Part shown: piece by piece, positions 1 to 64,000 of the stretch
Layout: each line of letters begins with the position of its first letter
Numbering within the stretch: the stretch's first letter is position 1
Assembly (NCBI RefSeq): GCF_009497775.1
Contig: NZ_CP031012.1
Coordinates: forward strand, 1,488,001 to 1,552,000
Length of the DNA stretch: 64,000 nucleotides
Reading direction: 5' to 3'
Origin: Alcaligenes faecalis
Lineage (GTDB): Bacteria; Pseudomonadota; Gammaproteobacteria; Burkholderiales; Burkholderiaceae_B
Translations under genes and position numbers: made by a program
The notes under the pieces: generated by a model
Told to the model about the DNA's origin: nothing
What the model saw: the letters and a program-made list of their open reading frames with translations, nothing else
Databases searched by the model: none

Positions 1-285
1 GCCCTGATCAAAACCCACTTCTGGCTGGTGACTGCAGGCTTCACGATTTACGTGTTGGCCTTGAGTATTGCTGGTGTGGTGCAGGGCATGGGCTTGATGG
101 ACCCAGGTTCAAGTTTTGGCGAGATCACTCGCAAGATGGTTCCGTATCTGGAAGCCCGCTCCATTGGCGGCACCATGATGACGCTGGGCCACTTTGTCTT
201 TGCGGCTCACTTTGCCTTGCTCTTGCTGCGCAAAGGTTCCGCTGTTAATGCGACTCCTACACTTGCTCGGGCAGATGCGTCATGA
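1..285 (+). CDS. ccoN: cbb3-type cytochrome c oxidase subunit I (CcoN), C-terminal end, partial
   Basis: The frame is open from base 1 and reads ALIKTHFWLVTAGFTIYV followed by one more hydrophobic segment and a short polar tail, which resembles the last transmembrane helices of CcoN. CcoN is the haem b / haem b3-CuB catalytic subunit of the high-affinity cbb3 oxidase in the inner membrane. The catalytic histidines lie upstream of the window. The assignment rests on this tail plus the next gene, which is clearly CcoO. The stop codon overlaps the ccoO start by four bases (ATGA), so the two are translationally coupled. Confidence 0.85.
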   Translation, partial: ALIKTHFWLVTAGFTIYVLALSIAGVVQGMGLMDPGSSFGEITRKMVPYLEARSIGGTMMTLGHFVFAAHFALLLLRKGSAVNATPTLARADAS

Positions 286-932
286 ATCGACTCTTACCTT
301 TACTGATCGGGGCCATTGGCGTTTTGCTGCTGGCGACCTTGATGCTGGTGATTTTGCCAGCCTGGCAACTGCGTACCTCGGAACCGCCGGAGCAGTTGCA
401 ACCTTATACCGCCCAGCAATTGCTGGGGCGTGACGAGTATGTGGCCAATGGCTGTTTGTACTGTCACAGCCAGCAGCCACGCTCCACCGGTCAAACCCTG
501 TTTGATACGGCACGTGGCTGGGGCCGTGCGTCCACACCGGGCGATTACTTCTACGATTCGCCCCACCTGCTGGGCACCATGCGTACCGGCCCTGACCTGT
601 TCAACGTCGGTGCGCGCATGAAAAGCCGTGACTGGCATTTGACCCATCTGTATCAGCCCCGTGCAATTTTTGACTGGAGCCTGATGCCGTCCTATCCCTA
701 TATGTTCGAGCTGAAAGACCAGCTTGCCGAAGGTGACGTGGTGGTGCGTTTGCCGGAATCCCTGCAGCCTGCGGGCAAGCATGTGGTCGCCCGCAAGGAA
801 GCGCTGGATTTGGTGGAGTACCTGCTGGCTCTGGATCGTACTTACGCGACCAGCGCCCAGGAACTGGATAAACGTGACCGTGGCTACGATCGTCGCCCCG
901 CTGAAGCCTCGACGGATTCGGGCGCTAAATAG
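282..932 (+). CDS. ccoO: cbb3-type cytochrome c oxidase subunit II, monohaem cytochrome c (CcoO)
   Basis: 216 residues. An N-terminal membrane anchor (about residues 4-27) is followed by one haem c site, C58-L-Y-C61-H62, in the context NGCLYCHSQQ, then RTGPDLFNVGAR and a likely axial Met in SLMPSYPY. These are CcoO hallmarks. In cbb3 oxidases CcoO passes electrons to CcoN. The start overlaps ccoN (ATGA). No CcoQ or standard CcoP follows; the next gene is a membrane-anchored dihaem cytochrome that may take the CcoP role. The protein is close to the usual CcoO size. Confidence 0.93.
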   Translation: MNRLLPLLIGAIGVLLLATLMLVILPAWQLRTSEPPEQLQPYTAQQLLGRDEYVANGCLYCHSQQPRSTGQTLFDTARGWGRASTPGDYFYDSPHLLGTMRTGPDLFNVGARMKSRDWHLTHLYQPRAIFDWSLMPSYPYMFELKDQLAEGDVVVRLPESLQPAGKHVVARKEALDLVEYLLALDRTYATSAQELDKRDRGYDRRPAEASTDSGAK

Positions 933-940
933 GACAAGTC

Positions 941-1756
941 ATGACAATGGAAAAAGTTTCTAGTTCGCCCCAGGTCGAGAACATCGACCCCACCTTCGAG
1001 CCGTGGGAACCGCCGCGTCCCATTCCGATTTTCCTGTTGGCTGTGCTGTTCGCCTTGGCTCTGGCCGGTGTGGGCCTGTACCTGCACGATCTGGCACCGC
1101 ATGCCGCAGCGGATAAGCCAACTGCGCCTATCGTTGCCTCCAATGCGGGTGGTGTTCCTGTGGTGCCGGCCATTCCTGCCTTGAAGGATGCGCCTGTGCT
1201 GGTGCATTCGGGGCAGGGCAGTGTATGGAGCTGTGCCTCCTGCCACGGCGAGGCCGGTGAAGGCGCGGGCATCACTCCGCGTTTGGCCGGTATGCCCGAA
1301 GCGTATCTGCTCAAGCAGCTGGAGGATTTCGCGCAAGGTACACGTTTGAACGAGTCCATGCAGTATGTGGCTCGTGGCATGAAGCCTGAAGATATGAAAG
1401 AGCTGGCTTCTTACTACGCCAAGCTGCCTGCTCCCGCCATTAATGTGCCCAGTTCGGAAGCGAACCTGGCCCGTGGCGAAGCCCTGTTCCATAAAGGGGA
1501 CTGGAAGCAGAACGTGCCCGCATGTATCAGCTGCCACGGCAGTCAGGGTGAGGGTGTAGGTACGTCCTTCCCGCCCTTGGCCGCGCAACAGGCCGAGTAC
1601 TTGTTCAGCCAATTGTCGGCCTGGAAAGGTGGCCATCGTCACAACTCGCCGCAAAGCCTGATGGATGACATTGCATCGCGCTTGTCCTACGAGGACCTGT
1701 ATGCGGTTTCCTACTACGCCGCCTCGCTGCCAGCTCATGGCAAGCAGGCGAAATAA
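941..1756 (+). CDS. membrane-anchored dihaem cytochrome c (c4 / TsdB-like)
   Basis: 271 residues. A cytoplasmic N-terminus of about 27 residues leads into one transmembrane helix (IPIFLLAVLFALALAGVGLY), a linker rich in Pro/Ala/Val, and two cytochrome c domains with haem sites CASCH and CISCH, each followed by a G-E-G type loop as in cytochrome c4. It lies 8 bases after ccoO and 21 bases before the TsdA-like gene. Two roles fit: the redox partner of TsdA (TsdB-like), or a substitute for the dihaem subunit CcoP that is missing from this operon. It could do both, wiring thiosulfate oxidation to the oxidase. The family call is firm; the exact role is inference. Confidence 0.8.
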   Translation: MTMEKVSSSPQVENIDPTFEPWEPPRPIPIFLLAVLFALALAGVGLYLHDLAPHAAADKPTAPIVASNAGGVPVVPAIPALKDAPVLVHSGQGSVWSCASCHGEAGEGAGITPRLAGMPEAYLLKQLEDFAQGTRLNESMQYVARGMKPEDMKELASYYAKLPAPAINVPSSEANLARGEALFHKGDWKQNVPACISCHGSQGEGVGTSFPPLAAQQAEYLFSQLSAWKGGHRHNSPQSLMDDIASRLSYEDLYAVSYYAASLPAHGKQAK

Positions 1757-1777
1757 GATCAGAACAGAGAGCTTCTT

Positions 1778-2866
1778 ATGAAAGACACTCAAAAAAATGG
1801 TCGCAGTAAGTCCACCATGTCGGGTGGACGCAGACTGGCCTGGGGGGCCGGTATTGGTGTGCTGCTGTTTGCGATTGGCTATGGTTTGAATGCCAAGGGC
1901 TGGTTGTCCTTTTCCCTGGGCTCGCCCGACAAAGGCACCATTCAGGTGGGCGAGGCCACGTATAGCCGCGAGGCCATGGAAGCCGATCGCAAGGCGCAGA
2001 GCAAGGACAAGCATTCGGTCACGGCCGGTATGCCGGTGGGGGCGGATGGTTACTACGTGCCACCACCAGAGAGCAGCATTCCGGATACGCCGTATGGCGA
2101 GGCGATTCGTCGCGGTCACAAGATTTTTATGGAAACCTCGACCACGGTGTCGGATCACGTGGGCAATACCTTGGCTTGTGTGAACTGTCACCTGGACGGT
2201 GGTCGTCGTGAGCACTCCGCACCTATGTGGGGGGCCTATGTCAGCTATCCGGCCTATCGTGCCAAGACCAAGGCGATCAGCACGCTGGAAGATCGCATTA
2301 TTGGCTGTTTTACCTATTCCATGAATGCGCAGGCTTCGTCTTCGGGCATTGCCCCTCCGGCTGGCAGCGATATATACCGTGACTTGATGACGTATATGTA
2401 CTGGATGTCCGATGGGGCGCCTACAGGTCAGAAGCTGCCGGGTGCGGGTTTCCCCAAGGTTAAAAAGACCGAGCTGGGCTATGACGTAGCACGCGGTAAA
2501 GAGGTGTACACCAACAATTGTGTCTTGTGTCACGCGGTGGACGGCCAGGGTCAGAAGGATGCGGAAAGTGATGTGGTGTTCCCGCCTTTGTGGGGGCCCA
2601 ACTCCTATAACTGGGGTGCGGGGATGGCTCGTATTGATACGGCTGCCGGTTTCATCAAGGCCAATATGCCTTTGGGTAAACCGTTTTCCTTGTCCGATCA
2701 GGATGCGTGGGACGTAGCGGCGTATATCAACAGTCATGAGCGTCCCAAGGATGCTCGTCAGAAGGGGACGGTTGAGCAGGCTCGTGTGGAGTTCCACGAT
2801 GGCGAGGAAAGTTACTACGGTAAGGAAGTGAACGGCGTGATTGTGGGTGGAGGTGTGGAGAAGTAA
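1778..2866 (+). CDS. tsdA: thiosulfate dehydrogenase, tetrathionate-forming, dihaem (TsdA family)
   Basis: 362 residues. An N-terminal hydrophobic segment (about 21-40) probably anchors or exports it. Haem 1 is C134-V-N-C-H138 in LACVNCHLDGGR. Then comes SAPMWGAYVSYPAYR and the motif IIGCFTYSMN, whose C177 matches the cysteine that ligates the active-site haem in characterised TsdA proteins. Haem 2 is C248-V-L-C-H252 (NNCVLCHAVDGQG). TsdA joins two thiosulfates into tetrathionate in the periplasm and releases two electrons. The upstream dihaem cytochrome and cbb3 oxidase make an electron route to oxygen plausible. TsdA-like enzymes can also run as tetrathionate reductases, so direction is not settled by sequence. 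Confidence 0.85.
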   Translation: MKDTQKNGRSKSTMSGGRRLAWGAGIGVLLFAIGYGLNAKGWLSFSLGSPDKGTIQVGEATYSREAMEADRKAQSKDKHSVTAGMPVGADGYYVPPPESSIPDTPYGEAIRRGHKIFMETSTTVSDHVGNTLACVNCHLDGGRREHSAPMWGAYVSYPAYRAKTKAISTLEDRIIGCFTYSMNAQASSSGIAPPAGSDIYRDLMTYMYWMSDGAPTGQKLPGAGFPKVKKTELGYDVARGKEVYTNNCVLCHAVDGQGQKDAESDVVFPPLWGPNSYNWGAGMARIDTAAGFIKANMPLGKPFSLSDQDAWDVAAYINSHERPKDARQKGTVEQARVEFHDGEESYYGKEVNGVIVGGGVEK

Positions 2867-2901
2867 GCCTTTGGCCTGTTTGCCGTTTGTTTGAAGATGA
2901 G

Positions 2902-2941
2902 ACCGCCTCAGTTTCTTTTGGGAATTGGGGCGGTTTTGTTT
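2902..2941 (+). terminator. probable rho-independent terminator after tsdA
   Basis: ACCGCC at 2902-2907 pairs with GGCGGT at 2929-2934, and TTTTGTTTT follows. The loop is long (21 bases), so the call is moderate. It would end the ccoNO-cytochrome-tsdA transcript. Confidence 0.5.
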
Positions 2942-2945
2942 TGGG

Positions 2946-2989
2946 CTTCTTCTTCTTCTTCTTCTTCTTCTTCTTCTTCGTCTTCTTCG
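2946..2989. repeat. CTT/TTC trinucleotide microsatellite
   Basis: Eleven uninterrupted CTT units (2946-2979) are followed by an interrupted GTCTTCTTCG tail. The strand is pure pyrimidine with a GAA-repeat purine complement. No convincing gene covers it: the frames through it encode only poly-Phe or poly-Ser and have no family features. It sits between the tsdA terminator and the large palindromes. Confidence 0.9.
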
Positions 2990-3095
2990 TTTTTGGCCCT
3001 TGTAGAGCGGAGCTGTACCCGAAGCAGGAGGCTGGCGAAAGAAGGAGACAAGGAGTGCAGAGAGGCTGCATGTTTGAATAGTGCCTCGTGATAAC

Positions 3096-3328
3096 GCCGG
3101 TCTGGGCCGGGGGCCGTCCTCCGGGCTTGGCTCCTTGCCGGTGCTGCGCACCGGTACCCTGGTCAGGCTTGCTATTCGGGCGCGTCCTGAACTCGCGAAA
3201 GTGCCTTGTCCCCCGGACAAGGCACAAGCATTTCGCTCAAACAGCAGGACGCTTGAACCCCGAATAGCAAGCCCGCCTGCGGCAAGAAGCCTGAATCGCC
3301 CAGAGGACGGCCCCCGGCCCAGACCGGC
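3096..3328. repeat. large nested palindromic element, copy 1
   Basis: The outer arms are a perfect 25-base inverted repeat (3096-3120 with 3304-3328). Nested inside are 15-base arms (3166-3180 with 3259-3273), GCGTCCTG/CAGGACGC (3182-3189 with 3245-3252), GCGAAA/TTTCGC (3195-3200 with 3231-3236) and an apical 11-base stem, GTGCCTTGTCC/GGACAAGGCAC (3201-3211 with 3215-3225). A side hairpin CCGGTGC-TGC-GCACCGG lies at 3138-3154. Copy 2 at 3403-3631 has the same architecture in the opposite orientation. No gene is visible inside. Confidence 0.9.
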
Positions 3329-3402
3329 TCACAATGACTATAAATATGCGGCCTTTTTCCTTCTTGCGGCAGAAGGATTGTCTTTGTAAATAATCGCTGA
3401 GA

Positions 3403-3631
3403 GCTGTTTCGGTCCTGTTGGGGTGTTGGGGCGATTCAGAGTACTGGCCGCAGGCGAGGGCTCAATCGGGGGTGCAAGCATCCTGCTGTTTGAGCACGAC
3501 GCTTATGGTTTGTCCGGGGGACAAACCATCGTGCGAGTTCAGGATGCGCCCCGATTGAGTCCTCGACAAGGGGACCGGTGCGCAGCGCCGGCCAGTGCTC
3601 AGCCCCGACACCCCAACAGGACCGAAACAGC
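3403..3631. repeat. large nested palindromic element, copy 2 (inverted relative to copy 1)
   Basis: The outer arms are 30 bases with one mismatch (3403-3432 with 3602-3631). Middle arms are 3458-3471 with 3549-3562. Inner stems are GCATCCTG/CAGGATGC (3478-3485 with 3540-3547), GCACGA/TCGTGC (3494-3499 with 3529-3534) and TGGTTTGTCC/GGACAAACCA (3506-3515 with 3519-3528). Unpaired segments such as GGGCGATTCAG, GCCGCAGGCG, TGCTGTTTGAGC, GCGAGTTCAGGA and ACCGGTGCGCAGC are shared with the reverse complement of copy 1, while most paired arms differ in sequence yet still pair. Confidence 0.9.
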
Positions 3632-3686
3632 GTTTCCCCAGAGACTAATCTTGCAACTACAACCCATAATCGAAAACAAAGCACAC

Positions 3687-4355
3687 CTACAAAGCCACCA
3701 ATCGCTTCAAATCCAGCAAGGTGAAATGCCCATGATCCAGCCACCCGCCGGTATCAATGAAAAACACATTCCCCAGTTGCCGCATTTGATGAGTCGTCTG
3801 ATGCCCATGCACCAAAGCCCGCAGCCCTCCCACCATGCCATCGTATCCAGTCACATAGCGATCTCTGGACCACATACAGACATAGTGATCATTGGCATCA
3901 AAACTCTCGGTATGGATATGTTGCCAATCATCGTAAGGAAAGTCGGCATGCACCATGCCCACCAATCCCAAGGGCGTTTCAATTTCCATTGCCAAAGGCA
4001 GGGCTTGCAGACCTTGGGCGATAAGTGCCTGCTCGTCCGGCGTGCAATCGTCCAGCCATAGCCCGCCGTGCACACGATGATCCACTTCCTGAATGGGCTG
4101 CCCAATTGCCCGCCGCCAGGTCAGCTGCTCGTGATTGCCACAAATCGCATGAAACCAGGGCAGGTCCAGCCATTCCAGAACATGGTGCGACTCCGGGCCG
4201 CGATCCACCAGATCACCCACCGAAAAAAGCCGATCCTTGGACGGATCAAAACGAATCCGCTTTAAAGACGCTTTCAGCTTGCTGAAGCAACCGTGAATAT
4301 CGCCAACCGCAATATCCCGCCCCAAGGTGTTCTGGCTGAAGTGTGCTACCTGCAT
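3687..4355 (-). CDS. metallophosphoesterase, serine/threonine protein phosphatase family (PphA/PrpA-like)
   Basis: 222 residues from the chosen start. The dinuclear-metal phosphoesterase signatures appear in order: GDIHG (18-22), GDLVDRG (47-53) and GNHE (73-76), with later HADFP and VHGH histidines. This fits the small bacterial PP1-like phosphatases that act on phosphoproteins or phosphorylated small molecules in the cytoplasm. An in-frame start 84 bases further upstream would add a Cys-rich stretch unlike the family, so the ATG at 4355 is preferred, although its Shine-Dalgarno site is weak. The gene stands alone, converging on the palindromic region. The substrate is unknown. Confidence 0.85.
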   Translation of the reverse strand: MQVAHFSQNTLGRDIAVGDIHGCFSKLKASLKRIRFDPSKDRLFSVGDLVDRGPESHHVLEWLDLPWFHAICGNHEQLTWRRAIGQPIQEVDHRVHGGLWLDDCTPDEQALIAQGLQALPLAMEIETPLGLVGMVHADFPYDDWQHIHTESFDANDHYVCMWSRDRYVTGYDGMVGGLRALVHGHQTTHQMRQLGNVFFIDTGGWLDHGHFTLLDLKRLVAL

Positions 4356-4591
4356 GATGATGAAATCCAGACTAGGTGAAACGTGCTCATCACGGTACTC
4401 AGAGCAGCAGGCCGAGTCAAGAAAGCAGAAAAAGCGCAATCACACATGCTACAGAGCGGCCCATAGAGAAGGGATAGAGTTGTGATTTGGCTGCAGCCGG
4501 ACGAAGCTTGGGGTCAAGCTGCGCGTACAGAGCGGCTTGGTCTAAAATCCTTTGATCCTTATATCTTCTCTATCTGAATTCCGAGGTTTTC

Positions 4592-5725
4592 ATGTCTCAA
4601 ACCAGCACCCCCGTTGATCCGGACGGCCTGCTTGAATATTCGGTGGTCTACACCGACCGTGCCTTGAACCATATGTCCAAGACCTTCCAGGAAGTGATGC
4701 GTGAAATCTCCCGCACGCTCAAACAGGTCTATCAGGCACATTCGGCGATTGTGGTGCCGGGCAGTGGCTCGTTTGGCATGGAAGCGGTGGCCCGTCAGTT
4801 TGCAACGGACCGCAAGTGCATGGTGATACGCAATGGCTGGTTCAGCTACCGCTGGACTCAGATTTTTGACATGGGCTCCATCCCTGCAAGCACCACGGTT
4901 CTGAAAGCCCGCCCGATCGAGGAAGGCAAGCAGGCTGCTTACGCACCGGCTCCTATCAAAGAAGTGGTCGCCGCGATTCAGGCTGAAAAACCGGCCCTGG
5001 TGTTCGCCCCGCACGTGGAAACCGCTTCCGGCATCATGTTGCCCGATGACTATATGCGTCAGGTAGCGGATGCCGTGCACGCGGTGGGCGGTCTGTTTGT
5101 GCTGGACTGCATTGCATCGGGCACCGTGTGGGTGGATATGAAGGATGTGGGTGTGGACGTGCTGATCAGCGCTCCGCAAAAAGGGTGGACCGGCTCGGCA
5201 TGTTGCGGTCTGGTGATGTTGAGCGAGCGCGCTCGTCAGCATATTGAAACCACGACCAGCACCAGCTTCGCCTGCGATCTGCGCAAGTGGCTGCAGATCA
5301 TGGAAACGTATGAGAATGGTGCTCATGCCTACCACGCAACCTTGCCTACGGATTCCTTAAAGGTGCTGCAAGAAGCGATGGCCGAGACGGAAGCTCTGGG
5401 TTTTGACTGGATTCGCAATCGTCAGCTGGAGTTGGGCCGCAAGGTGCGCGCTTTGCTCAGCGAACATGGTTTCCGCAGCGTGGCTGCACCGGGCTTTGAA
5501 GCGCCGGGCGTGGTGGTGTGCTACACCACGGACGACGGGATTCATTCGGCTGCGAAGTTTGCCAAGGCCGGTTTGCAAGCCGCTTCGGGCGTGCCGTTGC
5601 AGTGTGATGAACCAGCCGATTTCAAGACCTTCCGAATCGGTCTGTTTGGCCTGGACAAGCTGAACAATCTGGAACGCTCGGTGGAGCGTCTGGCCAAGGC
5701 TTTGGATGTGATTGAAGCGCAGTAA
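4592..5725 (+). CDS. class V aminotransferase (alanine-glyoxylate / serine-type, PLP enzyme)
   Basis: 377 residues, fold-type I PLP enzyme. Visible features are VVPGSGSFGMEAV near residue 60 (phosphate-binding and stacking region), D172 in FVLDCIASG, which contacts the pyridine nitrogen, and K197 in SAPQKGWTG as the likely Schiff-base lysine. Length and motif order match the alanine-glyoxylate aminotransferase branch of class V. Substrates cannot be read from sequence. It is a single gene with CGAGG upstream of its ATG and a strong terminator after it. Confidence 0.88.
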   Translation: MSQTSTPVDPDGLLEYSVVYTDRALNHMSKTFQEVMREISRTLKQVYQAHSAIVVPGSGSFGMEAVARQFATDRKCMVIRNGWFSYRWTQIFDMGSIPASTTVLKARPIEEGKQAAYAPAPIKEVVAAIQAEKPALVFAPHVETASGIMLPDDYMRQVADAVHAVGGLFVLDCIASGTVWVDMKDVGVDVLISAPQKGWTGSACCGLVMLSERARQHIETTTSTSFACDLRKWLQIMETYENGAHAYHATLPTDSLKVLQEAMAETEALGFDWIRNRQLELGRKVRALLSEHGFRSVAAPGFEAPGVVVCYTTDDGIHSAAKFAKAGLQAASGVPLQCDEPADFKTFRIGLFGLDKLNNLERSVERLAKALDVIEAQ

Positions 5726-5753
5726 GTCGTTGTCATAGCCCTGGCCCAATGAG

Positions 5754-5782
5754 AAGGGAGCCTAGAGTGGCTCCCTTTTTTA
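5754..5782 (+). terminator. rho-independent terminator after the aminotransferase
   Basis: AAGGGAGCC (5754-5762) pairs with GGCTCCCTT (5769-5777) around a 6-base loop and runs into a T tract. It lies between converging genes and could also serve the minus-strand TolC-family gene. Confidence 0.85.
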
Positions 5783-5840
5783 TTCCTGCAGCAAACAAAT
5801 GTTTGGCTTGATTCTGTTTGCCAGCTATCGACTCGCATCC

Positions 5841-7322
5841 TCAAGGTTTTTTTGGTGCTTGATTGAGCTCACCCATGGCAAAGGCCAGGTTTACGGAGCC
5901 GACCAAACCTGCCGTGTGGGCCATGGTCTGGGCTTCTTGTGCTCCCAATAGACCGCTGTGGGCTTCGGTCAGCAAGGTCATGCCAGTCAAGCCTTCCTTG
6001 TAGGACTCCAGTGCACCTTGGTAAGTGATCTGCGCGGCTTCGACCAGGCTGCTGGCGGCTTGATGCGACTCCAGGGCGGCGCGTAGCGCGTCGGCGGCGA
6101 TGATCATTTGCTTGTAGGCATCCTGCTCGGTTTTGGCGACGCGCTCGCGTGCAGTGTCAGCACGTAGCTGGGCCTCACGTACTTGTTTGTTGCGTAGTCC
6201 GGCGTCGTAGAGCGGGATATTCAAGGCCAGCACGGCTCCTCGGGAGGAGGATTGCGGGCTGACTTCGGGCAGGCTGCCTACGCTTAACGAACCCAGCCGT
6301 TTGGAGATGAAGCCCATCAAGGCCAGCTTAGGCATGAAGCTGGCTTCTGCAGAGTCTATGCCGGCCAGACTGGCCTGGTGGGCTGCTTGCAGGGCCTGCA
6401 CATCGGGGCGTTGGGCGATGGCTTTTTTCAGTGTGTCGTTGCCCGGAATATCCAGGTCGTTGGGCAGGGGGCGGGTAGCGCTGTCCGCAACTTTCAGCTC
6501 CGTTTCGGGTGACAGGCCGATGGCGCCCAACAAGGTTTGGTAGGACTGGCGCGCCAGGGTACTGGCATTCACATGGTGTAGTCGGGCCTGGGCCTTCAGT
6601 TGCCTTGCCTGGGCGACTTCAATATGGGTGCCCAGTCCATTGCGTTGACGCTCCAGGGCGATGTTCTCGATAAGGGCGGCATTTTTCAGGCCCTGAGCGG
6701 AAATTTTTTCGCGCTGGCGGGCCGAGTTGTAGTTGAAGTAGCTGATGGATACTTCAGCAATGACAGCCTGATGTACCCCGCTAAAGGCAATGCGGCTGGC
6801 CATGGCCAGTTTGTCGGCCGCCTCTTGCAGGGCGGCGCGTTTGCCAAAGTCGAACAGCAGCCACTTCAAGGTCAGGGAAGGGACGGCACCACTTAAATGG
6901 GTGTCGTAGTCCACATCGACTTCTCTGCCCAGAATATTCACGCTGCTGTCGCGGTCGCTGCGCATATAGCCGCCCACCACGCTGGCGGAGATCAAGGGCA
7001 GGTAGGTGCTTTCTACCATACCGGCGGCTTCGGCTGCTTGTTGAGCCTCGCCCCAGGCAATGCGGGTGCTGGGGTTAAGGCGTTGGGCCAGGTCTATCAG
7101 TTCAGGCAGGCTGTATTCATGATTGGCCTGTACGCTGGGCGCAGGCTGGCTTTGATCAGGGCCGCTGTATTCGGCCAATGTCAGGCGGGGTGGTTCCGGC
7201 GCATCTTGCTCGGGCATGGGCTGGGCCATGGACTTGTGATCGGGCGCCGCGCAGGCGGCCAGCGTAAGGGCAGCCATCACAGCCAAAGTAAGACGCAATG
7301 CAGGAAAACAAGACATAGACAT
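5841..7322 (-). CDS. TolC-family outer-membrane efflux lipoprotein
   Basis: 493 residues. The N-terminus is a lipoprotein signal with lipobox LAAC. The rest has the two-fold alpha-helical repeat of outer-membrane factors, for example PELIDLAQRLNPSTRIAWGEA near the start and the second repeat at QRPDVQALQAAHQA. Such proteins form the trimeric outer-membrane and periplasmic channel of tripartite pumps. It starts just past the marC stop, so the two are likely cotranscribed. No adaptor or inner-membrane pump is adjacent. The MdtN/MdtO-like pair 4 kb away lacks its own outer-membrane partner, and this protein could serve it (inference). Confidence 0.87.
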   Translation of the reverse strand: MSMSCFPALRLTLAVMAALTLAACAAPDHKSMAQPMPEQDAPEPPRLTLAEYSGPDQSQPAPSVQANHEYSLPELIDLAQRLNPSTRIAWGEAQQAAEAAGMVESTYLPLISASVVGGYMRSDRDSSVNILGREVDVDYDTHLSGAVPSLTLKWLLFDFGKRAALQEAADKLAMASRIAFSGVHQAVIAEVSISYFNYNSARQREKISAQGLKNAALIENIALERQRNGLGTHIEVAQARQLKAQARLHHVNASTLARQSYQTLLGAIGLSPETELKVADSATRPLPNDLDIPGNDTLKKAIAQRPDVQALQAAHQASLAGIDSAEASFMPKLALMGFISKRLGSLSVGSLPEVSPQSSSRGAVLALNIPLYDAGLRNKQVREAQLRADTARERVAKTEQDAYKQMIIAADALRAALESHQAASSLVEAAQITYQGALESYKEGLTGMTLLTEAHSGLLGAQEAQTMAHTAGLVGSVNLAFAMGELNQAPKKP

Positions 7323-7326
7323 AAAT

Positions 7327-8013
7327 TCAGGGTGCAGCAGAGTGAGTCAGCAGCGTAGCAGCATACTGCTGTCCGCCTTCCAGGACGAGTTGTACGGCCA
7401 TGCAGACCAGTAAAAATCCCATGATGCGCGAGATGGCATCGACGCCGTTATGCCCGATCACCCGCACGATGCTGAGCGAGGAGCGCAGGCAAATGAAAAA
7501 GATCAAACCGATCAGGATGGCCAGAATGATGGGCGTGGCCACCAGCACCCATTCTGCATAGTGTCCGCGCATGCCGGCCATTTTCGAGGAGGCACTGATG
7601 ACCAGCGCCATGGTGCCGGGCCCCACCGTGGAGGGCAGAGTCAAAGGGACAAAGGCGATATTGTTGTGGGCGGCGGTGTTCTGATCGGCTGCTTTGGAAA
7701 CCACGTCGCTGACGGTCGGCGGAAACAACATGCGAAAGCCGATATACGCCACAATCAGCCCGCCCCCGATTCGCATGTCCACCATGGAAATGCCCAGCGC
7801 CGACGTAATCCACAAACCGGCGTAGTAGGTAATCAGCAAGGCAAGAATGACATACAGCGTCGCCTGACGCAGTTGCTGCTTTTTCTCGGCGGCGCTCAGG
7901 GTTTCGCCCAAAGACAGATACATCACCATCGAGGTCAGGGGATTGGCCAGGGGCAGCAAAAATGCCAGCCCCAGGCCGAGCAATTTGAATAACTGCATCA
8001 ATTCGTTAGGCAT
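7327..8013 (-). CDS. MarC-family integral membrane protein
   Basis: 228 residues with about six hydrophobic segments. It shows the MarC pattern: FLLPLANPLTSMVMYLSLG near the N-terminus, a central FVPLTLPSTVGPGTMALVIS and a C-terminal GVDAISRIMGFLLVCMAVQ. MarC proteins are inner-membrane proteins of unknown transport function. AAGGA sits 6-8 bases before the ATG at 8013, so that is preferred over the ATG at 8019, which touches the ribosome-binding site. It lies between the amidohydrolase (24 bases upstream) and the TolC-family gene, probably as one operon. Confidence 0.88.
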   Translation of the reverse strand: MPNELMQLFKLLGLGLAFLLPLANPLTSMVMYLSLGETLSAAEKKQQLRQATLYVILALLITYYAGLWITSALGISMVDMRIGGGLIVAYIGFRMLFPPTVSDVVSKAADQNTAAHNNIAFVPLTLPSTVGPGTMALVISASSKMAGMRGHYAEWVLVATPIILAILIGLIFFICLRSSLSIVRVIGHNGVDAISRIMGFLLVCMAVQLVLEGGQQYAATLLTHSAAP

Positions 8014-8036
8014 GGGCATTCCTTGATGATGAAGTT

Positions 8037-9509
8037 TCAGGCGGGCAGGGCGTTCTTGTAAATCTTGCCGTCCTTGATGATCAGCAGCAGGTTCTGCTCG
8101 GGCTGTTCCAGAAAGCTCAGGCTTTGCTCGGGTTCGCCATCGATCAGCAACAGGTCGGCCAGAGCACCGGGCCGGATTACGCCCAGTTCGCCTTCATAGG
8201 GCTGACGCAGGCCAGACAGCTGCAGCAGTCGGCCATTGTCGCCCGTCGCCATTTTCAGCACTTTGAGCGGATTGTAAAAACGGGTCAGCTTAGACAACAT
8301 GCGGCCATGGTGGGGCAGATGGGCGGGGGTGAACAGAATGTCGGTGCCCCAGGCGGTCTGGATCTGGTATTTGTCTGCCAGCTCGTAAGCGCGCACGGTT
8401 CCAACGGCCACTTGTTGCTGCTTGGCTTTGCTGCGCGGGTCGTGCTGGACGTTGGCGTCTTCATCGGCCAGAAAGGGTTGCAGGCTCCACCACACGCCTT
8501 CGCCTGCCATCATGCGGGCGGTTTCCTCGTCGGCAAGCTGGCCGTGCTCGATGGATTTCACGCCTGCCTTGATAGCACGCTGGATACCACGGGCGCAGTA
8601 CACGTGCACCATCACGTAGGTACCCCAGTCGCTGGCGGCACCCACGGCGGCGCGCAGTTCGGCATCGCTAAATTGCAGTCCTTCCAGCGGGTCGTACAAG
8701 GAGGTGACGCCGCCCCCGGCCATCAATTTGATCTGGCTGGCACCCAGCATCAGTTGCTCACGAACACGGCGCAGGACTTGATCGGCACCATCGGCAATGC
8801 AGGTGACTCCTGCTCGTTCGGTGTGGCTTAGCTCGCCTTCTGCGCGCGGGACTTCGTAGCGCATACGGAAATCGGCATGGCCACCGGTTTGCGCAATCAT
8901 GGCGCCGCTAGGGTAGATGCGCGGGCCATGCAGCAGGCCCATATCAATGCCGCGTTTCAAGGAAAAGCTGGGGCCACCGGCATCGCGCACGGTGGTGAAG
9001 CCGCGCAACAAGGTGCGCTCGGCTTCTTTGCTGGCAATCAAATGCAGGTCGGCCGGGTCGGCCATCATGGCGGTCATCTGGTCGACAGCACACAGGAGGC
9101 TATGCCAGTGGGCGTCGATCAGGCCAGGCATCAGGACTTTGTTCTGGCAGTCCATGACGGTGGCGTCGGCCGGAATCTCGGCAATCGGCATCACGGCGGT
9201 GATGCGGCCCTGGTCAATCTGGACGGCCAAGCCTTTTTTCAGCTCCGTTGTTTCACCATCAAACAGGCGCAGATTGCTCAGAATCAGTTTGGGAGCCAGG
9301 GCAAGAGGCTTTTGATCCAGAGCATTATTGGACTGAAAGGCCAGGCTTGCGGGGGTGGCGTTGGGTGCAAAGCTGGCTGCTGCGCTCAAGCGCTTGTGGA
9401 TGAAGGGAATGGACGGGTGGGCGCAAACGCAGGCAGGCAAGCCGTGACGGTAAGCTTGGCGTTGTTGGCGCAGGGCAGGGGACTGGCCCAGGTAAGAATA
9501 AGTCTGCAT
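8037..9509 (-). CDS. metal-dependent amidohydrolase (imidazolonepropionase-like)
   Basis: 490 residues. After an unusually long N-terminal extension of about 75 residues comes the typical beta-sandwich entry KLILSNLRLFDGE, the metal site GLIDAHWH, a likely metal-bridging lysine region (SQIKLMAGGG), VHVYCARGI, SIEHG and the catalytic-type aspartate in TAWGTDILF. This is the amidohydrolase superfamily branch that includes prolidase- and imidazolonepropionase-like enzymes. The substrate is unknown. AGGA lies 6 bases before the ATG. The extension has no signal peptide that I can recognise. Confidence 0.85.
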   Translation of the reverse strand: MQTYSYLGQSPALRQQRQAYRHGLPACVCAHPSIPFIHKRLSAAASFAPNATPASLAFQSNNALDQKPLALAPKLILSNLRLFDGETTELKKGLAVQIDQGRITAVMPIAEIPADATVMDCQNKVLMPGLIDAHWHSLLCAVDQMTAMMADPADLHLIASKEAERTLLRGFTTVRDAGGPSFSLKRGIDMGLLHGPRIYPSGAMIAQTGGHADFRMRYEVPRAEGELSHTERAGVTCIADGADQVLRRVREQLMLGASQIKLMAGGGVTSLYDPLEGLQFSDAELRAAVGAASDWGTYVMVHVYCARGIQRAIKAGVKSIEHGQLADEETARMMAGEGVWWSLQPFLADEDANVQHDPRSKAKQQQVAVGTVRAYELADKYQIQTAWGTDILFTPAHLPHHGRMLSKLTRFYNPLKVLKMATGDNGRLLQLSGLRQPYEGELGVIRPGALADLLLIDGEPEQSLSFLEQPEQNLLLIIKDGKIYKNALPA

Positions 9510-9549
9510 GGCGTCCTAAAAATCAAAGATAAAAAAAAGGAAGGCGGAC

Positions 9550-11184
9550 TCAAGACATACGCAGTTCGATCAGATCCAGCAGGCGGACCCTCTCGCGAGC
9601 GATTTCATCGGATATCTGGTGTGTGCGAGCTAGAGTGTAAACGGCATCACGCGCGGCATGGATGGCTCGGATTTGCATGTCTTTTTCCAGTGCTTGCTCT
9701 GCCAGACCCTGCTCGCCTCCCTCTTCCTGGGGGCTGTGAGCAATATTGCTCAGAACTCGATCGGCCATGGCCGTATAACGGGCTCCTGACGACTCGGGAT
9801 TGTGGGCAATCAGCTCATTCAATGTTTGCGCCACCGATTGGGCGCTGGCGTGACGCACTGCTTGCTCGGCCCGTTCCTCTTGTTCCTGACGTCGACGCAG
9901 GGCAGGGAAGGAGACTCGTTTCATTATGGGGGGCAAGGCCAGGCTGGCCGTCAGCAGTGACACGATAATGACCACAGAGGCCAGAAAAATAGCCAGATCC
10001 CGGGCAGGAAAAGGACTGCCATCGGTTAGAGTGAGCGGCAAGGTCATGACACCGGCCAAGGTGACGGCACCCCGTACCCCTGCAATGGACAGCACCAGCA
10101 CCAGGCGCGGGTTGGCTTGTGCGGTTTCGCCATCATGATGCAGGCCCAGCAGGGACAGGCCGCGTCTTAGCCACAGGTAGGCGTAAACGCATAAAAAGCG
10201 CAGCAAAATCAGGGTGGTACACATGGCGACCGCATAGACCAGCAGCCAGGCTGGATTGTGGTGGCCAGTCTCCTGGACAACCTGTACCGCTCCGCGAAAG
10301 ATAGCGGGAAGTTGCTCGCCCAGCAGGACGAACATCATGCCATTCAGGCTAAGTTGCAGGGTGTCCCAGACGGTCTTGCGCTGCATACGGGTGGCCGCCA
10401 GTGCATTGCCTGAGAGCTCGGCATAGCTCATGGTCACGCCTGCCGCAACAGCGGCCAGAATGCCGGAGGCCTCCATTTGTTCGGCCAGGAAATAGGACGC
10501 AAAGGGCAGGAGCAGACTGAACAGAACTTCTGGTCCTGGCTCTTCGCCCCAGCGGCGTACAAAGAGATTACGCAGAAATAGCAGGGCGCGTGTGGTCACC
10601 ACACCAACGACCAGACCGGCCAGCGTTAGCCACAGGAAGTTCTGGCTGGCAGAGGTGATGGAAAAAGAGCCACCCAGCGCCAGGGCGACAGCAAGTCGGA
10701 ACGCAACCAGACCGCTCGCATCATTGAACAGCGATTCACCCTCCAGCAAAGCCTGTAGCCGTGGAGGCAGAGGCACGCGGCGGGTAATGGCCGAAACGGC
10801 GACTGGGTCAGTAGGCGAGACAATGGCGGCCAAGGCAAAGGCCACGGGCAAAGGCATGGCAGGAATGAGCCAATGCAGAACGTGGCCTAATCCGAATACC
10901 GTTAAGAAAACCAGGATGAAGGCCAGAACCAGAATGCCGATTCGGTCCCGAATTAAACTTTCCTTGGAAATGCGCCAGCCGTCCAGAAATAATAAGGGTG
11001 GCAGAAAAAGGTAAAAGAACAGATCCGGATTCAGGGTCATCCCATGATTGAACCAACCGGCAATCAGAAAGCCGAGCAGAATCTGTACGAGAGGGGCAGG
11101 GATGGCAACAGGTATTATCTTGACCACGCTGTTGCTGATTAAAACGGCGGCCAGCATGCTTAAAGTCAGGTTTACGTCATCCAT
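9550..11184 (-). CDS. Na+/H+ antiporter, CPA1 family (NhaP/YjcE-like)
   Basis: 544 residues. About twelve membrane segments are followed by a hydrophilic C-terminal tail of about 130 residues rich in Glu, Gln and Arg. CPA1 signatures are PPLLFLDGW, AAIVSPTDPVAVSAI (the ion-binding Asp region) and LLEGESLFNDASGLVAF. It exchanges Na+ or K+ for protons across the inner membrane for pH and salt balance. It ends 40 bases before the amidohydrolase start and may be cotranscribed with it. Confidence 0.9.
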   Translation of the reverse strand: MDDVNLTLSMLAAVLISNSVVKIIPVAIPAPLVQILLGFLIAGWFNHGMTLNPDLFFYLFLPPLLFLDGWRISKESLIRDRIGILVLAFILVFLTVFGLGHVLHWLIPAMPLPVAFALAAIVSPTDPVAVSAITRRVPLPPRLQALLEGESLFNDASGLVAFRLAVALALGGSFSITSASQNFLWLTLAGLVVGVVTTRALLFLRNLFVRRWGEEPGPEVLFSLLLPFASYFLAEQMEASGILAAVAAGVTMSYAELSGNALAATRMQRKTVWDTLQLSLNGMMFVLLGEQLPAIFRGAVQVVQETGHHNPAWLLVYAVAMCTTLILLRFLCVYAYLWLRRGLSLLGLHHDGETAQANPRLVLVLSIAGVRGAVTLAGVMTLPLTLTDGSPFPARDLAIFLASVVIIVSLLTASLALPPIMKRVSFPALRRRQEQEERAEQAVRHASAQSVAQTLNELIAHNPESSGARYTAMADRVLSNIAHSPQEEGGEQGLAEQALEKDMQIRAIHAARDAVYTLARTHQISDEIARERVRLLDLIELRMS

Positions 11185-11387
11185 GGCAACTCTGTGTAAA
11201 TAACTGAGGTTATCGAGACCCTATCAGAAAGATGTTTGTCACTATACTCGTGAAAATGATAGATACACAGTTGCTTAATCCGGCAGGGATATAAAGGATG
11301 TATTTGAACAGGCTCAGGTACAATTCTTCGCTGCGATCCGGGCGCAATGCGCTGATCGGTTTAACACTAATCAGGGAGATGCCACGC

Positions 11388-11642
11388 ATGCGTGCGCTAC
11401 TAGCCGGTCTGGCTGCCTTGCCCTTGTTGGGGGGATGTTCTCTTGCACCGTCGGTTTATATGGCGGGTTCGTATTTCCCTGCCTGGCTGGTGTGCGTGCT
11501 GGGAGCCGTGCTGCTGACCTTGCTGATACGTTGGGGGCTGATTCGCGCGGGTGTGGATGATGCCCTGCCCATGCGTTTGCCCGTCTATGCCTGCCTGACG
11601 CTGGCACTGACCTTTGCCGCACTTCTTCTTTTTTTCGAGTGA
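11388..11642 (+). CDS. ytcA: small membrane lipoprotein, YtcA family
   Basis: 84 residues from the ATG at 11388. The ATG has GGGAG 9 bases upstream, which decides it over earlier in-frame starts. A lipoprotein signal (ALPLLGGC) is followed by two hydrophobic helices. In Escherichia coli ytcA lies directly before mdtN, and here the next gene is MdtN-like, so both the small-protein features and the gene order support the call. Its role in the efflux system is not known. Confidence 0.75.
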   Translation: MRALLAGLAALPLLGGCSLAPSVYMAGSYFPAWLVCVLGAVLLTLLIRWGLIRAGVDDALPMRLPVYACLTLALTFAALLLFFE

Positions 11643-11649
11643 CTGAGCC

Positions 11650-12699
11650 ATGACCCAGGCACAGAAATCCTCCCCCCGTAAAGGCGCTGCCCGCCTGCTG
11701 AGCGTGCTGATTGTTGTCGCCGCCATTATCCTGGCATGGTGGTATTTGCAGCGCTCTGCCAACAACCCCTTGTCCGAAGACGCGGTGATCGGCGCCGATG
11801 TGGTGCATATCTCCAGTTCCTTGCCAGGGCAGATTGAGCGCATGGTGGTGCGTGATGGCCAGTTCGTCAGCCGCGATGAATTGCTCTTTACTGTGGACCC
11901 GGTGTTTTATCAGCTGCGTCTGGAACAGGCTCAGGCTGAACTGGCGCTGGCCCAGGCCACGCTGGACATGAAGCAGCGTGCCGTGCGGGCAGAAGGGCAT
12001 AACGCCGTGATAGCGGATGATCAGATCACGCGCGCAAAAACCAATTTGGCGATGGCCACACAAAGCCAGCGTCGCTTGGCGAATCTGGCGGCCAAAGGCT
12101 ATGTCTCTCAACAGCAGCTGGATGAAGCCAATACCTTGCTGCGTGATGCCCAAGTCACCTTGAAACAGGCAACAGAGCAATCCGGTGCGGCTCAGGCTCT
12201 GGTGGGCAATACGCAGGCAGAAGAAGCCATGGTGCAAGCGCGCCAGGCAGGTCTGGCAATGGCGCAGCGTGATCTGGAACATACTCAGGTCAAGGCGCCC
12301 CACAATGGTCGTATCGTGGGTTTGCGTACCGGCTCGGGTGAACATCTGATGCCCGGCACTTCTGTCTTTACCTTGCTGGATACGGACTCCTGGTATGTCA
12401 CCGGCATGTACCGGGAAACCGATCTGAAAGAGATCAAACCGGGCGCCTGCGCCACGGTGTATGTGATGTCTGATCCTTCGCGCAAGCTCTCGGGCAAGGT
12501 GGAGGAAATTGGTTGGGGCGTCAGCAGTCAGGAGCAGATCAATCTGCCGCGTAGCCTGCCGTATATCCAAAAATCCATGAACTGGGTACGGGTAGCGCAA
12601 CGCTTTCCGGTACGTATCCGTCTGGATGCGCCACCCGAGGACCTGATGCGCATGGGTGCTTCGGCCACCACCATTATTCATCGCGATGGCGACTGCTAA
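11650..12699 (+). CDS. mdtN: HlyD/EmrA-type periplasmic adaptor (MdtN-like)
   Basis: 349 residues. One N-terminal transmembrane helix (LLSVLIVVAAIILAWWYL) is followed by a lipoyl half-motif (SSLPGQIERMVVRDGQFV), a long alpha-helical hairpin rich in Ala/Gln (about 90-210), the second lipoyl half (TQVKAPHNGRIVGLRTGSGE) and a beta-barrel domain. It bridges an inner-membrane transporter to an outer-membrane channel. It sits 7 bases after ytcA and overlaps the FUSC gene, matching the E. coli ytcA-mdtN-mdtO order. The cognate outer-membrane protein MdtP is not adjacent. Confidence 0.85.
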   Translation: MTQAQKSSPRKGAARLLSVLIVVAAIILAWWYLQRSANNPLSEDAVIGADVVHISSSLPGQIERMVVRDGQFVSRDELLFTVDPVFYQLRLEQAQAELALAQATLDMKQRAVRAEGHNAVIADDQITRAKTNLAMATQSQRRLANLAAKGYVSQQQLDEANTLLRDAQVTLKQATEQSGAAQALVGNTQAEEAMVQARQAGLAMAQRDLEHTQVKAPHNGRIVGLRTGSGEHLMPGTSVFTLLDTDSWYVTGMYRETDLKEIKPGACATVYVMSDPSRKLSGKVEEIGWGVSSQEQINLPRSLPYIQKSMNWVRVAQRFPVRIRLDAPPEDLMRMGASATTIIHRDGDC

Positions 12700-14437
12700 G
12701 ACTGGCTTGTCGGGTCTGGCGCGGCTGGTCTGGCAAGACTTGCAGCCCACCCCTGGCCGTCTGGCGCAAAGCTGGCGAGTGGCCGTGCTGTGCGCCCTTA
12801 TGGTGTTGCTGGCCATGAACTACGGCATACCCGAGTCTGCCGTCAGCTGCTTTGTAATCTTCTTTGTGATGAAGTCTGACGCTGGGGAAAGCTCGGTGCT
12901 GGCGCTGGCCCTGGTGGTGCTGGTGTCTATTGTGGTGCTGCTGATGGTGCCACTGATTCAGGTCACGATTCAGTATCCGGCCTGGCGTTTGCTGGCCATG
13001 GTGCTGACGTCCTTTGTGCTGCTGTTTTTAGGGGTCGCCAGCAAGCTGGGGCCCTTGGGCGGCATTATTGCCTTGGTCATCGCCTTTGTGCTGACCTTGC
13101 TGGGCTATGTACCCTTTGGCGAAATTGCTACCCGCGCCGTGCTTTATGCCTGGTTGATGACCTGCGCCCCCATGGGCCTGGTGCTGATCTTCAACCTTTG
13201 TTTTGGTTTGTACCCACATAAGGTGCTGCGTCGTGAACTGGCCGCACGCTTGCGTTTGGCGGCGCAGGGTTTGATGGGGCAGGCCGACACGCAGGACTTG
13301 TGGGACGAACTAGCTCTGGGAGTCAGTGCCCAACAAAAGCGACTGGGCTGGATACGGCTGTTCCATTTGCGGCCTGCTCAAGAGCAGGCGGAACTGGATC
13401 AGGCAATCCTGAACACTTACCGGGCCTTGCTGGCGGTTGCGGTCCTGCGCGATCAGCATCTGGACAATGAGCAGGCCACCGCTTTCGCCCAGATCTGCGA
13501 GCGCAGTGCACAAGATATTGAGCAAGGTCGCTTGCCGCAGATGGATGATTTGCCGGAGTTGCCTGCCTCCAGTTCTTTGGCCGTACAGGATTTGCGCGAT
13601 GCCTTGCTGGCTTTGTCGGGTGCGGTCTCTATTGGCAAGGCAGATCCTGAACATGGCTCCTTCATGGTGCCCGATGCCTTCAGCAATCCTGTGTATCAGC
13701 ACCATGCCTTGAAGGCGACGGCGGCTGCTGTGCTGTGTTATCTGATCTACAGCGCGGCAGACTGGCAGGGCATTCATACTGCCATGATCACCTGCTACGT
13801 AGCCGCCCTGGGCTCCACCGGGGAAACCGTACACAAGCTGGCCTTGCGAATTGTGGGCTGTCTGCTGGGAGCGGCGCTAGGCTTTATCACCATCCTGTTT
13901 GTGATGCCGCATCTGCTGGATATTGGTGGTTTGATGGTCGTGGTGTTCCTGGTCTCCTTGTTGGGGGCCTGGGTGTTTTACGGCCCGGAGCGCATCTCTT
14001 ATGCCGGTATTCAAATTGCCTTTGCCTTTTATCTGGTGACCTTGCAGGGCTTTGGCCCCAGCTTTGATCTGGATTCGGCCCGCGATCGGGTGATCGGGAT
14101 TTTGCTGGGTAATGCGGTGATGTACGTGATGTTTACCCAGATCTGGCCTGTCAGTATTGCAGGCTCGGTGCGTCAGCGTTTGGCCAAGGCTTCTGAAGGC
14201 CTGAGGGGTTTGGGCACCTTGTGGCAGGAACGTCCAGCCCAGGCCGTGCAGCAGTCGGCCAGCGTGGCCCAGGAGCTGTCGGCAGCCAAGTATGGCTTGG
14301 CCCTGATGCAGCTGGAACCAGAGCGTTTGCGTCCCGACCAGCAGCAGGCTCAGGATATGCAAAGCCAATGGCAGGATCTGCGCCAGCAGTTCATTGGCGA
14401 GGCCTATGTGCCTGCGTCCCGCCACCCAAGCGATTGA
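12686..14437 (+). CDS. mdtO: FUSC-family inner-membrane transporter (MdtO-like)
   Basis: 583 residues from the ATG at 12686, overlapping mdtN by 14 bases. An earlier GTG at 12656 is possible. Two blocks of about five or six membrane helices (roughly 30-190 and 350-500) flank a soluble domain, the fusaric-acid-resistance / aromatic-acid-exporter layout. Segments such as MNYGIPESAVSCFVIFFVMK and YSAADWQGIHTAMITCYV are typical of the repeated FUSC module. With MdtN it should extrude toxic aromatic or amphiphilic compounds. Confidence 0.83.
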   Translation: MATAKTGLSGLARLVWQDLQPTPGRLAQSWRVAVLCALMVLLAMNYGIPESAVSCFVIFFVMKSDAGESSVLALALVVLVSIVVLLMVPLIQVTIQYPAWRLLAMVLTSFVLLFLGVASKLGPLGGIIALVIAFVLTLLGYVPFGEIATRAVLYAWLMTCAPMGLVLIFNLCFGLYPHKVLRRELAARLRLAAQGLMGQADTQDLWDELALGVSAQQKRLGWIRLFHLRPAQEQAELDQAILNTYRALLAVAVLRDQHLDNEQATAFAQICERSAQDIEQGRLPQMDDLPELPASSSLAVQDLRDALLALSGAVSIGKADPEHGSFMVPDAFSNPVYQHHALKATAAAVLCYLIYSAADWQGIHTAMITCYVAALGSTGETVHKLALRIVGCLLGAALGFITILFVMPHLLDIGGLMVVVFLVSLLGAWVFYGPERISYAGIQIAFAFYLVTLQGFGPSFDLDSARDRVIGILLGNAVMYVMFTQIWPVSIAGSVRQRLAKASEGLRGLGTLWQERPAQAVQQSASVAQELSAAKYGLALMQLEPERLRPDQQQAQDMQSQWQDLRQQFIGEAYVPASRHPSD

Positions 14438-14755
14438 TAACCCTCATTACCCAGAGGTGATTTTCCCGGCTTTGACGGCTCGTAGAATGGGCCTCATTTC
14501 CCATTGCCGGGATCAAAAGAAGCGCCGCAAAGGCCTCGGTTCGGTCGGAGACACACCCCCGTTTACCTTCTTCTTTCTGCATATGTCTGCATTTTTTGTG
14601 GGCAGGGCAAGGCTCGTCTTTGTCCGGCGCAGGCTCTTGATTCAGGTTGTGAGAGATACCTTGCCCCCTTGGGGGCTGGACCTGTCCATTACTGATTCCT
14701 GATGACGGCAACGCACCGTTTCAGACATCACAATACTGATAAAGGAGCATGAAGT
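14438..14755 (+). other. gene-free leader before the purine permease, with a stem-loop
   Basis: 318 bases without a credible gene. Near its 3' end CAGGT (14643-14647) can pair with ACCTG (14680-14684), enclosing GCCCCCTTGGGGGC (14663-14676) and the internal sequence GTGAGAGATACC. It ends with AAAGGAG before the permease start. It could be a structured regulatory leader, but I cannot match it to a known riboswitch class by eye. Confidence 0.4.
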
Positions 14756-16135
14756 ATGGCTGAGCAAGAATCCGCATTGCGGCCAGGGCAGGAGGCCCTG
14801 GTCCCTCCGGTTGCTGGCGGCTGGTTGCAACGACACTTTGCCTATACGGAGCGTGGCAGCTCCCTGCGCCAGGAGGTTCTGGCCGGGCTGACAACGTTTC
14901 TGGCCATGGTGTATTCCGTCTTTGTGGTGCCGTCCATGTTGGGCAAGGCGGGCTTTGATACCTCGTCGGTCTTTGTGGCCGTGTGTCTGACCAGCGCCTT
15001 TGGCTCCTTGCTGATGGGGCTGTGGGCGAATCTGCCCATTGCGGTGGGCTGTGCCTTGTCCTTGACCGCATTTTTGGCCTTTGATCTGGTGCTGGGGCAG
15101 CAACTAAGCCCGGCCGTCGCCCTGGGTGCCGTGTTCCTGATGGGCCTGATCTTTACCCTGATTTCCGCTACCGGGATTCGTACCTGGATTCTACGTAATC
15201 TGCCCTTGGGCATCGCGCATGGCACGGGTATCGGGATTGGTCTGTTCTTGCTGATGATCGCGTCCAACGAAGTGGGTCTGGTGACTCGCAATACCGGCGC
15301 CGGTCTGCCGGTTGCGCTGGGCGACGTCACGTCCATGCCGGTATGGCTGAGCGTGCTGGGCCTGGCAGCGATCTTTGGCCTGGAGCGCCGTCGTGTCACG
15401 GGCGGTATCTTGCTGGTGATTCTGGGGCTGTCGGCGGTGGGTCTGATCTTCGATCCCAATGTGCGCTTTACCGGCTTGTTTGCCATGCCTAGCTTGCTGG
15501 GCGAGAACTCCTTGATCGGTGCAATGGATATAGGCGGGGCGCTGAACGCCGTCGTCTTGCCCAGCGTGCTGGCTTTGGTGATGACGGCTGTGTTTGATGC
15601 TACTGGCACGATTCGTGCGGTGGCGGGCAATGCCGGGCAATTGGACAAGGATGGCCAGATCATCAATGGCAGCCGCGCCCTGACAACGGACTCGCTCAGC
15701 TCTCTGGTTTCCGCCAGCCTGGGCGCGTCACCTGCTGCTGCCTATATTGAATCCGCTGCCGGAACAGCAGCCGGGGGCCGTACCGGCCTGACCGCCGTGG
15801 TGGTTGGCCTGGGTTTCCTGATGCTGATCTTTCTGTCGCCCTTGGCTGGCCTGGTGCCTTCCTATGCGACTGCGCCTGCCCTGATGTACGTGGGCTTGCT
15901 GATGCTGGGCGGTGTGCGTCACCTCAATACCGAAGATACGGTCGATACCATGGCGGGTCTGGTGTGTGCCGTGTTTATCGTGCTGACCGTTAATATCGTG
16001 ACGGGCATCATGCTGGGCTTTTGCACGCTGGTGCTGGGTCGCCTGTTCTCGGGTGAACTGCGTCGCCTGAATGTGGGCACGGTTCTGATTGCGCTTGCCT
16101 TGGCTGTTTTCTACTTGGGTGGCTGGGCTTTATAA
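14756..16135 (+). CDS. NCS2-family purine permease (guanine/hypoxanthine, AzgA/PbuG-like)
   Basis: 459 residues with about twelve to fourteen membrane segments. Diagnostic parts are [22 protein letters not shown] near the N-terminus, [18 protein letters not shown] in the middle, [17 protein letters not shown], and [24 protein letters not shown], which fits the AzgA-type branch of NCS2 proton symporters. It imports adenine, guanine or hypoxanthine. AAAGGAG lies about 8 bases before the ATG, and a long, possibly regulatory leader precedes it. Confidence 0.88.
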
Positions 16136-16148
16136 AGCGGGGCTTGGG

Positions 16149-16183
16149 AAGGGCTGGTGTTCCCCTTTACACTAGCCCTTTTT
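16149..16183 (+). terminator. rho-independent terminator after the purine permease
   Basis: AAGGGCTGGTGT (16149-16160) pairs, with one non-Watson-Crick position, with ACACTAGCCCTT (16169-16180), followed by T residues. The GTG at 16157 lies inside this hairpin and is therefore an unlikely start for the next gene. Confidence 0.8.
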
Positions 16184-16204
16184 CTGAAAACCAAAGGGGT
16201 CCCT

Positions 16205-16816
16205 GTGCTGGTCGCATTTGATTTTGATGGCACGATTACAGACCGAGACAGCTTGCAGGACTTTATACGTCGCATGCGAGGCTGGCCGGTCTGTATTCGT
16301 GCCTATTTAGCTTGCGTGCCCCGTGTCTTGGTATGGGATCGCGGCCCGCAGCGTCGTCAGGCGATCAAGCATCGTTTTCTGCGCAGTGCCTTGGGGGGCT
16401 TGAGCCGGGAGCAGGTTCAGGCTCTGGCCGACACCTATGTGCGCGATTATGTGCCGCAGATTGTTCGCCCGGAAATGATGGAACGGGTCCGCGCCCATCG
16501 GGAGCGGGGTGATGCGGTGGTACTGGTCAGCGCCTCGCCGTCCATCTATTTGCAACCTTGGGCCAAGGCTCAGGGCATGGTTCAGGTGCTGGCAACAGAA
16601 CTGGCCTTTGACGAGCAAAAAGGTTGTGTGGGCATGGCCAGTGCGAATTGCTGGGGACAGGAGAAGGTGAATCGTCTTCAGGCCTGGTTAGGAGATAAAC
16701 CCGTCGCACTGGATATGGCGTATGGCGATAGCCCTGGCGATGCGCAGATGTTGGCGCATACGCGTCAGCCCTGGTTGCGGGGACGGGATCAGGCTTTGCC
16801 GAAACTGGAAGCCTAG
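16205..16816 (+). CDS. HAD-superfamily IB hydrolase (phosphoserine phosphatase-like)
   Basis: 203 residues from a GTG at 16205, which has AAAGGGG 7 bases upstream. The protein then starts VLVAFDFDGTITDRD, giving HAD motif I (DFDGT) almost at the N-terminus as usual. Later are motif II (VLVSASPSIYL), a lysine region and motif IV (AYGDSPGDAQML). HAD-IB enzymes dephosphorylate small metabolites such as phosphoserine or lysophospholipids. An upstream GTG would add 16 residues but lies in the previous gene's terminator. Confidence 0.85.
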   Translation: MLVAFDFDGTITDRDSLQDFIRRMRGWPVCIRAYLACVPRVLVWDRGPQRRQAIKHRFLRSALGGLSREQVQALADTYVRDYVPQIVRPEMMERVRAHRERGDAVVLVSASPSIYLQPWAKAQGMVQVLATELAFDEQKGCVGMASANCWGQEKVNRLQAWLGDKPVALDMAYGDSPGDAQMLAHTRQPWLRGRDQALPKLEA

Positions 16817-16910
16817 TACGCAATTTTACGGCTTTCCCCGTTCGGCTTGAGTATCAGACTCAGGAGCCTGGGAGCAGGTCCAAAGCCCAGCGCCAGAGAC
16901 CAAAATAGCA

Positions 16911-16951
16911 AAATGCCCGACCAGAATCAGCTTCTGGTCGGGCATTTTTTT
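16911..16951. terminator. strong bidirectional terminator between HAD and HdeD genes
   Basis: AATGCCCGACCAGAA (from 16912) and TTCTGGTCGGGCATT (from 16932) form a perfect 15-base stem with a 5-base loop and a run of T on the plus strand. A-rich sequence on the other side suits the converging minus-strand gene. Confidence 0.9.
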
Positions 16952-17018
16952 GGAGGAGTTTTCAGTGATTGAATCGGCGGAGATCAAACCAGGCAGTGGT
17001 TTGATTCTGGCCGATGGT

Positions 17019-17588
17019 TCAGTTCTGATTGCGCTTGATCGCCATACCAATCAGCAAGCTGGCCCAACCCTGGGTCAGCAAATCAATACCCAGAATCAGG
17101 CCCAGAATCCATACGCTATTGCCGGGCCAGCCTGCGGCAATGATCAAACCGGCGGCCAGCGTAATCAGGCCGGAAAAGGCCATCCAGCCGCCGCCTGCCT
17201 GGGCCCGGTTCTGGAACCAGATCCAGAGCCGGAACGCGCCGGAGGCAATCAGGAATGCGCCAAAAATCAGGGTCAGGACGGTGGCGCCTACCAAGGGGTT
17301 GCTAATGGCGATCAAACCGGCGAACAAGTACAAAATGCCGCTCAGGCTCCAGAACAGAAAGCCGCGCCAGCCTTTGGAACTCCATGCATGAGCCAGATGC
17401 AGCATGCCGCCTATGGTCATCAGGATGCCGACATACACCACGCTGGCAACCGTGGCACCCACCACGTAGATCAAGGCGATCAGACCCAGAATGATCAGGG
17501 CAATGCCCAGACCAATAAACCATCCTGGTTTCAAGGGCAGTTGACGTAGCAACTCAGAGCGATTGTTGTCATGTGGACTTAGAGCCAT
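17019..17588 (-). CDS. HdeD-family membrane protein (DUF308)
   Basis: 189 residues with six hydrophobic segments in three pairs, the DUF308 pattern: PGWFIGLGIALIILGLIALI, YVGILMTIGGMLHLAHAW, FLFWSLSGILYLFAGLIAI and so on. In E. coli HdeD belongs to the acid-resistance island, but the molecular function is not known. AAGGAG lies before the ATG. It stands alone. The gene-free hairpin region at 17589-17915 is its upstream side. Confidence 0.85.
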   Translation of the reverse strand: MALSPHDNNRSELLRQLPLKPGWFIGLGIALIILGLIALIYVVGATVASVVYVGILMTIGGMLHLAHAWSSKGWRGFLFWSLSGILYLFAGLIAISNPLVGATVLTLIFGAFLIASGAFRLWIWFQNRAQAGGGWMAFSGLITLAAGLIIAAGWPGNSVWILGLILGIDLLTQGWASLLIGMAIKRNQN

Positions 17589-17691
17589 CTATGTACTCCT
17601 TGCAAGGTTAAACCGACGCTACGGTCTTAACTGTACTCCAGACCTGTGCAAGGGCCTAGTGATATGCAAAGAGCCTGCTCCAGAAACACGA

Positions 17692-17862
17692 AGGCCCTAC
17701 CGTTGCGGTAGGGCCTATGGGCCGCTCTGGCGGCGGTGAACTGCCATGATGGCAGTTTGGGAAAGCTGTGTTTCAGACAGCTTACTGACACTATGTCAGT
17801 GGTTTCAATGTACGTTAGCTAATTAAAACCAGCCAATTATGGAAAACCCGGAAGTCTGAAAC
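17692..17862. other. array of five consecutive hairpins, possible structured RNA
   Basis: In the 327-base gap between hdeD and the PCuAC gene five stems follow one another: AGGCCCTACC/GGTAGGGCCT (17692-17716), GCCGC/GCGGC (17721-17734), AACTGCC/GGCAGTT (17739-17757), AAGCTGT/ACAGCTT (17763-17783) and ACTGACA/TGTCAGT (17784-17800). The loop side of the fourth (GTTTCAGAC, 17770-17778) is complementary to GTCTGAAAC at 17854-17862. No poly-T marks a simple terminator, and no ORF is credible here. Confidence 0.6.
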
Positions 17863-17915
17863 AAACCCCTTCAAACCGTTAAAACTGGCGGCTTTCAGGG
17901 GCAGGGGACATGGCT

Positions 17916-18395
17916 CTAGTGGCCGTGTGCGCCCTGGTGACCCTGGCCTGCCTTGGTGTTCAAGGCACGAACCGGAGCGTTGATTTTCAGCTCTTCCTTC
18001 TGACCGGCGGCGTTTTGGATTTCCAGGGTGAGATCCACGGAGCTGCCCGCTTCAACCTGCTTGTCCAGACCCAGCAGCATGATGTGGTAACCACCGGGTT
18101 TCAGTTCCACCGCCTTGCCTGCGGGCAGGTCGATTTTTTCAACCTGGCGCATGCGCATGACTTCGTTTTCCATGGCCATTTCGTGCACTTCCACCTGTTT
18201 GCTCAGGCTGCTGCTGGCACCCAGCAATTGGGCGTTGTCGGTCGATTGCAGCACCATGAAGGCGCCCGTGGCTTGCTGGCCGGGAACCGTGGCGCGAACC
18301 CAGGGATCGGTCACGGTGACTTCGGCCTGGGCCAGGGTGGGCAGGCTCAGCAAGGCGGCCAGGGAGAAAAGAGAGCTAGCAATAGTACGTTTCAT
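17916..18395 (-). CDS. periplasmic copper chaperone PCu(A)C
   Basis: 159 residues from the ATG at 18395, which has AGGA 8 bases upstream. A signal peptide ending at AQA is followed by the PCuAC domain. The copper ligands are visible as H-E-M in VEVHEMAM, then M-R-M, and H-I-M in GGYHIML, matching the H(M)x10Mx21HxM pattern. The C-terminus is His-rich (GHQGAHGH). PCuAC delivers Cu(I) to cytochrome oxidase CuA or CuB sites. It follows the SCO gene by 20 bases, the usual pairing. Confidence 0.9.
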   Translation of the reverse strand: MKRTIASSLFSLAALLSLPTLAQAEVTVTDPWVRATVPGQQATGAFMVLQSTDNAQLLGASSSLSKQVEVHEMAMENEVMRMRQVEKIDLPAGKAVELKPGGYHIMLLGLDKQVEAGSSVDLTLEIQNAAGQKEELKINAPVRALNTKAGQGHQGAHGH

Positions 18396-18415
18396 GTTGG
18401 TAATCCTGTTGGGGT

Positions 18416-19033
18416 TCACTTGCTCAAAGCCAGTACCTGGCGGATATCAGCCACGGCTTCTTCAGCCGTTTGCGTGTGACGCAGAGCGATCTGCAGTTTG
18501 CCCTGTGTGTCATACACATAGGTCAGGGCGCTGTGGTCCATGGTGTAGCTGGAGCCGGTAGGAACCTTTTGGTAGAAGACTTTGAAGTCGCTGGCGGTTT
18601 TGGCCAGCTCTTCCTCGGTGGGGCGCAGGGCCACAAAACTGGGGTCGAAAGCCTGCATGTAGGCACGCAGCAGTTCGGGCGTGTCGCGCTCCGGGTCAAT
18701 GGAGATAAACAAGACTTGCAGCTTGTCGCCATCCTCGCCCAGCTGTTCCTTGATTTCGACGGCACGAGTCAGGGCTGTCGGGCAGACGTCGGGGCATTGG
18801 GTAAAACCAAAGAAGATCAGCACGATCTTGCCGCGATAGTCGGCCATGGTGCGACGTTGGCCTTCGGTATCCAGCAAGCTGAAATCTTTGGCAAAGTCGG
18901 CACTGCTCATGTCCACACCTTCCAGATTACGAAAGGCAGGCTGCTTGGGGGCCTTGTCGCCGCAGGCGGTCAGGACCAAAGGAGTCGCCAGCATGGCAAG
19001 CAGGAGCTGGCGGCGTGAGAAGGAGGCGTTCAT
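18416..19033 (-). CDS. SCO1/SenC-family copper-binding lipoprotein
   Basis: 205 residues. A lipoprotein signal has its lipobox at LTAC24. A thioredoxin-like domain carries the copper-binding CPDVC (C80, C84) and H167 (TMDHSAL). SCO proteins act with PCuAC in assembling the copper site of cytochrome c oxidases, as thiol oxidoreductases or copper donors. The context supports a copper-delivery operon running DUF2946-like, SCO, PCuAC on the minus strand. Confidence 0.93.
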   Translation of the reverse strand: MNASFSRRQLLLAMLATPLVLTACGDKAPKQPAFRNLEGVDMSSADFAKDFSLLDTEGQRRTMADYRGKIVLIFFGFTQCPDVCPTALTRAVEIKEQLGEDGDKLQVLFISIDPERDTPELLRAYMQAFDPSFVALRPTEEELAKTASDFKVFYQKVPTGSSYTMDHSALTYVYDTQGKLQIALRHTQTAEEAVADIRQVLALSK

Positions 19034-19089
19034 GGAAATATCCCGCTAATTGACAACATAAGGTGGCTGCGCCGGGCAGCCGAGGCTGG

Positions 19090-19506
19090 TCAGGAAACGA
19101 GCGTGGAGGGGGGGCCGCGCGCACTCAGGGGCGGGCCCGTCAGGGGAAGAACGGGAGCCGCCGCCTGTTGGGCAGTGTCCCAGGTAAATCGTGGTATGGG
19201 TGTCAGATTCCAGGCAGGGCCGGGATCATCATTCAGGGCTTTTTGTGCCTGGGCCTGGGCGAACAGACAGGCGGCATGCAGGCTGTGTTGTTCGTCGTGT
19301 TTCGGGCCGCCTGGGAGCTGGCTGCTCCATTGCGCCAGGAAGGGATCGCCCTGAACACACAGGCTGAGCGCGGCAGCATTGGCAGGGTCGGCGCTGGGCA
19401 TGTAGCCATTGGGGATCAGGCCACGCAGCAGCAGGGCGCAGATCGCCAGCACCAGTAAAAACCGGCTGCGAGTACCAAAGGAGGGGAATGCGCAGTGCCT
19501 GACCAT
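19090..19506 (-). CDS. small copper-associated membrane protein (DUF2946-like)
   Basis: 138 residues. One N-terminal hydrophobic segment (FLLVLAICALLLRGLIPNGYMPS) has the LR-x-LIP-x-GYMP pattern of DUF2946 proteins, followed by a short region with cysteines (SLCVQGD, HAACLFA) and a Pro/Ala-rich tail. Such proteins often sit next to SCO, PCuAC or copper receptor genes. The gene heads the SCO-PCuAC operon (56 bases before SCO). A role in copper handling is inferred from position only. Confidence 0.65.
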   Translation of the reverse strand: MVRHCAFPSFGTRSRFLLVLAICALLLRGLIPNGYMPSADPANAAALSLCVQGDPFLAQWSSQLPGGPKHDEQHSLHAACLFAQAQAQKALNDDPGPAWNLTPIPRFTWDTAQQAAAPVLPLTGPPLSARGPPSTLVS

Positions 19507-19588
19507 GATCAGAGCATTCTAGTACAGATGGAAATCTGTTTGCCCAGATTCTGTGGCACAGTAGATGCCTATCATCAAGGAGCTTGAT

Positions 19589-19753
19589 ATGCGACAGATT
19601 TATGGGGTGCTGAGCGCCTTGGTCATGGTCTTGGGACTGGCGGCGTGTTCAACACCGGACCGCTCTACGGACAGCAGTTGGAGTCGGCCTTCCGGCGTTG
19701 AAATCTATGGGGAAATGGATGCGGGGGTAGGGACGGTGCGGCAGTCTCGCTAG
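19589..19753 (+). CDS. small lipoprotein, hypothetical
   Basis: 54 residues from the ATG at 19589, with AAGGAG 6 bases upstream. The sequence is a clear lipoprotein signal (VLGLAAC) plus about 30 polar residues, with no recognisable family. It is divergent from the copper operon and converges on the glutamate-synthase-like gene. The signal and good ribosome-binding site make it likely to be real. Confidence 0.6.
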   Translation: MRQIYGVLSALVMVLGLAACSTPDRSTDSSWSRPSGVEIYGEMDAGVGTVRQSR

Positions 19754-19775
19754 GGAAACTGCCGCCTTGCAGCGT

Positions 19776-21482
19776 TCAGGCCAGGGCTTGGCCTGCGCTG
19801 TCAGCAACATCCTGTTTTTTCACGATATCTTCAGGGTCTGCTTCATCATTCAAGTGCGACAAGGCTTTGCTCAGGCTGTAGGCCGGTTCAAAGGAGTCGG
19901 GGTTGGCCATGGGCCAGCCCACGCGGAAAATCGTTTGACGATAGTGGCCGCGCAGCAGCTCGCCTTTTTTCAGATCCGGGAACAGCGCCGACATCACACG
20001 CACTTCGCCATTGCTGATACGACGGGCAATATGGTGAGGGCGTAGCTGGTCCGGGTGTTCCAGGCCTGCGGCACCCAGCAATTCAGCCAGTGCTTTCAAC
20101 GTATTGCCGTGGAAACTGGCCACGCGCAGGGATTTATCATCCACCACCAGGGCTTTTTGACGTTGCGGATCTTGTGTTGCCACGCCGGTCGGGCATTTGT
20201 CGGTGTGACAGGCTTGAGCCTGAATGCAGCCAACGGCAAACATGAAGCCGCGTGCGCTATTGCACCAGTCGGCACCCAGGGCCATGATGCGAGCCATGTC
20301 AAACGCGCTGATGATCTTGCCCGAGGCGCCCAGACGGATTTGCTCGCGCAAACCGATACCCACCAGCGTGTTATGAACCAGGCGCAGAGCCTCGCGCAAG
20401 GGGGTGCCGACGTGGTCAATGAATTCCACGGGGGAGGCACCTGTACCGCCTTCAGCACCATCGACCACAATAAAGTCCGGCGTAATACCTGTTTTCAGCA
20501 TGGCTTTGGCAATTGCAAACCATTCCCAGGGGTGCCCGATACAGAGCTTGAAACCCACGGGTTTGCCACCGGACAAGGTACGCAGCCGGGCCACGAATTC
20601 CAGCAGTTCTACGGGGGAGTGGAAGGCGCCGTGGCTTGCTGGCGAGTTGCAGTCCACGCCTTCTGGCACACCGCGCGCGAGGGCAATTTCAGGTGAGACC
20701 TTGGTGCCGGGCAAGATGCCGCCGTGGCCGGGTTTGGCCCCTTGCGACAGCTTGATTTCAATCATCTTGACGTGATCCTGAGTGGCGCGCTCGGCAAAGC
20801 GTTCGGGCGAGAAATTGCCGTGTTCATCCCGGCACCCAAAATAACCCGAGCCAATATTCCAGATCAGATCGCCACCGTGGCGCAGGTGATAGGTGCTGAT
20901 GCCGCCTTCGCCCGTGTCATGAGCAAAATTGCCCATCTTGGCACCTTTGTTCAAGGCCAGAATGGCATTGGCCGACAGGGCCCCGAAACTCATGGCTGAA
21001 ATATTCAGCACCGACAGCGAATAAGGCTTGGTACAGTCCGGCCCGCCCACATCAATGCGGAACTGCGAGTCCTTGATGTGCTTGGGGGTCATGGAGTGGT
21101 TGATCCACTCATAACCATTGTTATAGACCTCCTGATGGGTACCAAAAGGCTGCTTGTCGATTTCTTGTTTGGCGCGCTGGTACACCAGGGAGCGGTCGGC
21201 ACGCGAGAAGGGCAGTTGTTGCTCATCGCCTTCCAGAAAGTACTGGCGAATTTCCGGGCGAATGGCCTCAAAAATGAAGCGCAGATTGCCAATAACCGGG
21301 TAGTTGCGACGAATGGCGTGACGAGTTTGAGTGATGTCCACCAAGCCCTGAATGCACAGGGCCAGCCCTGGTATCGCCAGCCATAGCCAGCTTGCGCTTC
21401 TGAACAAGGAAAGCAGCAAGAAAAAGGCGGTCAGGCCAATGATGATGTAGAAGGCGGTGTAGCGTGTCAGCCACTTTTGCAT
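19776..21482 (-). CDS. membrane-anchored FMN-binding glutamate synthase-like protein
   Basis: 568 residues from the ATG at 21482, which has AGGAG 5 bases upstream. Two N-terminal hydrophobic segments precede a domain equivalent to the FMN/3Fe-4S barrel of glutamate synthase large subunit: LNISAMSFGALS, KMGNFAHDTGEGGIS, KPGHGGILPG, DFIVVDGAEGGTGASP and CHTDKCPTGVATQ with the iron-sulfur cysteines. It lacks the amidotransferase domain, so it is not a full GltB. Homologues of this type are common, but their physiological reaction is not established. Confidence 0.85.
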   Translation of the reverse strand: MQKWLTRYTAFYIIIGLTAFFLLLSLFRSASWLWLAIPGLALCIQGLVDITQTRHAIRRNYPVIGNLRFIFEAIRPEIRQYFLEGDEQQLPFSRADRSLVYQRAKQEIDKQPFGTHQEVYNNGYEWINHSMTPKHIKDSQFRIDVGGPDCTKPYSLSVLNISAMSFGALSANAILALNKGAKMGNFAHDTGEGGISTYHLRHGGDLIWNIGSGYFGCRDEHGNFSPERFAERATQDHVKMIEIKLSQGAKPGHGGILPGTKVSPEIALARGVPEGVDCNSPASHGAFHSPVELLEFVARLRTLSGGKPVGFKLCIGHPWEWFAIAKAMLKTGITPDFIVVDGAEGGTGASPVEFIDHVGTPLREALRLVHNTLVGIGLREQIRLGASGKIISAFDMARIMALGADWCNSARGFMFAVGCIQAQACHTDKCPTGVATQDPQRQKALVVDDKSLRVASFHGNTLKALAELLGAAGLEHPDQLRPHHIARRISNGEVRVMSALFPDLKKGELLRGHYRQTIFRVGWPMANPDSFEPAYSLSKALSHLNDEADPEDIVKKQDVADSAGQALA

Positions 21483-21791
21483 AAAGACTCCTGCCAAGAA
21501 AACGGGGTGACGGGCAGGGTTTGGGGTACCCGCCCATCAGGCTGCCAACATCATAGAACGCTGCCGTACGGTTTGACTATGCCTGCACAGCGATAGTTTA
21601 TGAAAACTAACAATGAAAAATTTTGTGACCTGAAAAGGGTTAATCAGGTTTGGAATGTTTAGCCATAAAAGGCCTGGTGCAAAGCTGGAAAGCTGCTGCG
21701 GCGCAGCATTGAACAGGATTTATCGCTCCAGGGCTCACCTCGTATGCTTTGGGCGAAGACCCGCAACTGCATGGAGTTAAGCTTCTTGTAA

Positions 21792-21821
21792 TTGAATAGG
21801 TAGGTAAGCTATCTATATAAT
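21792..21821 (+). promoter_or_regulatory. promoter with an overlapping dyad operator for FUSC-marR
   Basis: TTGAAT (21792-21797), an 18-base gap, then TATAAT (21816-21821). The gap contains ATAGGTAG-gtaag-CTATCTAT (21796-21816), an inverted repeat with 8-base arms and one mismatch. A repressor bound there would block the promoter, and the downstream marR gene makes autoregulation likely. The remaining gap between 21483 and 21855 shows nothing else. Confidence 0.65.
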
Positions 21822-21855
21822 CATGCTTTAGCCTTTGTTCTGTCTCGTGTCCTTT

Positions 21856-23769
21856 ATGTTTCCCTCTCTTTCCTGGATCCAGCTGGATCGACCTGCGCTC
21901 CTGCACGGCCTGAATTTGGCCTTGGCAGCGTGGCTGTCGTTCACCATCGCTGTTCTGCTTTCCGTTGATAATCCCTTCTGGGCCGCCATGCCGGTGTGGG
22001 TCTTGTCCCAAGCCTACCGAGGGCTGGTGTATGAACGGGCCTTGTGGCGGATTCTGGGAACCTTGGTGGGAGCAGGGCTGGGGCTGGCGTTCTTGCATCT
22101 GCCCAATCCTTATTTGCAGTTGCTGGGTATGGCGCTGGTGGTGGGTGTAGCGTCGGCCCTGACCCATGTGTTCCGGGGCGCCTTTTCCTACTTGCCCATG
22201 CTGGCGGGGATCACGATTGGCGTGGTGGTCTTGCCTTCAGTGCTGGCTCCGGATGCGTCACTGGATCTGGCCTTGTCGCGGGTGGAGTGCACTTTGATCG
22301 GGGTGCTGGTAACCACCTTGCTCTGTTCCCGGACCACACCGCGTAGTCAGCGCAAGACTTATTACCAACGGGTGCGCGTCCTGGCGGCGGATGCCTTGCG
22401 CATCGCTGCTCATGCCTTGAGCCCGTCTTATCAGCAGCCGGATCAGAGCTCGTGGAGTCGTGTTCGCCAGGAGATTGTGGATCTGGATGCTCAGGCCCGT
22501 ATTCTGGCGGCGGGTTCTCTGGATGCGTATCGACGCTTGCCTTATGTGGATGCGTTCCTGTATGCCGTGATCGAGCTTTTGGCCGCCAGCGCGCTGATTG
22601 CCCAGCAACGGGAGCGGGGCCTGTCGCCAGCTGCGGATTATGTGCAGGACTTGCAGGAACAGGCGCAGCGTTTGCAGGACGGTCTGAGCTTGCGGGTGCT
22701 GGGCAAGACAGCCTTGCGGCAAGAAGGGCAGATCAGTCTGGCGCGCTTGCGCCGTGCAATGGGGCAAATACAAAGAGCAGAGCAGGGCTTGTTCGCTGAG
22801 CGGGTGCAGCCTAGACGGCACCGTTTTCTGACAACGCCCGCCATCTCGGTGGATTGGCCCCTGGCAATCCGCACGGGCCTGATCAGTGGCTTGGCCGCTT
22901 TCACGGCAGGCGGCGTGGCTTACGCCTTGGCCAGTCCCGCGCTGGAGTTGATGGCGATTGGGGTGTGTACCTTCTCCATTATTCTGGGTTCCATGCCGCG
23001 TCCCCAATTGATGAGCCGAACCATGTTTACCGGGATCGCGGTGGGCGTTCTGGTAGCCAGCTTTTATCGCTACATCGTCCAGGCGCACCTGGTGGCAGAC
23101 TGGCAGGTCATTCTGTCCGTGCTTCCTTTTTTGGTGATTGGTGGTTTGTTACGTGCCAACCGTCCTACCTCGACCTGGGCATTGGACGCGAATATGTGTT
23201 TCCAGTTGGCCAGCCAGGCCGGGATGGCGGCGGTCAGTTGGCCCATCATCATGAAGGAGTCCCTGCCTTTGCTGGCGGGCTCTGCGGTGGTGTGCAGTGC
23301 CTTCTTCCTTTTACCTCGCCGCACTCATCCTCGTGGGCAAACCCTGGTAAGGCGTGTGGTGCGTGAACTGTATCCCCTGATCAAGCGTTCGCGCCCACGC
23401 CTGTTCCGGGTCTGGCGCGCGCGAGTGGCGCGGCAATGGGTGCGCCTCTGGCACTGGATGGGGGAGCAGACACCCCATGGCTTGCTGTCCTTGATCAATC
23501 TGGGTCATGGAGTGGTTGAGCTGAAGCGGCTGGCCAAACGCGGACCGGAGCAGCAGGCCTGTGTGGTGCTGGTCTGTGAATTGCTGGAAGGGTTCGAACA
23601 TCAGCCCGAGGAGCTGGCCCAGCAACTGCTGCGTATCAGCCAGTCGTGTACCGATACGGTATTGATGCAGGCGATTATGGATGTCGCTCAGTCCTTGCAA
23701 GGGGCGCAAGCGGTTTTGGTTTATGCTTACCCGCCTGATGCTACGCCGCGCGCTGTGGAGACTTCATGA
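21856..23769 (+). CDS. FUSC-family aromatic compound exporter
   Basis: About 637 residues from the ATG at 21856; an ATG at 21835 is in frame and cannot be excluded. The layout is two membrane blocks, the first near residues 10-150 with FWAAMPVWVLSQAYRGLVYERALWR, the second near 335-490, separated by a soluble helical domain. This is the FUSC / YccS-like arrangement of inner-membrane exporters of aromatic acids and drugs. The stop overlaps the marR start, so both form one operon. It differs from the MdtO-like gene at 12686. Confidence 0.83.
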   Translation: MFPSLSWIQLDRPALLHGLNLALAAWLSFTIAVLLSVDNPFWAAMPVWVLSQAYRGLVYERALWRILGTLVGAGLGLAFLHLPNPYLQLLGMALVVGVASALTHVFRGAFSYLPMLAGITIGVVVLPSVLAPDASLDLALSRVECTLIGVLVTTLLCSRTTPRSQRKTYYQRVRVLAADALRIAAHALSPSYQQPDQSSWSRVRQEIVDLDAQARILAAGSLDAYRRLPYVDAFLYAVIELLAASALIAQQRERGLSPAADYVQDLQEQAQRLQDGLSLRVLGKTALRQEGQISLARLRRAMGQIQRAEQGLFAERVQPRRHRFLTTPAISVDWPLAIRTGLISGLAAFTAGGVAYALASPALELMAIGVCTFSIILGSMPRPQLMSRTMFTGIAVGVLVASFYRYIVQAHLVADWQVILSVLPFLVIGGLLRANRPTSTWALDANMCFQLASQAGMAAVSWPIIMKESLPLLAGSAVVCSAFFLLPRRTHPRGQTLVRRVVRELYPLIKRSRPRLFRVWRARVARQWVRLWHWMGEQTPHGLLSLINLGHGVVELKRLAKRGPEQQACVVLVCELLEGFEHQPEELAQQLLRISQSCTDTVLMQAIMDVAQSLQGAQAVLVYAYPPDATPRAVETS

Positions 23770-24233
23770 TGAATCACCAACTTTATGAACGATTTGGCCT
23801 GTCCATGATTGTGCTGGCGCGCCTTTATCGTCGTGAATTGGATCAGACGCTGGTGCGTTACGGTGTGTCCGAGGCTACCATTCTGCCGATTCGCTATCTG
23901 GCCCAGTTGGGTGAGCCCATACGACAAGGGCAACTAGCCCGCATGATGCGTCTGGAAGGACCGACCTTGGTTCGTCTGATCGATCAGCTGGAGTCTGGCG
24001 GTTTGCTGGAGCGCTTGCCCGACGAGCAGGACAAGCGCGCGCGCCTGTTGTGTCTGACTGAAAAAGGGCGCGACTTTCACGAGCGCCTGCTGGAATTGCT
24101 GCGCCAATCTCGTGCACCCCTGTTTGAAGGGATCCCGGACGAAGACATAGAAGCGGCCTTGCGTTGCTTTGATGCGCTGGCCAGCAATCTGGGGCTGGAA
24201 GCAACGGATATGTCCAGCTTGTTTGGGGACTGA
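23766..24233 (+). CDS. MarR-family transcriptional regulator
   Basis: 155 residues. The winged helix is visible as LGEPIRQGQLARMMRLEGPTLVRLIDQLESGGLLER with the wing PDEQDKRARLLCLTEKG. MarR proteins usually repress nearby efflux genes and release DNA on binding phenolic ligands. Its start overlaps the stop of the FUSC exporter, so it probably controls that exporter and itself through the dyad at 21796-21816. Confidence 0.9.
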   Translation: MMNHQLYERFGLSMIVLARLYRRELDQTLVRYGVSEATILPIRYLAQLGEPIRQGQLARMMRLEGPTLVRLIDQLESGGLLERLPDEQDKRARLLCLTEKGRDFHERLLELLRQSRAPLFEGIPDEDIEAALRCFDALASNLGLEATDMSSLFGD

Positions 24234-24283
24234 GCGAGTTTCTGGGCAAGGCAGCGTAAGCGCATGTTCCAGATGGTGAGCAG

Positions 24284-24311
24284 AAAGCAGGAGCAGGTTT
24301 CCTGCTTTTTT
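24284..24311 (+). terminator. rho-independent terminator after marR
   Basis: AAAGCAGGA (24284-24292) pairs with TCCTGCTTT (24300-24308), with a T run continuing from the right arm. Confidence 0.85.
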
Positions 24312-24362
24312 ACTTTATGGTTGAATAAACCGTCCTTGTTTCAGCAATAAGGAGGGTATGCC

Positions 24363-24893
24363 ATGAACGATGTAGATCTTGCACGTTTGGTTAAAACCAT
24401 GACCGAGGCCCGGCTGACGCTGGCAAGCGCAGAATCCTGCACAGCAGGTTTGATTGCGTCTATGCTGGCTGACCAAGCGGGGGCGGCAGCCGTACTGGAT
24501 TGTGCTTTTGTGACTTATTCTCCACAGGCCAAATATCGATGCCTGGGCGTAGATCAGCGAGTGCTGGCAGAAAATAATCTGTGCAGTGAAGCAGTGGCAC
24601 GAGCCATGGCCAAAGGAGCTGCGGAACTGACGCCGGCCAATTTGATTATTGCCAACACGGGCGTGGCTGATGATATTGCAGAGCCGCAGATTCCGGCTGG
24701 GACGCAATGTTTTGCCTGGCTGTTCAAGCCACAGGACAAGTTTGATCCTTTGGTCGTGTATACCGAAACCATTGTTTTTGACGGCACACGTGATGAAATT
24801 CGTCAGCAAAGTGCGCGTTATGCCTTGGGCCGCATTGAGCATTGGTTGCGTTTGGCCAAACAAGAACGCCAGGGTGTGAACCCTGGCGTTTGA
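24363..24893 (+). CDS. CinA-family C-terminal amidohydrolase (PncC-like)
   Basis: 176 residues, a stand-alone CinA C-terminal domain. TLASAESCTAGLIASMLAD contains the Ser and Lys-region motif of nicotinamide-nucleotide amidase, followed by VTYSPQAKYRCLGV and IANTGVADD. The usual form is TGxAGP, so the Gly-Pro part is altered. PncC converts NMN to nicotinate mononucleotide for NAD recycling. The changed TGVADD segment makes the exact activity less certain. Its last codons lie in a terminator hairpin. Confidence 0.78.
   Translation: MNDVDLARLVKTMTEARLTLASAESCTAGLIASMLADQAGAAAVLDCAFVTYSPQAKYRCLGVDQRVLAENNLCSEAVARAMAKGAAELTPANLIIANTGVADDIAEPQIPAGTQCFAWLFKPQDKFDPLVVYTETIVFDGTRDEIRQQSARYALGRIEHWLRLAKQERQGVNPGV
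24865..24893. terminator. terminator hairpin overlapping the 3' end of the CinA-like gene
   Basis: AACGCCAGGG (24865-24874) and CCCTGGCGTT (24881-24890) form a perfect 10-base stem immediately before the TGA stop. The hairpin encodes the last residues of the protein. A second small dyad, CTAAGCC/GGCTTAG (24912-24931), overlaps the stop of the converging aconitase gene. Confidence 0.7.
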
Positions 24894-24927
24894 TACCGCT
24901 AGCTGGACAAGCTAAGCCTGTAAAGGC

Positions 24928-27582
24928 TTAGTTCTCCAGGTACTTGCGCCAGACGCGTGGCAGGATACCGCCGTGACGCCAGTATTCCATGTCCTCGACC
25001 GTATCCAGACGCACGATCACCGGCACGGACTGGGTGCTGCCATCCAGACGGTGAATGATCAGCTCGGCTTGCGAACGTACGCCCAGGTTTTCTTCCAGAC
25101 CTTTCACATCAAAGGTTTCGGTGCCATCCAGACCCAGGGTGTCGGCATTGGTGCCGTCCTGGAACTGCAGGGGCAGCACACCCATACCGACCAGGTTGGT
25201 GCGGTGGATACGCTCAAAGCCTTCTGCGACCACAGCCTTCACACCCAGCAGAGCGGGGCCTTTGGCGGCGGAGTCGCGGGAGGAGCCGCAGCCGTAGTTC
25301 TTGCCGGCAATCACCAGCAAGGGAACCTGACGTTCCTGATAGGCCTGGGCGGCTTCAAAAATACGCATCACTTCGCCTTCAGGCATCACTTTGGTGACAC
25401 CGCCTTCCACGCCGGGAACAATCTTGTTGCGCAGACGGATGTTGGCGAAAGTCGCACGTTTGACCACTTCGTGATTCGCACGACGCGTGGTGTAGTTGTT
25501 GAAGTCTTTTTGCTCCACACCCTTGGACAGCAGGAAGTCAGCGGCCGGTGTGCCCAGGCTGATCGAACCCGATGGCGAGATGTGGTCGGTGGTGATGGAG
25601 TCACCCAAAATCGCCAGTGGACGCATGCCGCGCAGGTTGGCTACAGGAGCCGGTTCGCGCTGCAAGCCGTCAAAGTATGGCGGTTTGCGGATGTAGGTAC
25701 TGTCGGCTTCCCATGGGTAGTGACCGCCATTGCTTTCGCGGGCCAGGGCGTCCCAAGGCTCTCCGCCGTCGTACAGCTCGGCATAGCGCTCGATGAACAG
25801 GTCGCGGTCGTAAGCTCCGTGGATGGCTTCTTGCACTTCGGCGGACTTGGGCCAGATGTCGCTCAGGTAAACATCCTTGCCGTCCTGATCCTTGCCCAGC
25901 GAGTCGCGGGTCAGGTCCACATTCAGGTTGCCTGCCAGGGCGTAGGCCACGACCAGCGCGGGCGATGCCAGGTAAGCAGCACGCACGTTGGCGTGAATAC
26001 GGCCTTCAAAGTTACGGTTGCCCGACAGCACGGCCGTGGCAATCAGCTTTTCCGATTCAATCGCGTTGACGATATTGGCAGGCAGCGGACCCGAGCCACC
26101 GTTACACGTGGTGCAGCCAAAACCGGCAATGTTGAAACCCAGCACATCCAGGTCGTCCTGCAGTTGAGCGCGTTCCAGCACGTCGGCAGTCACTTGGCTA
26201 CCCGGCACCAGTGAAGTCTTGACCCAAGGCTTGCTGCGCAGGCCACGAGCCACGGCGTTACGGGCCAGCAGACCGGCGGCCATCATATTGGCGGGGTTGG
26301 CGGTATTGGTACAGGAAGTAATAGCGGCAATGACCACATCGCCATCATTCAGAGCAAAGTCCTCGCCTTCGACGGGGACGGCACGTTGCGGGTCGTAAGG
26401 ACGGCCAGCAATTTTCTGGTGATGGGCGGGGAAAGACTGGGCAGCGGTATCCAAATCCAGATGATCCTCAGGATTGCTGGGGCCAGCCAGACTAGGTTTG
26501 ATGCTGCTCAGGTCCAGTTTCAACACGGTGTCGTAAACCGGAGCGGGAGCGGCCGGGTCGCGCCACAGCTTTTGAACCTTGCTGTATTGCTCGACCAGAT
26601 CAATCTGTTCTTGCGGACGGCCTGTCATGTGCATGTAGTGCAGGGCGGCATCGTCGATAGGGAAGAACACAGCCGTTGCGCCGTATTCAGGAGCCATATT
26701 GGCGATCATGCCACGGTCGCCCAGGGACAGCTCGTCCACGCTGGGGCCGAAGAATTCCACAAACTTGCCGACCACGCCCAGTTCGCGCAGTTTCTGGGTA
26801 ATGACCAGCACCAGATCGGTAGGCAGTACGCCGTCATTCATCTTGCCGGTCAGTTCGATACCGACCACGGCGGGCAGTGCAATCGCAACCGGCAAGCCCA
26901 CCATCACGGCTTCGGCTTCAATACCACCCACACCCCAGCCCAGAATGCCCAGGCCGTTCACCATAGGCGTGTGGCTGTCGGTGCCCACACAGCTGTCGGG
27001 GTAGACCAGATCCACATCCTGGCCTTCTTCGGACCAGACAACCTGACCAATATGCTCGATGTGCAATTGGTGCATGATGCCTTTGCCGGGCGGCACCACT
27101 TTCACGCCATCAAAGTTGCTGGAACACCAGCGCAGGAAGGCAAAGCGCTCGCCGTTACGTTGGTATTCGCGTGCCAGGTTGACGTCGGCCGCCTTGGGGT
27201 TGGCCCAGCTGTCCACTTGCAGGGAGTGGTCAATAATCACGTCGATAGGGACCTGGGGGCGCACGCGGCTGGCGTCACCACCGGCTGCTTGTACGCCTTC
27301 GCGCAGGGCCGCCATGTCCAGCAACATCACCAAACCCAGAATGTCCTGACCAAATACGCGAGCAGGGTAGAAGGTGATGCCGTCGCCCACCTTGCGCTGG
27401 AGCAGGGAATCAATTTCCTGATCCACGTCGGCGTGACGCACGGCCTTCTGACGACAGAGGTTTTCCAGCAGAACGCGCAGCGAATAAGGCAGCTTTTCAA
27501 TACCGGGGATGTCGGCGATAGGAACGTAACGTACGGAACGTCCGTTCAGGGACAGCGTTTCTAGGGCAAGAGACTGAGACAT
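24928..27582 (-). CDS. aconitate hydratase family enzyme (AcnA-like, divergent)
   Basis: 884 residues from the ATG at 27582. All aconitase parts are present: VIDHSLQVD, GVGGIEAEAVMVGLP, the 4Fe-4S cysteines in ITSCTNTANP and FGCTTCNGGSGP, LSGNRNFEGRIH, GDSITTDHISPSG, and the swivel-domain YGCGSSRDSAAKG. In typical AcnA the last motif is YGSGSSRDWAAKG, so this protein carries Cys and Ser at two usually conserved places. It is divergent from a GntR gene followed by PrpF, a partner of Fe-S methylaconitate dehydratases. It may isomerise citrate or a substituted aconitate. Confidence 0.85.
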   Translation of the reverse strand: MSQSLALETLSLNGRSVRYVPIADIPGIEKLPYSLRVLLENLCRQKAVRHADVDQEIDSLLQRKVGDGITFYPARVFGQDILGLVMLLDMAALREGVQAAGGDASRVRPQVPIDVIIDHSLQVDSWANPKAADVNLAREYQRNGERFAFLRWCSSNFDGVKVVPPGKGIMHQLHIEHIGQVVWSEEGQDVDLVYPDSCVGTDSHTPMVNGLGILGWGVGGIEAEAVMVGLPVAIALPAVVGIELTGKMNDGVLPTDLVLVITQKLRELGVVGKFVEFFGPSVDELSLGDRGMIANMAPEYGATAVFFPIDDAALHYMHMTGRPQEQIDLVEQYSKVQKLWRDPAAPAPVYDTVLKLDLSSIKPSLAGPSNPEDHLDLDTAAQSFPAHHQKIAGRPYDPQRAVPVEGEDFALNDGDVVIAAITSCTNTANPANMMAAGLLARNAVARGLRSKPWVKTSLVPGSQVTADVLERAQLQDDLDVLGFNIAGFGCTTCNGGSGPLPANIVNAIESEKLIATAVLSGNRNFEGRIHANVRAAYLASPALVVAYALAGNLNVDLTRDSLGKDQDGKDVYLSDIWPKSAEVQEAIHGAYDRDLFIERYAELYDGGEPWDALARESNGGHYPWEADSTYIRKPPYFDGLQREPAPVANLRGMRPLAILGDSITTDHISPSGSISLGTPAADFLLSKGVEQKDFNNYTTRRANHEVVKRATFANIRLRNKIVPGVEGGVTKVMPEGEVMRIFEAAQAYQERQVPLLVIAGKNYGCGSSRDSAAKGPALLGVKAVVAEGFERIHRTNLVGMGVLPLQFQDGTNADTLGLDGTETFDVKGLEENLGVRSQAELIIHRLDGSTQSVPVIVRLDTVEDMEYWRHGGILPRVWRKYLEN

Positions 27583-27695
27583 GGCAAACGATTCATCCGT
27601 AATAAGAAGCCAGGAAAGCAGGGCTAACCTGAGCAAGAATAATCAATAAAATTATGCGTCTGGAGCCTTGATAAAACAATTAAATTGTATTTTGT

Positions 27696-27710
27696 TTGTA
27701 TATAATACAA
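27696..27710. promoter_or_regulatory. GntR-type operator overlapping a -10 element
   Basis: TTGTAT-ATA-ATACAA is a perfect dyad with 6-base arms. It contains TATAAT (27701-27706), the likely -10 box of the gntR-prpF transcript. A further TTGTAT half-site sits at 27685-27690. It lies in the 169-base gap between the divergent aconitase and gntR genes. Confidence 0.7.
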
Positions 27711-27751
27711 TAAAACGATCCAGGATCGCTTCGATTTTTAGGAATGTCGGC

Positions 27752-28762
27752 ATGAAAAGCCAATCTAATTCTTTGCATGTCACCTTGGCGCATCGCCTGC
27801 TGGACTACGTGCGGGCAGGGCATTTGCAGGCTGGGCATCATTTGACGGAACAATCGCTGGCCGAAGCGCTGGGTGCTTCGCGCTCGCCCATACGGGGGGC
27901 GCTGGCCTATCTGGCGGAAAAAGGCATTGTGGGCGCGCAGCCGCCCCGGCGTGGCTTGTATCTGTTGAAAGGGGCCGACCAGCTTGGTGTGATCGAAGAA
28001 GAGCTGGGCACCAGCCAGGACGACCAGATCTATTTGCAACTGGCCCGCGACAAGCTTTCGGGCATTTGGGGCGATACCTTGTCGGAAAACGACGCCATGC
28101 GCCGTTACGGCCTGACGCGCGAACGTGTCCGCCGCATTCTGGCCCGTGCCGCCAATGAAGGTTGGATGGAACAACGCGCCAGCAAGGGCTGGTCTTTCCT
28201 GCCCATGATTGACGGCCCCCAGGCCTGCGAAGAAAGCTATACCTTGCGCCAGATGCTGGAACCTGCCGCCATGTTGCTACCGGGTTTTGCGATTGACTCC
28301 ACCGTCTTGCGTCGAGTGCGGCTGCAACAGCAAGCCCTGGCTGACGGCGGCTGGCGTCACGCAGGACATGCCGAGATGTATCAGGCCAATGCCACCTTCC
28401 ACGAAGCCTTGGCCTCCTTGTCCGGCAACCGCTTTATCGCCCAGACCGTGACACGTCAGAACCAGCTGCGGCGCTTGCTGGAGTATCAGGAAACGTTGGA
28501 TCGGGAACGTATTCGTCGCCAGTGTCTGGAACATCTGGCGATTCTGGACTTGCTGGAAAAGGGCGAACGCGCCCAGGCCTCCGCCTTGCTGGCCCGCCAT
28601 CTGGGCAACGCCAGCGAGGAAAAAGTGCAGCAGCTGGAACGACAACAGCAGCGCACGACCCGATCCGACTTTTCTTTTAGTGAACCGATTGTCTCTCACG
28701 CCGAACCCATGGAGGAGACGGCGCAATTTTCTTTAATGGCGCAAGCCAAGAACCAGGAATAA
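27752..28762 (+). CDS. GntR-family transcriptional regulator
   Basis: 336 residues from the ATG at 27752, with AGGA 8 bases upstream. The N-terminal winged helix reads LAHRLLDYVRAGHLQAGHHLTEQSLAEALGASRSPIRGALAYLAEKGIV. A second winged-helix-like part (ENDAMRRYGLTRERVRRILARAANEGWMEQR) precedes an FCD-like all-helical effector domain with SYTLRQMLEPAAMLL. Ligands of this class are usually carboxylic acids. The operator in front of it suggests autoregulation and control of the divergent aconitase and the downstream prpF. Confidence 0.85.
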   Translation: MKSQSNSLHVTLAHRLLDYVRAGHLQAGHHLTEQSLAEALGASRSPIRGALAYLAEKGIVGAQPPRRGLYLLKGADQLGVIEEELGTSQDDQIYLQLARDKLSGIWGDTLSENDAMRRYGLTRERVRRILARAANEGWMEQRASKGWSFLPMIDGPQACEESYTLRQMLEPAAMLLPGFAIDSTVLRRVRLQQQALADGGWRHAGHAEMYQANATFHEALASLSGNRFIAQTVTRQNQLRRLLEYQETLDRERIRRQCLEHLAILDLLEKGERAQASALLARHLGNASEEKVQQLERQQQRTTRSDFSFSEPIVSHAEPMEETAQFSLMAQAKNQE

Positions 28763-28766
28763 CGTG

Positions 28767-29927
28767 ATGAAGCAAAAATCCCTTCCCGCCGTGTTCATGC
28801 GTGGTGGCACCAGCAAAGCCTTGATGCTGAATATTGCAGACCTGCCTGCCGAGCGCGACGACTGGACACCTCTGTTTTCCGCCGCCATGGGTACGCCGGA
28901 CCCTTACGGTCGCCAACTGGACGGTATGGGCGGTGGTGTTTCTTCCCTGTCCAAGGTTTGTATTATCGGCCCGTCCAGCCATCCGGACGCCGATGTGGAC
29001 TACACCTTTGCGCAAGTGGCGATCAAGGAAGAGAAGGTGGATTACCGCGGCAACTGCGGCAATATGAGTTCTGCTGTGGGCCCTTATGCGGTAGAGCAGG
29101 GCATGGTCAAGGTTGAGGATGGCGAAGCGTGTGTACGCATCCTGAACACCAATACCAACAAGATCATCCACGCCCATTTCACGGTGGAAGATGGCCAGCC
29201 CCGTTATGACGGCGATCTGTCCATTCCTGGCGTAGGTGGCACAGGGTCGCCTATCCGTCTGGACTTTGTGGAACCGGGTGGAGCCTCTACCGGCTCGTTG
29301 CTGCCTAGCGGTGAATTGACTGAATGGCTGGATGTGCCTGGCGTAGGCCGTATCGAAGTGTCGCTGGTGGACGCGGCCAACGCAGCAGTGTTTGTCCGTG
29401 CTGCCGATGTAGGTCTGACTGGTCTGGAATTGCCCGACTGGCTGGAAGCCCACCCCGAAGTGCTGGAGCGTCTGGACGCAATCCGTGTGCAGGCCTCGGT
29501 GCGTATGGGCATTGCTCCCGATGTGGAAGCGGCACGTCAGATTCGCATCGTGCCCTTTGTCTGCATCGTGTCGCCCGCCCAGGACAACCCCACCTTGTCC
29601 GGCGAGGTGGTTCCCGCCAAAGAGATTGATCTGGTTGCCCGCGTGATTTCCAACGGCCAGCCGCACCGCGCTTTGCCTCTGACCATCTCGCTGTGTACCG
29701 CCGTGGCCGCTCGTTTGACGGGTAGCCTGCCGTCGCAATGCCTGTCCGACTCGGTTGCCCCTCAAGGCCCGCTGCGTTTGGGCATGCCGTCCGGTGTGCT
29801 GACAGTGGGCGCGGAAGTGGAAAAGAAAGACGGCCAGTGGTTTGCCAAGGCCGGTTCTTTCTACCGTACCGCTCGCCGTCTGTTTGATGGCCGTGTCTGG
29901 GTTCCCGGCAAGGCCTTGAAAGACTAA
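28767..29927 (+). CDS. PrpF-family isomerase (4-oxalomesaconate tautomerase / methylaconitate isomerase-like)
   Basis: 386 residues. It begins LPAVFMRGGTSKALML, the PrpF family signature, with later MGGGVSSLSKVCII and YRGNCGNMSSAVGPYAV, where the conserved cysteine lies, and a second half of the diaminopimelate epimerase-like fold. PrpF proteins catalyse 1,3-allylic isomerisations of carboxylic acids and often accompany an Fe-S aconitase-type dehydratase. Linked to the aconitase through gntR, it suggests a pathway for aconitate-like acids. It starts 5 bases after gntR, and its stop overlaps the converging araC stop. Confidence 0.85.
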   Translation: MKQKSLPAVFMRGGTSKALMLNIADLPAERDDWTPLFSAAMGTPDPYGRQLDGMGGGVSSLSKVCIIGPSSHPDADVDYTFAQVAIKEEKVDYRGNCGNMSSAVGPYAVEQGMVKVEDGEACVRILNTNTNKIIHAHFTVEDGQPRYDGDLSIPGVGGTGSPIRLDFVEPGGASTGSLLPSGELTEWLDVPGVGRIEVSLVDAANAAVFVRAADVGLTGLELPDWLEAHPEVLERLDAIRVQASVRMGIAPDVEAARQIRIVPFVCIVSPAQDNPTLSGEVVPAKEIDLVARVISNGQPHRALPLTISLCTAVAARLTGSLPSQCLSDSVAPQGPLRLGMPSGVLTVGAEVEKKDGQWFAKAGSFYRTARRLFDGRVWVPGKALKD

Positions 29928-30910
29928 TCGACGATACGCAAGTCCTGCGAGGGCGAACGCCCGAAGCGGGACTTGTAGTCTGCACAGAAGCGGCCGAAAT
30001 GGTTGAAACCGCAACGCAAGGCAATCTCGCTAACCTGGGTGCCGGGTGTGGCAGTGCGTATGGCTTGCTGGGCCGCTTCCAGACGAATCTGCTTTAAAAA
30101 CTGCATGGGGCTCAGCCCCCGTTCGGTGCGAAAGGCCAAGGTCAGGCTACGCACACTGGCACAGGCGGCAGAGGCAATCTGCTCCAGCGTCAGGGCCTCG
30201 TCCAGACTGGCCCGCATGAAATCCTCGGCTCTTTGTACCCGGCGCGAACTGGCCGGGCGCACGCTTTGCTGCAATTGCTGACTGTAGTTACCCGGCTGGG
30301 TATGAAACAGATGCAGCAAAAGATTGTCCTCGGCCTGACGCGACCACTGATCCATTTCCGGCGGCAAATGCCCGCCATAAGCCAGCAAGCTGCCAATCTG
30401 GTGCTGCCAGGCACAGCCGTGCGGCGAATCCAGAGACATGCCCGCGGCAAACTCAATCGGCCTGTCCAGGCTCAGGCCCAAGGTCTGACGGGCCACTTCT
30501 TCCAGTCGGTGGCGCGGAATCTTCACCAAAAACTGTTCACACCCCTGTTCCCAATCCAGTTCAACCTGGAGGGAGGGGGAGATCACACTGGCAATTTTAG
30601 GGTTGGCCTGGACGTACTCCCGACCAACCCGAATACAGGATCGTCCCTGGATAGGCACCTGAAACAGCAGGAAGTCTTCCAGAATCCCCGGCGACACCTG
30701 CACCGCCGCGCCATATTTCAGCAAGACAAAGGAAAAGCTGTGGCTGCTGGCATAGCGCAAGGACGCATCGACCGGGCCGTCATTCCAGGTCAGGCGGTGC
30801 TCGGTTAGAAAACCGGCGGTCTCGCTGCGTGTCTGGTCCGGGCAGCGCGATTCAAAGCGCGGCGCACTGTGTTGCAAGGGGGCCAGCCCTGACATAAACC
30901 ACGCTTGCAT
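29924..30910 (-). CDS. AraC-family transcriptional regulator
   Basis: 328 residues from the ATG at 30910, preceded by GGAGA. The N-terminal half is a cupin-like ligand domain (FSFVLLKYGAAVQVSPG). The C-terminal half has the two HTH motifs, LEQIASAACASVRSLTLAFRTERGLSPMQFLKQIRL and VSEIALRCGFNHFGRFCADYKSRFGRSPS. This resembles activators of aromatic dioxygenase operons. It is divergent from the binding protein/Rieske dioxygenase operon, so control of that operon is the simplest reading. Confidence 0.87.
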   Translation of the reverse strand: MQAWFMSGLAPLQHSAPRFESRCPDQTRSETAGFLTEHRLTWNDGPVDASLRYASSHSFSFVLLKYGAAVQVSPGILEDFLLFQVPIQGRSCIRVGREYVQANPKIASVISPSLQVELDWEQGCEQFLVKIPRHRLEEVARQTLGLSLDRPIEFAAGMSLDSPHGCAWQHQIGSLLAYGGHLPPEMDQWSRQAEDNLLLHLFHTQPGNYSQQLQQSVRPASSRRVQRAEDFMRASLDEALTLEQIASAACASVRSLTLAFRTERGLSPMQFLKQIRLEAAQQAIRTATPGTQVSEIALRCGFNHFGRFCADYKSRFGRSPSQDLRIVD

Positions 30911-31215
30911 GATGTGTGTCTCCAAATATTTGCCGGTTAGGGATAAGGCTTGCCGTATCTGGATAGCCGCCCATTTTGCGCCGGTCTAATGTATTTCAAA
31001 CCTAAAACAGTAGTCCTGTCCCGGCACCTTAGCAGATTGGGATACGACTGGGAATTGCTGTATTCACGTAGTCCCTTGGGCCCGTCTTCTCTGGCCTGCA
31101 GGACAAGCGCCGCACAAACCACAGGCGTGAGGGATACACAGCTTCTAGCGTATTGGGGGTGGTCCAAGGCAGAACTGAAGTCCAGTTTCTTAAAAGACAG
31201 AGGACGGAGACAAAC
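30911..31215. other. intergenic region between araC and the dioxygenase operon
   Basis: 305 bases with no credible gene. It must carry the divergent promoters and the AraC-type binding sites, but I see no unambiguous sigma-70 boxes or repeats. Confidence 0.4.
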
Positions 31216-32397
31216 ATGAAAAAACAATTGGCGTTCTGTATGAGCACGCTGGCTTTGGCCCTGGCCTGTAGCCCGGCATCCAGTCAGGAAGTATTCAAGG
31301 TGGGTCTGCTGACCACCTTGTCCGGTCCCGGCGCGGCCATTGGTGCAGAAATCCGTGATGGTTTCGAACTGGGTCTGAACCACTCGGGCGGCAAGCTGGG
31401 TGGGGTGGATGTGGCCCTGACGGTGTTGGACGATCAGCAAAAACCGATGGAAGGCCGTCAGGCCGTGGATCGTTTGGTGAAGCGCGACAAGGTCGATGTG
31501 ATTACCGGCATGGCCTTTTCCAATGTGCTCTTGCCCGTGATGCCCACAATTCTGGGCAGCGACACCATCTATATTTCCGCCAACACGGGCCCGGCTGATT
31601 ACGCGGGTGAGCGTTGCAACCCCAATTTCTTCAGCGTGTCCTGGCAGAACGAGGATATTCCCGCTGCCATGGGCAAGTACGTGACTGATCAGGCGCACAA
31701 GAAAGTCTATTTGATCGCCCCCAACTATCCCGGTGGTCGCGAGTCCATTGAAGGCTTCAAGCGCCTGTTCAAGGGCGAGATTGCCGATGAAGTCTATGTG
31801 AAGGTCGGCCAGATGGATTACGCCGCCGAGCTGGCCCAAATGCGGGCTTCGGGTGCGGATGCGGTGTTCTTCTTTTTGCCCGGTGGCATGGGCGTGTCCT
31901 TTATCAAGCAGCTGATCAACTCCGGCCTGTCCTCGCAACTGGCGGTGTACACCCCCGGTTTCTCGGCCGACCAGGACACGATCGCCGCGATTGGTGAATC
32001 CATGAAGGGCATGGCCAACGCCGCCCAGTGGTCGCCGGATCTGGATAACCCGGTCAACAAGCGTTTTGTGGCGGATTTTGAAAAGACCTACGGTCGCCTG
32101 CCTTCCATGTACGCCTCTCAGGGCTACGACGCCGCCTTGTTGCTGGATGGCGCCTTGAAGGCGGACCCCAAGGCCGCCACCGATCGCGAAGCTCTGCGTA
32201 AAGCCTTGCGCAGTGCACCGTTCGAGTCCGTGCGCGGGGCCTTTGCCTTTAACAACAACCAGTATCCGGTGCAGACCTACTACATGCGCGAAGTGGCCCC
32301 GAATGAAAAGGGCCAGATGAGCAACAAGATTGTGTCCACCGTATTCGAGCAGTTCCACGATCATTTTGCACCGCAGTGCAAGATGGAAAAGTCATAA
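31216..32397 (+). CDS. ABC transporter substrate-binding protein (branched-chain amino acid / amide type)
   Basis: 393 residues from the ATG at 31216, with GGAG upstream. A signal peptide (ending about SPASSQ) is followed by a type I periplasmic-binding fold: FKVGLLTTLSGPGAAIGAEIRDGFELGL and DAVFFFLPGGMGVSFIKQ. This class also binds aromatic acids. No permease or ATPase genes are in the operon, so it would need to use components encoded elsewhere. It heads the dioxygenase operon, which suggests it captures the dioxygenase substrate. Confidence 0.88.
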   Translation: MKKQLAFCMSTLALALACSPASSQEVFKVGLLTTLSGPGAAIGAEIRDGFELGLNHSGGKLGGVDVALTVLDDQQKPMEGRQAVDRLVKRDKVDVITGMAFSNVLLPVMPTILGSDTIYISANTGPADYAGERCNPNFFSVSWQNEDIPAAMGKYVTDQAHKKVYLIAPNYPGGRESIEGFKRLFKGEIADEVYVKVGQMDYAAELAQMRASGADAVFFFLPGGMGVSFIKQLINSGLSSQLAVYTPGFSADQDTIAAIGESMKGMANAAQWSPDLDNPVNKRFVADFEKTYGRLPSMYASQGYDAALLLDGALKADPKAATDREALRKALRSAPFESVRGAFAFNNNQYPVQTYYMREVAPNEKGQMSNKIVSTVFEQFHDHFAPQCKMEKS

Positions 32398-32435
32398 AGA
32401 GGGTGCGTCAAGCATCCGGCAGCAAGGAGGTAATG

Positions 32436-33827
32436 ATGAGCTATAGCAACGAACAGCTGTCCGCATTGGTGCGGGGAGACAGCGTACATAAATCGGTCTA
32501 TACCGATCCTGAGATCTTCCGTCTGGAGATGGAACGCATTTATGGCCGTGCCTGGATCTACATCGGCCACGACAGCCAGGTGCCTAATCCGGGCGACTAC
32601 CACACCACCTTGTTGGGCGGCCAGGACGTCATCATGGTGCGCGGCAGCGACAAGAAGGTGTACGTGCTGTACAACCGCTGCCCGCACAAGGGCGCGAAAG
32701 TGGTGGCTGATGGCTGTGGCAATGCCGGCAAGTTCTTCCGCTGCCCATACCACGCCTGGACCTTCAAGCTGGACGGTCAGCACCTGGCCGCGCCGATGAA
32801 AAACGGTCTGGAGAACACCTGCTTTGATCCCAAGCACCCGGACTTCTCCATGCGCCGTGTGGCTCGTGTGGAAAGCTACCGTGGCTTTGTGTTCGCCTGT
32901 CAAAGCGCTCACGGCCCGGATCTGAAAGAGTTCCTGGGCCCCATCATCACCTCCATCGACAACCTGTGCGATCGCTCGCCTGTGGGTGAAGTGGAAGTGG
33001 CCGGTGGCAGCTTCAAAGTCTGGCAGCCTTCCAACTGGAAGGTGTTTTACGAGAACCTGCACGACACCATGCACGCCAACGTGACACACGAGTCGTCCTA
33101 CGTGGCTGCCCGTGAGCAGGCCGAAGACTACGGCTCCATGCCGCTGGAACTGCACATCATGGACGGCAACGGCGAACCTTACGGTTTCTGGGAAAAGCTG
33201 GATCTGTACGCCTTTGATAACGGCCACGGCTACATGGAAGGGATTTTCAATCCCGGCGCCATCGAAACCGACCCGATCACCAAGGCGCACTACGAAACCC
33301 TGAAAGAAGCTTACGGTGAAGAAAAAGCCCTGAACATTCTGGGCGAGAACCGTCACAACAGCATTATTTACGGCAGTGGCTCGCCACACACCGTGTTCCA
33401 GCAGTTCCGTGTGATTCGCCCGGTCGCAGTGGACCGCACCCACGTGGAAATTCAGCTGTTCCGCCTGAAAGGCGCACCGGACGATATTTACAAGCGTGGC
33501 CTGATGTACGCCAACCTGATCAACTCGCCTTCGTCCAACGTGATGCCAGACGACATTGAAGTCTATGGCCGTTGCCAGGAAGGCAACAAGACCAAGGGCG
33601 GCGAATGGATCAGCATGCACCGCTACGACGGCACCGACAAGCCTATCGAAGGCGGCATGGTTGCCACCAATGGCACCAGTGAACTGCCCATGCGCAACCA
33701 GTTCCGCGCCTGGAAGCATTTCATGACCACCAGCCTGTACGACGCGCCTGCGCAGTCGGAAGACAGTGGTAAAGCCACGGTGCGTTCGGCTTCCGGTGAG
33801 CCTATCGCCCCTGCAACACAGGCTTAA
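32436..33827 (+). CDS. aromatic-ring-hydroxylating dioxygenase alpha subunit (Rieske)
   Basis: 463 residues from the ATG at 32436, which has AAGGAGG 5 bases upstream. The Rieske 2Fe-2S ligands are C82-P-H84 and C103-P-Y-H106. The mononuclear iron site fits D210-T-M-H213-A-N-V-T-H218, with D210 in the bridging position. The length is typical for benzoate/anthranilate-type large subunits, but the substrate cannot be read. The beta subunit follows by 32 bases. No reductase or ferredoxin gene is in the operon, so an unlinked electron donor is expected. Confidence 0.93.
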   Translation: MSYSNEQLSALVRGDSVHKSVYTDPEIFRLEMERIYGRAWIYIGHDSQVPNPGDYHTTLLGGQDVIMVRGSDKKVYVLYNRCPHKGAKVVADGCGNAGKFFRCPYHAWTFKLDGQHLAAPMKNGLENTCFDPKHPDFSMRRVARVESYRGFVFACQSAHGPDLKEFLGPIITSIDNLCDRSPVGEVEVAGGSFKVWQPSNWKVFYENLHDTMHANVTHESSYVAAREQAEDYGSMPLELHIMDGNGEPYGFWEKLDLYAFDNGHGYMEGIFNPGAIETDPITKAHYETLKEAYGEEKALNILGENRHNSIIYGSGSPHTVFQQFRVIRPVAVDRTHVEIQLFRLKGAPDDIYKRGLMYANLINSPSSNVMPDDIEVYGRCQEGNKTKGGEWISMHRYDGTDKPIEGGMVATNGTSELPMRNQFRAWKHFMTTSLYDAPAQSEDSGKATVRSASGEPIAPATQA

Positions 33828-33859
33828 GCGGGCTGCTGTCCGCGCCAAGGAGAATTCTT

Positions 33860-34396
33860 ATGTTGTTTGATATTGATTTTGACGTCAGCGTGGATCAGGT
33901 CACCCCTGTGACGCTGAGCCTGGAAGCCATCCGCGAAGTGGAGCAGTTCATCTACCACGAAGCTCGTCTGCTGGACGAGCGTCGTTGGCAAGCATGGCTG
34001 GATCTGTGGACCGAGGAGGGCATGTACTGGATTCCTCACAGCTACGACCAGGAAAGCCCTTACGAGCACATTTCCCTGTGCTGGGAAAACAAGCTGCTGC
34101 GTGAGCTGCGTATTCGTCGTCTGGAAAACCACCGCAACTGGTCCCAGCAGCCGATTACCCAGTCCTGCCGCGTGCTGGGCAATGTGATGATCGACGGCAC
34201 CGATCCGGAAGGTTATCTGGTGGTGCGCTCCAGCTTCCATTCCATGGAATGGCGCGGTAAAGATCCGGTCTACCGCGTGGGCAGCCTGATTCACAAGCTG
34301 CAAGCCCAGGAAGGCGGTGGCTGGAAACTGCGCATGAAGCAGGTGAACCTGGTGGATCGTGACGCGGTTCACGGCGCGATTCAGGTGTACATCTAA
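33860..34396 (+). CDS. aromatic-ring-hydroxylating dioxygenase beta subunit
   Basis: 178 residues. The NTF2-like small subunit is recognisable from EVEQFIYHEARLLDERRWQAWLDLWTEEGMYWIPHS, a strong signature of benzoate-type beta subunits, and from the ending KLRMKQVNLVDRDAV. It forms the structural part of an alpha3beta3 hexamer. Its stop shares a base with the next start (TAATG). Confidence 0.92.
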   Translation: MLFDIDFDVSVDQVTPVTLSLEAIREVEQFIYHEARLLDERRWQAWLDLWTEEGMYWIPHSYDQESPYEHISLCWENKLLRELRIRRLENHRNWSQQPITQSCRVLGNVMIDGTDPEGYLVVRSSFHSMEWRGKDPVYRVGSLIHKLQAQEGGGWKLRMKQVNLVDRDAVHGAIQVYI

Positions 34397-35004
34397 TGTC
34401 GGCAGCCCATCACACAGCCTTGCTGGCCCTGCATTATCAAAATGATGTCCTGCACGCCGATGGCCTGATCCGTGTGGGGGTAGAGGCCAACAGCCCCCAG
34501 CGTCAGGCCCTGATCGAGGCTGCAGGCCGTTTGCTGGCGCAGGCCCGCGCACAGGGCGTGCCCATTGTGCATGTGCGGGTGGGTTATCGGCCTGACTATG
34601 CCGATCTGCTGTGCAATGCACCGATTCTGCACAATGTGAAACGTATCGGTGCCATGCAGACCGGCAGTTGGGGAGCCCAGTTCTTTGACGGGCTGGCTCC
34701 CTTGCCCAACGAGTTTGAAGTCCATCACACGCGCATCAACGCTTTCTTTGGTTCCGCGCTGGAGCCGGTGGTGCGTCGTTTGGGTGTGGAGCGTCTGGTG
34801 ATTGCCGGTGTGGCCACCCATTCCGTGGTGGAAAGCACGGTGCGCCATGCGGTGGATATGGGCTATGAAGTGGCTGTGGTGGCCAGCGCCTGCGGCGCAC
34901 CGCCCGCCACCCATGAAGCCTCCCTGGCCAGTATGAGCTTGATTGCTCATATTGATCGGGACGAAGATTGGGCAGCCGTCTTTGGCGCGCCACAAGCACA
35001 GTAG
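34396..35004 (+). CDS. isochorismatase-fold protein without the usual cysteine nucleophile
   Basis: 202 residues. The Rossmann-like cysteine hydrolase fold shows in ALLALHYQNDVL (catalytic Asp position), IVHVRVGYRPDY and LVIAGVATHSVVESTVRHAVDMGYEVAVVASACG. In amidase members the motif is GVATxxCVEST; here the cysteine position is Val. The conserved lysine is replaced by Arg in HHTRINAF. True isochorismatases (EntB, PhzD) also lack that cysteine, so it may be a hydrolase of that kind, or a non-catalytic protein. It is translationally coupled to the dioxygenase genes. Confidence 0.78.
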   Translation: MSAAHHTALLALHYQNDVLHADGLIRVGVEANSPQRQALIEAAGRLLAQARAQGVPIVHVRVGYRPDYADLLCNAPILHNVKRIGAMQTGSWGAQFFDGLAPLPNEFEVHHTRINAFFGSALEPVVRRLGVERLVIAGVATHSVVESTVRHAVDMGYEVAVVASACGAPPATHEASLASMSLIAHIDRDEDWAAVFGAPQAQ

Positions 35005-35013
35005 GAGAAGCAC

Positions 35014-35841
35014 ATGCAGCAGGACATGAAGGTGAATTTACAGGGTAAGGTCGCCATCGTGACCGGGTCCACGCAAGGGCTGGGGGCGGATATCGCCCTG
35101 GCTCTGTGTGCCGCCGGTGCGTGGGTGCTGATCGTGGGTCGCAGCCAGGAAGAAGGCCAGCGTACCGAAGCGCGTTTGCAGGCCGTGGGCAAGGCCCAGT
35201 TCATGGCCGCCAATATTTGTGATGATGCGCAGCTGGATGCCTGCGTGCAGGCCGCCCTGGCACAAACCGGCCGTATCGACATTGTGGTGAACAATGCCTG
35301 TTCCTATGGGGATGAAGGTCTGGCCTCCAGCCGGGAGCTGTGGCATCAGACGCTGGATGTGAATCTGATCTCCAGCGCGATTCTGGCCCAGAAAGCCACG
35401 CCGCATATGGGGCAGGGCGGGGTCATCATCAATATGGGTAGTACGGGTGGGAAATTCGGCGTGGCCGGACGCGCGCTGTACCCGGCTTCCAAAGCAGCCA
35501 TTTTGCAGTTCACCAAAAGCTTGGCCGTGGAATTGGCGCCTTCGGGGATTCGGGTGCTGACGGTTTCGCCAGCCTGGACCTGGTCGCCGTCCGTCGAACG
35601 CATGAGCGGTGGTTCGCGTGAGCTGGCCAATCAGGTGGGGGCGCAGGTTCACCCTTTGGGCCGAGTCGGTTCCGGCGAAGAAGTGGCACAGGTGGTCTTG
35701 TTTGCCGTGTCGGGCGCGGCTTCCTGGATGACAGGGATTGATCTGCCCGTGGACGGTGGCTTTTCCGTGCTGGGGCCCGAGCAGGGCAAGTCGCCCCGTC
35801 ACTGGTTTGAACGCTGGCAGGCGCAGTCGTCTGGCTCATAA
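35014..35841 (+). CDS. short-chain dehydrogenase/reductase, likely cis-diol dehydrogenase
   Basis: 275 residues. Classical SDR motifs: nucleotide site TGSTQGLGADI, NNACSYG, catalytic Ser in INMGSTGG, and Tyr-Lys in YPASK. The C-terminal DLPVDGGFSV is usual. AGGAG precedes the ATG by about 6 bases. Placed after a Rieske dioxygenase, it would be expected to oxidise the cis-dihydrodiol to a catechol. The family is certain; the substrate is inferred from the operon. Confidence 0.88.
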   Translation: MQQDMKVNLQGKVAIVTGSTQGLGADIALALCAAGAWVLIVGRSQEEGQRTEARLQAVGKAQFMAANICDDAQLDACVQAALAQTGRIDIVVNNACSYGDEGLASSRELWHQTLDVNLISSAILAQKATPHMGQGGVIINMGSTGGKFGVAGRALYPASKAAILQFTKSLAVELAPSGIRVLTVSPAWTWSPSVERMSGGSRELANQVGAQVHPLGRVGSGEEVAQVVLFAVSGAASWMTGIDLPVDGGFSVLGPEQGKSPRHWFERWQAQSSGS

Positions 35842-35867
35842 ATAGAAAAGTGCGGTAAAAGATGTCC

Positions 35868-35911
35868 AGGGCTTGTGAACACCTGTTTCTGCTTGTGTGT
35901 TCACAAGCCCT
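35868..35911 (+). terminator. 15-base perfect hairpin between the SDR and FAD oxidoreductase genes
   Basis: AGGGCTTGTGAACAC (35868-35882) pairs perfectly with GTGTTCACAAGCCCT (35897-35911). No T run follows, so it may be an RNA-processing or attenuation structure that lowers expression of the last gene, rather than a full terminator. Confidence 0.5.
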
Positions 35912-35946
35912 GACCCCGTTCAGGGCAATTTAAAAAAAGGTGTGGG

Positions 35947-37539
35947 ATGACAGACTCAACAAATAAAAAATCGTATGCCGTCATTGTGGTGGGCAGTGGC
36001 ATCAACTCCCTGGTATGTGCCGCCTTGCTGGCGCAAAAGGGCAAGCAAGTCCTGGTACTGGAACGTAACGACCGTGCGGGTGGGTGTATCCGTACCGAGG
36101 AGCTGTTCCCTGGTTTTACCCATGAACTGCTGTCGTCCTGGTACCCCTTGTTCACTTCCGGTGCTGCCTACGCCCGTCTGAAAGACGATCTGGCCGCGCA
36201 GGGCGTGGAGTTTCTGGAAAACGGCTATACCACTGGCGTGGTGGGCAGTGATGGCAAGGGCATGGCCCTGCGCCACGATGTGGGCGATTCGATTCAGCGT
36301 ATCAATGCTCTGCAAGCAGGCGATGGCGATGCCTTCGGTGCCATGTGCAGCCAGTTGTTCGAGCGCGATGCAGGCCTGACCTTTGGCTTGCTGGGGACCG
36401 AGCCTTACAGCCGTGGCTTGTTGGGTTTGCTGTTTTCGCAATGGCGCAAGCGTCGCATGGACGGCATGGTTCAGTACGGACGCGAGTCCCTGGAGTCCTT
36501 CCGCCGCTGGGCCGACCGTGAACTGAAAGATGACCGCGTGCGCGGCATGATGGCTCCCTGGGTCCTGCATTCGGGCCTGGGCCCTGATGATGCCTGCTCG
36601 GCCCTGATCGGCAAGCTGACCTTTGCCGCCGTGGTGGCCGGTGGCATGCCTGTGGTGAAGGGCGGCGGCCAGAATCTGGTGCGTGCCCTGTGCGCCATTA
36701 TTGAAAAGGCCGGTGGCCGTATTCAGCTGAACACCGAAGTAGAAGAAATTGTGCTGGAAGGACAAAAAGCCCGTGGCGTGCGTGCCGGTGGCCAAGTCTA
36801 CGAAGCCAGCCATGTGGTGTGTAACGTCACGCCTCCACAGCTCTATGGCCGTCTGTTGCCGAGTGCCCCCGCCCAAGTGCGTGAGCAAGCCCATGCCTAT
36901 CGCTTTGGTCGTGGCGACATGCAAATTCATCTGGCTCTGGACAGCATGCCCAACTGGAGCGACCCGGAGTTGCTGAAAGTGCCTTTGCTGCACCTGTCCG
37001 ACAGCCTGGAGGACGTCAGCATGAGCGTGGCCCAAGCCAATAATGGCCTGATCCCCGCCAAGTTCACCGTTGCTATCGGCCAGCCATGCTCTCTGGACCC
37101 CAGCCGTGCGCCGGAAGGTAAATGGATTCTGTGGATGCAAATGCAGGACATGCCATCCAAATTGCGTGGTGATGCTGCTGGCAAGATCGATGTTCCCGCA
37201 GACGGCAAATGGACCGAAGAAGTCAGCAAGGCGGTGGCCGAGCGCATCATCGACCAACTGGAAGGCGTCATGCCTGGTTTGCGTCAACAAATCGTTGGCC
37301 AGAAAGTGCTGTCGCCAGCCGACCTGGAATCCATCAACTGCAACCTGGTGGGCGGCGACCCGTACTCGGGCATTTGTTCCCCCGACCAGTTTTTCTGGAT
37401 GCGCCCCTTTGCCGCCAGTAACGGTGCCCGCTCCCATGCAACACCGTACAAGAACGTCTACCACATCGGTGCGTCTACTCACCCAGGCCCAGGCCTGGCA
37501 GGGGCATCTGGATTTATGGTGGCGGAGCAGATTCGTTAA
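35947..37539 (+). CDS. FAD-dependent oxidoreductase, phytoene desaturase / PYROXD2-like
   Basis: 530 residues. The N-terminal dinucleotide fold is AVIVVGSGINSLVCAALLAQKGKQVLVLERNDRAGGCIRTEE. The central GMPVVKGGGQNLVRALCAIIEKAGGRI is the second FAD contact, and the C-terminus GPGLAGASGFMVAEQI closes the FAD site. This is the amine oxidase / phytoene desaturase superfamily; bacterial members have varied substrates. It lies 105 bases after the SDR, past a perfect hairpin, and a very strong terminator follows it, so it probably belongs to the operon as its last gene. Confidence 0.83.
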   Translation: MTDSTNKKSYAVIVVGSGINSLVCAALLAQKGKQVLVLERNDRAGGCIRTEELFPGFTHELLSSWYPLFTSGAAYARLKDDLAAQGVEFLENGYTTGVVGSDGKGMALRHDVGDSIQRINALQAGDGDAFGAMCSQLFERDAGLTFGLLGTEPYSRGLLGLLFSQWRKRRMDGMVQYGRESLESFRRWADRELKDDRVRGMMAPWVLHSGLGPDDACSALIGKLTFAAVVAGGMPVVKGGGQNLVRALCAIIEKAGGRIQLNTEVEEIVLEGQKARGVRAGGQVYEASHVVCNVTPPQLYGRLLPSAPAQVREQAHAYRFGRGDMQIHLALDSMPNWSDPELLKVPLLHLSDSLEDVSMSVAQANNGLIPAKFTVAIGQPCSLDPSRAPEGKWILWMQMQDMPSKLRGDAAGKIDVPADGKWTEEVSKAVAERIIDQLEGVMPGLRQQIVGQKVLSPADLESINCNLVGGDPYSGICSPDQFFWMRPFAASNGARSHATPYKNVYHIGASTHPGPGLAGASGFMVAEQIR

Positions 37540-37591
37540 GACTTGCCGGTCTTGGCTCTGCTCAACAAGCACGTCGCGTACTTGGATGAAC

Positions 37592-37645
37592 AAACGGCCC
37601 GAACCGTTAACAAATTGATTTGTTAACGGTTCGGGCCGTTTTTAT
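37592..37645. terminator. very strong terminator with a 22-base stem
   Basis: The arms run from about 37592 (AAACGGCCCGAACCGTTAAC) to about 37640 with a loop of about 4 bases, then TTTTT. It ends the dioxygenase operon and can serve the converging DMT gene. Confidence 0.92.
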
Positions 37646-37652
37646 TGATGGC

Positions 37653-38558
37653 TCAAGTGGCTGGCGGTGAGCGGCGATACCACGCAATACCGAATAAAAC
37701 AGTCAGCACACCTAGCCATTGAAGTGGCAATAGCTTCTCATTAAAAAACACATATCCCAACATGATGGCCACGACTGGTTTGGCCAGAGTGGAAATCGAA
37801 GCCAGGACCACATCCACATACTTCAAGGCATAGGCCATTAAACCGTGCCCAAGAAGCTGACTGAAGATAGCCAGCGCAAAGATCGTCAACCAACCTTTGG
37901 GAGAGGTGGGAAATAAGGGGGTACTGCTAAGGAGTGCAATGGGCAGCAACAGGGAGCCGCAGATCAGGCTTTGCCAGATAATGATGTTTCTGGAGTTAAT
38001 GGAGCCGCGCAGCTCTTTAAGAAGCATAAAGTAGATGGCGTAAAACAAGGCGGAGTTTAGGGCCAGTAAGTCGCCAAGGAATGAGTGTTTGGAAAAGGAT
38101 AGCCCCCCATTCTTGGCAAGTACCAGCACAGTGGCTCCTGCCAGTGCAATCAGCAGGGATAGGCTTTGTCGCGCTGTGAGCTTTTCCTTCAAGAATATAT
38201 AAGACAAGAGGGCGACAAAGACGGGAGAGAGGTTCATCAGGATGGCTGTGTTTGCCATGCTGGTAAAGGTAAGTGCCCAGTGGTTTGAAAGCAGGTCTAT
38301 GGTTGATGCAAGGGCTGAGAGAAACAATAAAACCAGAAGGGTTGCCGGACGACGGTGGATGCTTGCGGGGGGGGGGGATGCGTGTGTTGATCCAAGTCTC
38401 AGGATGCCTGCGATCCCTCCGGCAATAAACATGCGCAACATCAATGTTGAAGTGGCATCTACTTCGCTTAATTTCACAAAGAAAATAGCTGAACCCATTC
38501 CAATCGTGCTTACGATCAGGGCGAGAATGGGCAGCACCTGATAACCAGATTTTTTCAT
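37653..38558 (-). CDS. EamA/DMT-family permease
   Basis: 301 residues with ten hydrophobic segments forming two EamA repeats (for example NTAILMNLSPVFVALLSYIFLKEKLTARQ and TLAKPVVAIMLGYVFFNEKLLPLQWLG). These are inner-membrane exporters or importers of small metabolites. The coding region holds an 11-G run (minus-strand C, about 38367-38377) that encodes part of SPPPAS between the first helices. Slippage there would shift the frame. The gene is more AT-rich than its neighbours, hinting at separate origin. Confidence 0.85.
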   Translation of the reverse strand: MKKSGYQVLPILALIVSTIGMGSAIFFVKLSEVDATSTLMLRMFIAGGIAGILRLGSTHASPPPASIHRRPATLLVLLFLSALASTIDLLSNHWALTFTSMANTAILMNLSPVFVALLSYIFLKEKLTARQSLSLLIALAGATVLVLAKNGGLSFSKHSFLGDLLALNSALFYAIYFMLLKELRGSINSRNIIIWQSLICGSLLLPIALLSSTPLFPTSPKGWLTIFALAIFSQLLGHGLMAYALKYVDVVLASISTLAKPVVAIMLGYVFFNEKLLPLQWLGVLTVLFGIAWYRRSPPAT

Positions 38559-38891
38559 GGTATGGGTGTTGCATGGCAGGTGTGAGGAAGGAGCTTGGGC
38601 TTTTTGGTTTTTGTTGTGGCTTCAGCTTTGAATTTGATTTTTAACAAAACCGAATCATTTTTCTTTTATTGTCCTTACGCGTGGATGGATATTGGCTGGC
38701 ATTTTGCCCAGTTTGGAAACGAGGGTAGAAACAGTTTCTTATCCATGCAGAGGCTGTTTCGCTTTAAAAAATTTGCTTGCTGACTAGAGCGCCATGAACC
38801 AATGCACTGATTCTTCGGTATTCTGTGCATGTTTTCTGCTGCCTCGCCGGTTTCAGGCGTGGGGCCTTATTGTTTAGCCGGAGTTTTCTTG
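38559..38891. other. AT-richer gene-free region before the mechanosensitive channel genes
   Basis: 333 bases without a credible gene. Base composition drops (for example TTTTTCTTTTATTG near 38660), unlike the surrounding GC-rich DNA. Promoters for both divergent genes should be here, but I cannot fix their boxes. Confidence 0.4.
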
Positions 38892-41333
38892 ATGCACGCT
38901 TTTCGCCGTTCGCGCCTGTGTGCCTTTTTGTCTTTGTGGCTGCTGGCTGTGGTGCTGGCAGTGGCGACCGTCCCTGCCGCTGCCGAGACGATGGCATTGA
39001 CGCCTGCGCAGGCCAGTGAATCCCTGAATGAATTGCGTGACACGCTGCAAACCGTCCAGGAGCGTTTACAGAAAAATGATGGCCTGGGTGACTCGGAACT
39101 GGTTGCTCTGCGCAATCAGTTGTTGCTGGCGCAAGAGCAGGCTCAGGAAATGAGTGTGCGTCTGGAGCCTGAGCTCTTGAGTGTGACGGCGCGTCTGAAT
39201 CAGTTGGGACCCGTGGATGATCCCGCTGGTGAATCCGAGGATATTGCGCGTCAGCGTACGCAGTTGCAGCAGGCGGTGACCGAGCTGGACGGCATGATCA
39301 AGCTGGCCCGTTTGATCGGAGTGGAAACGACACAAGGTCTGGATCAGGTATCCAAACAGCGCCGTGTGATCTTCCAGGCGGAGCTGGGTCGGCAGTCGCA
39401 ATCGGTTTTGACACCGCGCTTCTGGCGTAATGTGTCGCGTGACTTGCCCGGTGATCTGGCTCGGGTCGAGCGCATGCGCAAGGATCTGGCTCAGCGGGTG
39501 ATTGACTTGCCAGCCTATGTGCTGTGGTCGGCAGGTGCCTTGGCTTTGGTGTTGCTGGGTCTGTCGGTCTGGGCCGTACGGGGGCTGGAGCGCTTTACCA
39601 TCAACCACACCAAGCCCTCGCGTTTGCGACGCTCTTTTTATGCGACGGCCTTGATTGTGCTCTATAGCCTGACGCCCGGCTTGCTGGCTTCGGTGGCGGC
39701 AGGGCTGTTTTACTGGAACGGCAATCTGGCTCCGGATCTGGCCAGCTTTGTGTCCAAATCCGTGTTCGCCTTGTACCTGGGCGGCTTTGTGACCGGGATG
39801 GGGCGCGTGCTCTTGTCGGCACAGCGTCCTAGCTGGCGCTTGCCTCCCATCCCCAGCAATGTGGCTTTGAAGCTGGCCTGGTTGCCGATTGCGCTGGGCA
39901 TGATGGTGGCCCTGACTTGGATGTCGCAGCAATTGCTGGGGCTGATCAACGCCACGCTAAGCACCACCTTGCTGGTCAACAGTTTCAACACGCTGACCCT
40001 GAGTATCTTTATTGCGATTGCCGCCTGGAATTTAAGCCAGGGGCGTGAGAAGACACCGGCTCCTGAAGGGGGCGAGGATCAGCAAAAAACGGCTCCGGTA
40101 CAGCAAGGCGCAACCTGGTTGCGCGCTATTCCCATTACCTTGGGTGTGGTGATTGTGCTGGGCATGATTGCCTTCTTGCTGGGCTACATCGCTTTGAGCA
40201 GCCTGATTGTGCAGGAGATGTTATGGCTGAGTCTGGTGATTTGCACCTGCTATGTGCTGGTGGCCCTGATTGCCGATATTGGTCAAAGCCTGCTGTTGCA
40301 GTTCAGGGAAAAACGGGCCTCCAACGAATGGACCAGCACGCAATTGCGCGGCAGTAGCCAGATTGTGATTGTGCTGTCCGGGGCACTGCGTCTGTGCCTG
40401 ATTATTACCGCGATTACCTTGGTTTTGCTGCCCTTTGGGGAAGACCCCACGCAGTGGTTGCAGCGGCGTCTGGGTTTCCTGGTCAAGGGCTTTTCTCTGG
40501 GGCAGGTTCAGTTAAAACCCAGCTCGGTCCTGCTGGCCGTGCTGATTCTGGTACTGGGCATTTTGTTCGTCAAAGCCTTGCAGCGCTGGGTCGCCAACCA
40601 GCTTTTGCCCGCCACGCGTATCGATCCCGGTATGCGCGTCTCTACTGCCAATCTGTTCAGCTATGTGGGCTACTTCATTGTGGTGGCTACGGCGATTTCC
40701 TCTTTGGGAATTGGCCTGGAGCGCATGGCCTGGGTGATTTCCGCCTTGTCGGTGGGTATCGGTTTTGGCTTGCAAGCGGTGGTGCAGAATTTTGTGTCGG
40801 GCCTGATCTTGCTGGCGGAACGTCCCATCAAGATTGGTGATTGGGTCAGCCTGAACGGGGTGGAGGGCAATGTACGCAAGATCAATGCCCGCGCTACGGA
40901 AATCGAGATGTTTGACCGTTCCACCCTGATTGTGCCGAACTCCGAGTTCATCACCAAAACCGTGCGTAACGTGACCTTGAGCAATCCCTTGGGCGTGGTG
41001 AAGGTCAAGATCAATATGCCTATCGATACGGATGCTAAACGGGTGCGTTCTATCATGCTGGATGTGATGCAGAACTACAGCGATGTGCTGGCTGATCCCC
41101 CACCGGACGTGACGCTGGATGGCTTTGATGCCAACGGCTTGCAGTTTACGGCGACTTGCTACGTGGCCTCGCCACGAATCGGCAGCCGGGTACGCAGTGT
41201 CCTGATGTTCGATATTCTGGATGAATTGCGCAAAGAAGGGCTGGTGCTGCACCATACGCAAACCATGACGGTTTTGCCAACGACGCCGGTGGCCAGCCAG
41301 ACGGAAAGCAATAACCCTTTGTTGAATGATTGA
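38892..41333 (+). CDS. large MscS-family mechanosensitive channel (MscK/YbiO-like, DUF3772 type), first of a tandem pair
   Basis: 813 residues from the ATG at 38892, with GGAG 8 bases upstream. A signal peptide (ending about AAA) is followed by a periplasmic coiled-coil region of about 150 residues (LRDTLQTVQERLQKN and on), many membrane helices, and the C-terminal MscS pore and beta domains: SVGIGFGLQAVVQNFVSGLILLAERPIKIGDWV and VRKINARATEIEMFDRSTLIVPNSEF. The channel relieves turgor on hypo-osmotic shock. The next gene is a paralogue of similar architecture. Confidence 0.88.
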   Translation: MHAFRRSRLCAFLSLWLLAVVLAVATVPAAAETMALTPAQASESLNELRDTLQTVQERLQKNDGLGDSELVALRNQLLLAQEQAQEMSVRLEPELLSVTARLNQLGPVDDPAGESEDIARQRTQLQQAVTELDGMIKLARLIGVETTQGLDQVSKQRRVIFQAELGRQSQSVLTPRFWRNVSRDLPGDLARVERMRKDLAQRVIDLPAYVLWSAGALALVLLGLSVWAVRGLERFTINHTKPSRLRRSFYATALIVLYSLTPGLLASVAAGLFYWNGNLAPDLASFVSKSVFALYLGGFVTGMGRVLLSAQRPSWRLPPIPSNVALKLAWLPIALGMMVALTWMSQQLLGLINATLSTTLLVNSFNTLTLSIFIAIAAWNLSQGREKTPAPEGGEDQQKTAPVQQGATWLRAIPITLGVVIVLGMIAFLLGYIALSSLIVQEMLWLSLVICTCYVLVALIADIGQSLLLQFREKRASNEWTSTQLRGSSQIVIVLSGALRLCLIITAITLVLLPFGEDPTQWLQRRLGFLVKGFSLGQVQLKPSSVLLAVLILVLGILFVKALQRWVANQLLPATRIDPGMRVSTANLFSYVGYFIVVATAISSLGIGLERMAWVISALSVGIGFGLQAVVQNFVSGLILLAERPIKIGDWVSLNGVEGNVRKINARATEIEMFDRSTLIVPNSEFITKTVRNVTLSNPLGVVKVKINMPIDTDAKRVRSIMLDVMQNYSDVLADPPPDVTLDGFDANGLQFTATCYVASPRIGSRVRSVLMFDILDELRKEGLVLHHTQTMTVLPTTPVASQTESNNPLLND

Positions 41334-41376
41334 ACCTAGGTAAAAACAACAGGCAGCGCCCAGGGAGACAGAAGCT

Positions 41377-43773
41377 ATGAAGCCGCTACGACTAGGTGTG
41401 CAGGTCTTGCTCTTGTGCCTGAGCCTGATGGGGTTCTGGACGGGGGCGCAGGCACAAGCGCTGTCCGAGGTAGAGCAAGAGCGTCACATGATGCGGGAGC
41501 TGCAGCAGGCTCAGGATGAAATCCGCCTGATGCAGTATCGACTGGAAGGCAACCAGGTTGCGATACGGCGTGAGCGCAGCTACGAGTCAGAGCAAAAACT
41601 TCAGCAAACGCAGGAACTGGCCGGTCGGGTCGTGCAGTCTTTGGAGCGACGCAGCCGCTTGCTGCGTGCACGTCTGCAAGAGCTGGGCGAGGACGCGGGC
41701 GACGAGGCTGAGCAGCTCACTTTGCATAACGAGCGCATGCAACTGCGACGAGCCGATGCTGCCTTGCGGGCTGATTTGCGTGTGGCCCGTTTAGTTCAGG
41801 TGGAGGCACAGCAGACCCGCCAGCTCCTGAAGGAAGCCACCGCGCGCTACGATCAAGCCAAACGCTGGCAGCGCAACTCTTCCCTGGTCCTGTTGGAGAA
41901 CCTGCCCCAGTTGAGCGAGGCCTGGCCTGCAGACCGACAAACGCTGTCGGACTTTGCTCAGCAGTGGCGTCAAACCTGGCAGAACAGTAGCTGGCAGCAA
42001 AGCGGTGCTTCGTTGTGGATGGCGGCTGCGGTATTGATGGTGACGCTTGCCTTGCTCCGCGCCATGCCGGTGTGGGTCAGTCGTTATTTGCCTGCTGGCC
42101 GCCTGCGTCGCTCCAGCCTGACGATTGCCAATTTCCTGCTGTGGTTTCTCCTTTGCTGGGTCCTGGGAGACCTGCTGGTGGAGCTGGTGTTCGACCGGCC
42201 CAAGCTGCAAGCCCTACAGTTTGAACTGCTGGCACACTTGAAGGTAGCAGCCTGGGCTGCCGGCTTGGCGATAGCCTGTATTCTCGGCATTGTGATGCAG
42301 CCCCGCGCGTCGTGGCGTTTGATTCCCATTTCTGACCAGACCCACAAGCGCTTGGGGTATTTTGCCTGTGCCTTCTTCCTGGTGGCGTATGCGGATGTCG
42401 CAGACAATTTCTTCAGTGGCTCTATCGCTATATCGGATGCTTTTCAGTACCTGATTGATAGCGTGAGCAGCCTGCTGTATTTGCTTGTGTACGGCTATGG
42501 TTTGTGGGTTGTGCGCGGTGAGCTGTTTGGCAGGACCGAGGCATCGGGGCAGGGGGCAAAAACAGGACGTAGTTGGGCGCGTCTGGCCTTTAAAGGGGCT
42601 GTCGTCATTTATGTTCTGGTGCTGGGCTTGTTCATAGCGGGCTGGCAGCGTCTGTCTGATGATTTGATGTCCTACTTCATCACGATGCCCTTGGTGTTTG
42701 GCCTGATCGCTTATGTGTGCATGGTCTGGCTGCAGGATGTATCGGACTCTTTGCTGGCGTATTTGCAAAATCGTAGCCGTGATCCCGAAGCCACGCCCAT
42801 CCGTGTGCAGAGCCAGTTCATTGTGGTGTTCTTTGCCATCGCTCGTATGGCGGTGCTAGGTCTGGCTATCTGGATGGTCAGCTCGGACTTGTTAAGCGAG
42901 CCCAAACAGTTGCTGGAGTCGGGGCTGGATGTATCGCGTGAATCCTTGCGTCTGGGGGCGGTGCAGTGGCGCCTGGATTTGTGGCTGATTGCCTTGGGCG
43001 TGATGCTGGTAGGCGCCGTGCTGATCCACTTTTTGCGTGTCTGGCTGCGTCAGAACTACATGCCCAACACCACACTGGAGCCCGGCCTGCAAAATGCCAT
43101 CGTGGGCATGGTGGGCTATGTCGCTTACTTCGTTCTGCTGGTGATTTGTCTGTCCATGCTGGGTGTGCCGATTGAGTCAGTCACCTGGATCTTTACAGCC
43201 TTGACGGTGGGCCTGGGCTTTGGTTTGCGGGGTATTGTGCAGAACATTGCTTCTGGCCTGATGCTGATGGTGGAGCGCCCCGTCAAAGTCGGGGACTGGG
43301 TGGAGGTGGAGGGCAGCGAAGGCAATGTGCGCCAGATCCGTTTGCGGGCGACGTATGTGGAGCGGTTTGATCGCACGATGGTGATGGTTCCCAACGCCCA
43401 GATGATGGGGCGGCAGGTACGCAACCTGACCTACACGCCCACCTCTTTGGGGGCGATTGAGTCCCGCTTGTTGTTCCCACTGGATGTGGACGCGGATGCA
43501 GTCATGCAGATTCTGCGCGACGCAGTGCTGTCCGAGCCGGAAATTCTGGACGAGCCTGTCCCCATCCTGTCGTGTGACGGGATTTTTGGTGATGGGGTCG
43601 CGTTCAGTACGCGTTGTTTCATCAACAGCATGCGGGTGCACCGCCGGGTGCGCAGCAACCTGATGCTGGATATCTTGCGCCGTCTGCGTCAGCAGGGCAT
43701 CAGCTTGCATCCTGCGCAACGCTGGGTGCAGGAAGCCATGGACAAGGACAGGGCCGAGGACGAAGACCTTTAG
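41377..43773 (+). CDS. large MscS-family mechanosensitive channel, second of a tandem pair
   Basis: 798 residues. Signal peptide (ending AQA), then a periplasmic coiled coil rich in Glu, Arg and Leu (SEVEQERHMMRELQQAQDEI), several membrane helices and the MscS core TVGLGFGLRGIVQNIASGLMLMVERPVKVGDWVEVEG followed by RLRATYVERFDRTMVMVPNA. It follows its paralogue by 43 bases on the same strand, so the two probably arose by duplication and may be cotranscribed. Mixed or separate channels are both possible. Confidence 0.88.
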   Translation: MKPLRLGVQVLLLCLSLMGFWTGAQAQALSEVEQERHMMRELQQAQDEIRLMQYRLEGNQVAIRRERSYESEQKLQQTQELAGRVVQSLERRSRLLRARLQELGEDAGDEAEQLTLHNERMQLRRADAALRADLRVARLVQVEAQQTRQLLKEATARYDQAKRWQRNSSLVLLENLPQLSEAWPADRQTLSDFAQQWRQTWQNSSWQQSGASLWMAAAVLMVTLALLRAMPVWVSRYLPAGRLRRSSLTIANFLLWFLLCWVLGDLLVELVFDRPKLQALQFELLAHLKVAAWAAGLAIACILGIVMQPRASWRLIPISDQTHKRLGYFACAFFLVAYADVADNFFSGSIAISDAFQYLIDSVSSLLYLLVYGYGLWVVRGELFGRTEASGQGAKTGRSWARLAFKGAVVIYVLVLGLFIAGWQRLSDDLMSYFITMPLVFGLIAYVCMVWLQDVSDSLLAYLQNRSRDPEATPIRVQSQFIVVFFAIARMAVLGLAIWMVSSDLLSEPKQLLESGLDVSRESLRLGAVQWRLDLWLIALGVMLVGAVLIHFLRVWLRQNYMPNTTLEPGLQNAIVGMVGYVAYFVLLVICLSMLGVPIESVTWIFTALTVGLGFGLRGIVQNIASGLMLMVERPVKVGDWVEVEGSEGNVRQIRLRATYVERFDRTMVMVPNAQMMGRQVRNLTYTPTSLGAIESRLLFPLDVDADAVMQILRDAVLSEPEILDEPVPILSCDGIFGDGVAFSTRCFINSMRVHRRVRSNLMLDILRRLRQQGISLHPAQRWVQEAMDKDRAEDEDL

Positions 43774-43787
43774 GGTTTTCCCAGTGA

Positions 43788-43836
43788 TTGAAAGCTGAAA
43801 TATTCATCCGTATAATTTGTTTAGCCGCACTAAACA
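43788..43836 (+). promoter_or_regulatory. sigma-70 promoter and start-site operator for the MHS-kynureninase-like operon
   Basis: TTGAAA (43788-43793), a 17-base gap, then TATAAT (43811-43816): close to consensus. Immediately downstream is TGTTTAG-ccgca-CTAAACA (43818-43836), a perfect 7-base-arm dyad over the expected transcription start. This suits a repressor, for which the XRE-cupin regulator at the end of the cluster is the natural candidate. Confidence 0.78.
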
Positions 43837-43872
43837 GAAAAGGCGCGTAATGCGCATCAGGATGGATGAGAC

Positions 43873-45171
43873 ATGAGCAAGAAACAGTCCCCACAGGACG
43901 GGGCCCCCGTATCGCCATGGCGTGCCGCCAGCGCTGCGGGTTTGGGCACCATGATCGAGTACTACGATTTTCAGCTGTACGGCGTCCTGGCGGTCACGCT
44001 GAGCGTGCTGTTTTTCCACGCCGGTAATGAAAATGCGGCCTTGCTGTCCACGCTGGCCGTGTTTGGGGGCGCCTTTCTGGCCCGGCCCTTGGGCGGGATC
44101 TTCTTTGGCTGGTTCGGTGACAAGCATGGCCGTACCGCTGCCTTGATGTTCACCATTGTGGGTATCGGGGTGGCCAGTGCCTTGATGGGCATGCTGCCCA
44201 CCTACGCCACCCTGGGCCTGGCTGCACCGGCCTTGCTCTTGCTATGCCGTTTGCTGCAGGGCTTTTTTGCCGGTGGTGAAATTACCGGCGCGGCCACGTA
44301 TGTGGCGGAATGCTCGCCCCCCGGCAAACGCGGTTTTTTTGGTGCATTCAATCCGGCAGCGGCCACTTTGGGCTTGTCCCTGGCCACGGGCGTAGCTGGT
44401 TTGGTGACGGCATTGGTGGGCAAGGAAGCCATGCTGGATTGGGGCTGGCGTATTCCCTTCCTGCTGTCCATTCCCTTGATCATTCTGTGCGTCTGGGCCC
44501 GTTCGCGCATTGAGGATTCGCCGCGTTTCAAGGAAATGCTCAAAAGCCATCATCCCGAGCACTCGCCCTTGTCCTTGATTGTGCGTGATTACCGCCGCCC
44601 CCTCTTGCAGGTCATAGCCATTGGTTTTGCCCAGAATGCGGCAGGTTACGTGGGCGTGGTCTACCTGAGTACCCACTTGATCCACACCCTGAAATACGAC
44701 GGCACCGCAGTGTTCTGGCTGATTTCCCTGGTTACCTTGTGCTCGGCCTTCATCATGCCTTTTGCCGGCGGCCTGTCTGACCGCTTCGGTCGCAAGCCTT
44801 TGTTGACGATTGGCTTGCTGGGCTATCTGGTGCTGGTGCCGCTGACCATGTGGGTTGCCTCCTGGGGCAGCTTCCCGCTGGCGGTGATTGCTGTGGCCGT
44901 GTCCATTCTGCCGTTCATCGTGGTCCAGGCCGTGGGCTACCCCTTGTATGCCGAATTGTTCCCTACGCGAGTGCGCTATAGCGGCGTGTCGCTGGGCTTT
45001 AACATCGCCACCATTCTGGGTGGAGCGACGGCGCCGTTCGTGGCGTCCTGGCTGACGGGCTTGACCGGTTCCAGCATGGCACCTGCCTTCTACGTGATGG
45101 TGGTGGCGCTGATCGGGATTGTGGCTTTGAGCACGGTGCAGGAAACCTCTGGCCGTCAGTTGGCCGATTGA
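43873..45171 (+). CDS. MHS-family (metabolite:H+ symporter) MFS transporter
   Basis: 432 residues with twelve membrane segments. AAGLGTMIEYYDFQLYGVLA is the MHS N-terminal signature; GGIFFGWFGDKHGRTAAL is the loop 2-3 motif; GGLSDRFGRKPLL is its repeat. MHS proteins take up organic acids, betaines or aromatic acids with protons. It is first in an operon with a kynureninase-like enzyme (18 bases after) and an SRPBCC-like protein, so it probably imports their substrate. Confidence 0.88.
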   Translation: MSKKQSPQDGAPVSPWRAASAAGLGTMIEYYDFQLYGVLAVTLSVLFFHAGNENAALLSTLAVFGGAFLARPLGGIFFGWFGDKHGRTAALMFTIVGIGVASALMGMLPTYATLGLAAPALLLLCRLLQGFFAGGEITGAATYVAECSPPGKRGFFGAFNPAAATLGLSLATGVAGLVTALVGKEAMLDWGWRIPFLLSIPLIILCVWARSRIEDSPRFKEMLKSHHPEHSPLSLIVRDYRRPLLQVIAIGFAQNAAGYVGVVYLSTHLIHTLKYDGTAVFWLISLVTLCSAFIMPFAGGLSDRFGRKPLLTIGLLGYLVLVPLTMWVASWGSFPLAVIAVAVSILPFIVVQAVGYPLYAELFPTRVRYSGVSLGFNIATILGGATAPFVASWLTGLTGSSMAPAFYVMVVALIGIVALSTVQETSGRQLAD

Positions 45172-45189
45172 TTTTCAAGGAAGTTAATG

Positions 45190-46302
45190 ATGTCCGGATA
45201 TTTTCTTTATCACTCCATTGGCATGTTCGAGGGCAAGGAAGCCGCCATGCGTGCCGAGCTGGATCAGTTCAGCCAGGTCTGGTCGGCACAGGATGATGGC
45301 CAGTGGGGCTACGCTTTGGGCCAGAAACAGGCGTTCATGGATGCCTGGGCCAGCCTGATTGGTGCTGACTCCAAAGACATTGCACTCAGCGAAAACGTCA
45401 CTGGCGGGCTGTACAGCATTCTGGGCTCCTTGCCATCACATATGCTCAAAGGGCGTACCTTGCTGGTCGCGGCGGATTGTTTCCCCAGCCTGCATTTCCT
45501 GCTGCAAAAGCTGGCCCTGCGTCTGGGTTTCACCCTGCGCACCGTGCCCTTGAGTGCTGGCCTGTCCTACGTGACGGACGATGATTTCATCAATGCCTGG
45601 GATGACAGCGTGGGCGTGGCTCTGGTGACCTGGGTCAGCTCTACATCCTCGCACCGGGTGGATGTGGATCGTATGGCGCAATGTGCGACGGAACACGGCA
45701 GCCTGATGGCGCTGGATTTGACGCAAGCCGCTGGTCTGGTGCCGTTCACCGTGCATGAAGGCGTGGCCTTTACCTTGTCGGCCTCCTTGAAGTGGGCTTG
45801 CGGAGTATCCGGTGCCAGCCTCTTGCATGTGCGTGCGGATTTGATCGAGCAGTGCGAGCCGGAGTTCCGTGGCTGGTTCAGCCAGGAAAATCCTTTCAAC
45901 TGGAATCTGGATCAGTTCAGCTATGCCGACGGTGCGCGTCGTTTTGACCACGGCACACCGGCTATTTTGGGCAGTATCGCGTCCTTGCCGGGCATGCGTT
46001 TTGTGCTGGAAACCGGCGTGGACAAATTGCTGGAACAAAACCGCGCATTGACGGCTGTTTTTCTGGATCGTGCGGCCAAGGCCAATTGGCCCGTGCTGAC
46101 TCCGCTGGCCGAGAACGAGCGCGGCGGCAGCATCATGTTGCGCGCCAGCAGTGCCCAGCGCGCTCAAGCCATGGTGGATCAGCTGCGTGAGCAGGAGCTG
46201 TATTGTGACCAGCGTGATGGCGTATTGCGTCTGTCGCCCGGTAATGTTTGCACCGAGCAGGATGTGCTGCGCCTGTGCGACACCTTGCAAGCCGGTTGGT
46301 AA
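45190..46302 (+). CDS. kynureninase-like PLP-dependent enzyme (class V aminotransferase fold)
   Basis: 370 residues from the second of two adjacent ATGs, which has AAGGAAG at better spacing. Visible parts: SENVTGGLYSILGSL (phosphate-binding loop), MALDLTQAAGLVPF with the PLP-contacting Asp, and SASLKWACGVSGASLLHV with the Schiff-base Lys. The C-terminal RLSPGNVCTEQDV resembles kynureninase relatives. Kynureninase cleaves kynurenine to anthranilate and alanine. Whether this is a true kynureninase or another C-C or C-S lyase cannot be decided from sequence; no kynurenine formamidase or tryptophan dioxygenase is nearby. Confidence 0.72.
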   Translation: MSGYFLYHSIGMFEGKEAAMRAELDQFSQVWSAQDDGQWGYALGQKQAFMDAWASLIGADSKDIALSENVTGGLYSILGSLPSHMLKGRTLLVAADCFPSLHFLLQKLALRLGFTLRTVPLSAGLSYVTDDDFINAWDDSVGVALVTWVSSTSSHRVDVDRMAQCATEHGSLMALDLTQAAGLVPFTVHEGVAFTLSASLKWACGVSGASLLHVRADLIEQCEPEFRGWFSQENPFNWNLDQFSYADGARRFDHGTPAILGSIASLPGMRFVLETGVDKLLEQNRALTAVFLDRAAKANWPVLTPLAENERGGSIMLRASSAQRAQAMVDQLREQELYCDQRDGVLRLSPGNVCTEQDVLRLCDTLQAGW

Positions 46303-46314
46303 GGAGGAAGGGGT

Positions 46315-46731
46315 ATGGATAGCCAAACCTGGGCTCATCAGGCCAGTCGCCGCATCGAACGATCGGCCAAGGTCGTGATGGACTATATGGCGGATCTGGA
46401 TGCTTTGGGACGCTGGTCTCTGGGCTGCTTTGATACGCAAACGGTGGAGCCTGGCCTGGTCGTGGGTACGTCCTTATTTGACGGCGGCCAGACCCATGTC
46501 AGCGTGGAGATTCTGGCCGAACAAGGACTGATTCGCTATTGGGTCGGCAGTGCTACGCAACGCACGCCGCGCATCAGCGCCATGGTGCAGCCGCTGGATC
46601 AGGATTCCTGCATTTTGATCATGCTGGCCACACGCGGTGCCGATATGGATGAAAACCGTTGGTTGCGTTTGCAGCGTTGCCATGAAACCGAGCTGGATCT
46701 GATCCAGGCCCAGTTGCACAGCGCGGCCTAG
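46315..46731 (+). CDS. SRPBCC-like (START-fold) protein, function unknown
   Basis: 138 residues. RRIERSAKVVMDYMADLDALGRWSLGCFDTQTVEPGLVVGTSLFDGG and the closing helix ENRWLRLQRCHETELDLIQAQL fit the helix-grip pattern of SRPBCC proteins, which bind hydrophobic ligands. A strong AAGGAGGAAGG precedes the ATG, 12 bases after the kynureninase-like gene. It may bind or modify the product of that enzyme. The family call is by pattern only. Confidence 0.55.
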   Translation: MDSQTWAHQASRRIERSAKVVMDYMADLDALGRWSLGCFDTQTVEPGLVVGTSLFDGGQTHVSVEILAEQGLIRYWVGSATQRTPRISAMVQPLDQDSCILIMLATRGADMDENRWLRLQRCHETELDLIQAQLHSAA

Positions 46732-46740
46732 TTCTGGCGC

Positions 46741-47304
46741 TTAGTAGCTGGGCGGGGTGATCGCCACAATAAAACGCACATCCTTGTCGTAAGGATTGCG
46801 ATAGGCATGGGGCAGGCTGGAGTTGAAATAACAGCTGTCGCCCGTTTGCAAACAGTGCTGATCATCCCCGACATCGACCAGCAGTTGGCCTTCGGTCACC
46901 AGTACACATTCCTCGGCAGGGTGGCTCCAGCGCTGCCCGACCGAGCTTCCACCCGGTGGCAAGAAGCCCGCCAGCATTTCAATACTGCCAAAGCCCGGCG
47001 AGACCCGCTGATACTGCACACCCGAGGCGGATTGAATGCTCATGCGCTCGTTCTGGCGCACTACGGCCACTTGCTCCACATTGTCATCCAGCAGGGAAAA
47101 CAAGGGCGTATCCAGCGCACGCGCAATTTGGCGCAGGGTATCCAGACTGGGTTGAGTCAAACCGCGTTCCACCTGACTGATCAGGCCGGGGGAGACTTGG
47201 GCAAGCTCGGCCAGCTTGCGCAGAGACAGTTTTTTATGAAGTCGGACTTGGCGAATACGCAAAGCGGCCATGTAGGAGCGTGGGGTAAATAGTAAAGCCG
47301 TCAT
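46741..47304 (-). CDS. XRE-family regulator with C-terminal cupin domain
   Basis: 187 residues. The HTH is IRQVRLHKKLSLRKLAELAQVSPGLISQVERGLTQPSLDTLRQIARAL; the cupin barrel includes WSHPAEECVLVTEGQLLVDVGDD and LQTGDSCYFNSSLPHAYRN. Such regulators sense small ligands and often control adjacent transporter-enzyme operons. It converges on the MHS-kynureninase-like-SRPBCC operon with only 9 bases between stops. Neither the ATG at 47304 nor the one at 47271 has a good ribosome-binding site, so the first 11 residues are uncertain. Confidence 0.87.
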   Translation of the reverse strand: MTALLFTPRSYMAALRIRQVRLHKKLSLRKLAELAQVSPGLISQVERGLTQPSLDTLRQIARALDTPLFSLLDDNVEQVAVVRQNERMSIQSASGVQYQRVSPGFGSIEMLAGFLPPGGSSVGQRWSHPAEECVLVTEGQLLVDVGDDQHCLQTGDSCYFNSSLPHAYRNPYDKDVRFIVAITPPSY

Positions 47305-47373
47305 TGTAAGACAAGCCCGCAGGGCTGAGGAGCGCGGGGTCTTGCCCAGGTACTGCTGATGGGGCTGATCCCT

Positions 47374-48390
47374 TCAGTTCTTCGCCATCATATTGGGATC
47401 GTCGGCCCATTTTTCCTTGATATGCAGCATTTCAGGCAGGCATTTGTCCAGCAGGGCGATCAGTTGCGGGTCAAAGTGCTGGCCGGATTGTTCGCGCAGG
47501 TAGCTGATGCTGCGCTCCACACTCCAGGCTTTTTTATAGGGCCGGTCACTGGCCAGGGCATCAAACACATCGGCTACCGCCACAATGCGGGCGGGCAGGG
47601 GGATGTCCTCGCCCTTCAGGCCATAGGGATAGCCACTGCCATCCCATTTTTCGTGGTGATACAGCGCAATCGTGCGCGCCAGTTTCAATAAACCATGTGA
47701 ATGCTGGCCAATAATGCGGGCGCCAATCAAGGTGTGCGTACGCATGATTTCCCATTCTTCGGGCGTCAGCTTGCCGGGTTTTTGCAGGATGGAATCCGGG
47801 ATACCGATTTTGCCAATATCGTGCATGGGTGCGGCGTGCAGCAGGTCGTCGGCTGCTTCACTGGAGTAACCCAGCCAATGGGCCAGAATGCGCGTGTAGT
47901 GGCTCATGCGGATCACGTGGCGGCCGACCTCGTTGTCCTTGTATTCGGCGGCCGTACCCAGGCAGCGGATAATTTGCAGGCGGCTGTCGCGCAGTTCCTG
48001 CATTTGTACCAGGGACAGATGGTTGCGTATGCGTGCCTTCAGAATCGCCGGGTTGAAGGGCTTGGAGATGTAGTCCACCGCCCCCATGTCCAGGCCCATT
48101 TGCTCGTCATGTGGCTGCGAGAGCGCCGTCACAAAAATAATGGGGATGTGGCGGGTTTTAAGGTCAGCCTTCAAGGCCCGACAGACTTCGTAGCCCGACA
48201 TTTGCGGCATCATGATGTCCAGCAAGATCAGGTCGGGCAGATCCCGCTGTGCCAGTTCCAGTGCCTTGACGCCATCCTTGGCAAAGAGCAGCCGGAAATC
48301 CTGTTGCAGCGTATGGCGCAGAATCTGCAAATTGGCTGGCTCGTCATCGATGAGCAAGAGGGTGTGGCGCGGCGAGGTAAATTCATTCAT
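47374..48390 (-). CDS. response regulator with HD-GYP phosphodiesterase domain
   Basis: 338 residues from the ATG at 48390, which overlaps the kinase gene by 8 bases. The receiver domain has LLIDDEPANLQIL and the phospho-acceptor in LILLDIMMPQMSG. The HD-GYP domain shows MHDIGKIGIPDSIL, HTLIGARII and HHEKWDGSGYPYGLKGEDIPLPARIVAVADVFDAL. HD-GYP domains hydrolyse cyclic di-GMP. It is coupled to the MHYT hybrid kinase, which is the obvious phospho-donor. Confidence 0.92.
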   Translation of the reverse strand: MNEFTSPRHTLLLIDDEPANLQILRHTLQQDFRLLFAKDGVKALELAQRDLPDLILLDIMMPQMSGYEVCRALKADLKTRHIPIIFVTALSQPHDEQMGLDMGAVDYISKPFNPAILKARIRNHLSLVQMQELRDSRLQIIRCLGTAAEYKDNEVGRHVIRMSHYTRILAHWLGYSSEAADDLLHAAPMHDIGKIGIPDSILQKPGKLTPEEWEIMRTHTLIGARIIGQHSHGLLKLARTIALYHHEKWDGSGYPYGLKGEDIPLPARIVAVADVFDALASDRPYKKAWSVERSISYLREQSGQHFDPQLIALLDKCLPEMLHIKEKWADDPNMMAKN

Positions 48391-51349
48391 GGCGTGGCGG
48401 ATCCTTGGCCAAGCTTGCATTCAGGTCTTTGATCAGCTTCGACAAGATCAGGCTGGCTTGAACAAAGTCGAATACATCGATGGTTTTATTAAGATCATTC
48501 AGGGTATCGGTTTGCCCTGTGCTTTCCAGATACTGACAGACCACCTGCAGGGCAGGCTCGTCCAGCTCGTTGAGCAGGACGCTGTTATGCAGAATGTGAA
48601 GGTAGTTCAAGGCAACGTCAGGGGTATGCACCACGACGTGCTGCGGGTCTGAATAAGGCGTCGGTGGGCCGTTGTGGCTAAGTTCGTGCGCGATGCGGTT
48701 GAACATCACTTGCAGCTGTTCAATACGGCTGCGCATCTGGCGAGTCTGACCACGACGAATTTTTTCTTCCAGTTCCGCGCTGAGCGCAGAGACTTGCGGC
48801 AGGCCCAAATTTCCGGAGGTGCCACGAATCCCGTGCAGGCTGCTCAGCACAATTTCCCAGTTCGGGGACGCTTGCTTGATTTCATCAAGCGGGTAGCGGG
48901 TTTGCAGGTCAGACAGAAAGCTCAGCAGGGCTCGGCGCAGGCGTACTTGCGAACCCCACAGACTCAGGCCCATGTCCCAATCGATCAGGCTGCTCTCTTG
49001 TGGTTCGACGCTGTGCTCTTGGGGGGCGGTGGTGTTCAAACCCATCACCAGAGCAATCTCTTGCAGCAAGGAAGGCAGATCCAGCGGCTTGGTGGCAAAG
49101 CCATTCATGCCGGCTTCCTGGGCCGCATGACGGTCGGACTCCATGACACTGGCGGTCAGCGCAATCAGAGGCAAGGGCAGACGTGCTTCGCGGCGTTCCT
49201 GTTCGCGCCACCGGCGGGCGGTTTCCAGACCGTCCATTTCGGGCATGTGCACGTCCAGCAAGGCCACATCAAAATCTTCTTTGGACAGCAGCTCCAGCAC
49301 CTTGTGGCCGTTATCCGCCGCCGTCACGGAATGCCCGTGCTGTTCCAGAGCCAGGGTCAGCAGCTCCTGGTTCAGGCTGATGTCATCGGCGACCAGAATG
49401 CGCAGCGGCGGCAGGTGGGGCACGTGATGGTCGTCTGGGCTCAGGCTGGGTTCTTTGCCGGGCTCCAGAGGAATACGGACCTCAAACACACTGCCCACGC
49501 CCAGGGTACTTTCAACGTTCAGCGTGCCGCCCATCAGGTCCACCAACTGGCGGGCAATGGAGACGCCCAGGCCGGTCCCACCAAAACGGCGGCTGATGGA
49601 AACGTCAGCCTGCGTAAAGGGGGTAAACACATGGCGCAGCTGATCGGGTGTCATGCCTATGCCGGTATCCGTGACTCGGATGGACACGGCATTGCGTCCG
49701 GGTTCAGGGCGTACATCCACCTGTACGGCACCGCTTTGGGTGAACTTGATGGCATTGCCAATCAGATTGTTCAGCACCTGCTGAATGCGCAGCGGATCAC
49801 CCTTGTAAAAGTTATGCAGCTCGGGCGCATAGTTCAGGCGGAATTCCAGATTCTTGGCATCTGCCGCCAAACGCAGCGAGGCCACAACTTGCTTGCACAA
49901 TTCAACCAGTGAAAAGTCCACTTGCTCCAGCTCGACCGAGCCGCGTTCCAGCTTGGTGGTGTCCAGAATATCGTTCAGCAAGGCCAGCAAAGAGCGGGCC
50001 GACTGGTTGATGATGGCCAGGTGCTTGTTCTGCTGTGCATTGAGCTGATCATTCAGCATCAGGTCGCTAAAGCCGATAATCGCGTTGAGCGGGGTGCGGA
50101 TTTCATGGCTCATATTGGCCAGGAAAGCACTCTTGGCCTGGGCGGCCTGCTCGGCCTTTTCTGCACTTTGACGCAGGGATTCGGTCAGGGCGTTGTAGCG
50201 GCTCATGTCGGTGACAAAGCCGACAAAGATCGGATCACCGGGCTGGCGTACTTTGCCCACAGCCAGGCGCATAGGCATCAGGCTGCCATCTTTACGCAGC
50301 CCCGTTACATCCCGGCCCACACCAATGACTTTAGGATCATTGCTGCGCAAATAATTGGACAGATAGCTGTCGTGTCGCGAGCGGTCCGGTTCGGGCATCA
50401 GCATGTTCACATTGCGGCCCAGCACTTCACCCGCCTTCCAGCCAAACAAGCGTTCGGCCGAATGGTTGAAGTCCAGAATGGTGCCGTGGCTGTTGATGGT
50501 AATAATGCCGTCAATCGCGGTATCCACAATGGCCCGGTTATGCGATTCACTTTCTTCCATCTTCAGAAACAGCTGGCGGTAGCGCAGCAGGCCGTTGGCC
50601 GCCGTAACCAGTACCGTCACCGTAATGGTGAAGGTGGACAGCACCATGGATGCAAAGGTGCTGTTGAAGATGATCATGTCATCCGGTGGGGTGGTCTGGC
50701 CCATAAAGCGGGCGGCAGCCATGCCGGTGTAGTGCATGCCGGAGATAGCAAGGCCCAGCACAATGCCGCTGATAACCACACGTTGCAGCAAGGTCAGGCG
50801 GGTGCGGTGCAGGCGAAAGCGTATCCACAAGGCCAGCGTGGCCAGCACCACGGCCAGCACAATCGACAGGAAGAAGGTAACGGGTTCGTAGCGCAGAACC
50901 GGCGCCATGCGCATGGCCGCCATGCCGCTGTAGTGCATGGTGCCTATGCCCAGGCCCACCAAAATACCGCCCACAATCAGGTGCGAGCGCTGCACACGGG
51001 CTTGCGACAGGATTTGCAGCGCGACCCAGGACGCCCCCACGCTGGGCAGAACCGACAGCATGGTGATGGCCGGGTCGTAGTGGACGCTGGTACACAGGTC
51101 AAAAGCCAGCATGCCAATAAAGTGCATGGTCCAGATGCCACCGCCCAGAGCAATGGCGCCCGTGCAAATGGCAATCTGGCGGTGTATGCGCAAGTCGGCC
51201 ATGCGGGCAATATGGGCCGTTTGCAAGGCCATGCCCGAAGAGAAGATGGCAACCAGTAAGGACAGGATCACCAGACCACTGTTATAGCTGCCAACCAAAA
51301 AGGGAGCCATCTGGTCTGCACTGATGAAGAACTGGTCGAGTATCCGCAT
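48383..51349 (-). CDS. hybrid histidine kinase MHYT-PAS-HisKA-HATPase-REC-Hpt
   Basis: 988 residues. The N-terminus (about 20-250) is an MHYT sensor with three copies of the motif: WTMHFIGM, GTMHYSGM and SGMHYTGM. These helices are proposed to bind copper and sense oxygen, CO or NO. A PAS domain (about 270-385) follows, then the phospho-acceptor H415 in NMSHEIRTPLN, the ATPase domain (NLIGNAIKFTQ, FGGTGLGVSI), a receiver domain (VALLDVHMPEMDG) and a C-terminal Hpt domain (LHGIRGTSGNLGL). It is a complete multistep phosphorelay in one protein, coupled to the HD-GYP regulator. Confidence 0.93.
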   Translation of the reverse strand: MRILDQFFISADQMAPFLVGSYNSGLVILSLLVAIFSSGMALQTAHIARMADLRIHRQIAICTGAIALGGGIWTMHFIGMLAFDLCTSVHYDPAITMLSVLPSVGASWVALQILSQARVQRSHLIVGGILVGLGIGTMHYSGMAAMRMAPVLRYEPVTFFLSIVLAVVLATLALWIRFRLHRTRLTLLQRVVISGIVLGLAISGMHYTGMAAARFMGQTTPPDDMIIFNSTFASMVLSTFTITVTVLVTAANGLLRYRQLFLKMEESESHNRAIVDTAIDGIITINSHGTILDFNHSAERLFGWKAGEVLGRNVNMLMPEPDRSRHDSYLSNYLRSNDPKVIGVGRDVTGLRKDGSLMPMRLAVGKVRQPGDPIFVGFVTDMSRYNALTESLRQSAEKAEQAAQAKSAFLANMSHEIRTPLNAIIGFSDLMLNDQLNAQQNKHLAIINQSARSLLALLNDILDTTKLERGSVELEQVDFSLVELCKQVVASLRLAADAKNLEFRLNYAPELHNFYKGDPLRIQQVLNNLIGNAIKFTQSGAVQVDVRPEPGRNAVSIRVTDTGIGMTPDQLRHVFTPFTQADVSISRRFGGTGLGVSIARQLVDLMGGTLNVESTLGVGSVFEVRIPLEPGKEPSLSPDDHHVPHLPPLRILVADDISLNQELLTLALEQHGHSVTAADNGHKVLELLSKEDFDVALLDVHMPEMDGLETARRWREQERREARLPLPLIALTASVMESDRHAAQEAGMNGFATKPLDLPSLLQEIALVMGLNTTAPQEHSVEPQESSLIDWDMGLSLWGSQVRLRRALLSFLSDLQTRYPLDEIKQASPNWEIVLSSLHGIRGTSGNLGLPQVSALSAELEEKIRRGQTRQMRSRIEQLQVMFNRIAHELSHNGPPTPYSDPQHVVVHTPDVALNYLHILHNSVLLNELDEPALQVVCQYLESTGQTDTLNDLNKTIDVFDFVQASLILSKLIKDLNASLAKDPPRHE

Positions 51350-51509
51350 AGGTGCTGATGTCCGAAGCGGCCCAGGGGGCCAAGTTAGACGAAATGTGTC
51401 AGGCTCCCCCTGTTTACTGGAGGGAATGTAACGGTGAAATCCGGATAGGTTACCGAGTTTGTCTCTTACTGTGCGCTTTTTTGTATGGATTCAACAAAAA
51501 TATTCATGG

Positions 51510-52850
51510 CTAGAGCAATGTTCCTGTCAGCAGCATCGCGGCCACGGAGAAATAAATCACCAAACCGAGCACGTCCACCAGCGTAGCGACCAAGGGCGCC
51601 GAGGCACTGGCCGGGTCAAAACCGACGCGCTGCAAGATGAAGGGCAGCATGGAGCCAATACAAGAACCAAAGGTCACAATGCCCACCAGAGCCAGCCAGA
51701 TGGTGAAGGCAATCAGCAAGGAATGTTCGCCGTAGTCGTACAGGCCCAGGTGCTGCCAGATTTCAATACGGACAAAGCCGATCGCCCCCAGCATGGTGCC
51801 CAGCACCAGACCCACAGGCAGTTCGCGCAGCAGCACACGCCACCAGTCACGCACACGGACTTCACCCAGGGCCAGACCGCGAATCAGCAGGGAAGTGGCT
51901 TGGGAGCCGGAGTTACCACCGGAGCTCATGATCAAGGGAATGAACATGGCCAGGACCACGGCTTTTTCCAGCTGCATCTCGTAGTACTGCATGGCACTGG
52001 CCGTCAGCATTTCACCCAGGAACAGAATGGCCAGCCAGCCGCCCCGTTTGCGGATCATGGTGCTAAAGCCCGCTTGCAGATAGGGTTTGCCAATATGTTC
52101 GGCACCCCCGAAGCGGTTCATGTCTTCGGCGGCCTCGTCCATCAGGGCGTCAATCACGTCGTCCACCGTCACAATGCCGATGATGGCATTGGCTTCGTCC
52201 ACCACCGGAATGGCCAGAAAGTCGTGGCGGCGTATCAGTTGGGCCACGGCTTCTTTATCCGTCAGGGCCTGAACAGCGATGGGGCTGTCACCACTCCATA
52301 ACTCAGTCAGGGCCGCTTGCGGGTCGGCACACACCAGCTTGCGCAAGGGCACCACAAATTGCAGTTGCTGCTTGTCGTTGACTACATAGATGGCGTAGAC
52401 CGTTTCACGAGTGCTTTCCACTTCGCGGATGTGCTGCAAGGTCTGGGCGACATTCCAGCTCATGGGCACTTGCAGGAATTCGGTGGTCATGATGCCGCCG
52501 GCCGTATCGGCCGGGTAGTGCATCAGACGCATGATGGAGGTGCGGGTGCGCTGGCTCAGGCGGCCAAGAATCTGCTCCTGCTCTTCATGATCCAGGTCTT
52601 GCAGCAAGTCGGCCATACGGTCTTCGGCCAGTTGCTCCAGTACGGGCAGGCGTTCGGGACGTGTCAGCTCCATCAACAGCGCACTGGCCCAACGCAGCTC
52701 CGGTACTTCCAGCAAAGCCTGCAGACGTTCGTTATCCAGTTCCTGGGCAGCGAGCAGCGCGGGGCGTTGCTCCAGCTGATTCAGGGCCAGAACAATATCG
52801 GCAATCGGGGTTTGGGGGCCAAGTAGATCAGTGGATGGATGCGTGGACAT
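51510..52850 (-). CDS. mgtE: magnesium transporter MgtE
   Basis: 446 residues. The N-terminal superhelical domain (VLEQLAEDRMADLLQDLDHEEQEQILGRL) is followed by two CBS domains (about 135-260, with AIPVVDEANAIIGIVTVDDVIDAL) and five membrane helices carrying MFIPLIMSSGGNSGSQATSLLIRGLALGEV, the MgtE pore signature. It is a Mg2+-gated Mg2+ channel in the inner membrane. The 483 bases upstream hold no recognisable M-box riboswitch, but do contain a possible 46-residue ORF. Confidence 0.93.
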   Translation of the reverse strand: MSTHPSTDLLGPQTPIADIVLALNQLEQRPALLAAQELDNERLQALLEVPELRWASALLMELTRPERLPVLEQLAEDRMADLLQDLDHEEQEQILGRLSQRTRTSIMRLMHYPADTAGGIMTTEFLQVPMSWNVAQTLQHIREVESTRETVYAIYVVNDKQQLQFVVPLRKLVCADPQAALTELWSGDSPIAVQALTDKEAVAQLIRRHDFLAIPVVDEANAIIGIVTVDDVIDALMDEAAEDMNRFGGAEHIGKPYLQAGFSTMIRKRGGWLAILFLGEMLTASAMQYYEMQLEKAVVLAMFIPLIMSSGGNSGSQATSLLIRGLALGEVRVRDWWRVLLRELPVGLVLGTMLGAIGFVRIEIWQHLGLYDYGEHSLLIAFTIWLALVGIVTFGSCIGSMLPFILQRVGFDPASASAPLVATLVDVLGLVIYFSVAAMLLTGTLL

Positions 52851-52933
52851 GCAGTACTCCAGTGGGCGTGCAGGTACAGGGTCTTGAATTCAGGAGGTTG
52901 GCACTGGGCCAACAGACCGTAAAGCGAACCGGC

Positions 52934-53074
52934 TCAGTTCGCACGAAACTCGCTAGGATAGCGTTCTTTGCGGATACGTGCTTCCCAGGCCGGGCGCAGG
53001 AAACGCCAGGCCGCTGCATTTTGTCTGGGAAATTGCTGATGCTGTGGTCTAAGTATGTCTGTGTATCGATCCAT
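52934..53074 (-). CDS. possible 46-residue basic protein upstream of mgtE
   Basis: An ATG at 53074 opens a frame of 46 codons ending in TGA at 52934. Its C-terminal half reads AAWRFLRPAWEARIRKERYP, with codons like those of the surrounding genes; the N-terminal half uses rarer codons (ATA, AGA). An in-frame stop lies just before the ATG, and no strong ribosome-binding site is seen. It could be a real small protein, a leader ORF for mgtE, or chance. The rest of the 52851-53333 gap shows only a small GTTGGC/GCCAAC dyad. Confidence 0.35.
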   Translation of the reverse strand: MDRYTDILRPQHQQFPRQNAAAWRFLRPAWEARIRKERYPSEFRAN

Positions 53075-53333
53075 GATTTACCCATAGAACCGCTCAGTGC
53101 AATACCAAGCTGAAAATCAGCGTGATGAAGAATATCGCCATCGTAGGGAGGTCTGCGCTGGAAGTCAAAGCGATTGCAATGATGCGCAAAAAAATGATTT
53201 GTGCTGTTAAGGTGGGGCTTGCGCCCCTGCATCGAACTTGAGACGGTTCAGAGGGTGCTATAGTGCCCGCTTTGCCGCATAACGGCGACTCGACCCAGGC
53301 GGGCCAAGGCCCACTACACGATCAGGAACAACC

Positions 53334-54095
53334 ATGAGCAATGCGATTAATTTTGACAAAGGCGACTACCGCTTCATTCCGACCGGCGTGAACCGCTTTT
53401 CGGGCGGGGTGGCCGCTCAGCCCGGTTACGAGATCTGCCGGGTCGTGTTTTCTGCCCCCGTGCCATTGAAAGAAGGCTTTGACCTGATTCAGGCCGTGCT
53501 GGAAGCGGAAGAGCGTCCCTTGACGGCCTTGTGCGCCTGCGAGCTGCGTTCTCCCGAGCCGGTCAGCGACAGCGACTTCAACAAGTTCAATGAGCTGTAT
53601 CTGGAAACGCTGAAAGAATGGGGCCTGATCAAAGGCAAGCACAATCCGGTCGCGCGCAGCAATGTGTCGCCACTGGTGGGTGCGCCTGCCGAGCCCAGCT
53701 TTTACGCTTTCAGCTACACGGTAGAAACCGATATTGAAGAAGCAACCTTTGTGATCGCAGGCAGCTGCGAAGTCCCCGAAACGCCGGATGACTATATAGA
53801 GAGCATCGTGGCTTATCAGGACGTATCGCCTGAAGGTCTGCTCAAGAAAGCTCAATGGGTGTTGGATGAAATGGAGCGTCGTCTGGAAGTGCTGGGTCAC
53901 GAGTGGGCTGATACCACCGCAACCCACGCCTATACGGTGCACAATCTGCATCCTTTCATGGCCAGTGAGTTGGCCAAGCGTGGCGCGATCAGCCACGGTC
54001 TGGGCTGGCATCTGGCTCGTCCTCCGGTCAAGGATCTGGAGTACGAAATGGATTGCCGCCGTGTTCTGAACGAGCGCGTACTGACCATTGATTAA
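53334..54095 (+). CDS. RidA-like / CnbZ-type deaminase family protein
   Basis: 253 residues. The sequence YRFIPTGVNRFSGGVAAQPGYEI, LTALCACELRSP and NVSPLVGAPAEPSFYAFSYTV resembles the two-domain CnbZ-type proteins (2-amino-5-chloromuconate deaminase relatives of the RidA group), from memory of the family. Such enzymes release ammonia from enamine or imine intermediates in aromatic amine breakdown. There is no catabolic gene beside it. It has its own AGGA ribosome-binding site and a strong terminator, so it is a single-gene unit. Confidence 0.6.
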   Translation: MSNAINFDKGDYRFIPTGVNRFSGGVAAQPGYEICRVVFSAPVPLKEGFDLIQAVLEAEERPLTALCACELRSPEPVSDSDFNKFNELYLETLKEWGLIKGKHNPVARSNVSPLVGAPAEPSFYAFSYTVETDIEEATFVIAGSCEVPETPDDYIESIVAYQDVSPEGLLKKAQWVLDEMERRLEVLGHEWADTTATHAYTVHNLHPFMASELAKRGAISHGLGWHLARPPVKDLEYEMDCRRVLNERVLTID

Positions 54096-54110
54096 TTGAT
54101 CAGTCCCCCA

Positions 54111-54148
54111 AAAAAACAGGCCCACATTAATGTGGGCCTGTTTTTTTT
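54111..54148. terminator. bidirectional terminator between the CnbZ-like gene and nhaA
   Basis: A CAGGCCCACATTAATGTGGGCCTG core flanked by A residues on one side and eight T on the other, a perfect palindrome that works on both strands. Confidence 0.93.
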
Positions 54149-54160
54149 ATGTCTGGTTGC

Positions 54161-55525
54161 TTATGCCTGGCTATACGCTGCCTGGCTGGCAGACTGCTGA
54201 TAGCGACGACGCACAATCAGACCCCATGCCAAGCCCAGTACCGCAGACGCCAAAGAGCCGCACAGAACGCCCAGCTTGGCCGCATCCAGCAGAACAGGCT
54301 CGGCAAAGGCCAGGTTGGCCACAAAGATGGACATGGTAAAGCCGATACCGGCCAGCAAACCAATCAGGGTGACGCCCGCCCAATCCATGCCGGCCGGTAG
54401 GGTGCACAGGCCCAGGCGCACAGGCAACCAGGTGCCCAGCAAGACGCCCAAGGGCTTGCCCACAATCAAGGCAATTGCCACGCCAAACAGCGCGCTTTGC
54501 GCACCGGCGGCATTCAGGTCCAGACCATTCAGGCTGACCCCGGCATTGGCCAGCGCAAACACCGGCATGATGATGAACGCCACCCAAGGGTGCAGTAAAG
54601 CAGGAATACGCTGAACTGGAGGCAGGATTTCACGCTGAGCCAGCTGCATTTTCTGCAAGGTATGCATGATCTCCTGAGTGTCGTGCTGGCCTTCCAGCTT
54701 GGCGGCCAGTTCCAGATTCAGGTGACGGGCCTTGCGCGGCAGAGGCAGGGCGCGCACGGGGCTCATCATGCCCAGGACCACACCGGCCAAGGTGGGGTGA
54801 GCACCTGTTTTCAAAAGGCCAAACCACAGAATTGCGCCGGGAACGACATAGGCCCAGGCCGAGCCTATGCCCATTTTCTGCAGGCCCAGAACCGCCACAA
54901 TACCAACGGCGGCAATCAGGAAAGCGCTGTAGTCCAGACCGCCGGAGTAAAAGAAGGCAATGATCAGGATGGCGACCAGGTCATCAATAATGGCCAGCGC
55001 CAACAAAAATACCCGCAAGCTGGGAGGCAGGGAGCGGCCCAGCAAAGCCAGCACACCCATCGCAAAGGCGATGTCGGTGGCGGTAGGAATGGCCCAACCC
55101 ATCAGCACTTTCGGGTCGGGGTTCATGGCGGCATAGATCAGCGCGGGCAGGGTAATGGCGGACAGGGCGGCACAGATAGGCAGCATGGCCGAGCGCCAGT
55201 CAGACAGGGCACCATCATGGATCTCGCGGCGGATCTCCATCCCGACAACCAGGAAGAACAGGGTCATCAAAATGTCGTTGACCCAGAAATGCAGGTCTTG
55301 CGAGAAACGCCAGGAGCCCAGCTCCAGGGTGACCTGGGTGTGCCACAGGGCAGAGTAGCTATCGGAAAATGAAGAGTTGGCCCAGATCAGGGCCACGGCG
55401 GCAGCCATCAACAGGACCACACCGCCTAGCGCCTCGATATGCAGGAGGCGCTGCAATTGTGCTTGCAACTGGCGGGTCAGAACATGGGCGCGCGGCAAGG
55501 GCGCACCCGAAGAAGGGTGGGACAT
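54161..55525 (-). CDS. nhaA: Na+/H+ antiporter NhaA
   Basis: 454 residues from the ATG at 55525, after GGAG. Twelve membrane helices. GWAIPTATDIAFAMGVLALLG and LALAIIDDLVAILIIAFFY hold the paired aspartates of the ion-binding site. It expels Na+ in exchange for protons and is pH-gated in characterised members. It is the second antiporter type in this window after the CPA1 protein at 9550. An upstream in-frame start would add 29 non-conserved residues. Confidence 0.94.
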   Translation of the reverse strand: MSHPSSGAPLPRAHVLTRQLQAQLQRLLHIEALGGVVLLMAAAVALIWANSSFSDSYSALWHTQVTLELGSWRFSQDLHFWVNDILMTLFFLVVGMEIRREIHDGALSDWRSAMLPICAALSAITLPALIYAAMNPDPKVLMGWAIPTATDIAFAMGVLALLGRSLPPSLRVFLLALAIIDDLVAILIIAFFYSGGLDYSAFLIAAVGIVAVLGLQKMGIGSAWAYVVPGAILWFGLLKTGAHPTLAGVVLGMMSPVRALPLPRKARHLNLELAAKLEGQHDTQEIMHTLQKMQLAQREILPPVQRIPALLHPWVAFIIMPVFALANAGVSLNGLDLNAAGAQSALFGVAIALIVGKPLGVLLGTWLPVRLGLCTLPAGMDWAGVTLIGLLAGIGFTMSIFVANLAFAEPVLLDAAKLGVLCGSLASAVLGLAWGLIVRRRYQQSASQAAYSQA

Positions 55526-55643
55526 GGTCGGCAAATCTCCACAAGGCGGCCCGACCTTGCGTATGTATTTAACCTGCCTTGCTGCACGATGCCAGCAAAA
55601 CACCCTGCGCAATTATAGGGATTGAGCCTCTTTAAGGCAATCG

Positions 55644-56102
55644 TCAGCTTGGCTCTGTGTCGGGCGCGATATGCATGGGAATCGTCACCGGGCCATCGTT
55701 GGTCAGGCTCAATTGCATATCGGCACCAAACACACCGCACTGCGTATCGGGCAGGCGGGCGCGGGCCATGGCTACCAGCTCGTCAAACAAGGGCTGGCTG
55801 ATGGCAGGGGGCGCGGCGCGGCTGAATCCAGGGCGATTACCCTTGCGCGTATCGGCCGCCAGGGTGAACTGGCTGACCAGCAGCAACTGGCCACCGGCTT
55901 GCAACAAGTTCAGATTCATCTTGCCTTGCTCGTCCGAAAAGATGCGCAGGGCCAGGAGCTTGTCCAGCAAACGCGCGGCTTGCTCGCTGGTGTCACCATG
56001 TTCGGCACAGACCAGAACGGCCATGCCCGCCCCAATTTTGGCGACGGTTTGCTTATCAATATCGACCTGGGCCTGGCGTACCCGTTGAATCAAGGCAATC
56101 AT
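55644..56102 (-). CDS. dtd: D-aminoacyl-tRNA deacylase
   Basis: 152 residues. The DTD active-site motifs are SQFTLAADTRKGNRP and, near the C-terminus, LTNDGPVTIPM (the cross-subunit GP motif). The enzyme removes D-amino acids (and glycine from tRNA-Ala) wrongly attached to tRNA. It follows the SMR gene by 15 bases in a dedA-SMR-dtd operon. Confidence 0.95.
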   Translation of the reverse strand: MIALIQRVRQAQVDIDKQTVAKIGAGMAVLVCAEHGDTSEQAARLLDKLLALRIFSDEQGKMNLNLLQAGGQLLLVSQFTLAADTRKGNRPGFSRAAPPAISQPLFDELVAMARARLPDTQCGVFGADMQLSLTNDGPVTIPMHIAPDTEPS

Positions 56103-56117
56103 ATTTATTCACTAAGA

Positions 56118-56462
56118 TCAGTGGCTGACGGCTTTGGAAAACAGATTCACAATCAGCACGCCCACCACAATAAAGGCGATGCCAATCATAGCGGCCAAAT
56201 CCAGTTTCTGCTTGAAGACCACCCAGCCAATCAGCGAAATCAGCACAATGCCCACGCCACTCCAGATGGCATAAGCCACCCCAACCGGCATGACGCGCAG
56301 GCTCAGCGACAGGAAGTAAAACGCACCCGCGTAGAACATGATCGTCAAGGCGCTGGGCATCAGGCGCGTAAATTGTTCAGAGCGCTGCAGCAAGCTGGTG
56401 GCGATGATCTCGAAGATAATCGCGATGAATAAATGCAGGTAGGCGAGGCTTACAGGAGTCAT
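56118..56462 (-). CDS. small multidrug resistance (SMR) efflux protein
   Basis: 114 residues with four helices. The essential Glu sits in helix 1 (LFIAIIFEIIATSLLQRSEQFTR), with YFLSLSLRVMPVGVAYAIWSGVGIVLI as the other family signature. SMR dimers export cationic drugs or guanidinium against protons. It sits between dedA (6 bases upstream) and dtd. Confidence 0.93.
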   Translation of the reverse strand: MTPVSLAYLHLFIAIIFEIIATSLLQRSEQFTRLMPSALTIMFYAGAFYFLSLSLRVMPVGVAYAIWSGVGIVLISLIGWVVFKQKLDLAAMIGIAFIVVGVLIVNLFSKAVSH

Positions 56463-56468
56463 GGAAAA

Positions 56469-56987
56469 TCAGGGTTGGAAACTGAGCCAGCCGGGTAGCA
56501 GCAAGACACTGGCCCACAAGGCGGCCGAGGCCCAGGAAGAAATATGAAAGCTGAGAGGCGACATGGCGCAGGTGCCCGCAATCAAGGGAACCGTCGAGCG
56601 CAAGGGGCCAATAAAGCGGCAGGCCACAATACTAAACCATCCCCAGCGTGCAAAAAAAGCCTGCGCCTTCGCATACAGGTGCAAACGTTTGCGGGCCCAC
56701 TCGAAGTGGAACAGATTGCCGCCGTAGCGTTGGCCCAGAAAAAAGGAGATGGCATTGCCCACGCCAGCGCCCAGCGTCACGGACAACCAGATCGGCAGCA
56801 AGCTCATTTCGCCGGCACCGACCAGGGCACCGACGGATAAAAGAATGGCCGTACCCGGTATGATCAGCGCCAGAAAAGGCAGGGACTCGACCAGACATAA
56901 GGCAAAAACAGCGGGGGCAACCCATTGAGGATTGGCACTGATCAGGGCGGTGGCCTGCTCTGCAAAATTGCTTAGGGTGCTCAGCAT
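56469..56987 (-). CDS. DedA-family membrane protein
   Basis: 172 residues. VESLPFLALIIPGTAILLSVGALVG with the conserved Glu, and FARWGWFSIVACRFIGPLRSTVPLIAG with the conserved Arg-x3-Pro-x-R pattern, mark the DedA / VTT-type fold. Members flip undecaprenyl phosphate or other lipids across the inner membrane. It heads the dedA-SMR-dtd group. Confidence 0.88.
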   Translation of the reverse strand: MLSTLSNFAEQATALISANPQWVAPAVFALCLVESLPFLALIIPGTAILLSVGALVGAGEMSLLPIWLSVTLGAGVGNAISFFLGQRYGGNLFHFEWARKRLHLYAKAQAFFARWGWFSIVACRFIGPLRSTVPLIAGTCAMSPLSFHISSWASAALWASVLLLPGWLSFQP

Positions 56988-57023
56988 ATCAACCAGAAGG
57001 AAGGGACAGCATCATGCCATCCT

Positions 57024-57494
57024 TTAGTTCAGGGCAAGACTCAGGATCAGGCGGTCCTTGTGCTGCAAACCGTCCTCAAACAGGGCCTCGTCGTAATGGT
57101 GCAGGAAATAATCGGGCTCTATCGCCACCACCCGAAAGCCGGCGCGCTGATAGAAAAACAGGGGATAGCCAATGGTGCCGGTGGCCACATATAAAGTCTG
57201 CCCGCCTTGTTCGCGTACATAGCGGATCAGGGCAGACAGCAGCGTGGCGCCCAGCCCATGACCTTGATGCGAGGGCTGAACGGCAATGTTCATCAGCTCC
57301 CAATCCTGGGCGTTCCTGCGTTGCAAAATAGCTGCCGCCACGATGTGCTCCTGATCTTTAATGCACCAGGCGTGAGGCGTGTCTCTGTAGCTTTCAATCA
57401 GGCTAGGGCTGGGATCGGCTTCCAGAAGCAAAGCCATGGGCAGGCAGGATCCATGTATCTGTTCTGCTTGCCCCAAATCCTTGGGCCGGCTCAT
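57024..57494 (-). CDS. GNAT-family N-acetyltransferase
   Basis: 156 residues from the ATG at 57494, which overlaps the ychJ stop (ATGA). The acetyl-CoA site is NIAVQPSHQGHGLGATLLSALI, with a later GYPLFFYQRAGFRVV typical of the GNAT C-terminal region. The substrate is unknown. Being coupled to the YchJ gene, it is probably cotranscribed with it. Confidence 0.88.
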   Translation of the reverse strand: MSRPKDLGQAEQIHGSCLPMALLLEADPSPSLIESYRDTPHAWCIKDQEHIVAAAILQRRNAQDWELMNIAVQPSHQGHGLGATLLSALIRYVREQGGQTLYVATGTIGYPLFFYQRAGFRVVAIEPDYFLHHYDEALFEDGLQHKDRLILSLALN

Positions 57495-57925
57495 GAAAAA
57501 TCCCCGTCCACGTAAAACCATTGGCCTTGTTCAAGGACAAAATGGCTGACTTCATGCAGACGATTCGCCCGGCCATTCAGACGGTTGCGAGCGACAAACT
57601 CCACAATCGCTTCCGTGTCGGAAACACGTTCATGACGACGCACATCCAGGCCCAGCCATTGCAAACCTTCCGGGTTGGGTTCCAGCGAATGGGGACGGGT
57701 GGAGCTATGCCAGGTGGCCAGCAGGTAGTCCAGATCGTCGCGTACAAAAGCGCTGTAACGCGAGCGCATCAAGGTAGCCGCATCGGGGGCTTGTAAGTAC
57801 TGCGGGCCTTGGTGCCAAGGGCCGCAACAGGCTTCGTAAGTTTTGGGATTGCCGCAGGGGCAGGAGTTTTTTGAAGAGGAAGGCTTTTTCAAGAGCGTAA
57901 CTGCCAAGACCAAAGAATGGCACAA
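57491..57925 (-). CDS. YchJ-family protein with SEC-C zinc motif
   Basis: 144 residues. NSCPCGNPKTYEACCGPWH is the SEC-C zinc-binding motif (CxC...CC). The rest, PDAATLMRSRYSAFVRDDLDYLLATWH and ending FVLEQGQWFYVDGD, is the NTF2-like YchJ domain. Function is unknown. The first ten or so residues before LLKKPSSSKNS look non-conserved, and the true start may be later. Confidence 0.87.
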   Translation of the reverse strand: MCHSLVLAVTLLKKPSSSKNSCPCGNPKTYEACCGPWHQGPQYLQAPDAATLMRSRYSAFVRDDLDYLLATWHSSTRPHSLEPNPEGLQWLGLDVRRHERVSDTEAIVEFVARNRLNGRANRLHEVSHFVLEQGQWFYVDGDFS

Positions 57926-58229
57926 GCATACCTGAAAGCAGGTATTGGTTTATGGCGCCCCCCAAGACCAAAAGTAACGATTCACAGGCCAGGCGTTATT
58001 GTTGCTGGATGCTGTATCAGGCAGGGGCGTTCGAGGTAGTACGGGTGCTGATAATGTCTGATTGGTTCACCGTATTGGCAAAAAGTTCCTGACCTGCCAT
58101 CAGACGTTTGACAGCGGCTGCCGGATGCGACGCTTCATCCCGGCTTGTCATCCTTGGCTTCACCCATAAAAAAACCCGCCCGCAAAAGCGGACGGGCTAG
58201 AGGCATGCGATTCGCTGCGTCGAACGGGC
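57926..58229. other. intergenic region between ychJ and the M48 protease
   Basis: 304 bases. It holds the terminator of the protease gene at 58168-58199 and presumably the ychJ promoter. I see no gene or repeat in the rest. Confidence 0.5.
58168..58199 (-). terminator. rho-independent terminator after the M48 protease gene
   Basis: Read on the minus strand, CCCGTCCGC and GCGGGCGGG pair around TTTT, with one mismatch, followed by seven T residues. Confidence 0.88.
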
Positions 58230-58988
58230 TTACTTAGCCGCGTCGATGCGCTGTTGCATACGCTGGGCGCGTTCTTTGGAGCCGGGGTGTGAGCTCATCA
58301 CGCTGCTTTCACCACCGTCCAGAGCGGCCAGTTTTTCAAAGGCAGAAACCAGACCCTGGGTCTTGAGCTTGCGCTCGGTCAGCAGTTCAAAGGAGTAGTC
58401 GTCAGCGTCGGACTCTTGCGATTGCGAGAACTGAGCGTTCAGGAAGGCTTCGGACAGCTCGCCCAATTGGCTGGAGTTCAGTTGAGCAACCACGCCGTTG
58501 CCGGTAGCGGCAGCCGCGTCACGAGCAGCGGACAGACCGTAGGCGGTTTGCATGGCTTTCTTGCTGTGGCCCAGCTCAACGTGGCCCATTTCGTGACCAA
58601 TCACGCCGCGCAGTTCGTCGTCGTTCATCTTGTCCATCAGACCGGCGTAAACACGGATGCAACCGTTAGCCATGGCCCAGGCGTTCACTTCCTGAGTCTG
58701 GTAAACCTTGAAGTTTGGTGTTTGACCGTTCAACTGTTTCGTCAAAGGCTTAACGACACGTTGCAGGCGCTTGTTGTACTTGCTGTTGGCGCTGGCTACT
58801 TTGTTTTCAGTGTCCATCTGTTTGCAAGATTGATCAGACAGGGCAATCACTTCCTGATCGGACAAATTGAAAGCCTGGACAGCCTTGCTGCCCGCACCCA
58901 CCATGCCACCCACATCCATTGTCTGGCAGCCTGCAGTCAGGCCAGCGACGGCCAGCATAGCGGCCAATGCACCCATACGAAAAGTCAT
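58230..58988 (-). CDS. M48-family metalloprotease lipoprotein (LoiP/YggG-like)
   Basis: 252 residues. Lipoprotein signal with LTAGC21, then the zinc protease motif HEMGHVELGH, AWAMANGCIRVYAGLMDKM before it, and QESDADDYSFELL carrying the third zinc ligand. LoiP-type proteases act on outer-membrane or periplasmic proteins under low salt or envelope stress. AAGGGGAAG precedes the ATG. It is monocistronic with a clear terminator. Confidence 0.92.
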   Translation of the reverse strand: MTFRMGALAAMLAVAGLTAGCQTMDVGGMVGAGSKAVQAFNLSDQEVIALSDQSCKQMDTENKVASANSKYNKRLQRVVKPLTKQLNGQTPNFKVYQTQEVNAWAMANGCIRVYAGLMDKMNDDELRGVIGHEMGHVELGHSKKAMQTAYGLSAARDAAAATGNGVVAQLNSSQLGELSEAFLNAQFSQSQESDADDYSFELLTERKLKTQGLVSAFEKLAALDGGESSVMSSHPGSKERAQRMQQRIDAAK

Positions 58989-59277
58989 GAACTTCCCCTT
59001 CTACTTTTATAAAGAGAAGCGATTTTAATGACTAGGCGGCGAAGGATTCCCATATAAAACAATCTTTAACAATTGTTGTTGGTGCACTTACACATAGATA
59101 AAAGACGTAGACGGGCACGATCAAGGAGATTAACGAGTTTTAGCCCCAAGATCCCATTCATTTCCGAAAGCCTGGCAACCCGCCGCCAAGGGGAGCAGTC
59201 TCAAGCAGCGTTAAACGCTAATGATTAGGCACCGATGCTACTATCCGCCTCATAAAAACGAGAGGGAGGTAAGGAAA

Positions 59278-59763
59278 ATGAGCAAGAAAATCATGGTGTT
59301 GTTGGGTACGCTGGTGCTGGCGGGTTGCGCGGCTCAAACTCAGGGGGAACGTAGCCTGAGTGTCCAGTCTTCACAAAGCTGTGCACAGATAGACGAGGCA
59401 GGCGTTGCCGCCTTGTTTGAGCGCTGGAATCAGTCGCTACAAACCGGCAAACCCGAGGCCGTCGTTAAAAACTACGCAGAGCGCTCGATTCTGCTGCCCA
59501 CACTGTCTGGCGTAAACCGTATTACGAAGGCAGAGAAAGAAGATTACTTCGACCACTTTCTGGTCGCCAAACCGCAGGGCAGGGTGACGGAACGGCAGAT
59601 CACCCTGGGTTGCAATATGGCGGTGGACTCGGGGCTGTATACCTTTCATATGGGTAGCAGCGGCAAAGACGTGGGCGCGCGTTACACCTACACCTATCAG
59701 TGGGATGGGCGGGATTGGCTGATTGTCAGCCACCATTCTTCGGTCTTGCCAGCTGATAAATAA
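59278..59763 (+). CDS. NTF2-like lipoprotein (SgcJ/EcaC, CaMKII-association-like domain)
   Basis: 161 residues from the ATG at 59278, with GGAGGTAAGGAAA directly upstream. Lipoprotein signal (LVLAGC) followed by a domain beginning DEAGVAALFERWNQSLQTGKPEAVVKNYAERSILLPT and ending YTYQWDGRDWLIVSHHSS, the SnoaL/DUF4440-like cone fold. Such domains bind small ligands or act as simple enzymes; no function is assigned. It is the last chromosomal gene before the prophage boundary. Confidence 0.75.
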   Translation: MSKKIMVLLGTLVLAGCAAQTQGERSLSVQSSQSCAQIDEAGVAALFERWNQSLQTGKPEAVVKNYAERSILLPTLSGVNRITKAEKEDYFDHFLVAKPQGRVTERQITLGCNMAVDSGLYTFHMGSSGKDVGARYTYTYQWDGRDWLIVSHHSSVLPADK

Positions 59764-59900
59764 GCAATTTTCAGGCCTGGGCGACTTGCTCAAACAGCAG
59801 GAAGCCCGGGCTTCAGGTTTGTTGCTGGATGGAAGTCAAAAGCAGGGAACAAGCAAGTTCGGCATTGTCATTATTCGTGTGGGCCGATACTTGAAAAAGG

Positions 59901-59945
59901 TGGTGCCCCCCCCGTGAGTCGAACACGGCACCAACGGATTATGAG
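59901..59945 (-). other. 3' fragment of elongator tRNA-Met: prophage attachment site
   Basis: Read on the minus strand, the sequence has the anticodon loop CTCATAA (anticodon CAT), a T arm CCGTG-TTCGACT-CACGG, a G-rich acceptor strand and CACCA. The 5' side does not continue as tRNA: the expected anticodon-stem partner and D arm are absent. This is what remains at one end after integration into a tRNA gene. The intact tRNA-Met should be at the other end of the element, beyond the window. Confidence 0.8.
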
Positions 59946-60063
59946 TAAGTGCCGCAGAGTACACGGAGCTTGTAAACCCGCATGTGCGCTTGATTTCCCA
60001 TTTGTGGTAAGTGCGCCAGATACGTAACTTTGCCGTCAGTGCGTCAATATTTCCCCCACCATT

Positions 60064-61035
60064 TTATGCAACTTTTTTGCGTCCAATCTGTTCAAGAGCA
60101 TCCCGAATTGATGAGGTCGCAAGGTGTGCGTACCGCTTTGTGCTGACAGCTGATTTATGACCTAGGACGGCACCCACAGTATATAGATCAACACCGGCGT
60201 TAATCATTTCACTTGCGGCGCTGTGTCGCAGGTCATGGAAGCGCAGCCATTCCATGCCAGCAGCCTTGCGTGCATCGCGGAAATGCTTGGATATACGACT
60301 CTGATCGGGTAAGGCGATGCTGACGCAGCAACGAATCCTTGGATGAATCGGCACGTGGCGCGGTTCGCCATTCTTCGTGTCATGCAGAACAAACACCCCG
60401 TCTCTGCGCTCAGCTTGTTTTATCTCCGACATTCGCATCCCGCTGTAGAAAGCAATGCGTATTGCTGCCCGTGTAGGCCGATGCGTGCAGGCCAAGCATA
60501 GGGCCAGCATCTGCCGTCGATCAATGAATAGTCTGCGTTCGTTCCTCACAGTGGGGGAAATCACGCGGTCAGCAGGATCGTGGGCGTTCATCCCGTGGTG
60601 CTTCCAGGCGTATCGACAAGCACTTGTCAGGTATCTGATGCGGTTTCGCAGGGTGGCCGCTGCCAGCTTAGAGCCGTCTGACTTTCTTGCTTTCACTGTG
60701 TATTCCTTGCAAGCGTCCGCTAATGCGGACATAGGCTTTTCTTGGTAGGCCCAGTACATCTGAGCCAGTTCGCCAATAATATTCTCCCCAGACTTCAGGG
60801 AAGGAACTCTTTCTTTTAGGTAGATCGCGACGGCTTCCTCGATGAGGTATTGGCGCTGCTCGACACTAGTTGCAATGGCGTAGAGACGGTCTGACTCTTT
60901 GCGGTCGTAGGTGTCAGCTTGGGTTCGCGTCCACGTTTTCGGAAGTAGCTTTCGAGCCCGGACCCTTCGGCCTTCAATTTGTCGGTCGAACTCAAAAACG
61001 TAGCAACCTCGTGCTTTATCTTTGTAAATCGACAT
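60064..61035 (-). CDS. int: phage integrase, tyrosine recombinase
   Basis: 323 residues. An Arm-binding N-terminus (KDKARGCYVFEFDRQIEGRRVRARKLL) and SAM-like core-binding region precede the catalytic domain. The catalytic set is R201 (YSGMRMSE), K221, H267-D-L-R270 (RFHDLRHSA), H293 (LGHKS) and the nucleophile Y302 (KRYAHL). It lies 119 bases from the tRNA-Met fragment, the expected place for an integrase acting on that site. Its first 220 bases overlap the HTH gene in another frame. Confidence 0.95.
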   Translation of the reverse strand: MSIYKDKARGCYVFEFDRQIEGRRVRARKLLPKTWTRTQADTYDRKESDRLYAIATSVEQRQYLIEEAVAIYLKERVPSLKSGENIIGELAQMYWAYQEKPMSALADACKEYTVKARKSDGSKLAAATLRNRIRYLTSACRYAWKHHGMNAHDPADRVISPTVRNERRLFIDRRQMLALCLACTHRPTRAAIRIAFYSGMRMSEIKQAERRDGVFVLHDTKNGEPRHVPIHPRIRCCVSIALPDQSRISKHFRDARKAAGMEWLRFHDLRHSAASEMINAGVDLYTVGAVLGHKSAVSTKRYAHLATSSIRDALEQIGRKKVA

Positions 61036-61184
61036 TGCTGTAGATACTCCGTTAAATCATCATCTGAAAAAACAATCCTGCGCCCGATTCGATGGCAGGG
61101 GATAGGCCCTGCAGGCGCGGCAAGATCGTATACGGTGCGCGCCGAAACACCTAGGCGCTTTGCAGCCTCTGTCACGGATAGCAT
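60816..61184 (-). CDS. excisionase-like helix-turn-helix protein
   Basis: 122 residues from the ATG at 61184, with GGGAG 6 bases upstream. The N-terminus MLSVTEAAKRLGVSARTVYDLA followed by CHRIGRRIVFSDDDLTEYLQQ is the MerR/excisionase-type winged helix used for recombination directionality. The C-terminal 70 residues, rich in Lys, Ser and Thr, are encoded in the part that overlaps int out of frame. If translated in full, expression of the two is coupled. A minus-strand terminator lies just upstream. Confidence 0.8.
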   Translation of the reverse strand: MLSVTEAAKRLGVSARTVYDLAAPAGPIPCHRIGRRIVFSDDDLTEYLQQCRFTKIKHEVATFLSSTDKLKAEGSGLESYFRKRGREPKLTPTTAKSQTVSTPLQLVSSSANTSSRKPSRST

Positions 61185-61196
61185 TGCATCTCCCAT

Positions 61197-61222
61197 CAAA
61201 AACCCGGCCTAAGGCCGGGCAG
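61197..61222 (-). terminator. terminator between the prophage small-gene cluster and the excisionase gene
   Basis: On the minus strand, CCCGGCC-TTA-GGCCGGG runs into TTTTT. It would separate the transcript of the five small genes and RT from the HTH-int pair. Confidence 0.8.
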
Positions 61223-61269
61223 GTTCCATTCTTTAGCTGTGACTGCGATCATGGCCGTGATTGTTTCGG

Positions 61270-61467
61270 TCACTTGGCTGGCTCCTTTGCGATCAGCTTC
61301 ACGCGCACCTTACGGCTCTTGGGCTTTGGTTTCCGCGCAAACCAGAGAGCCAACAAGTAGACGATGGCGACCCCCATCGTGAACCCGAGCCCTGGAAGGA
61401 AGCCATCAAGGAACTTGTTGAGCATCACCAGCCACTGAAACTCGTAGCCGAATGCAGTGAGCGTCAT
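61270..61467 (-). CDS. small phage membrane protein, hypothetical
   Basis: 65 residues. One clear transmembrane helix (LGFTMGVAIVYLLALWFA) is followed by a strongly basic tail (RKPKPKSRKVRVKLIAK). The start overlaps the previous stop (ATGA). No family is recognised. The layout is compatible with a small holin-like or accessory membrane protein, but it is not in a lysis cassette. Confidence 0.6.
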   Translation of the reverse strand: MTLTAFGYEFQWLVMLNKFLDGFLPGLGFTMGVAIVYLLALWFARKPKPKSRKVRVKLIAKEPAK

Positions 61468-61748
61468 GCCTGCTCCTTACGGTCTGCGATGCGATAGACC
61501 CCTTGGCGTTTCGGTATGCGGGCGATCAGTCCGGCTTTGGCTAATTTGAATAATTCCATGCTCACAGCCTGCCGTTTCTTGACCTGGCCAGTTGATCGGT
61601 AAATGTCGATCATGATTTGATCGATGCTTGCGATCTCTCGCTGTCGTATGCTGGCAATGACTGGGTTTTCTGTCTTGGCAATTGCTTTCTTGCTGAGCTG
61701 AGCCAACAGCTCTGGCGGAAGCCCTTCAATATCTTTTTTCTTAAGCAT
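61464..61748 (-). CDS. hypothetical phage protein
   Basis: 94 residues, soluble. The C-terminal half (YRSTGQVKKRQAVSMELFKLAKAGLIARIPKRQGVYRI) has the look of a winged helix, suggesting DNA binding, but I recognise no family. It overlaps both neighbours by a few bases. Confidence 0.6.
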   Translation of the reverse strand: MLKKKDIEGLPPELLAQLSKKAIAKTENPVIASIRQREIASIDQIMIDIYRSTGQVKKRQAVSMELFKLAKAGLIARIPKRQGVYRIADRKEQA

Positions 61749-62469
61749 TACTATGCTCCTTACGGGCTGTGTCGATTGATGCGGTGCTTGGATGCTCTAC
61801 CCATGCCCAGTGAGTCCATGAGTCAATAAACTCAGGGCTTGATGCGACAGGGCCGTCGATGGTGTTCGTGTCTTGGCAATATAGCCAGATCAAATCATCG
61901 CTTTCTGTCAGCGTTGTCGTGCATTGCCAAACATCTGCCTTGTCGGCGTCCTGCTGAGCGAGTGCGGCACGGGCAGCGTCGATGCGAGACCTGATCACCG
62001 ACACCACTTCGGCGCTGGACAAACTCTGATCTAGCGCCCGTCCGACGAGATAGCCTGCGTCAGCATGGAGGCTATCGAGCGGTACGCGCACCGCATCCGG
62101 CAACTCCCCGGCATCAGCACCGCTTACAGGTTGCTGCGCGGCAGGCCCCTTTAGGTGCTTGCGCCAAATGGTCGCTGCCGCGTACAGATCGCTTTGCATT
62201 TGTGAGCCGGGCGATGCTGTATCCGCTAAACCGTCTAAGCGATCTGCCAAGTTCCCGCCGCTTGCATACTGCTGCGCCTGGGCGGCAACGGGGGCGGCGT
62301 CCAACATTGCCTTGTACGCCTGCACAGCTACATCGCCCCATGATCCACCAGCCTGAACAGCAGCCGAGCCACCCATTATTCTCATGGTCACGGTCGGCTC
62401 TATCGGAACCAGCCTCCAGCCTTGCGGCACCGCGCTTACGGGTGCGCTGTTTTGTGTATCTGTGCTCAT
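61741..62469 (-). CDS. hypothetical phage protein
   Basis: 242 residues, Ala/Asp-rich and soluble. It contains the short module PQGWRLVPIEPTVTMRIMGG, which I recognise from many phage proteins of unknown function, and ends with a Trp-rich stretch (SWTHWAWVEHP). Start and stop overlap the neighbours (ATGA and 8 bases). Confidence 0.65.
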   Translation of the reverse strand: MSTDTQNSAPVSAVPQGWRLVPIEPTVTMRIMGGSAAVQAGGSWGDVAVQAYKAMLDAAPVAAQAQQYASGGNLADRLDGLADTASPGSQMQSDLYAAATIWRKHLKGPAAQQPVSGADAGELPDAVRVPLDSLHADAGYLVGRALDQSLSSAEVVSVIRSRIDAARAALAQQDADKADVWQCTTTLTESDDLIWLYCQDTNTIDGPVASSPEFIDSWTHWAWVEHPSTASIDTARKEHSNA

Positions 62470-62645
62470 CGCTTTTTCTCCTGCAATTGCGGGTAATTTG
62501 GGTTGGGGGCGGCTTTGGAAGTCACCGGGATGAATGCGCGTGTTCCGTATACCTGTGCTGCGCGTTCTTGGTTGATGACCAACTGGCTGATCGCCTGGAC
62601 TGGGTTGTGACGCATATCGTCAGGCATGCTGTGGTTCTGGCGCAT
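62466..62645 (-). CDS. hypothetical small phage protein
   Basis: 59 residues from the ATG at 62645, which has AAGGAGG 6 bases upstream. The longer in-frame extension upstream is out of keeping with the overlapping gene and is rejected. No family recognised; polar with NPVQAISQLVINQERAAQVYG. It overlaps the preceding gene by 26 bases and the following by 4. Confidence 0.6.
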   Translation of the reverse strand: MRQNHSMPDDMRHNPVQAISQLVINQERAAQVYGTRAFIPVTSKAAPNPNYPQLQEKKR

Positions 62646-62925
62646 TGGCGGCCTCCTTGTCAGCCTTGGCTTTCTTTCCGCAGAAAGGGCAGTACGAGAC
62701 GATGATGCTAAGGTCCTTGCCCTTCTCGCTGCGGTAGCCGGGGGTGTCCGACTTAACTCCGAATGGGATGCTGATATACGTCCCAGGATTGGCACCGTCC
62801 AGGACGTAGGTGATGTTGCGGCAGCGCACTGATTCAATTGGCGCCTTCACCTGCGGCTGGTGGAGCTCTTTGATCTTTGCTTCGATTTCTTCAATGCAAT
62901 TGCAGTTCATGTTTTTGCTTCCCAT
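62620..62925 (-). CDS. hypothetical phage protein with zinc-ribbon-like motif
   Basis: 101 residues (an alternative ATG at 62910 would remove five). Two cysteine pairs, CNC near the N-terminus and CPFCGKKAK near the C-terminus, could bind zinc. No family is recognised. It overlaps the genes on both sides. Confidence 0.6.
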   Translation of the reverse strand: MGSKNMNCNCIEEIEAKIKELHQPQVKAPIESVRCRNITYVLDGANPGTYISIPFGVKSDTPGYRSEKGKDLSIIVSYCPFCGKKAKADKEAANAPEPQHA

Positions 62926-63140
62926 CCGCTCTCACCCCAGACCACACAAGAGCGTTCCAGCTCATGGCACAGGGATGCATATCCGTTATTGAAATGACCG
63001 TGGGTAGAGGTTTTGTGCAGGAGCACGCGCACCTCTTGGTCATGGCGAAGGGTAAAAAATTGCCCCGGTTCGATGTGTCGAAGGCGGGGCAGGGGTTTGC
63101 TGCCTTTGTGGCGTGTGTGCAGTTCTTCACTGAGGGCCAT
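62907..63140 (-). CDS. hypothetical phage protein downstream of the reverse transcriptase
   Basis: 77 residues from the ATG at 63140, which has AGGAG about 7 bases upstream. It contains RHIEPGQFFTLRHDQEVRVLLHKT. No family is recognised. It overlaps the 3' end of the reverse transcriptase gene by 14 bases, so it is translated from the same message. Confidence 0.6.
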   Translation of the reverse strand: MALSEELHTRHKGSKPLPRLRHIEPGQFFTLRHDQEVRVLLHKTSTHGHFNNGYASLCHELERSCVVWGESGWEAKT

Positions 63141-64000
63141 GTGGCGCTCCTGATTTTCGATATGCTTTGGTTGCATCCCAGGCGATGGCATGGCCGCGCT
63201 TTCTGGCTGCGGCGCTTACTTTTGCTCTGTCTCTGTACCCGTTGCTGTGCCGCATGAGCCCCAGATAGCTGTTGATTGTTTCCAGCGACTTGTCAGTCGG
63301 TACGGTTTCTATGCGGTTTAGTGCGGTGCGAACAGAGCGACGGCGCACCTGACGACGCCAGGGCTTGATAACGTGGCCAGCGAAGTCCACGCCTCTGTTG
63401 ATGGGTTGAAGGATTGTCTTGGTAGGGTTGAGTTGTAGGCCCAAGGTCGGCAAATACTCATTGATGCTTGCCAGGGCTTCATTCAGCCACTGAGGCGAGT
63501 CATGCAAAAGAACGAAGTCATCGACATAACGCACGTAGTGTTTGCATCGAATACGGTGTTTGACATGCTGATCCAGCCCATCAAGCAGCACGTTTGCAAA
63601 GAATTGGCTGCTCAAGTTGCCAATGGGTAACCCATGGTGCCGTGGTGCAGTCATCAGGTGCTTGTGTGGTGGAACGAGCTGCAGCAGCGCCTGCTCCCCG
63701 CGTATCTCCACGTTGTTGCGTGGGTCGTGAAATAAGATCAGCTTAGCCAGCATGCGCCACCAGCGTTCCGGTATGTGCTTGGCGAGCATCGGCCAGACCA
63801 CTCGTTTGTCGATGCTCACGAAAAAGTTGGCCAAGTCACATTTCAGATAGAACCCCGGCTTACTCCAGTTCTGCGTCTGGCTCCTGATCTTGGTTTCCAA
63901 CCGCTTGGCGGCGTACAGGGTGCCACGACCAGGGATGCAAGCACTGGAGTCGGCAATAAAGCGCCGGTAAAACCGTTCCGAGATCTGGTTATAGAGCAGG
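63127..64000 (-). CDS. reverse transcriptase, DGR-like, N-terminus beyond the window
   Basis: At least 290 residues; the frame is open to the window edge, with DSSACIPGRGTLYAAKRLE encoded near 63905-63960. Polymerase motifs: FYLKCDLANFF (first catalytic Asp), GLPIGNLSSQFFANVLLDGLD (the IGxxxSQ form of motif 4), YVRYVDDFVLLH (about 63517-63528 for YVDD) and LNPTKTILQ, with NSYLGLMRHSNGYRDR at the end. The IGxxxSQ form and length fit reverse transcriptases of diversity-generating retroelements. Other prophage or UG-type defence RTs share parts of this. No maturase or retron-specific motif is seen. Confidence 0.88.
   Translation of the reverse strand, partial: LLYNQISERFYRRFIADSSACIPGRGTLYAAKRLETKIRSQTQNWSKPGFYLKCDLANFFVSIDKRVVWPMLAKHIPERWWRMLAKLILFHDPRNNVEIRGEQALLQLVPPHKHLMTAPRHHGLPIGNLSSQFFANVLLDGLDQHVKHRIRCKHYVRYVDDFVLLHDSPQWLNEALASINEYLPTLGLQLNPTKTILQPINRGVDFAGHVIKPWRRQVRRRSVRTALNRIETVPTDKSLETINSYLGLMRHSNGYRDRAKVSAAARKRGHAIAWDATKAYRKSGAPHGPQ

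Follow-up and report, generated by a model that had tools for sequence, protein, structure and literature searches.

The two giant palindromes near the start of the window (the whole 64,000-nt stretch analysed here) belong to a widespread interspersed family of bacterial hairpins with a clear target beside intrinsic terminators, and the family is absent from Rfam and from the literature searched. We judge it somewhat better than evenly probable that the element is a mobile hairpin, non-autonomous and directed to intrinsic terminators, which a putative enzyme moves in trans and whose arms are kept matched by template switching. The observations behind this reading are copy number and spread, the predicted fold, covariation, an asymmetry between the strands, the two places held by one unit, a locus found with and without the element (L036), and adjacency to terminators.

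The genome that carries the window (G000) has 4.16 Mb, and "plus strand" refers to the element as defined here. The first-pass annotation described two palindromes in inverted orientation, and both are present as inverted repeats with a fold z of about -14 (Table 1). It gave their outer arms as 25 and 30 bases; the second figure is right for B (30 nt, 3403-3432/3602-3631, 97% complementary) and the first is not right for A (31 nt, 3096-3126/3298-3328, also 97%). Inner arms lie at 3166-3180/3259-3273 in A and at 3455-3471/3549-3565 in B. The elements are mutually inverted and align in blocks of 96 and 63 nt at 78%, and the unpaired segments listed earlier as common to both fall mostly on invariant or near-invariant columns of the 29 copies described below. 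As RNA, A folds with a minimum free energy of -180.2 kcal/mol and B with -161.1, and none of 200 shuffles folded as low as either. The moving unit is longer than the palindrome, and a TTC microsatellite occupies the 3' end of the unit containing A (window about 2945-2990). The 3' end of this unit lies in or just past the TTC/GAA repeat and is therefore exact to some tens of bases, the match itself spanning 2959-3364. In other copies this 3' end is marked by a GAA run whose length varies. In G005 the full stretch at the window locus is matched at 89%; G002 and G006 have a shorter version, with the left part of A fused to the right part of B.

Table 1. Features of the head-to-head pair and its surroundings (window coordinates; G000 denotes chromosome coordinates)
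Feature	Position	Strand	Evidence or remark
Element A, giant hairpin (outer arms and structured core)	3096..3328	-	inverted repeats, fold z -14.5; blastn copy G000:1491134-1491301 minus
Core of A	3121..3302	-	covariance model R1, 192.9 bits (G000:1491121-1491302 minus)
Element B, giant hairpin	3403..3631	+	inverted repeats, fold z -14.0
Core of B	3428..3608	+	R1, 201.0 bits (G000:1491428-1491608 plus)
Mobile unit containing A	about 2944..3364	-	recurs at G000:388438-388846, 92% identity (375/409), other flanks
Predicted intrinsic terminator of upstream ORF 1778-2866	2901..2942	+	locus L052, laxer finder (T-run of 4 allowed)
T-tract TTTTGTTTT of predicted terminator	2934-2942	+	adjoins 3' end of unit A
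Spacer of head-to-head pair A(-) B(+)	3329..3402	.	between A and B

Use of element B as a blastn query returned 29 long copies in G000, B included, and three further short matches, two of which are B's own arms. A covariance model of the 181-nt core (R1) likewise gave 29 matches, each across the whole model. The proposal of a family of structured extragenic elements holds for 29 copies in one genome, and at A and B none of the 4227 Rfam families reaches its gathering cut-off, the window's single match above it being a riboswitch far from the elements (see below); with E up to 10, six sub-threshold matches occur at the elements, mostly to miRNA hairpin models such as MIR918. Within the genus, nine of the ten genomes, G000 included, carry 14 to 81 copies, and G003 has no R1 match. 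The covariance-model search that had been suggested for the Alcaligenaceae found matches in at least 68 of 250 genomes and at least 23 of 43 genera of the family; these counts are lower bounds, as at most ten candidates were scored per genome under stricter filters. At the level of the order, with six candidates scored per genome, matches occur in at least 4 of 399 genomes, namely G000, two others from its family, and G520, whose match is weak and partial. The last, L339 (E 2.2e-4), comes from another family of the order and is possibly a distant relative of the element.

Every named record that the pattern picked up and the model confirmed belongs to the Alcaligenaceae (Alcaligenes, Paralcaligenes, Parapusillimonas, Candidimonas, Pusillimonas, Allopusillimonas and others). 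In the genome collection, 69 of 72 pattern matches have an R1 match; L188 (Chlamydiae) and L198 and L216 (Dehalococcoidia) match the pattern without matching the covariance model and were taken as chance. A plasmid or phage origin was set aside, element B being unmatched in either collection (blastn, E 1e-5). The literature searched contained no recognised description of this family, and "undescribed" applies within that search; Bor-2 (see below) could be an earlier sighting. Copies are unevenly placed in G000, where 16 of 29 lie within 3.060-3.545 Mb, or 12% of the chromosome (P 2e-8, for a region picked post hoc). At L182, L208, L209, L219, L225 and L237 the model match stops where the contig ends, which suggests that assemblies tend to break at the element. 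In Parapusillimonas granuli (L168, about 6820-6970), the sequence past the 3' arm (GCGTCAAGAAACCAATAACGG...) is tandemly repeated with about 42 nt per unit.

The predicted fold is a giant hairpin that carries a GGG loop at its tip in most copies. Outward of the tip, stems are parted by conserved asymmetric loops (CTGTTTGA opposite GAGTT, then TGCAAG and GATTCA), a side hairpin with the loop GCA stands in the core between TGCAAG and GATTCA, and the outermost part is an arm of about 26 bp. It had been noted that paired arms differ between the two copies and still pair within each, and this extends to the family: the outer arms are 38% identical on average among 28 distinct G000 arms, and yet, counting Watson-Crick pairs alone, at least 18 of the 26 positions are paired in 81 of 82 distinct arms, and 24-26 positions in 72 of these. 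The 82 arms come from G000, G004, G007, G008 and three regions of G009; 105 of 111 rows were used for the arm counts, leaving out two repeats of the same copies and L115, L111, L124 and L129 (70-113 bits). In the core, 40 of 58 pairs are altered on both sides among 26 G000 copies, and 53 of 58 among 51 distinct cores from other genera. The statistical check of covariation, which had also been called for, gave a score of 0.728 in the other genera against 0.167 for shuffled and at most 0.110 for slid controls, and the observed scores were unmatched by any of 500 shuffles or by the slid controls.

Several comparisons bear out the earlier suggestion that the element is mobile. The unit with A (about 420 nt) is found again at a second place, 388 kb of G000, at 92% over 409 nt with different flanks, and both copies end, inside the GAA microsatellite, at the T-tracts of two different predicted terminators. 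L025 and L027 have 322 nt in common at 94% with different flanks; L025 and L026 have a duplicated right flank in common as well. Entire head-to-head pairs of G009 align over 666-691 nt at 85-89% at three places with different flanks. The search of relatives for empty sites was rewarded at L036, where the element follows the T7 run of a terminator, and G006 and G001 have the terminator without the element; this absence could in principle be a loss. At the same locus G007 has other DNA, about 850 nt, between matching flanks, and in G002 the core is gone and a short hairpin is left from the arms. An orthologous copy exists in at least one of three relatives for 27 of the 29 G000 copies, so that recent movement is visible for few. 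Single copies make up 19 of the 29, and close pairs stand in the (-,+) arrangement in 5 of 5 cases in G000 and 25 of 26 in G009. Other DNA lies within the element in G005: near the junction at 523 of L284, DNA with the ends TGGACGCCCC lies inside the hairpin tip, and four places (L284, L286, L287, L288) carry the same half element joined to TGGACGCCCC-ended DNA. This DNA is reminiscent of an IS110-family insertion.

Elements often adjoin the predicted transcription stop signals of genes. In G009, 36 ends were recognised from the terminal repeat, independently of what flanks them; 30 were examined, and in 26 of these the neighbouring 12 nt contain an A/T run of at least 5, compared to 2.0% of 5940 control windows. 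In G000, a strict terminator finder (T-run of 5) placed a terminator directed at the element 3' of it for 13 of the 29 copies and 5' of it for 3; where only one side had a terminator, this was the 3' side in 11 copies and the 5' side in 1 (P 0.006). With this finder, 16 of 29 copies lack a 3'-side terminator within 280 nt and 15 lack one on either side, A and B included. The strict finder misses 2901-2942; the laxer one, which allows a T-run of 4, sees terminators for A (L052) and for L055. Gene context, assigned with a simple ORF finder for 27 copies, is convergent in 14, codirectional in 12 and, doubtfully, divergent in 1; two copies are unclassified. Orientation relative to codirectional genes has no preference (5 same, 7 opposite). 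Single copies are oriented against the replication fork in 15 of 19 cases (P 0.019, with the terminus taken at half the genome); a replication-strand preference was set aside, as a preference for the terminator side gives the same bias if genes follow the fork.

The two strands of the element are not equivalent. Were only the duplex at work, G-T and A-C mismatches would be equivalent, each being the other read from the opposite strand. On the plus strand, the non-Watson-Crick core pairs of the genus comprise 150 G-U against 15 A-C (107 distinct rows), and those of other genera 70 against 8 (51 rows); arms aligned on Watson-Crick matches only have 51 against 7. Two pairs per alignment with fewer than 60% Watson-Crick cells were left out of the core counts, and the cells counted are not independent events. 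It is accordingly probable that the capacity to fold, whether as RNA or as single-stranded DNA, is maintained on the plus strand; mutational strand bias could account for part of the excess.

Orthologous copies give information on how the covariation arises. The set comprised 57 comparisons at 26 of the 29 loci with three relatives (G008, G004 and G007, which have 33, 27 and 29 copies, 20 regions being taken from each); five comparisons whose flanks lay 932-1887 nt apart were dropped, and L033, L044 and L059 gave none. Over the element, orthologues differ by 162 two-sided Watson-Crick changes, 90 one-sided breaks and 62 changes to G-U, and in the arms by 75, 19 and 16, respectively. Passage via G-U intermediates would leave mostly transitions among the double changes. 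The arms show otherwise, with 27 transitions and 37 transversions among distinct double changes against 245 and 175 in the flanks, a difference in transition share (Fisher P 0.02) opposite in direction to a transition bias. The lack of this bias points to one arm correcting the other in a single step, which yields covariation without selection on RNA, and much of the covariation probably arises in this way, by template switching in replication, besides selection on RNA. Such single-step templating of one hairpin arm by the other has been proposed for RNA hairpins, where 61.0% of the instantaneous compensatory changes belonged to the class able to pass through G-U (PMC8794818); the corresponding share in the present element is lower still, at 42%.

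The loops changed at 4.9% per site between orthologous copies, compared to 12.7% in the flanks, which suggests that the core is also constrained or is converted between copies; apparent module swaps are seen in L034/L109 and L032/L161. The first-pass annotation had taken arm differences that preserve pairing as the signature of a selected structure. That view is upheld in so far as strand-specific folding is supported (G-U over A-C), and weakened by double changes that lack a transition bias. Covariation alone was accordingly rejected as proof of RNA function, given the transversion-rich double changes in the arms. Covariation is widely read as proof of a functional RNA, and a case in which much of it may stem from replication is a needed yardstick. 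The family is a natural test of where covariation comes from, with dozens of loci per genome, most of them with orthologues in related species. The predictions are opposite, as templated correction leads to transversion-rich double changes and RNA selection to G-U intermediates, and both signals are present.

In the mechanism that we favour, a dispersed mobile element without a recognised gene would come to rest with its 3' end often at the T-tract of a predicted intrinsic terminator. The plus strand is likely the folded form, and a putative trans-acting enzyme, which may be supplied by another element or by the host, likely moves the element and would recognise this fold. The arms are likely kept complementary through template switching in DNA replication. 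Most resident copies are inherited in place, at gene 3' ends; they seem to exchange inner modules among themselves, and deletion sometimes removes the core. What recurs in G009 is the head-to-head pair, so that both outward 3' ends serve as terminal inverted repeats. No transposase or other mobilising enzyme was identified: Y1_Tnp is absent from the ten genomes of the genus, and the ISL3 elements present in G004 and G005 have different ends. Target-site duplication is ambiguous within A/T runs.

Among the alternatives, an ordinary IS-derived MITE is unlikely, though the least so. A DDE transposase would act on the short terminal repeats seen in G009 (GGTTCTTCGC...GCGAAGAACC), and the giant hairpins would be passengers. 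Terminal repeats do stand on both ends of the G009 composites, L301 has ATAAAAAA on either side, the arrangement expected of an 8-bp target duplication, and the short G009 units L301 and L310 have the ends without a model match. However, a passenger would not need the pairs and loops that are kept across the genera in which the core is recognised, the unit with A has no terminal inverted repeats, and no partner IS was found, ISL3 being the sole DDE family examined. As a parent, ISL3 was rejected on its ends, which read GGCTCTAC or GCTCTACC in G004 and G005, unlike those of the element. Among eight G009 composites, no single frame stays open across the unit in every one; the longest open stretches measure 118-147 aa, and a particular frame runs open for at least 111 aa in six of the eight. 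A recognisable gene was rejected, as two L289 frames had no Pfam match up to E 1; the open stretches leave room for coding capacity in these composites.

It is also unlikely, and a shade more so, that the copies are a structured RNA with a host function (e.g. a 3'-end stabiliser or a protein sponge) that spread long ago and whose fold is now under selection. The roughly tenfold excess of G-U over A-C on one strand, the slow change of the loops relative to the flanks, and the retention of most copies in place in at least one relative fit this reading, as does an A-rich patch which, in 49 distinct flanks, precedes a TGTGAG-like motif by 5-10 nt. Against it stand the unbiased orientation to codirectional genes, the lack of any copy in one genome of the same genus (G003), the two-sided changes without transition bias, and the flanks themselves: in 105 flanks, the mean sigma-70 score upstream (8.40) resembles that of shuffled sequence (8.51) and of the 3' side (8.11). 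This lack of sigma-70 enrichment in the 5' flank led us to reject a promoter-driven RNA gene, and the suggestion that the element is transcribed as RNA gained nothing from it.

A SINE-like retroelement, in which folded plus-strand RNA would be copied into DNA from the terminator T-tract by an in-trans reverse transcriptase and the arms would repair themselves, is improbable. It would explain the fixed 3' end, the orientation preference in G000, a unit A without terminal repeats, and the RNA-like excess of G-U; were it true, the palindrome would mimic RNA covariation through template-switch repair of its arms while drifting freely. Its difficulties are that no 5' truncation is seen, with whole-model matches for 29 of 29 copies in G000 and all 81 listed in G009 (one of 89 nt), and that L301 looks like a DNA-type target duplication. 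Mobilisation as a REP/REPIN system by a RAYT (Y1 transposase) is scarcely credible in spite of the head-to-head palindromes known for REPINs and the long vertical persistence, as Y1_Tnp (PF01797) is present in 0 of 10 genus genomes under a search whose control was positive in 5 of 14 reference genomes; it was ruled out for the genus, and a RAYT diverged below Pfam detection would revive it.

The terminator-directed mobile hairpin that we prefer has likenesses to several known systems. The earlier statement that it is not a recognised named family agrees with the absence of a REP RAYT from the genus, the different ends of ISL3, and Rfam matches below cut-off. REP/REPIN sequences are dispersed intergenic palindromes that occur in inverted pairs without a gene of their own, and the element is like them in its dispersed palindromes and, in part, in its inverted pairs (most G000 copies being single) and in having no recognised gene. 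Unlike REPs, which are given as 20-40 bp in the part of PMC3733652 covered here, it is much larger, with a branched core, arms that vary between copies, adjacency to terminator T-tracts, and no Y1 transposase. Alcaligenes faecalis is listed with 1,170 REP candidates in the covered part of PMC12306157.

ERIC and Correia elements are prokaryotic MITEs, and group IIC introns are linked to intrinsic terminators. The short units, the transcripts that would fold to long hairpins, and the G009 terminal repeats recall prokaryotic MITEs as described in part of PMC10969869. Unlike in MITEs, terminal inverted repeats are missing from the unit with A, entire arms vary from copy to copy, terminators are adjoined, internal loops are conserved across many genera, and no parent IS was found among the ISL3 elements examined. 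The insertion beside a DNA stem-loop, in G000 with a preferred orientation to it, is like that of group IIC introns (PMC10190682, in part).

Two repeats from related bacteria can be likened by description. Bor-2 of Bordetella bronchiseptica (Cozzuto 2008, PMC2267715) is an intergenic structured repeat of 167 nt with 17(6) members and may be an earlier sighting of this family; unlike the present analysis, its account has no mobility, target or covariation in the parts covered. The Beta-proteobacterial repeat element BRE (Hot 2011, PMC3110155), from Bordetella and other betaproteobacteria, is likewise repeated and thought mobile; in the covered part of its description it differs in being about 90 bp, often tandem, and found also in Comamonadaceae. 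No Rfam model of a group II intron matched in the window, nor below threshold at the elements. An nhaA-I riboswitch match lies at window positions 55540-55605 on the minus strand (45.6 bits).
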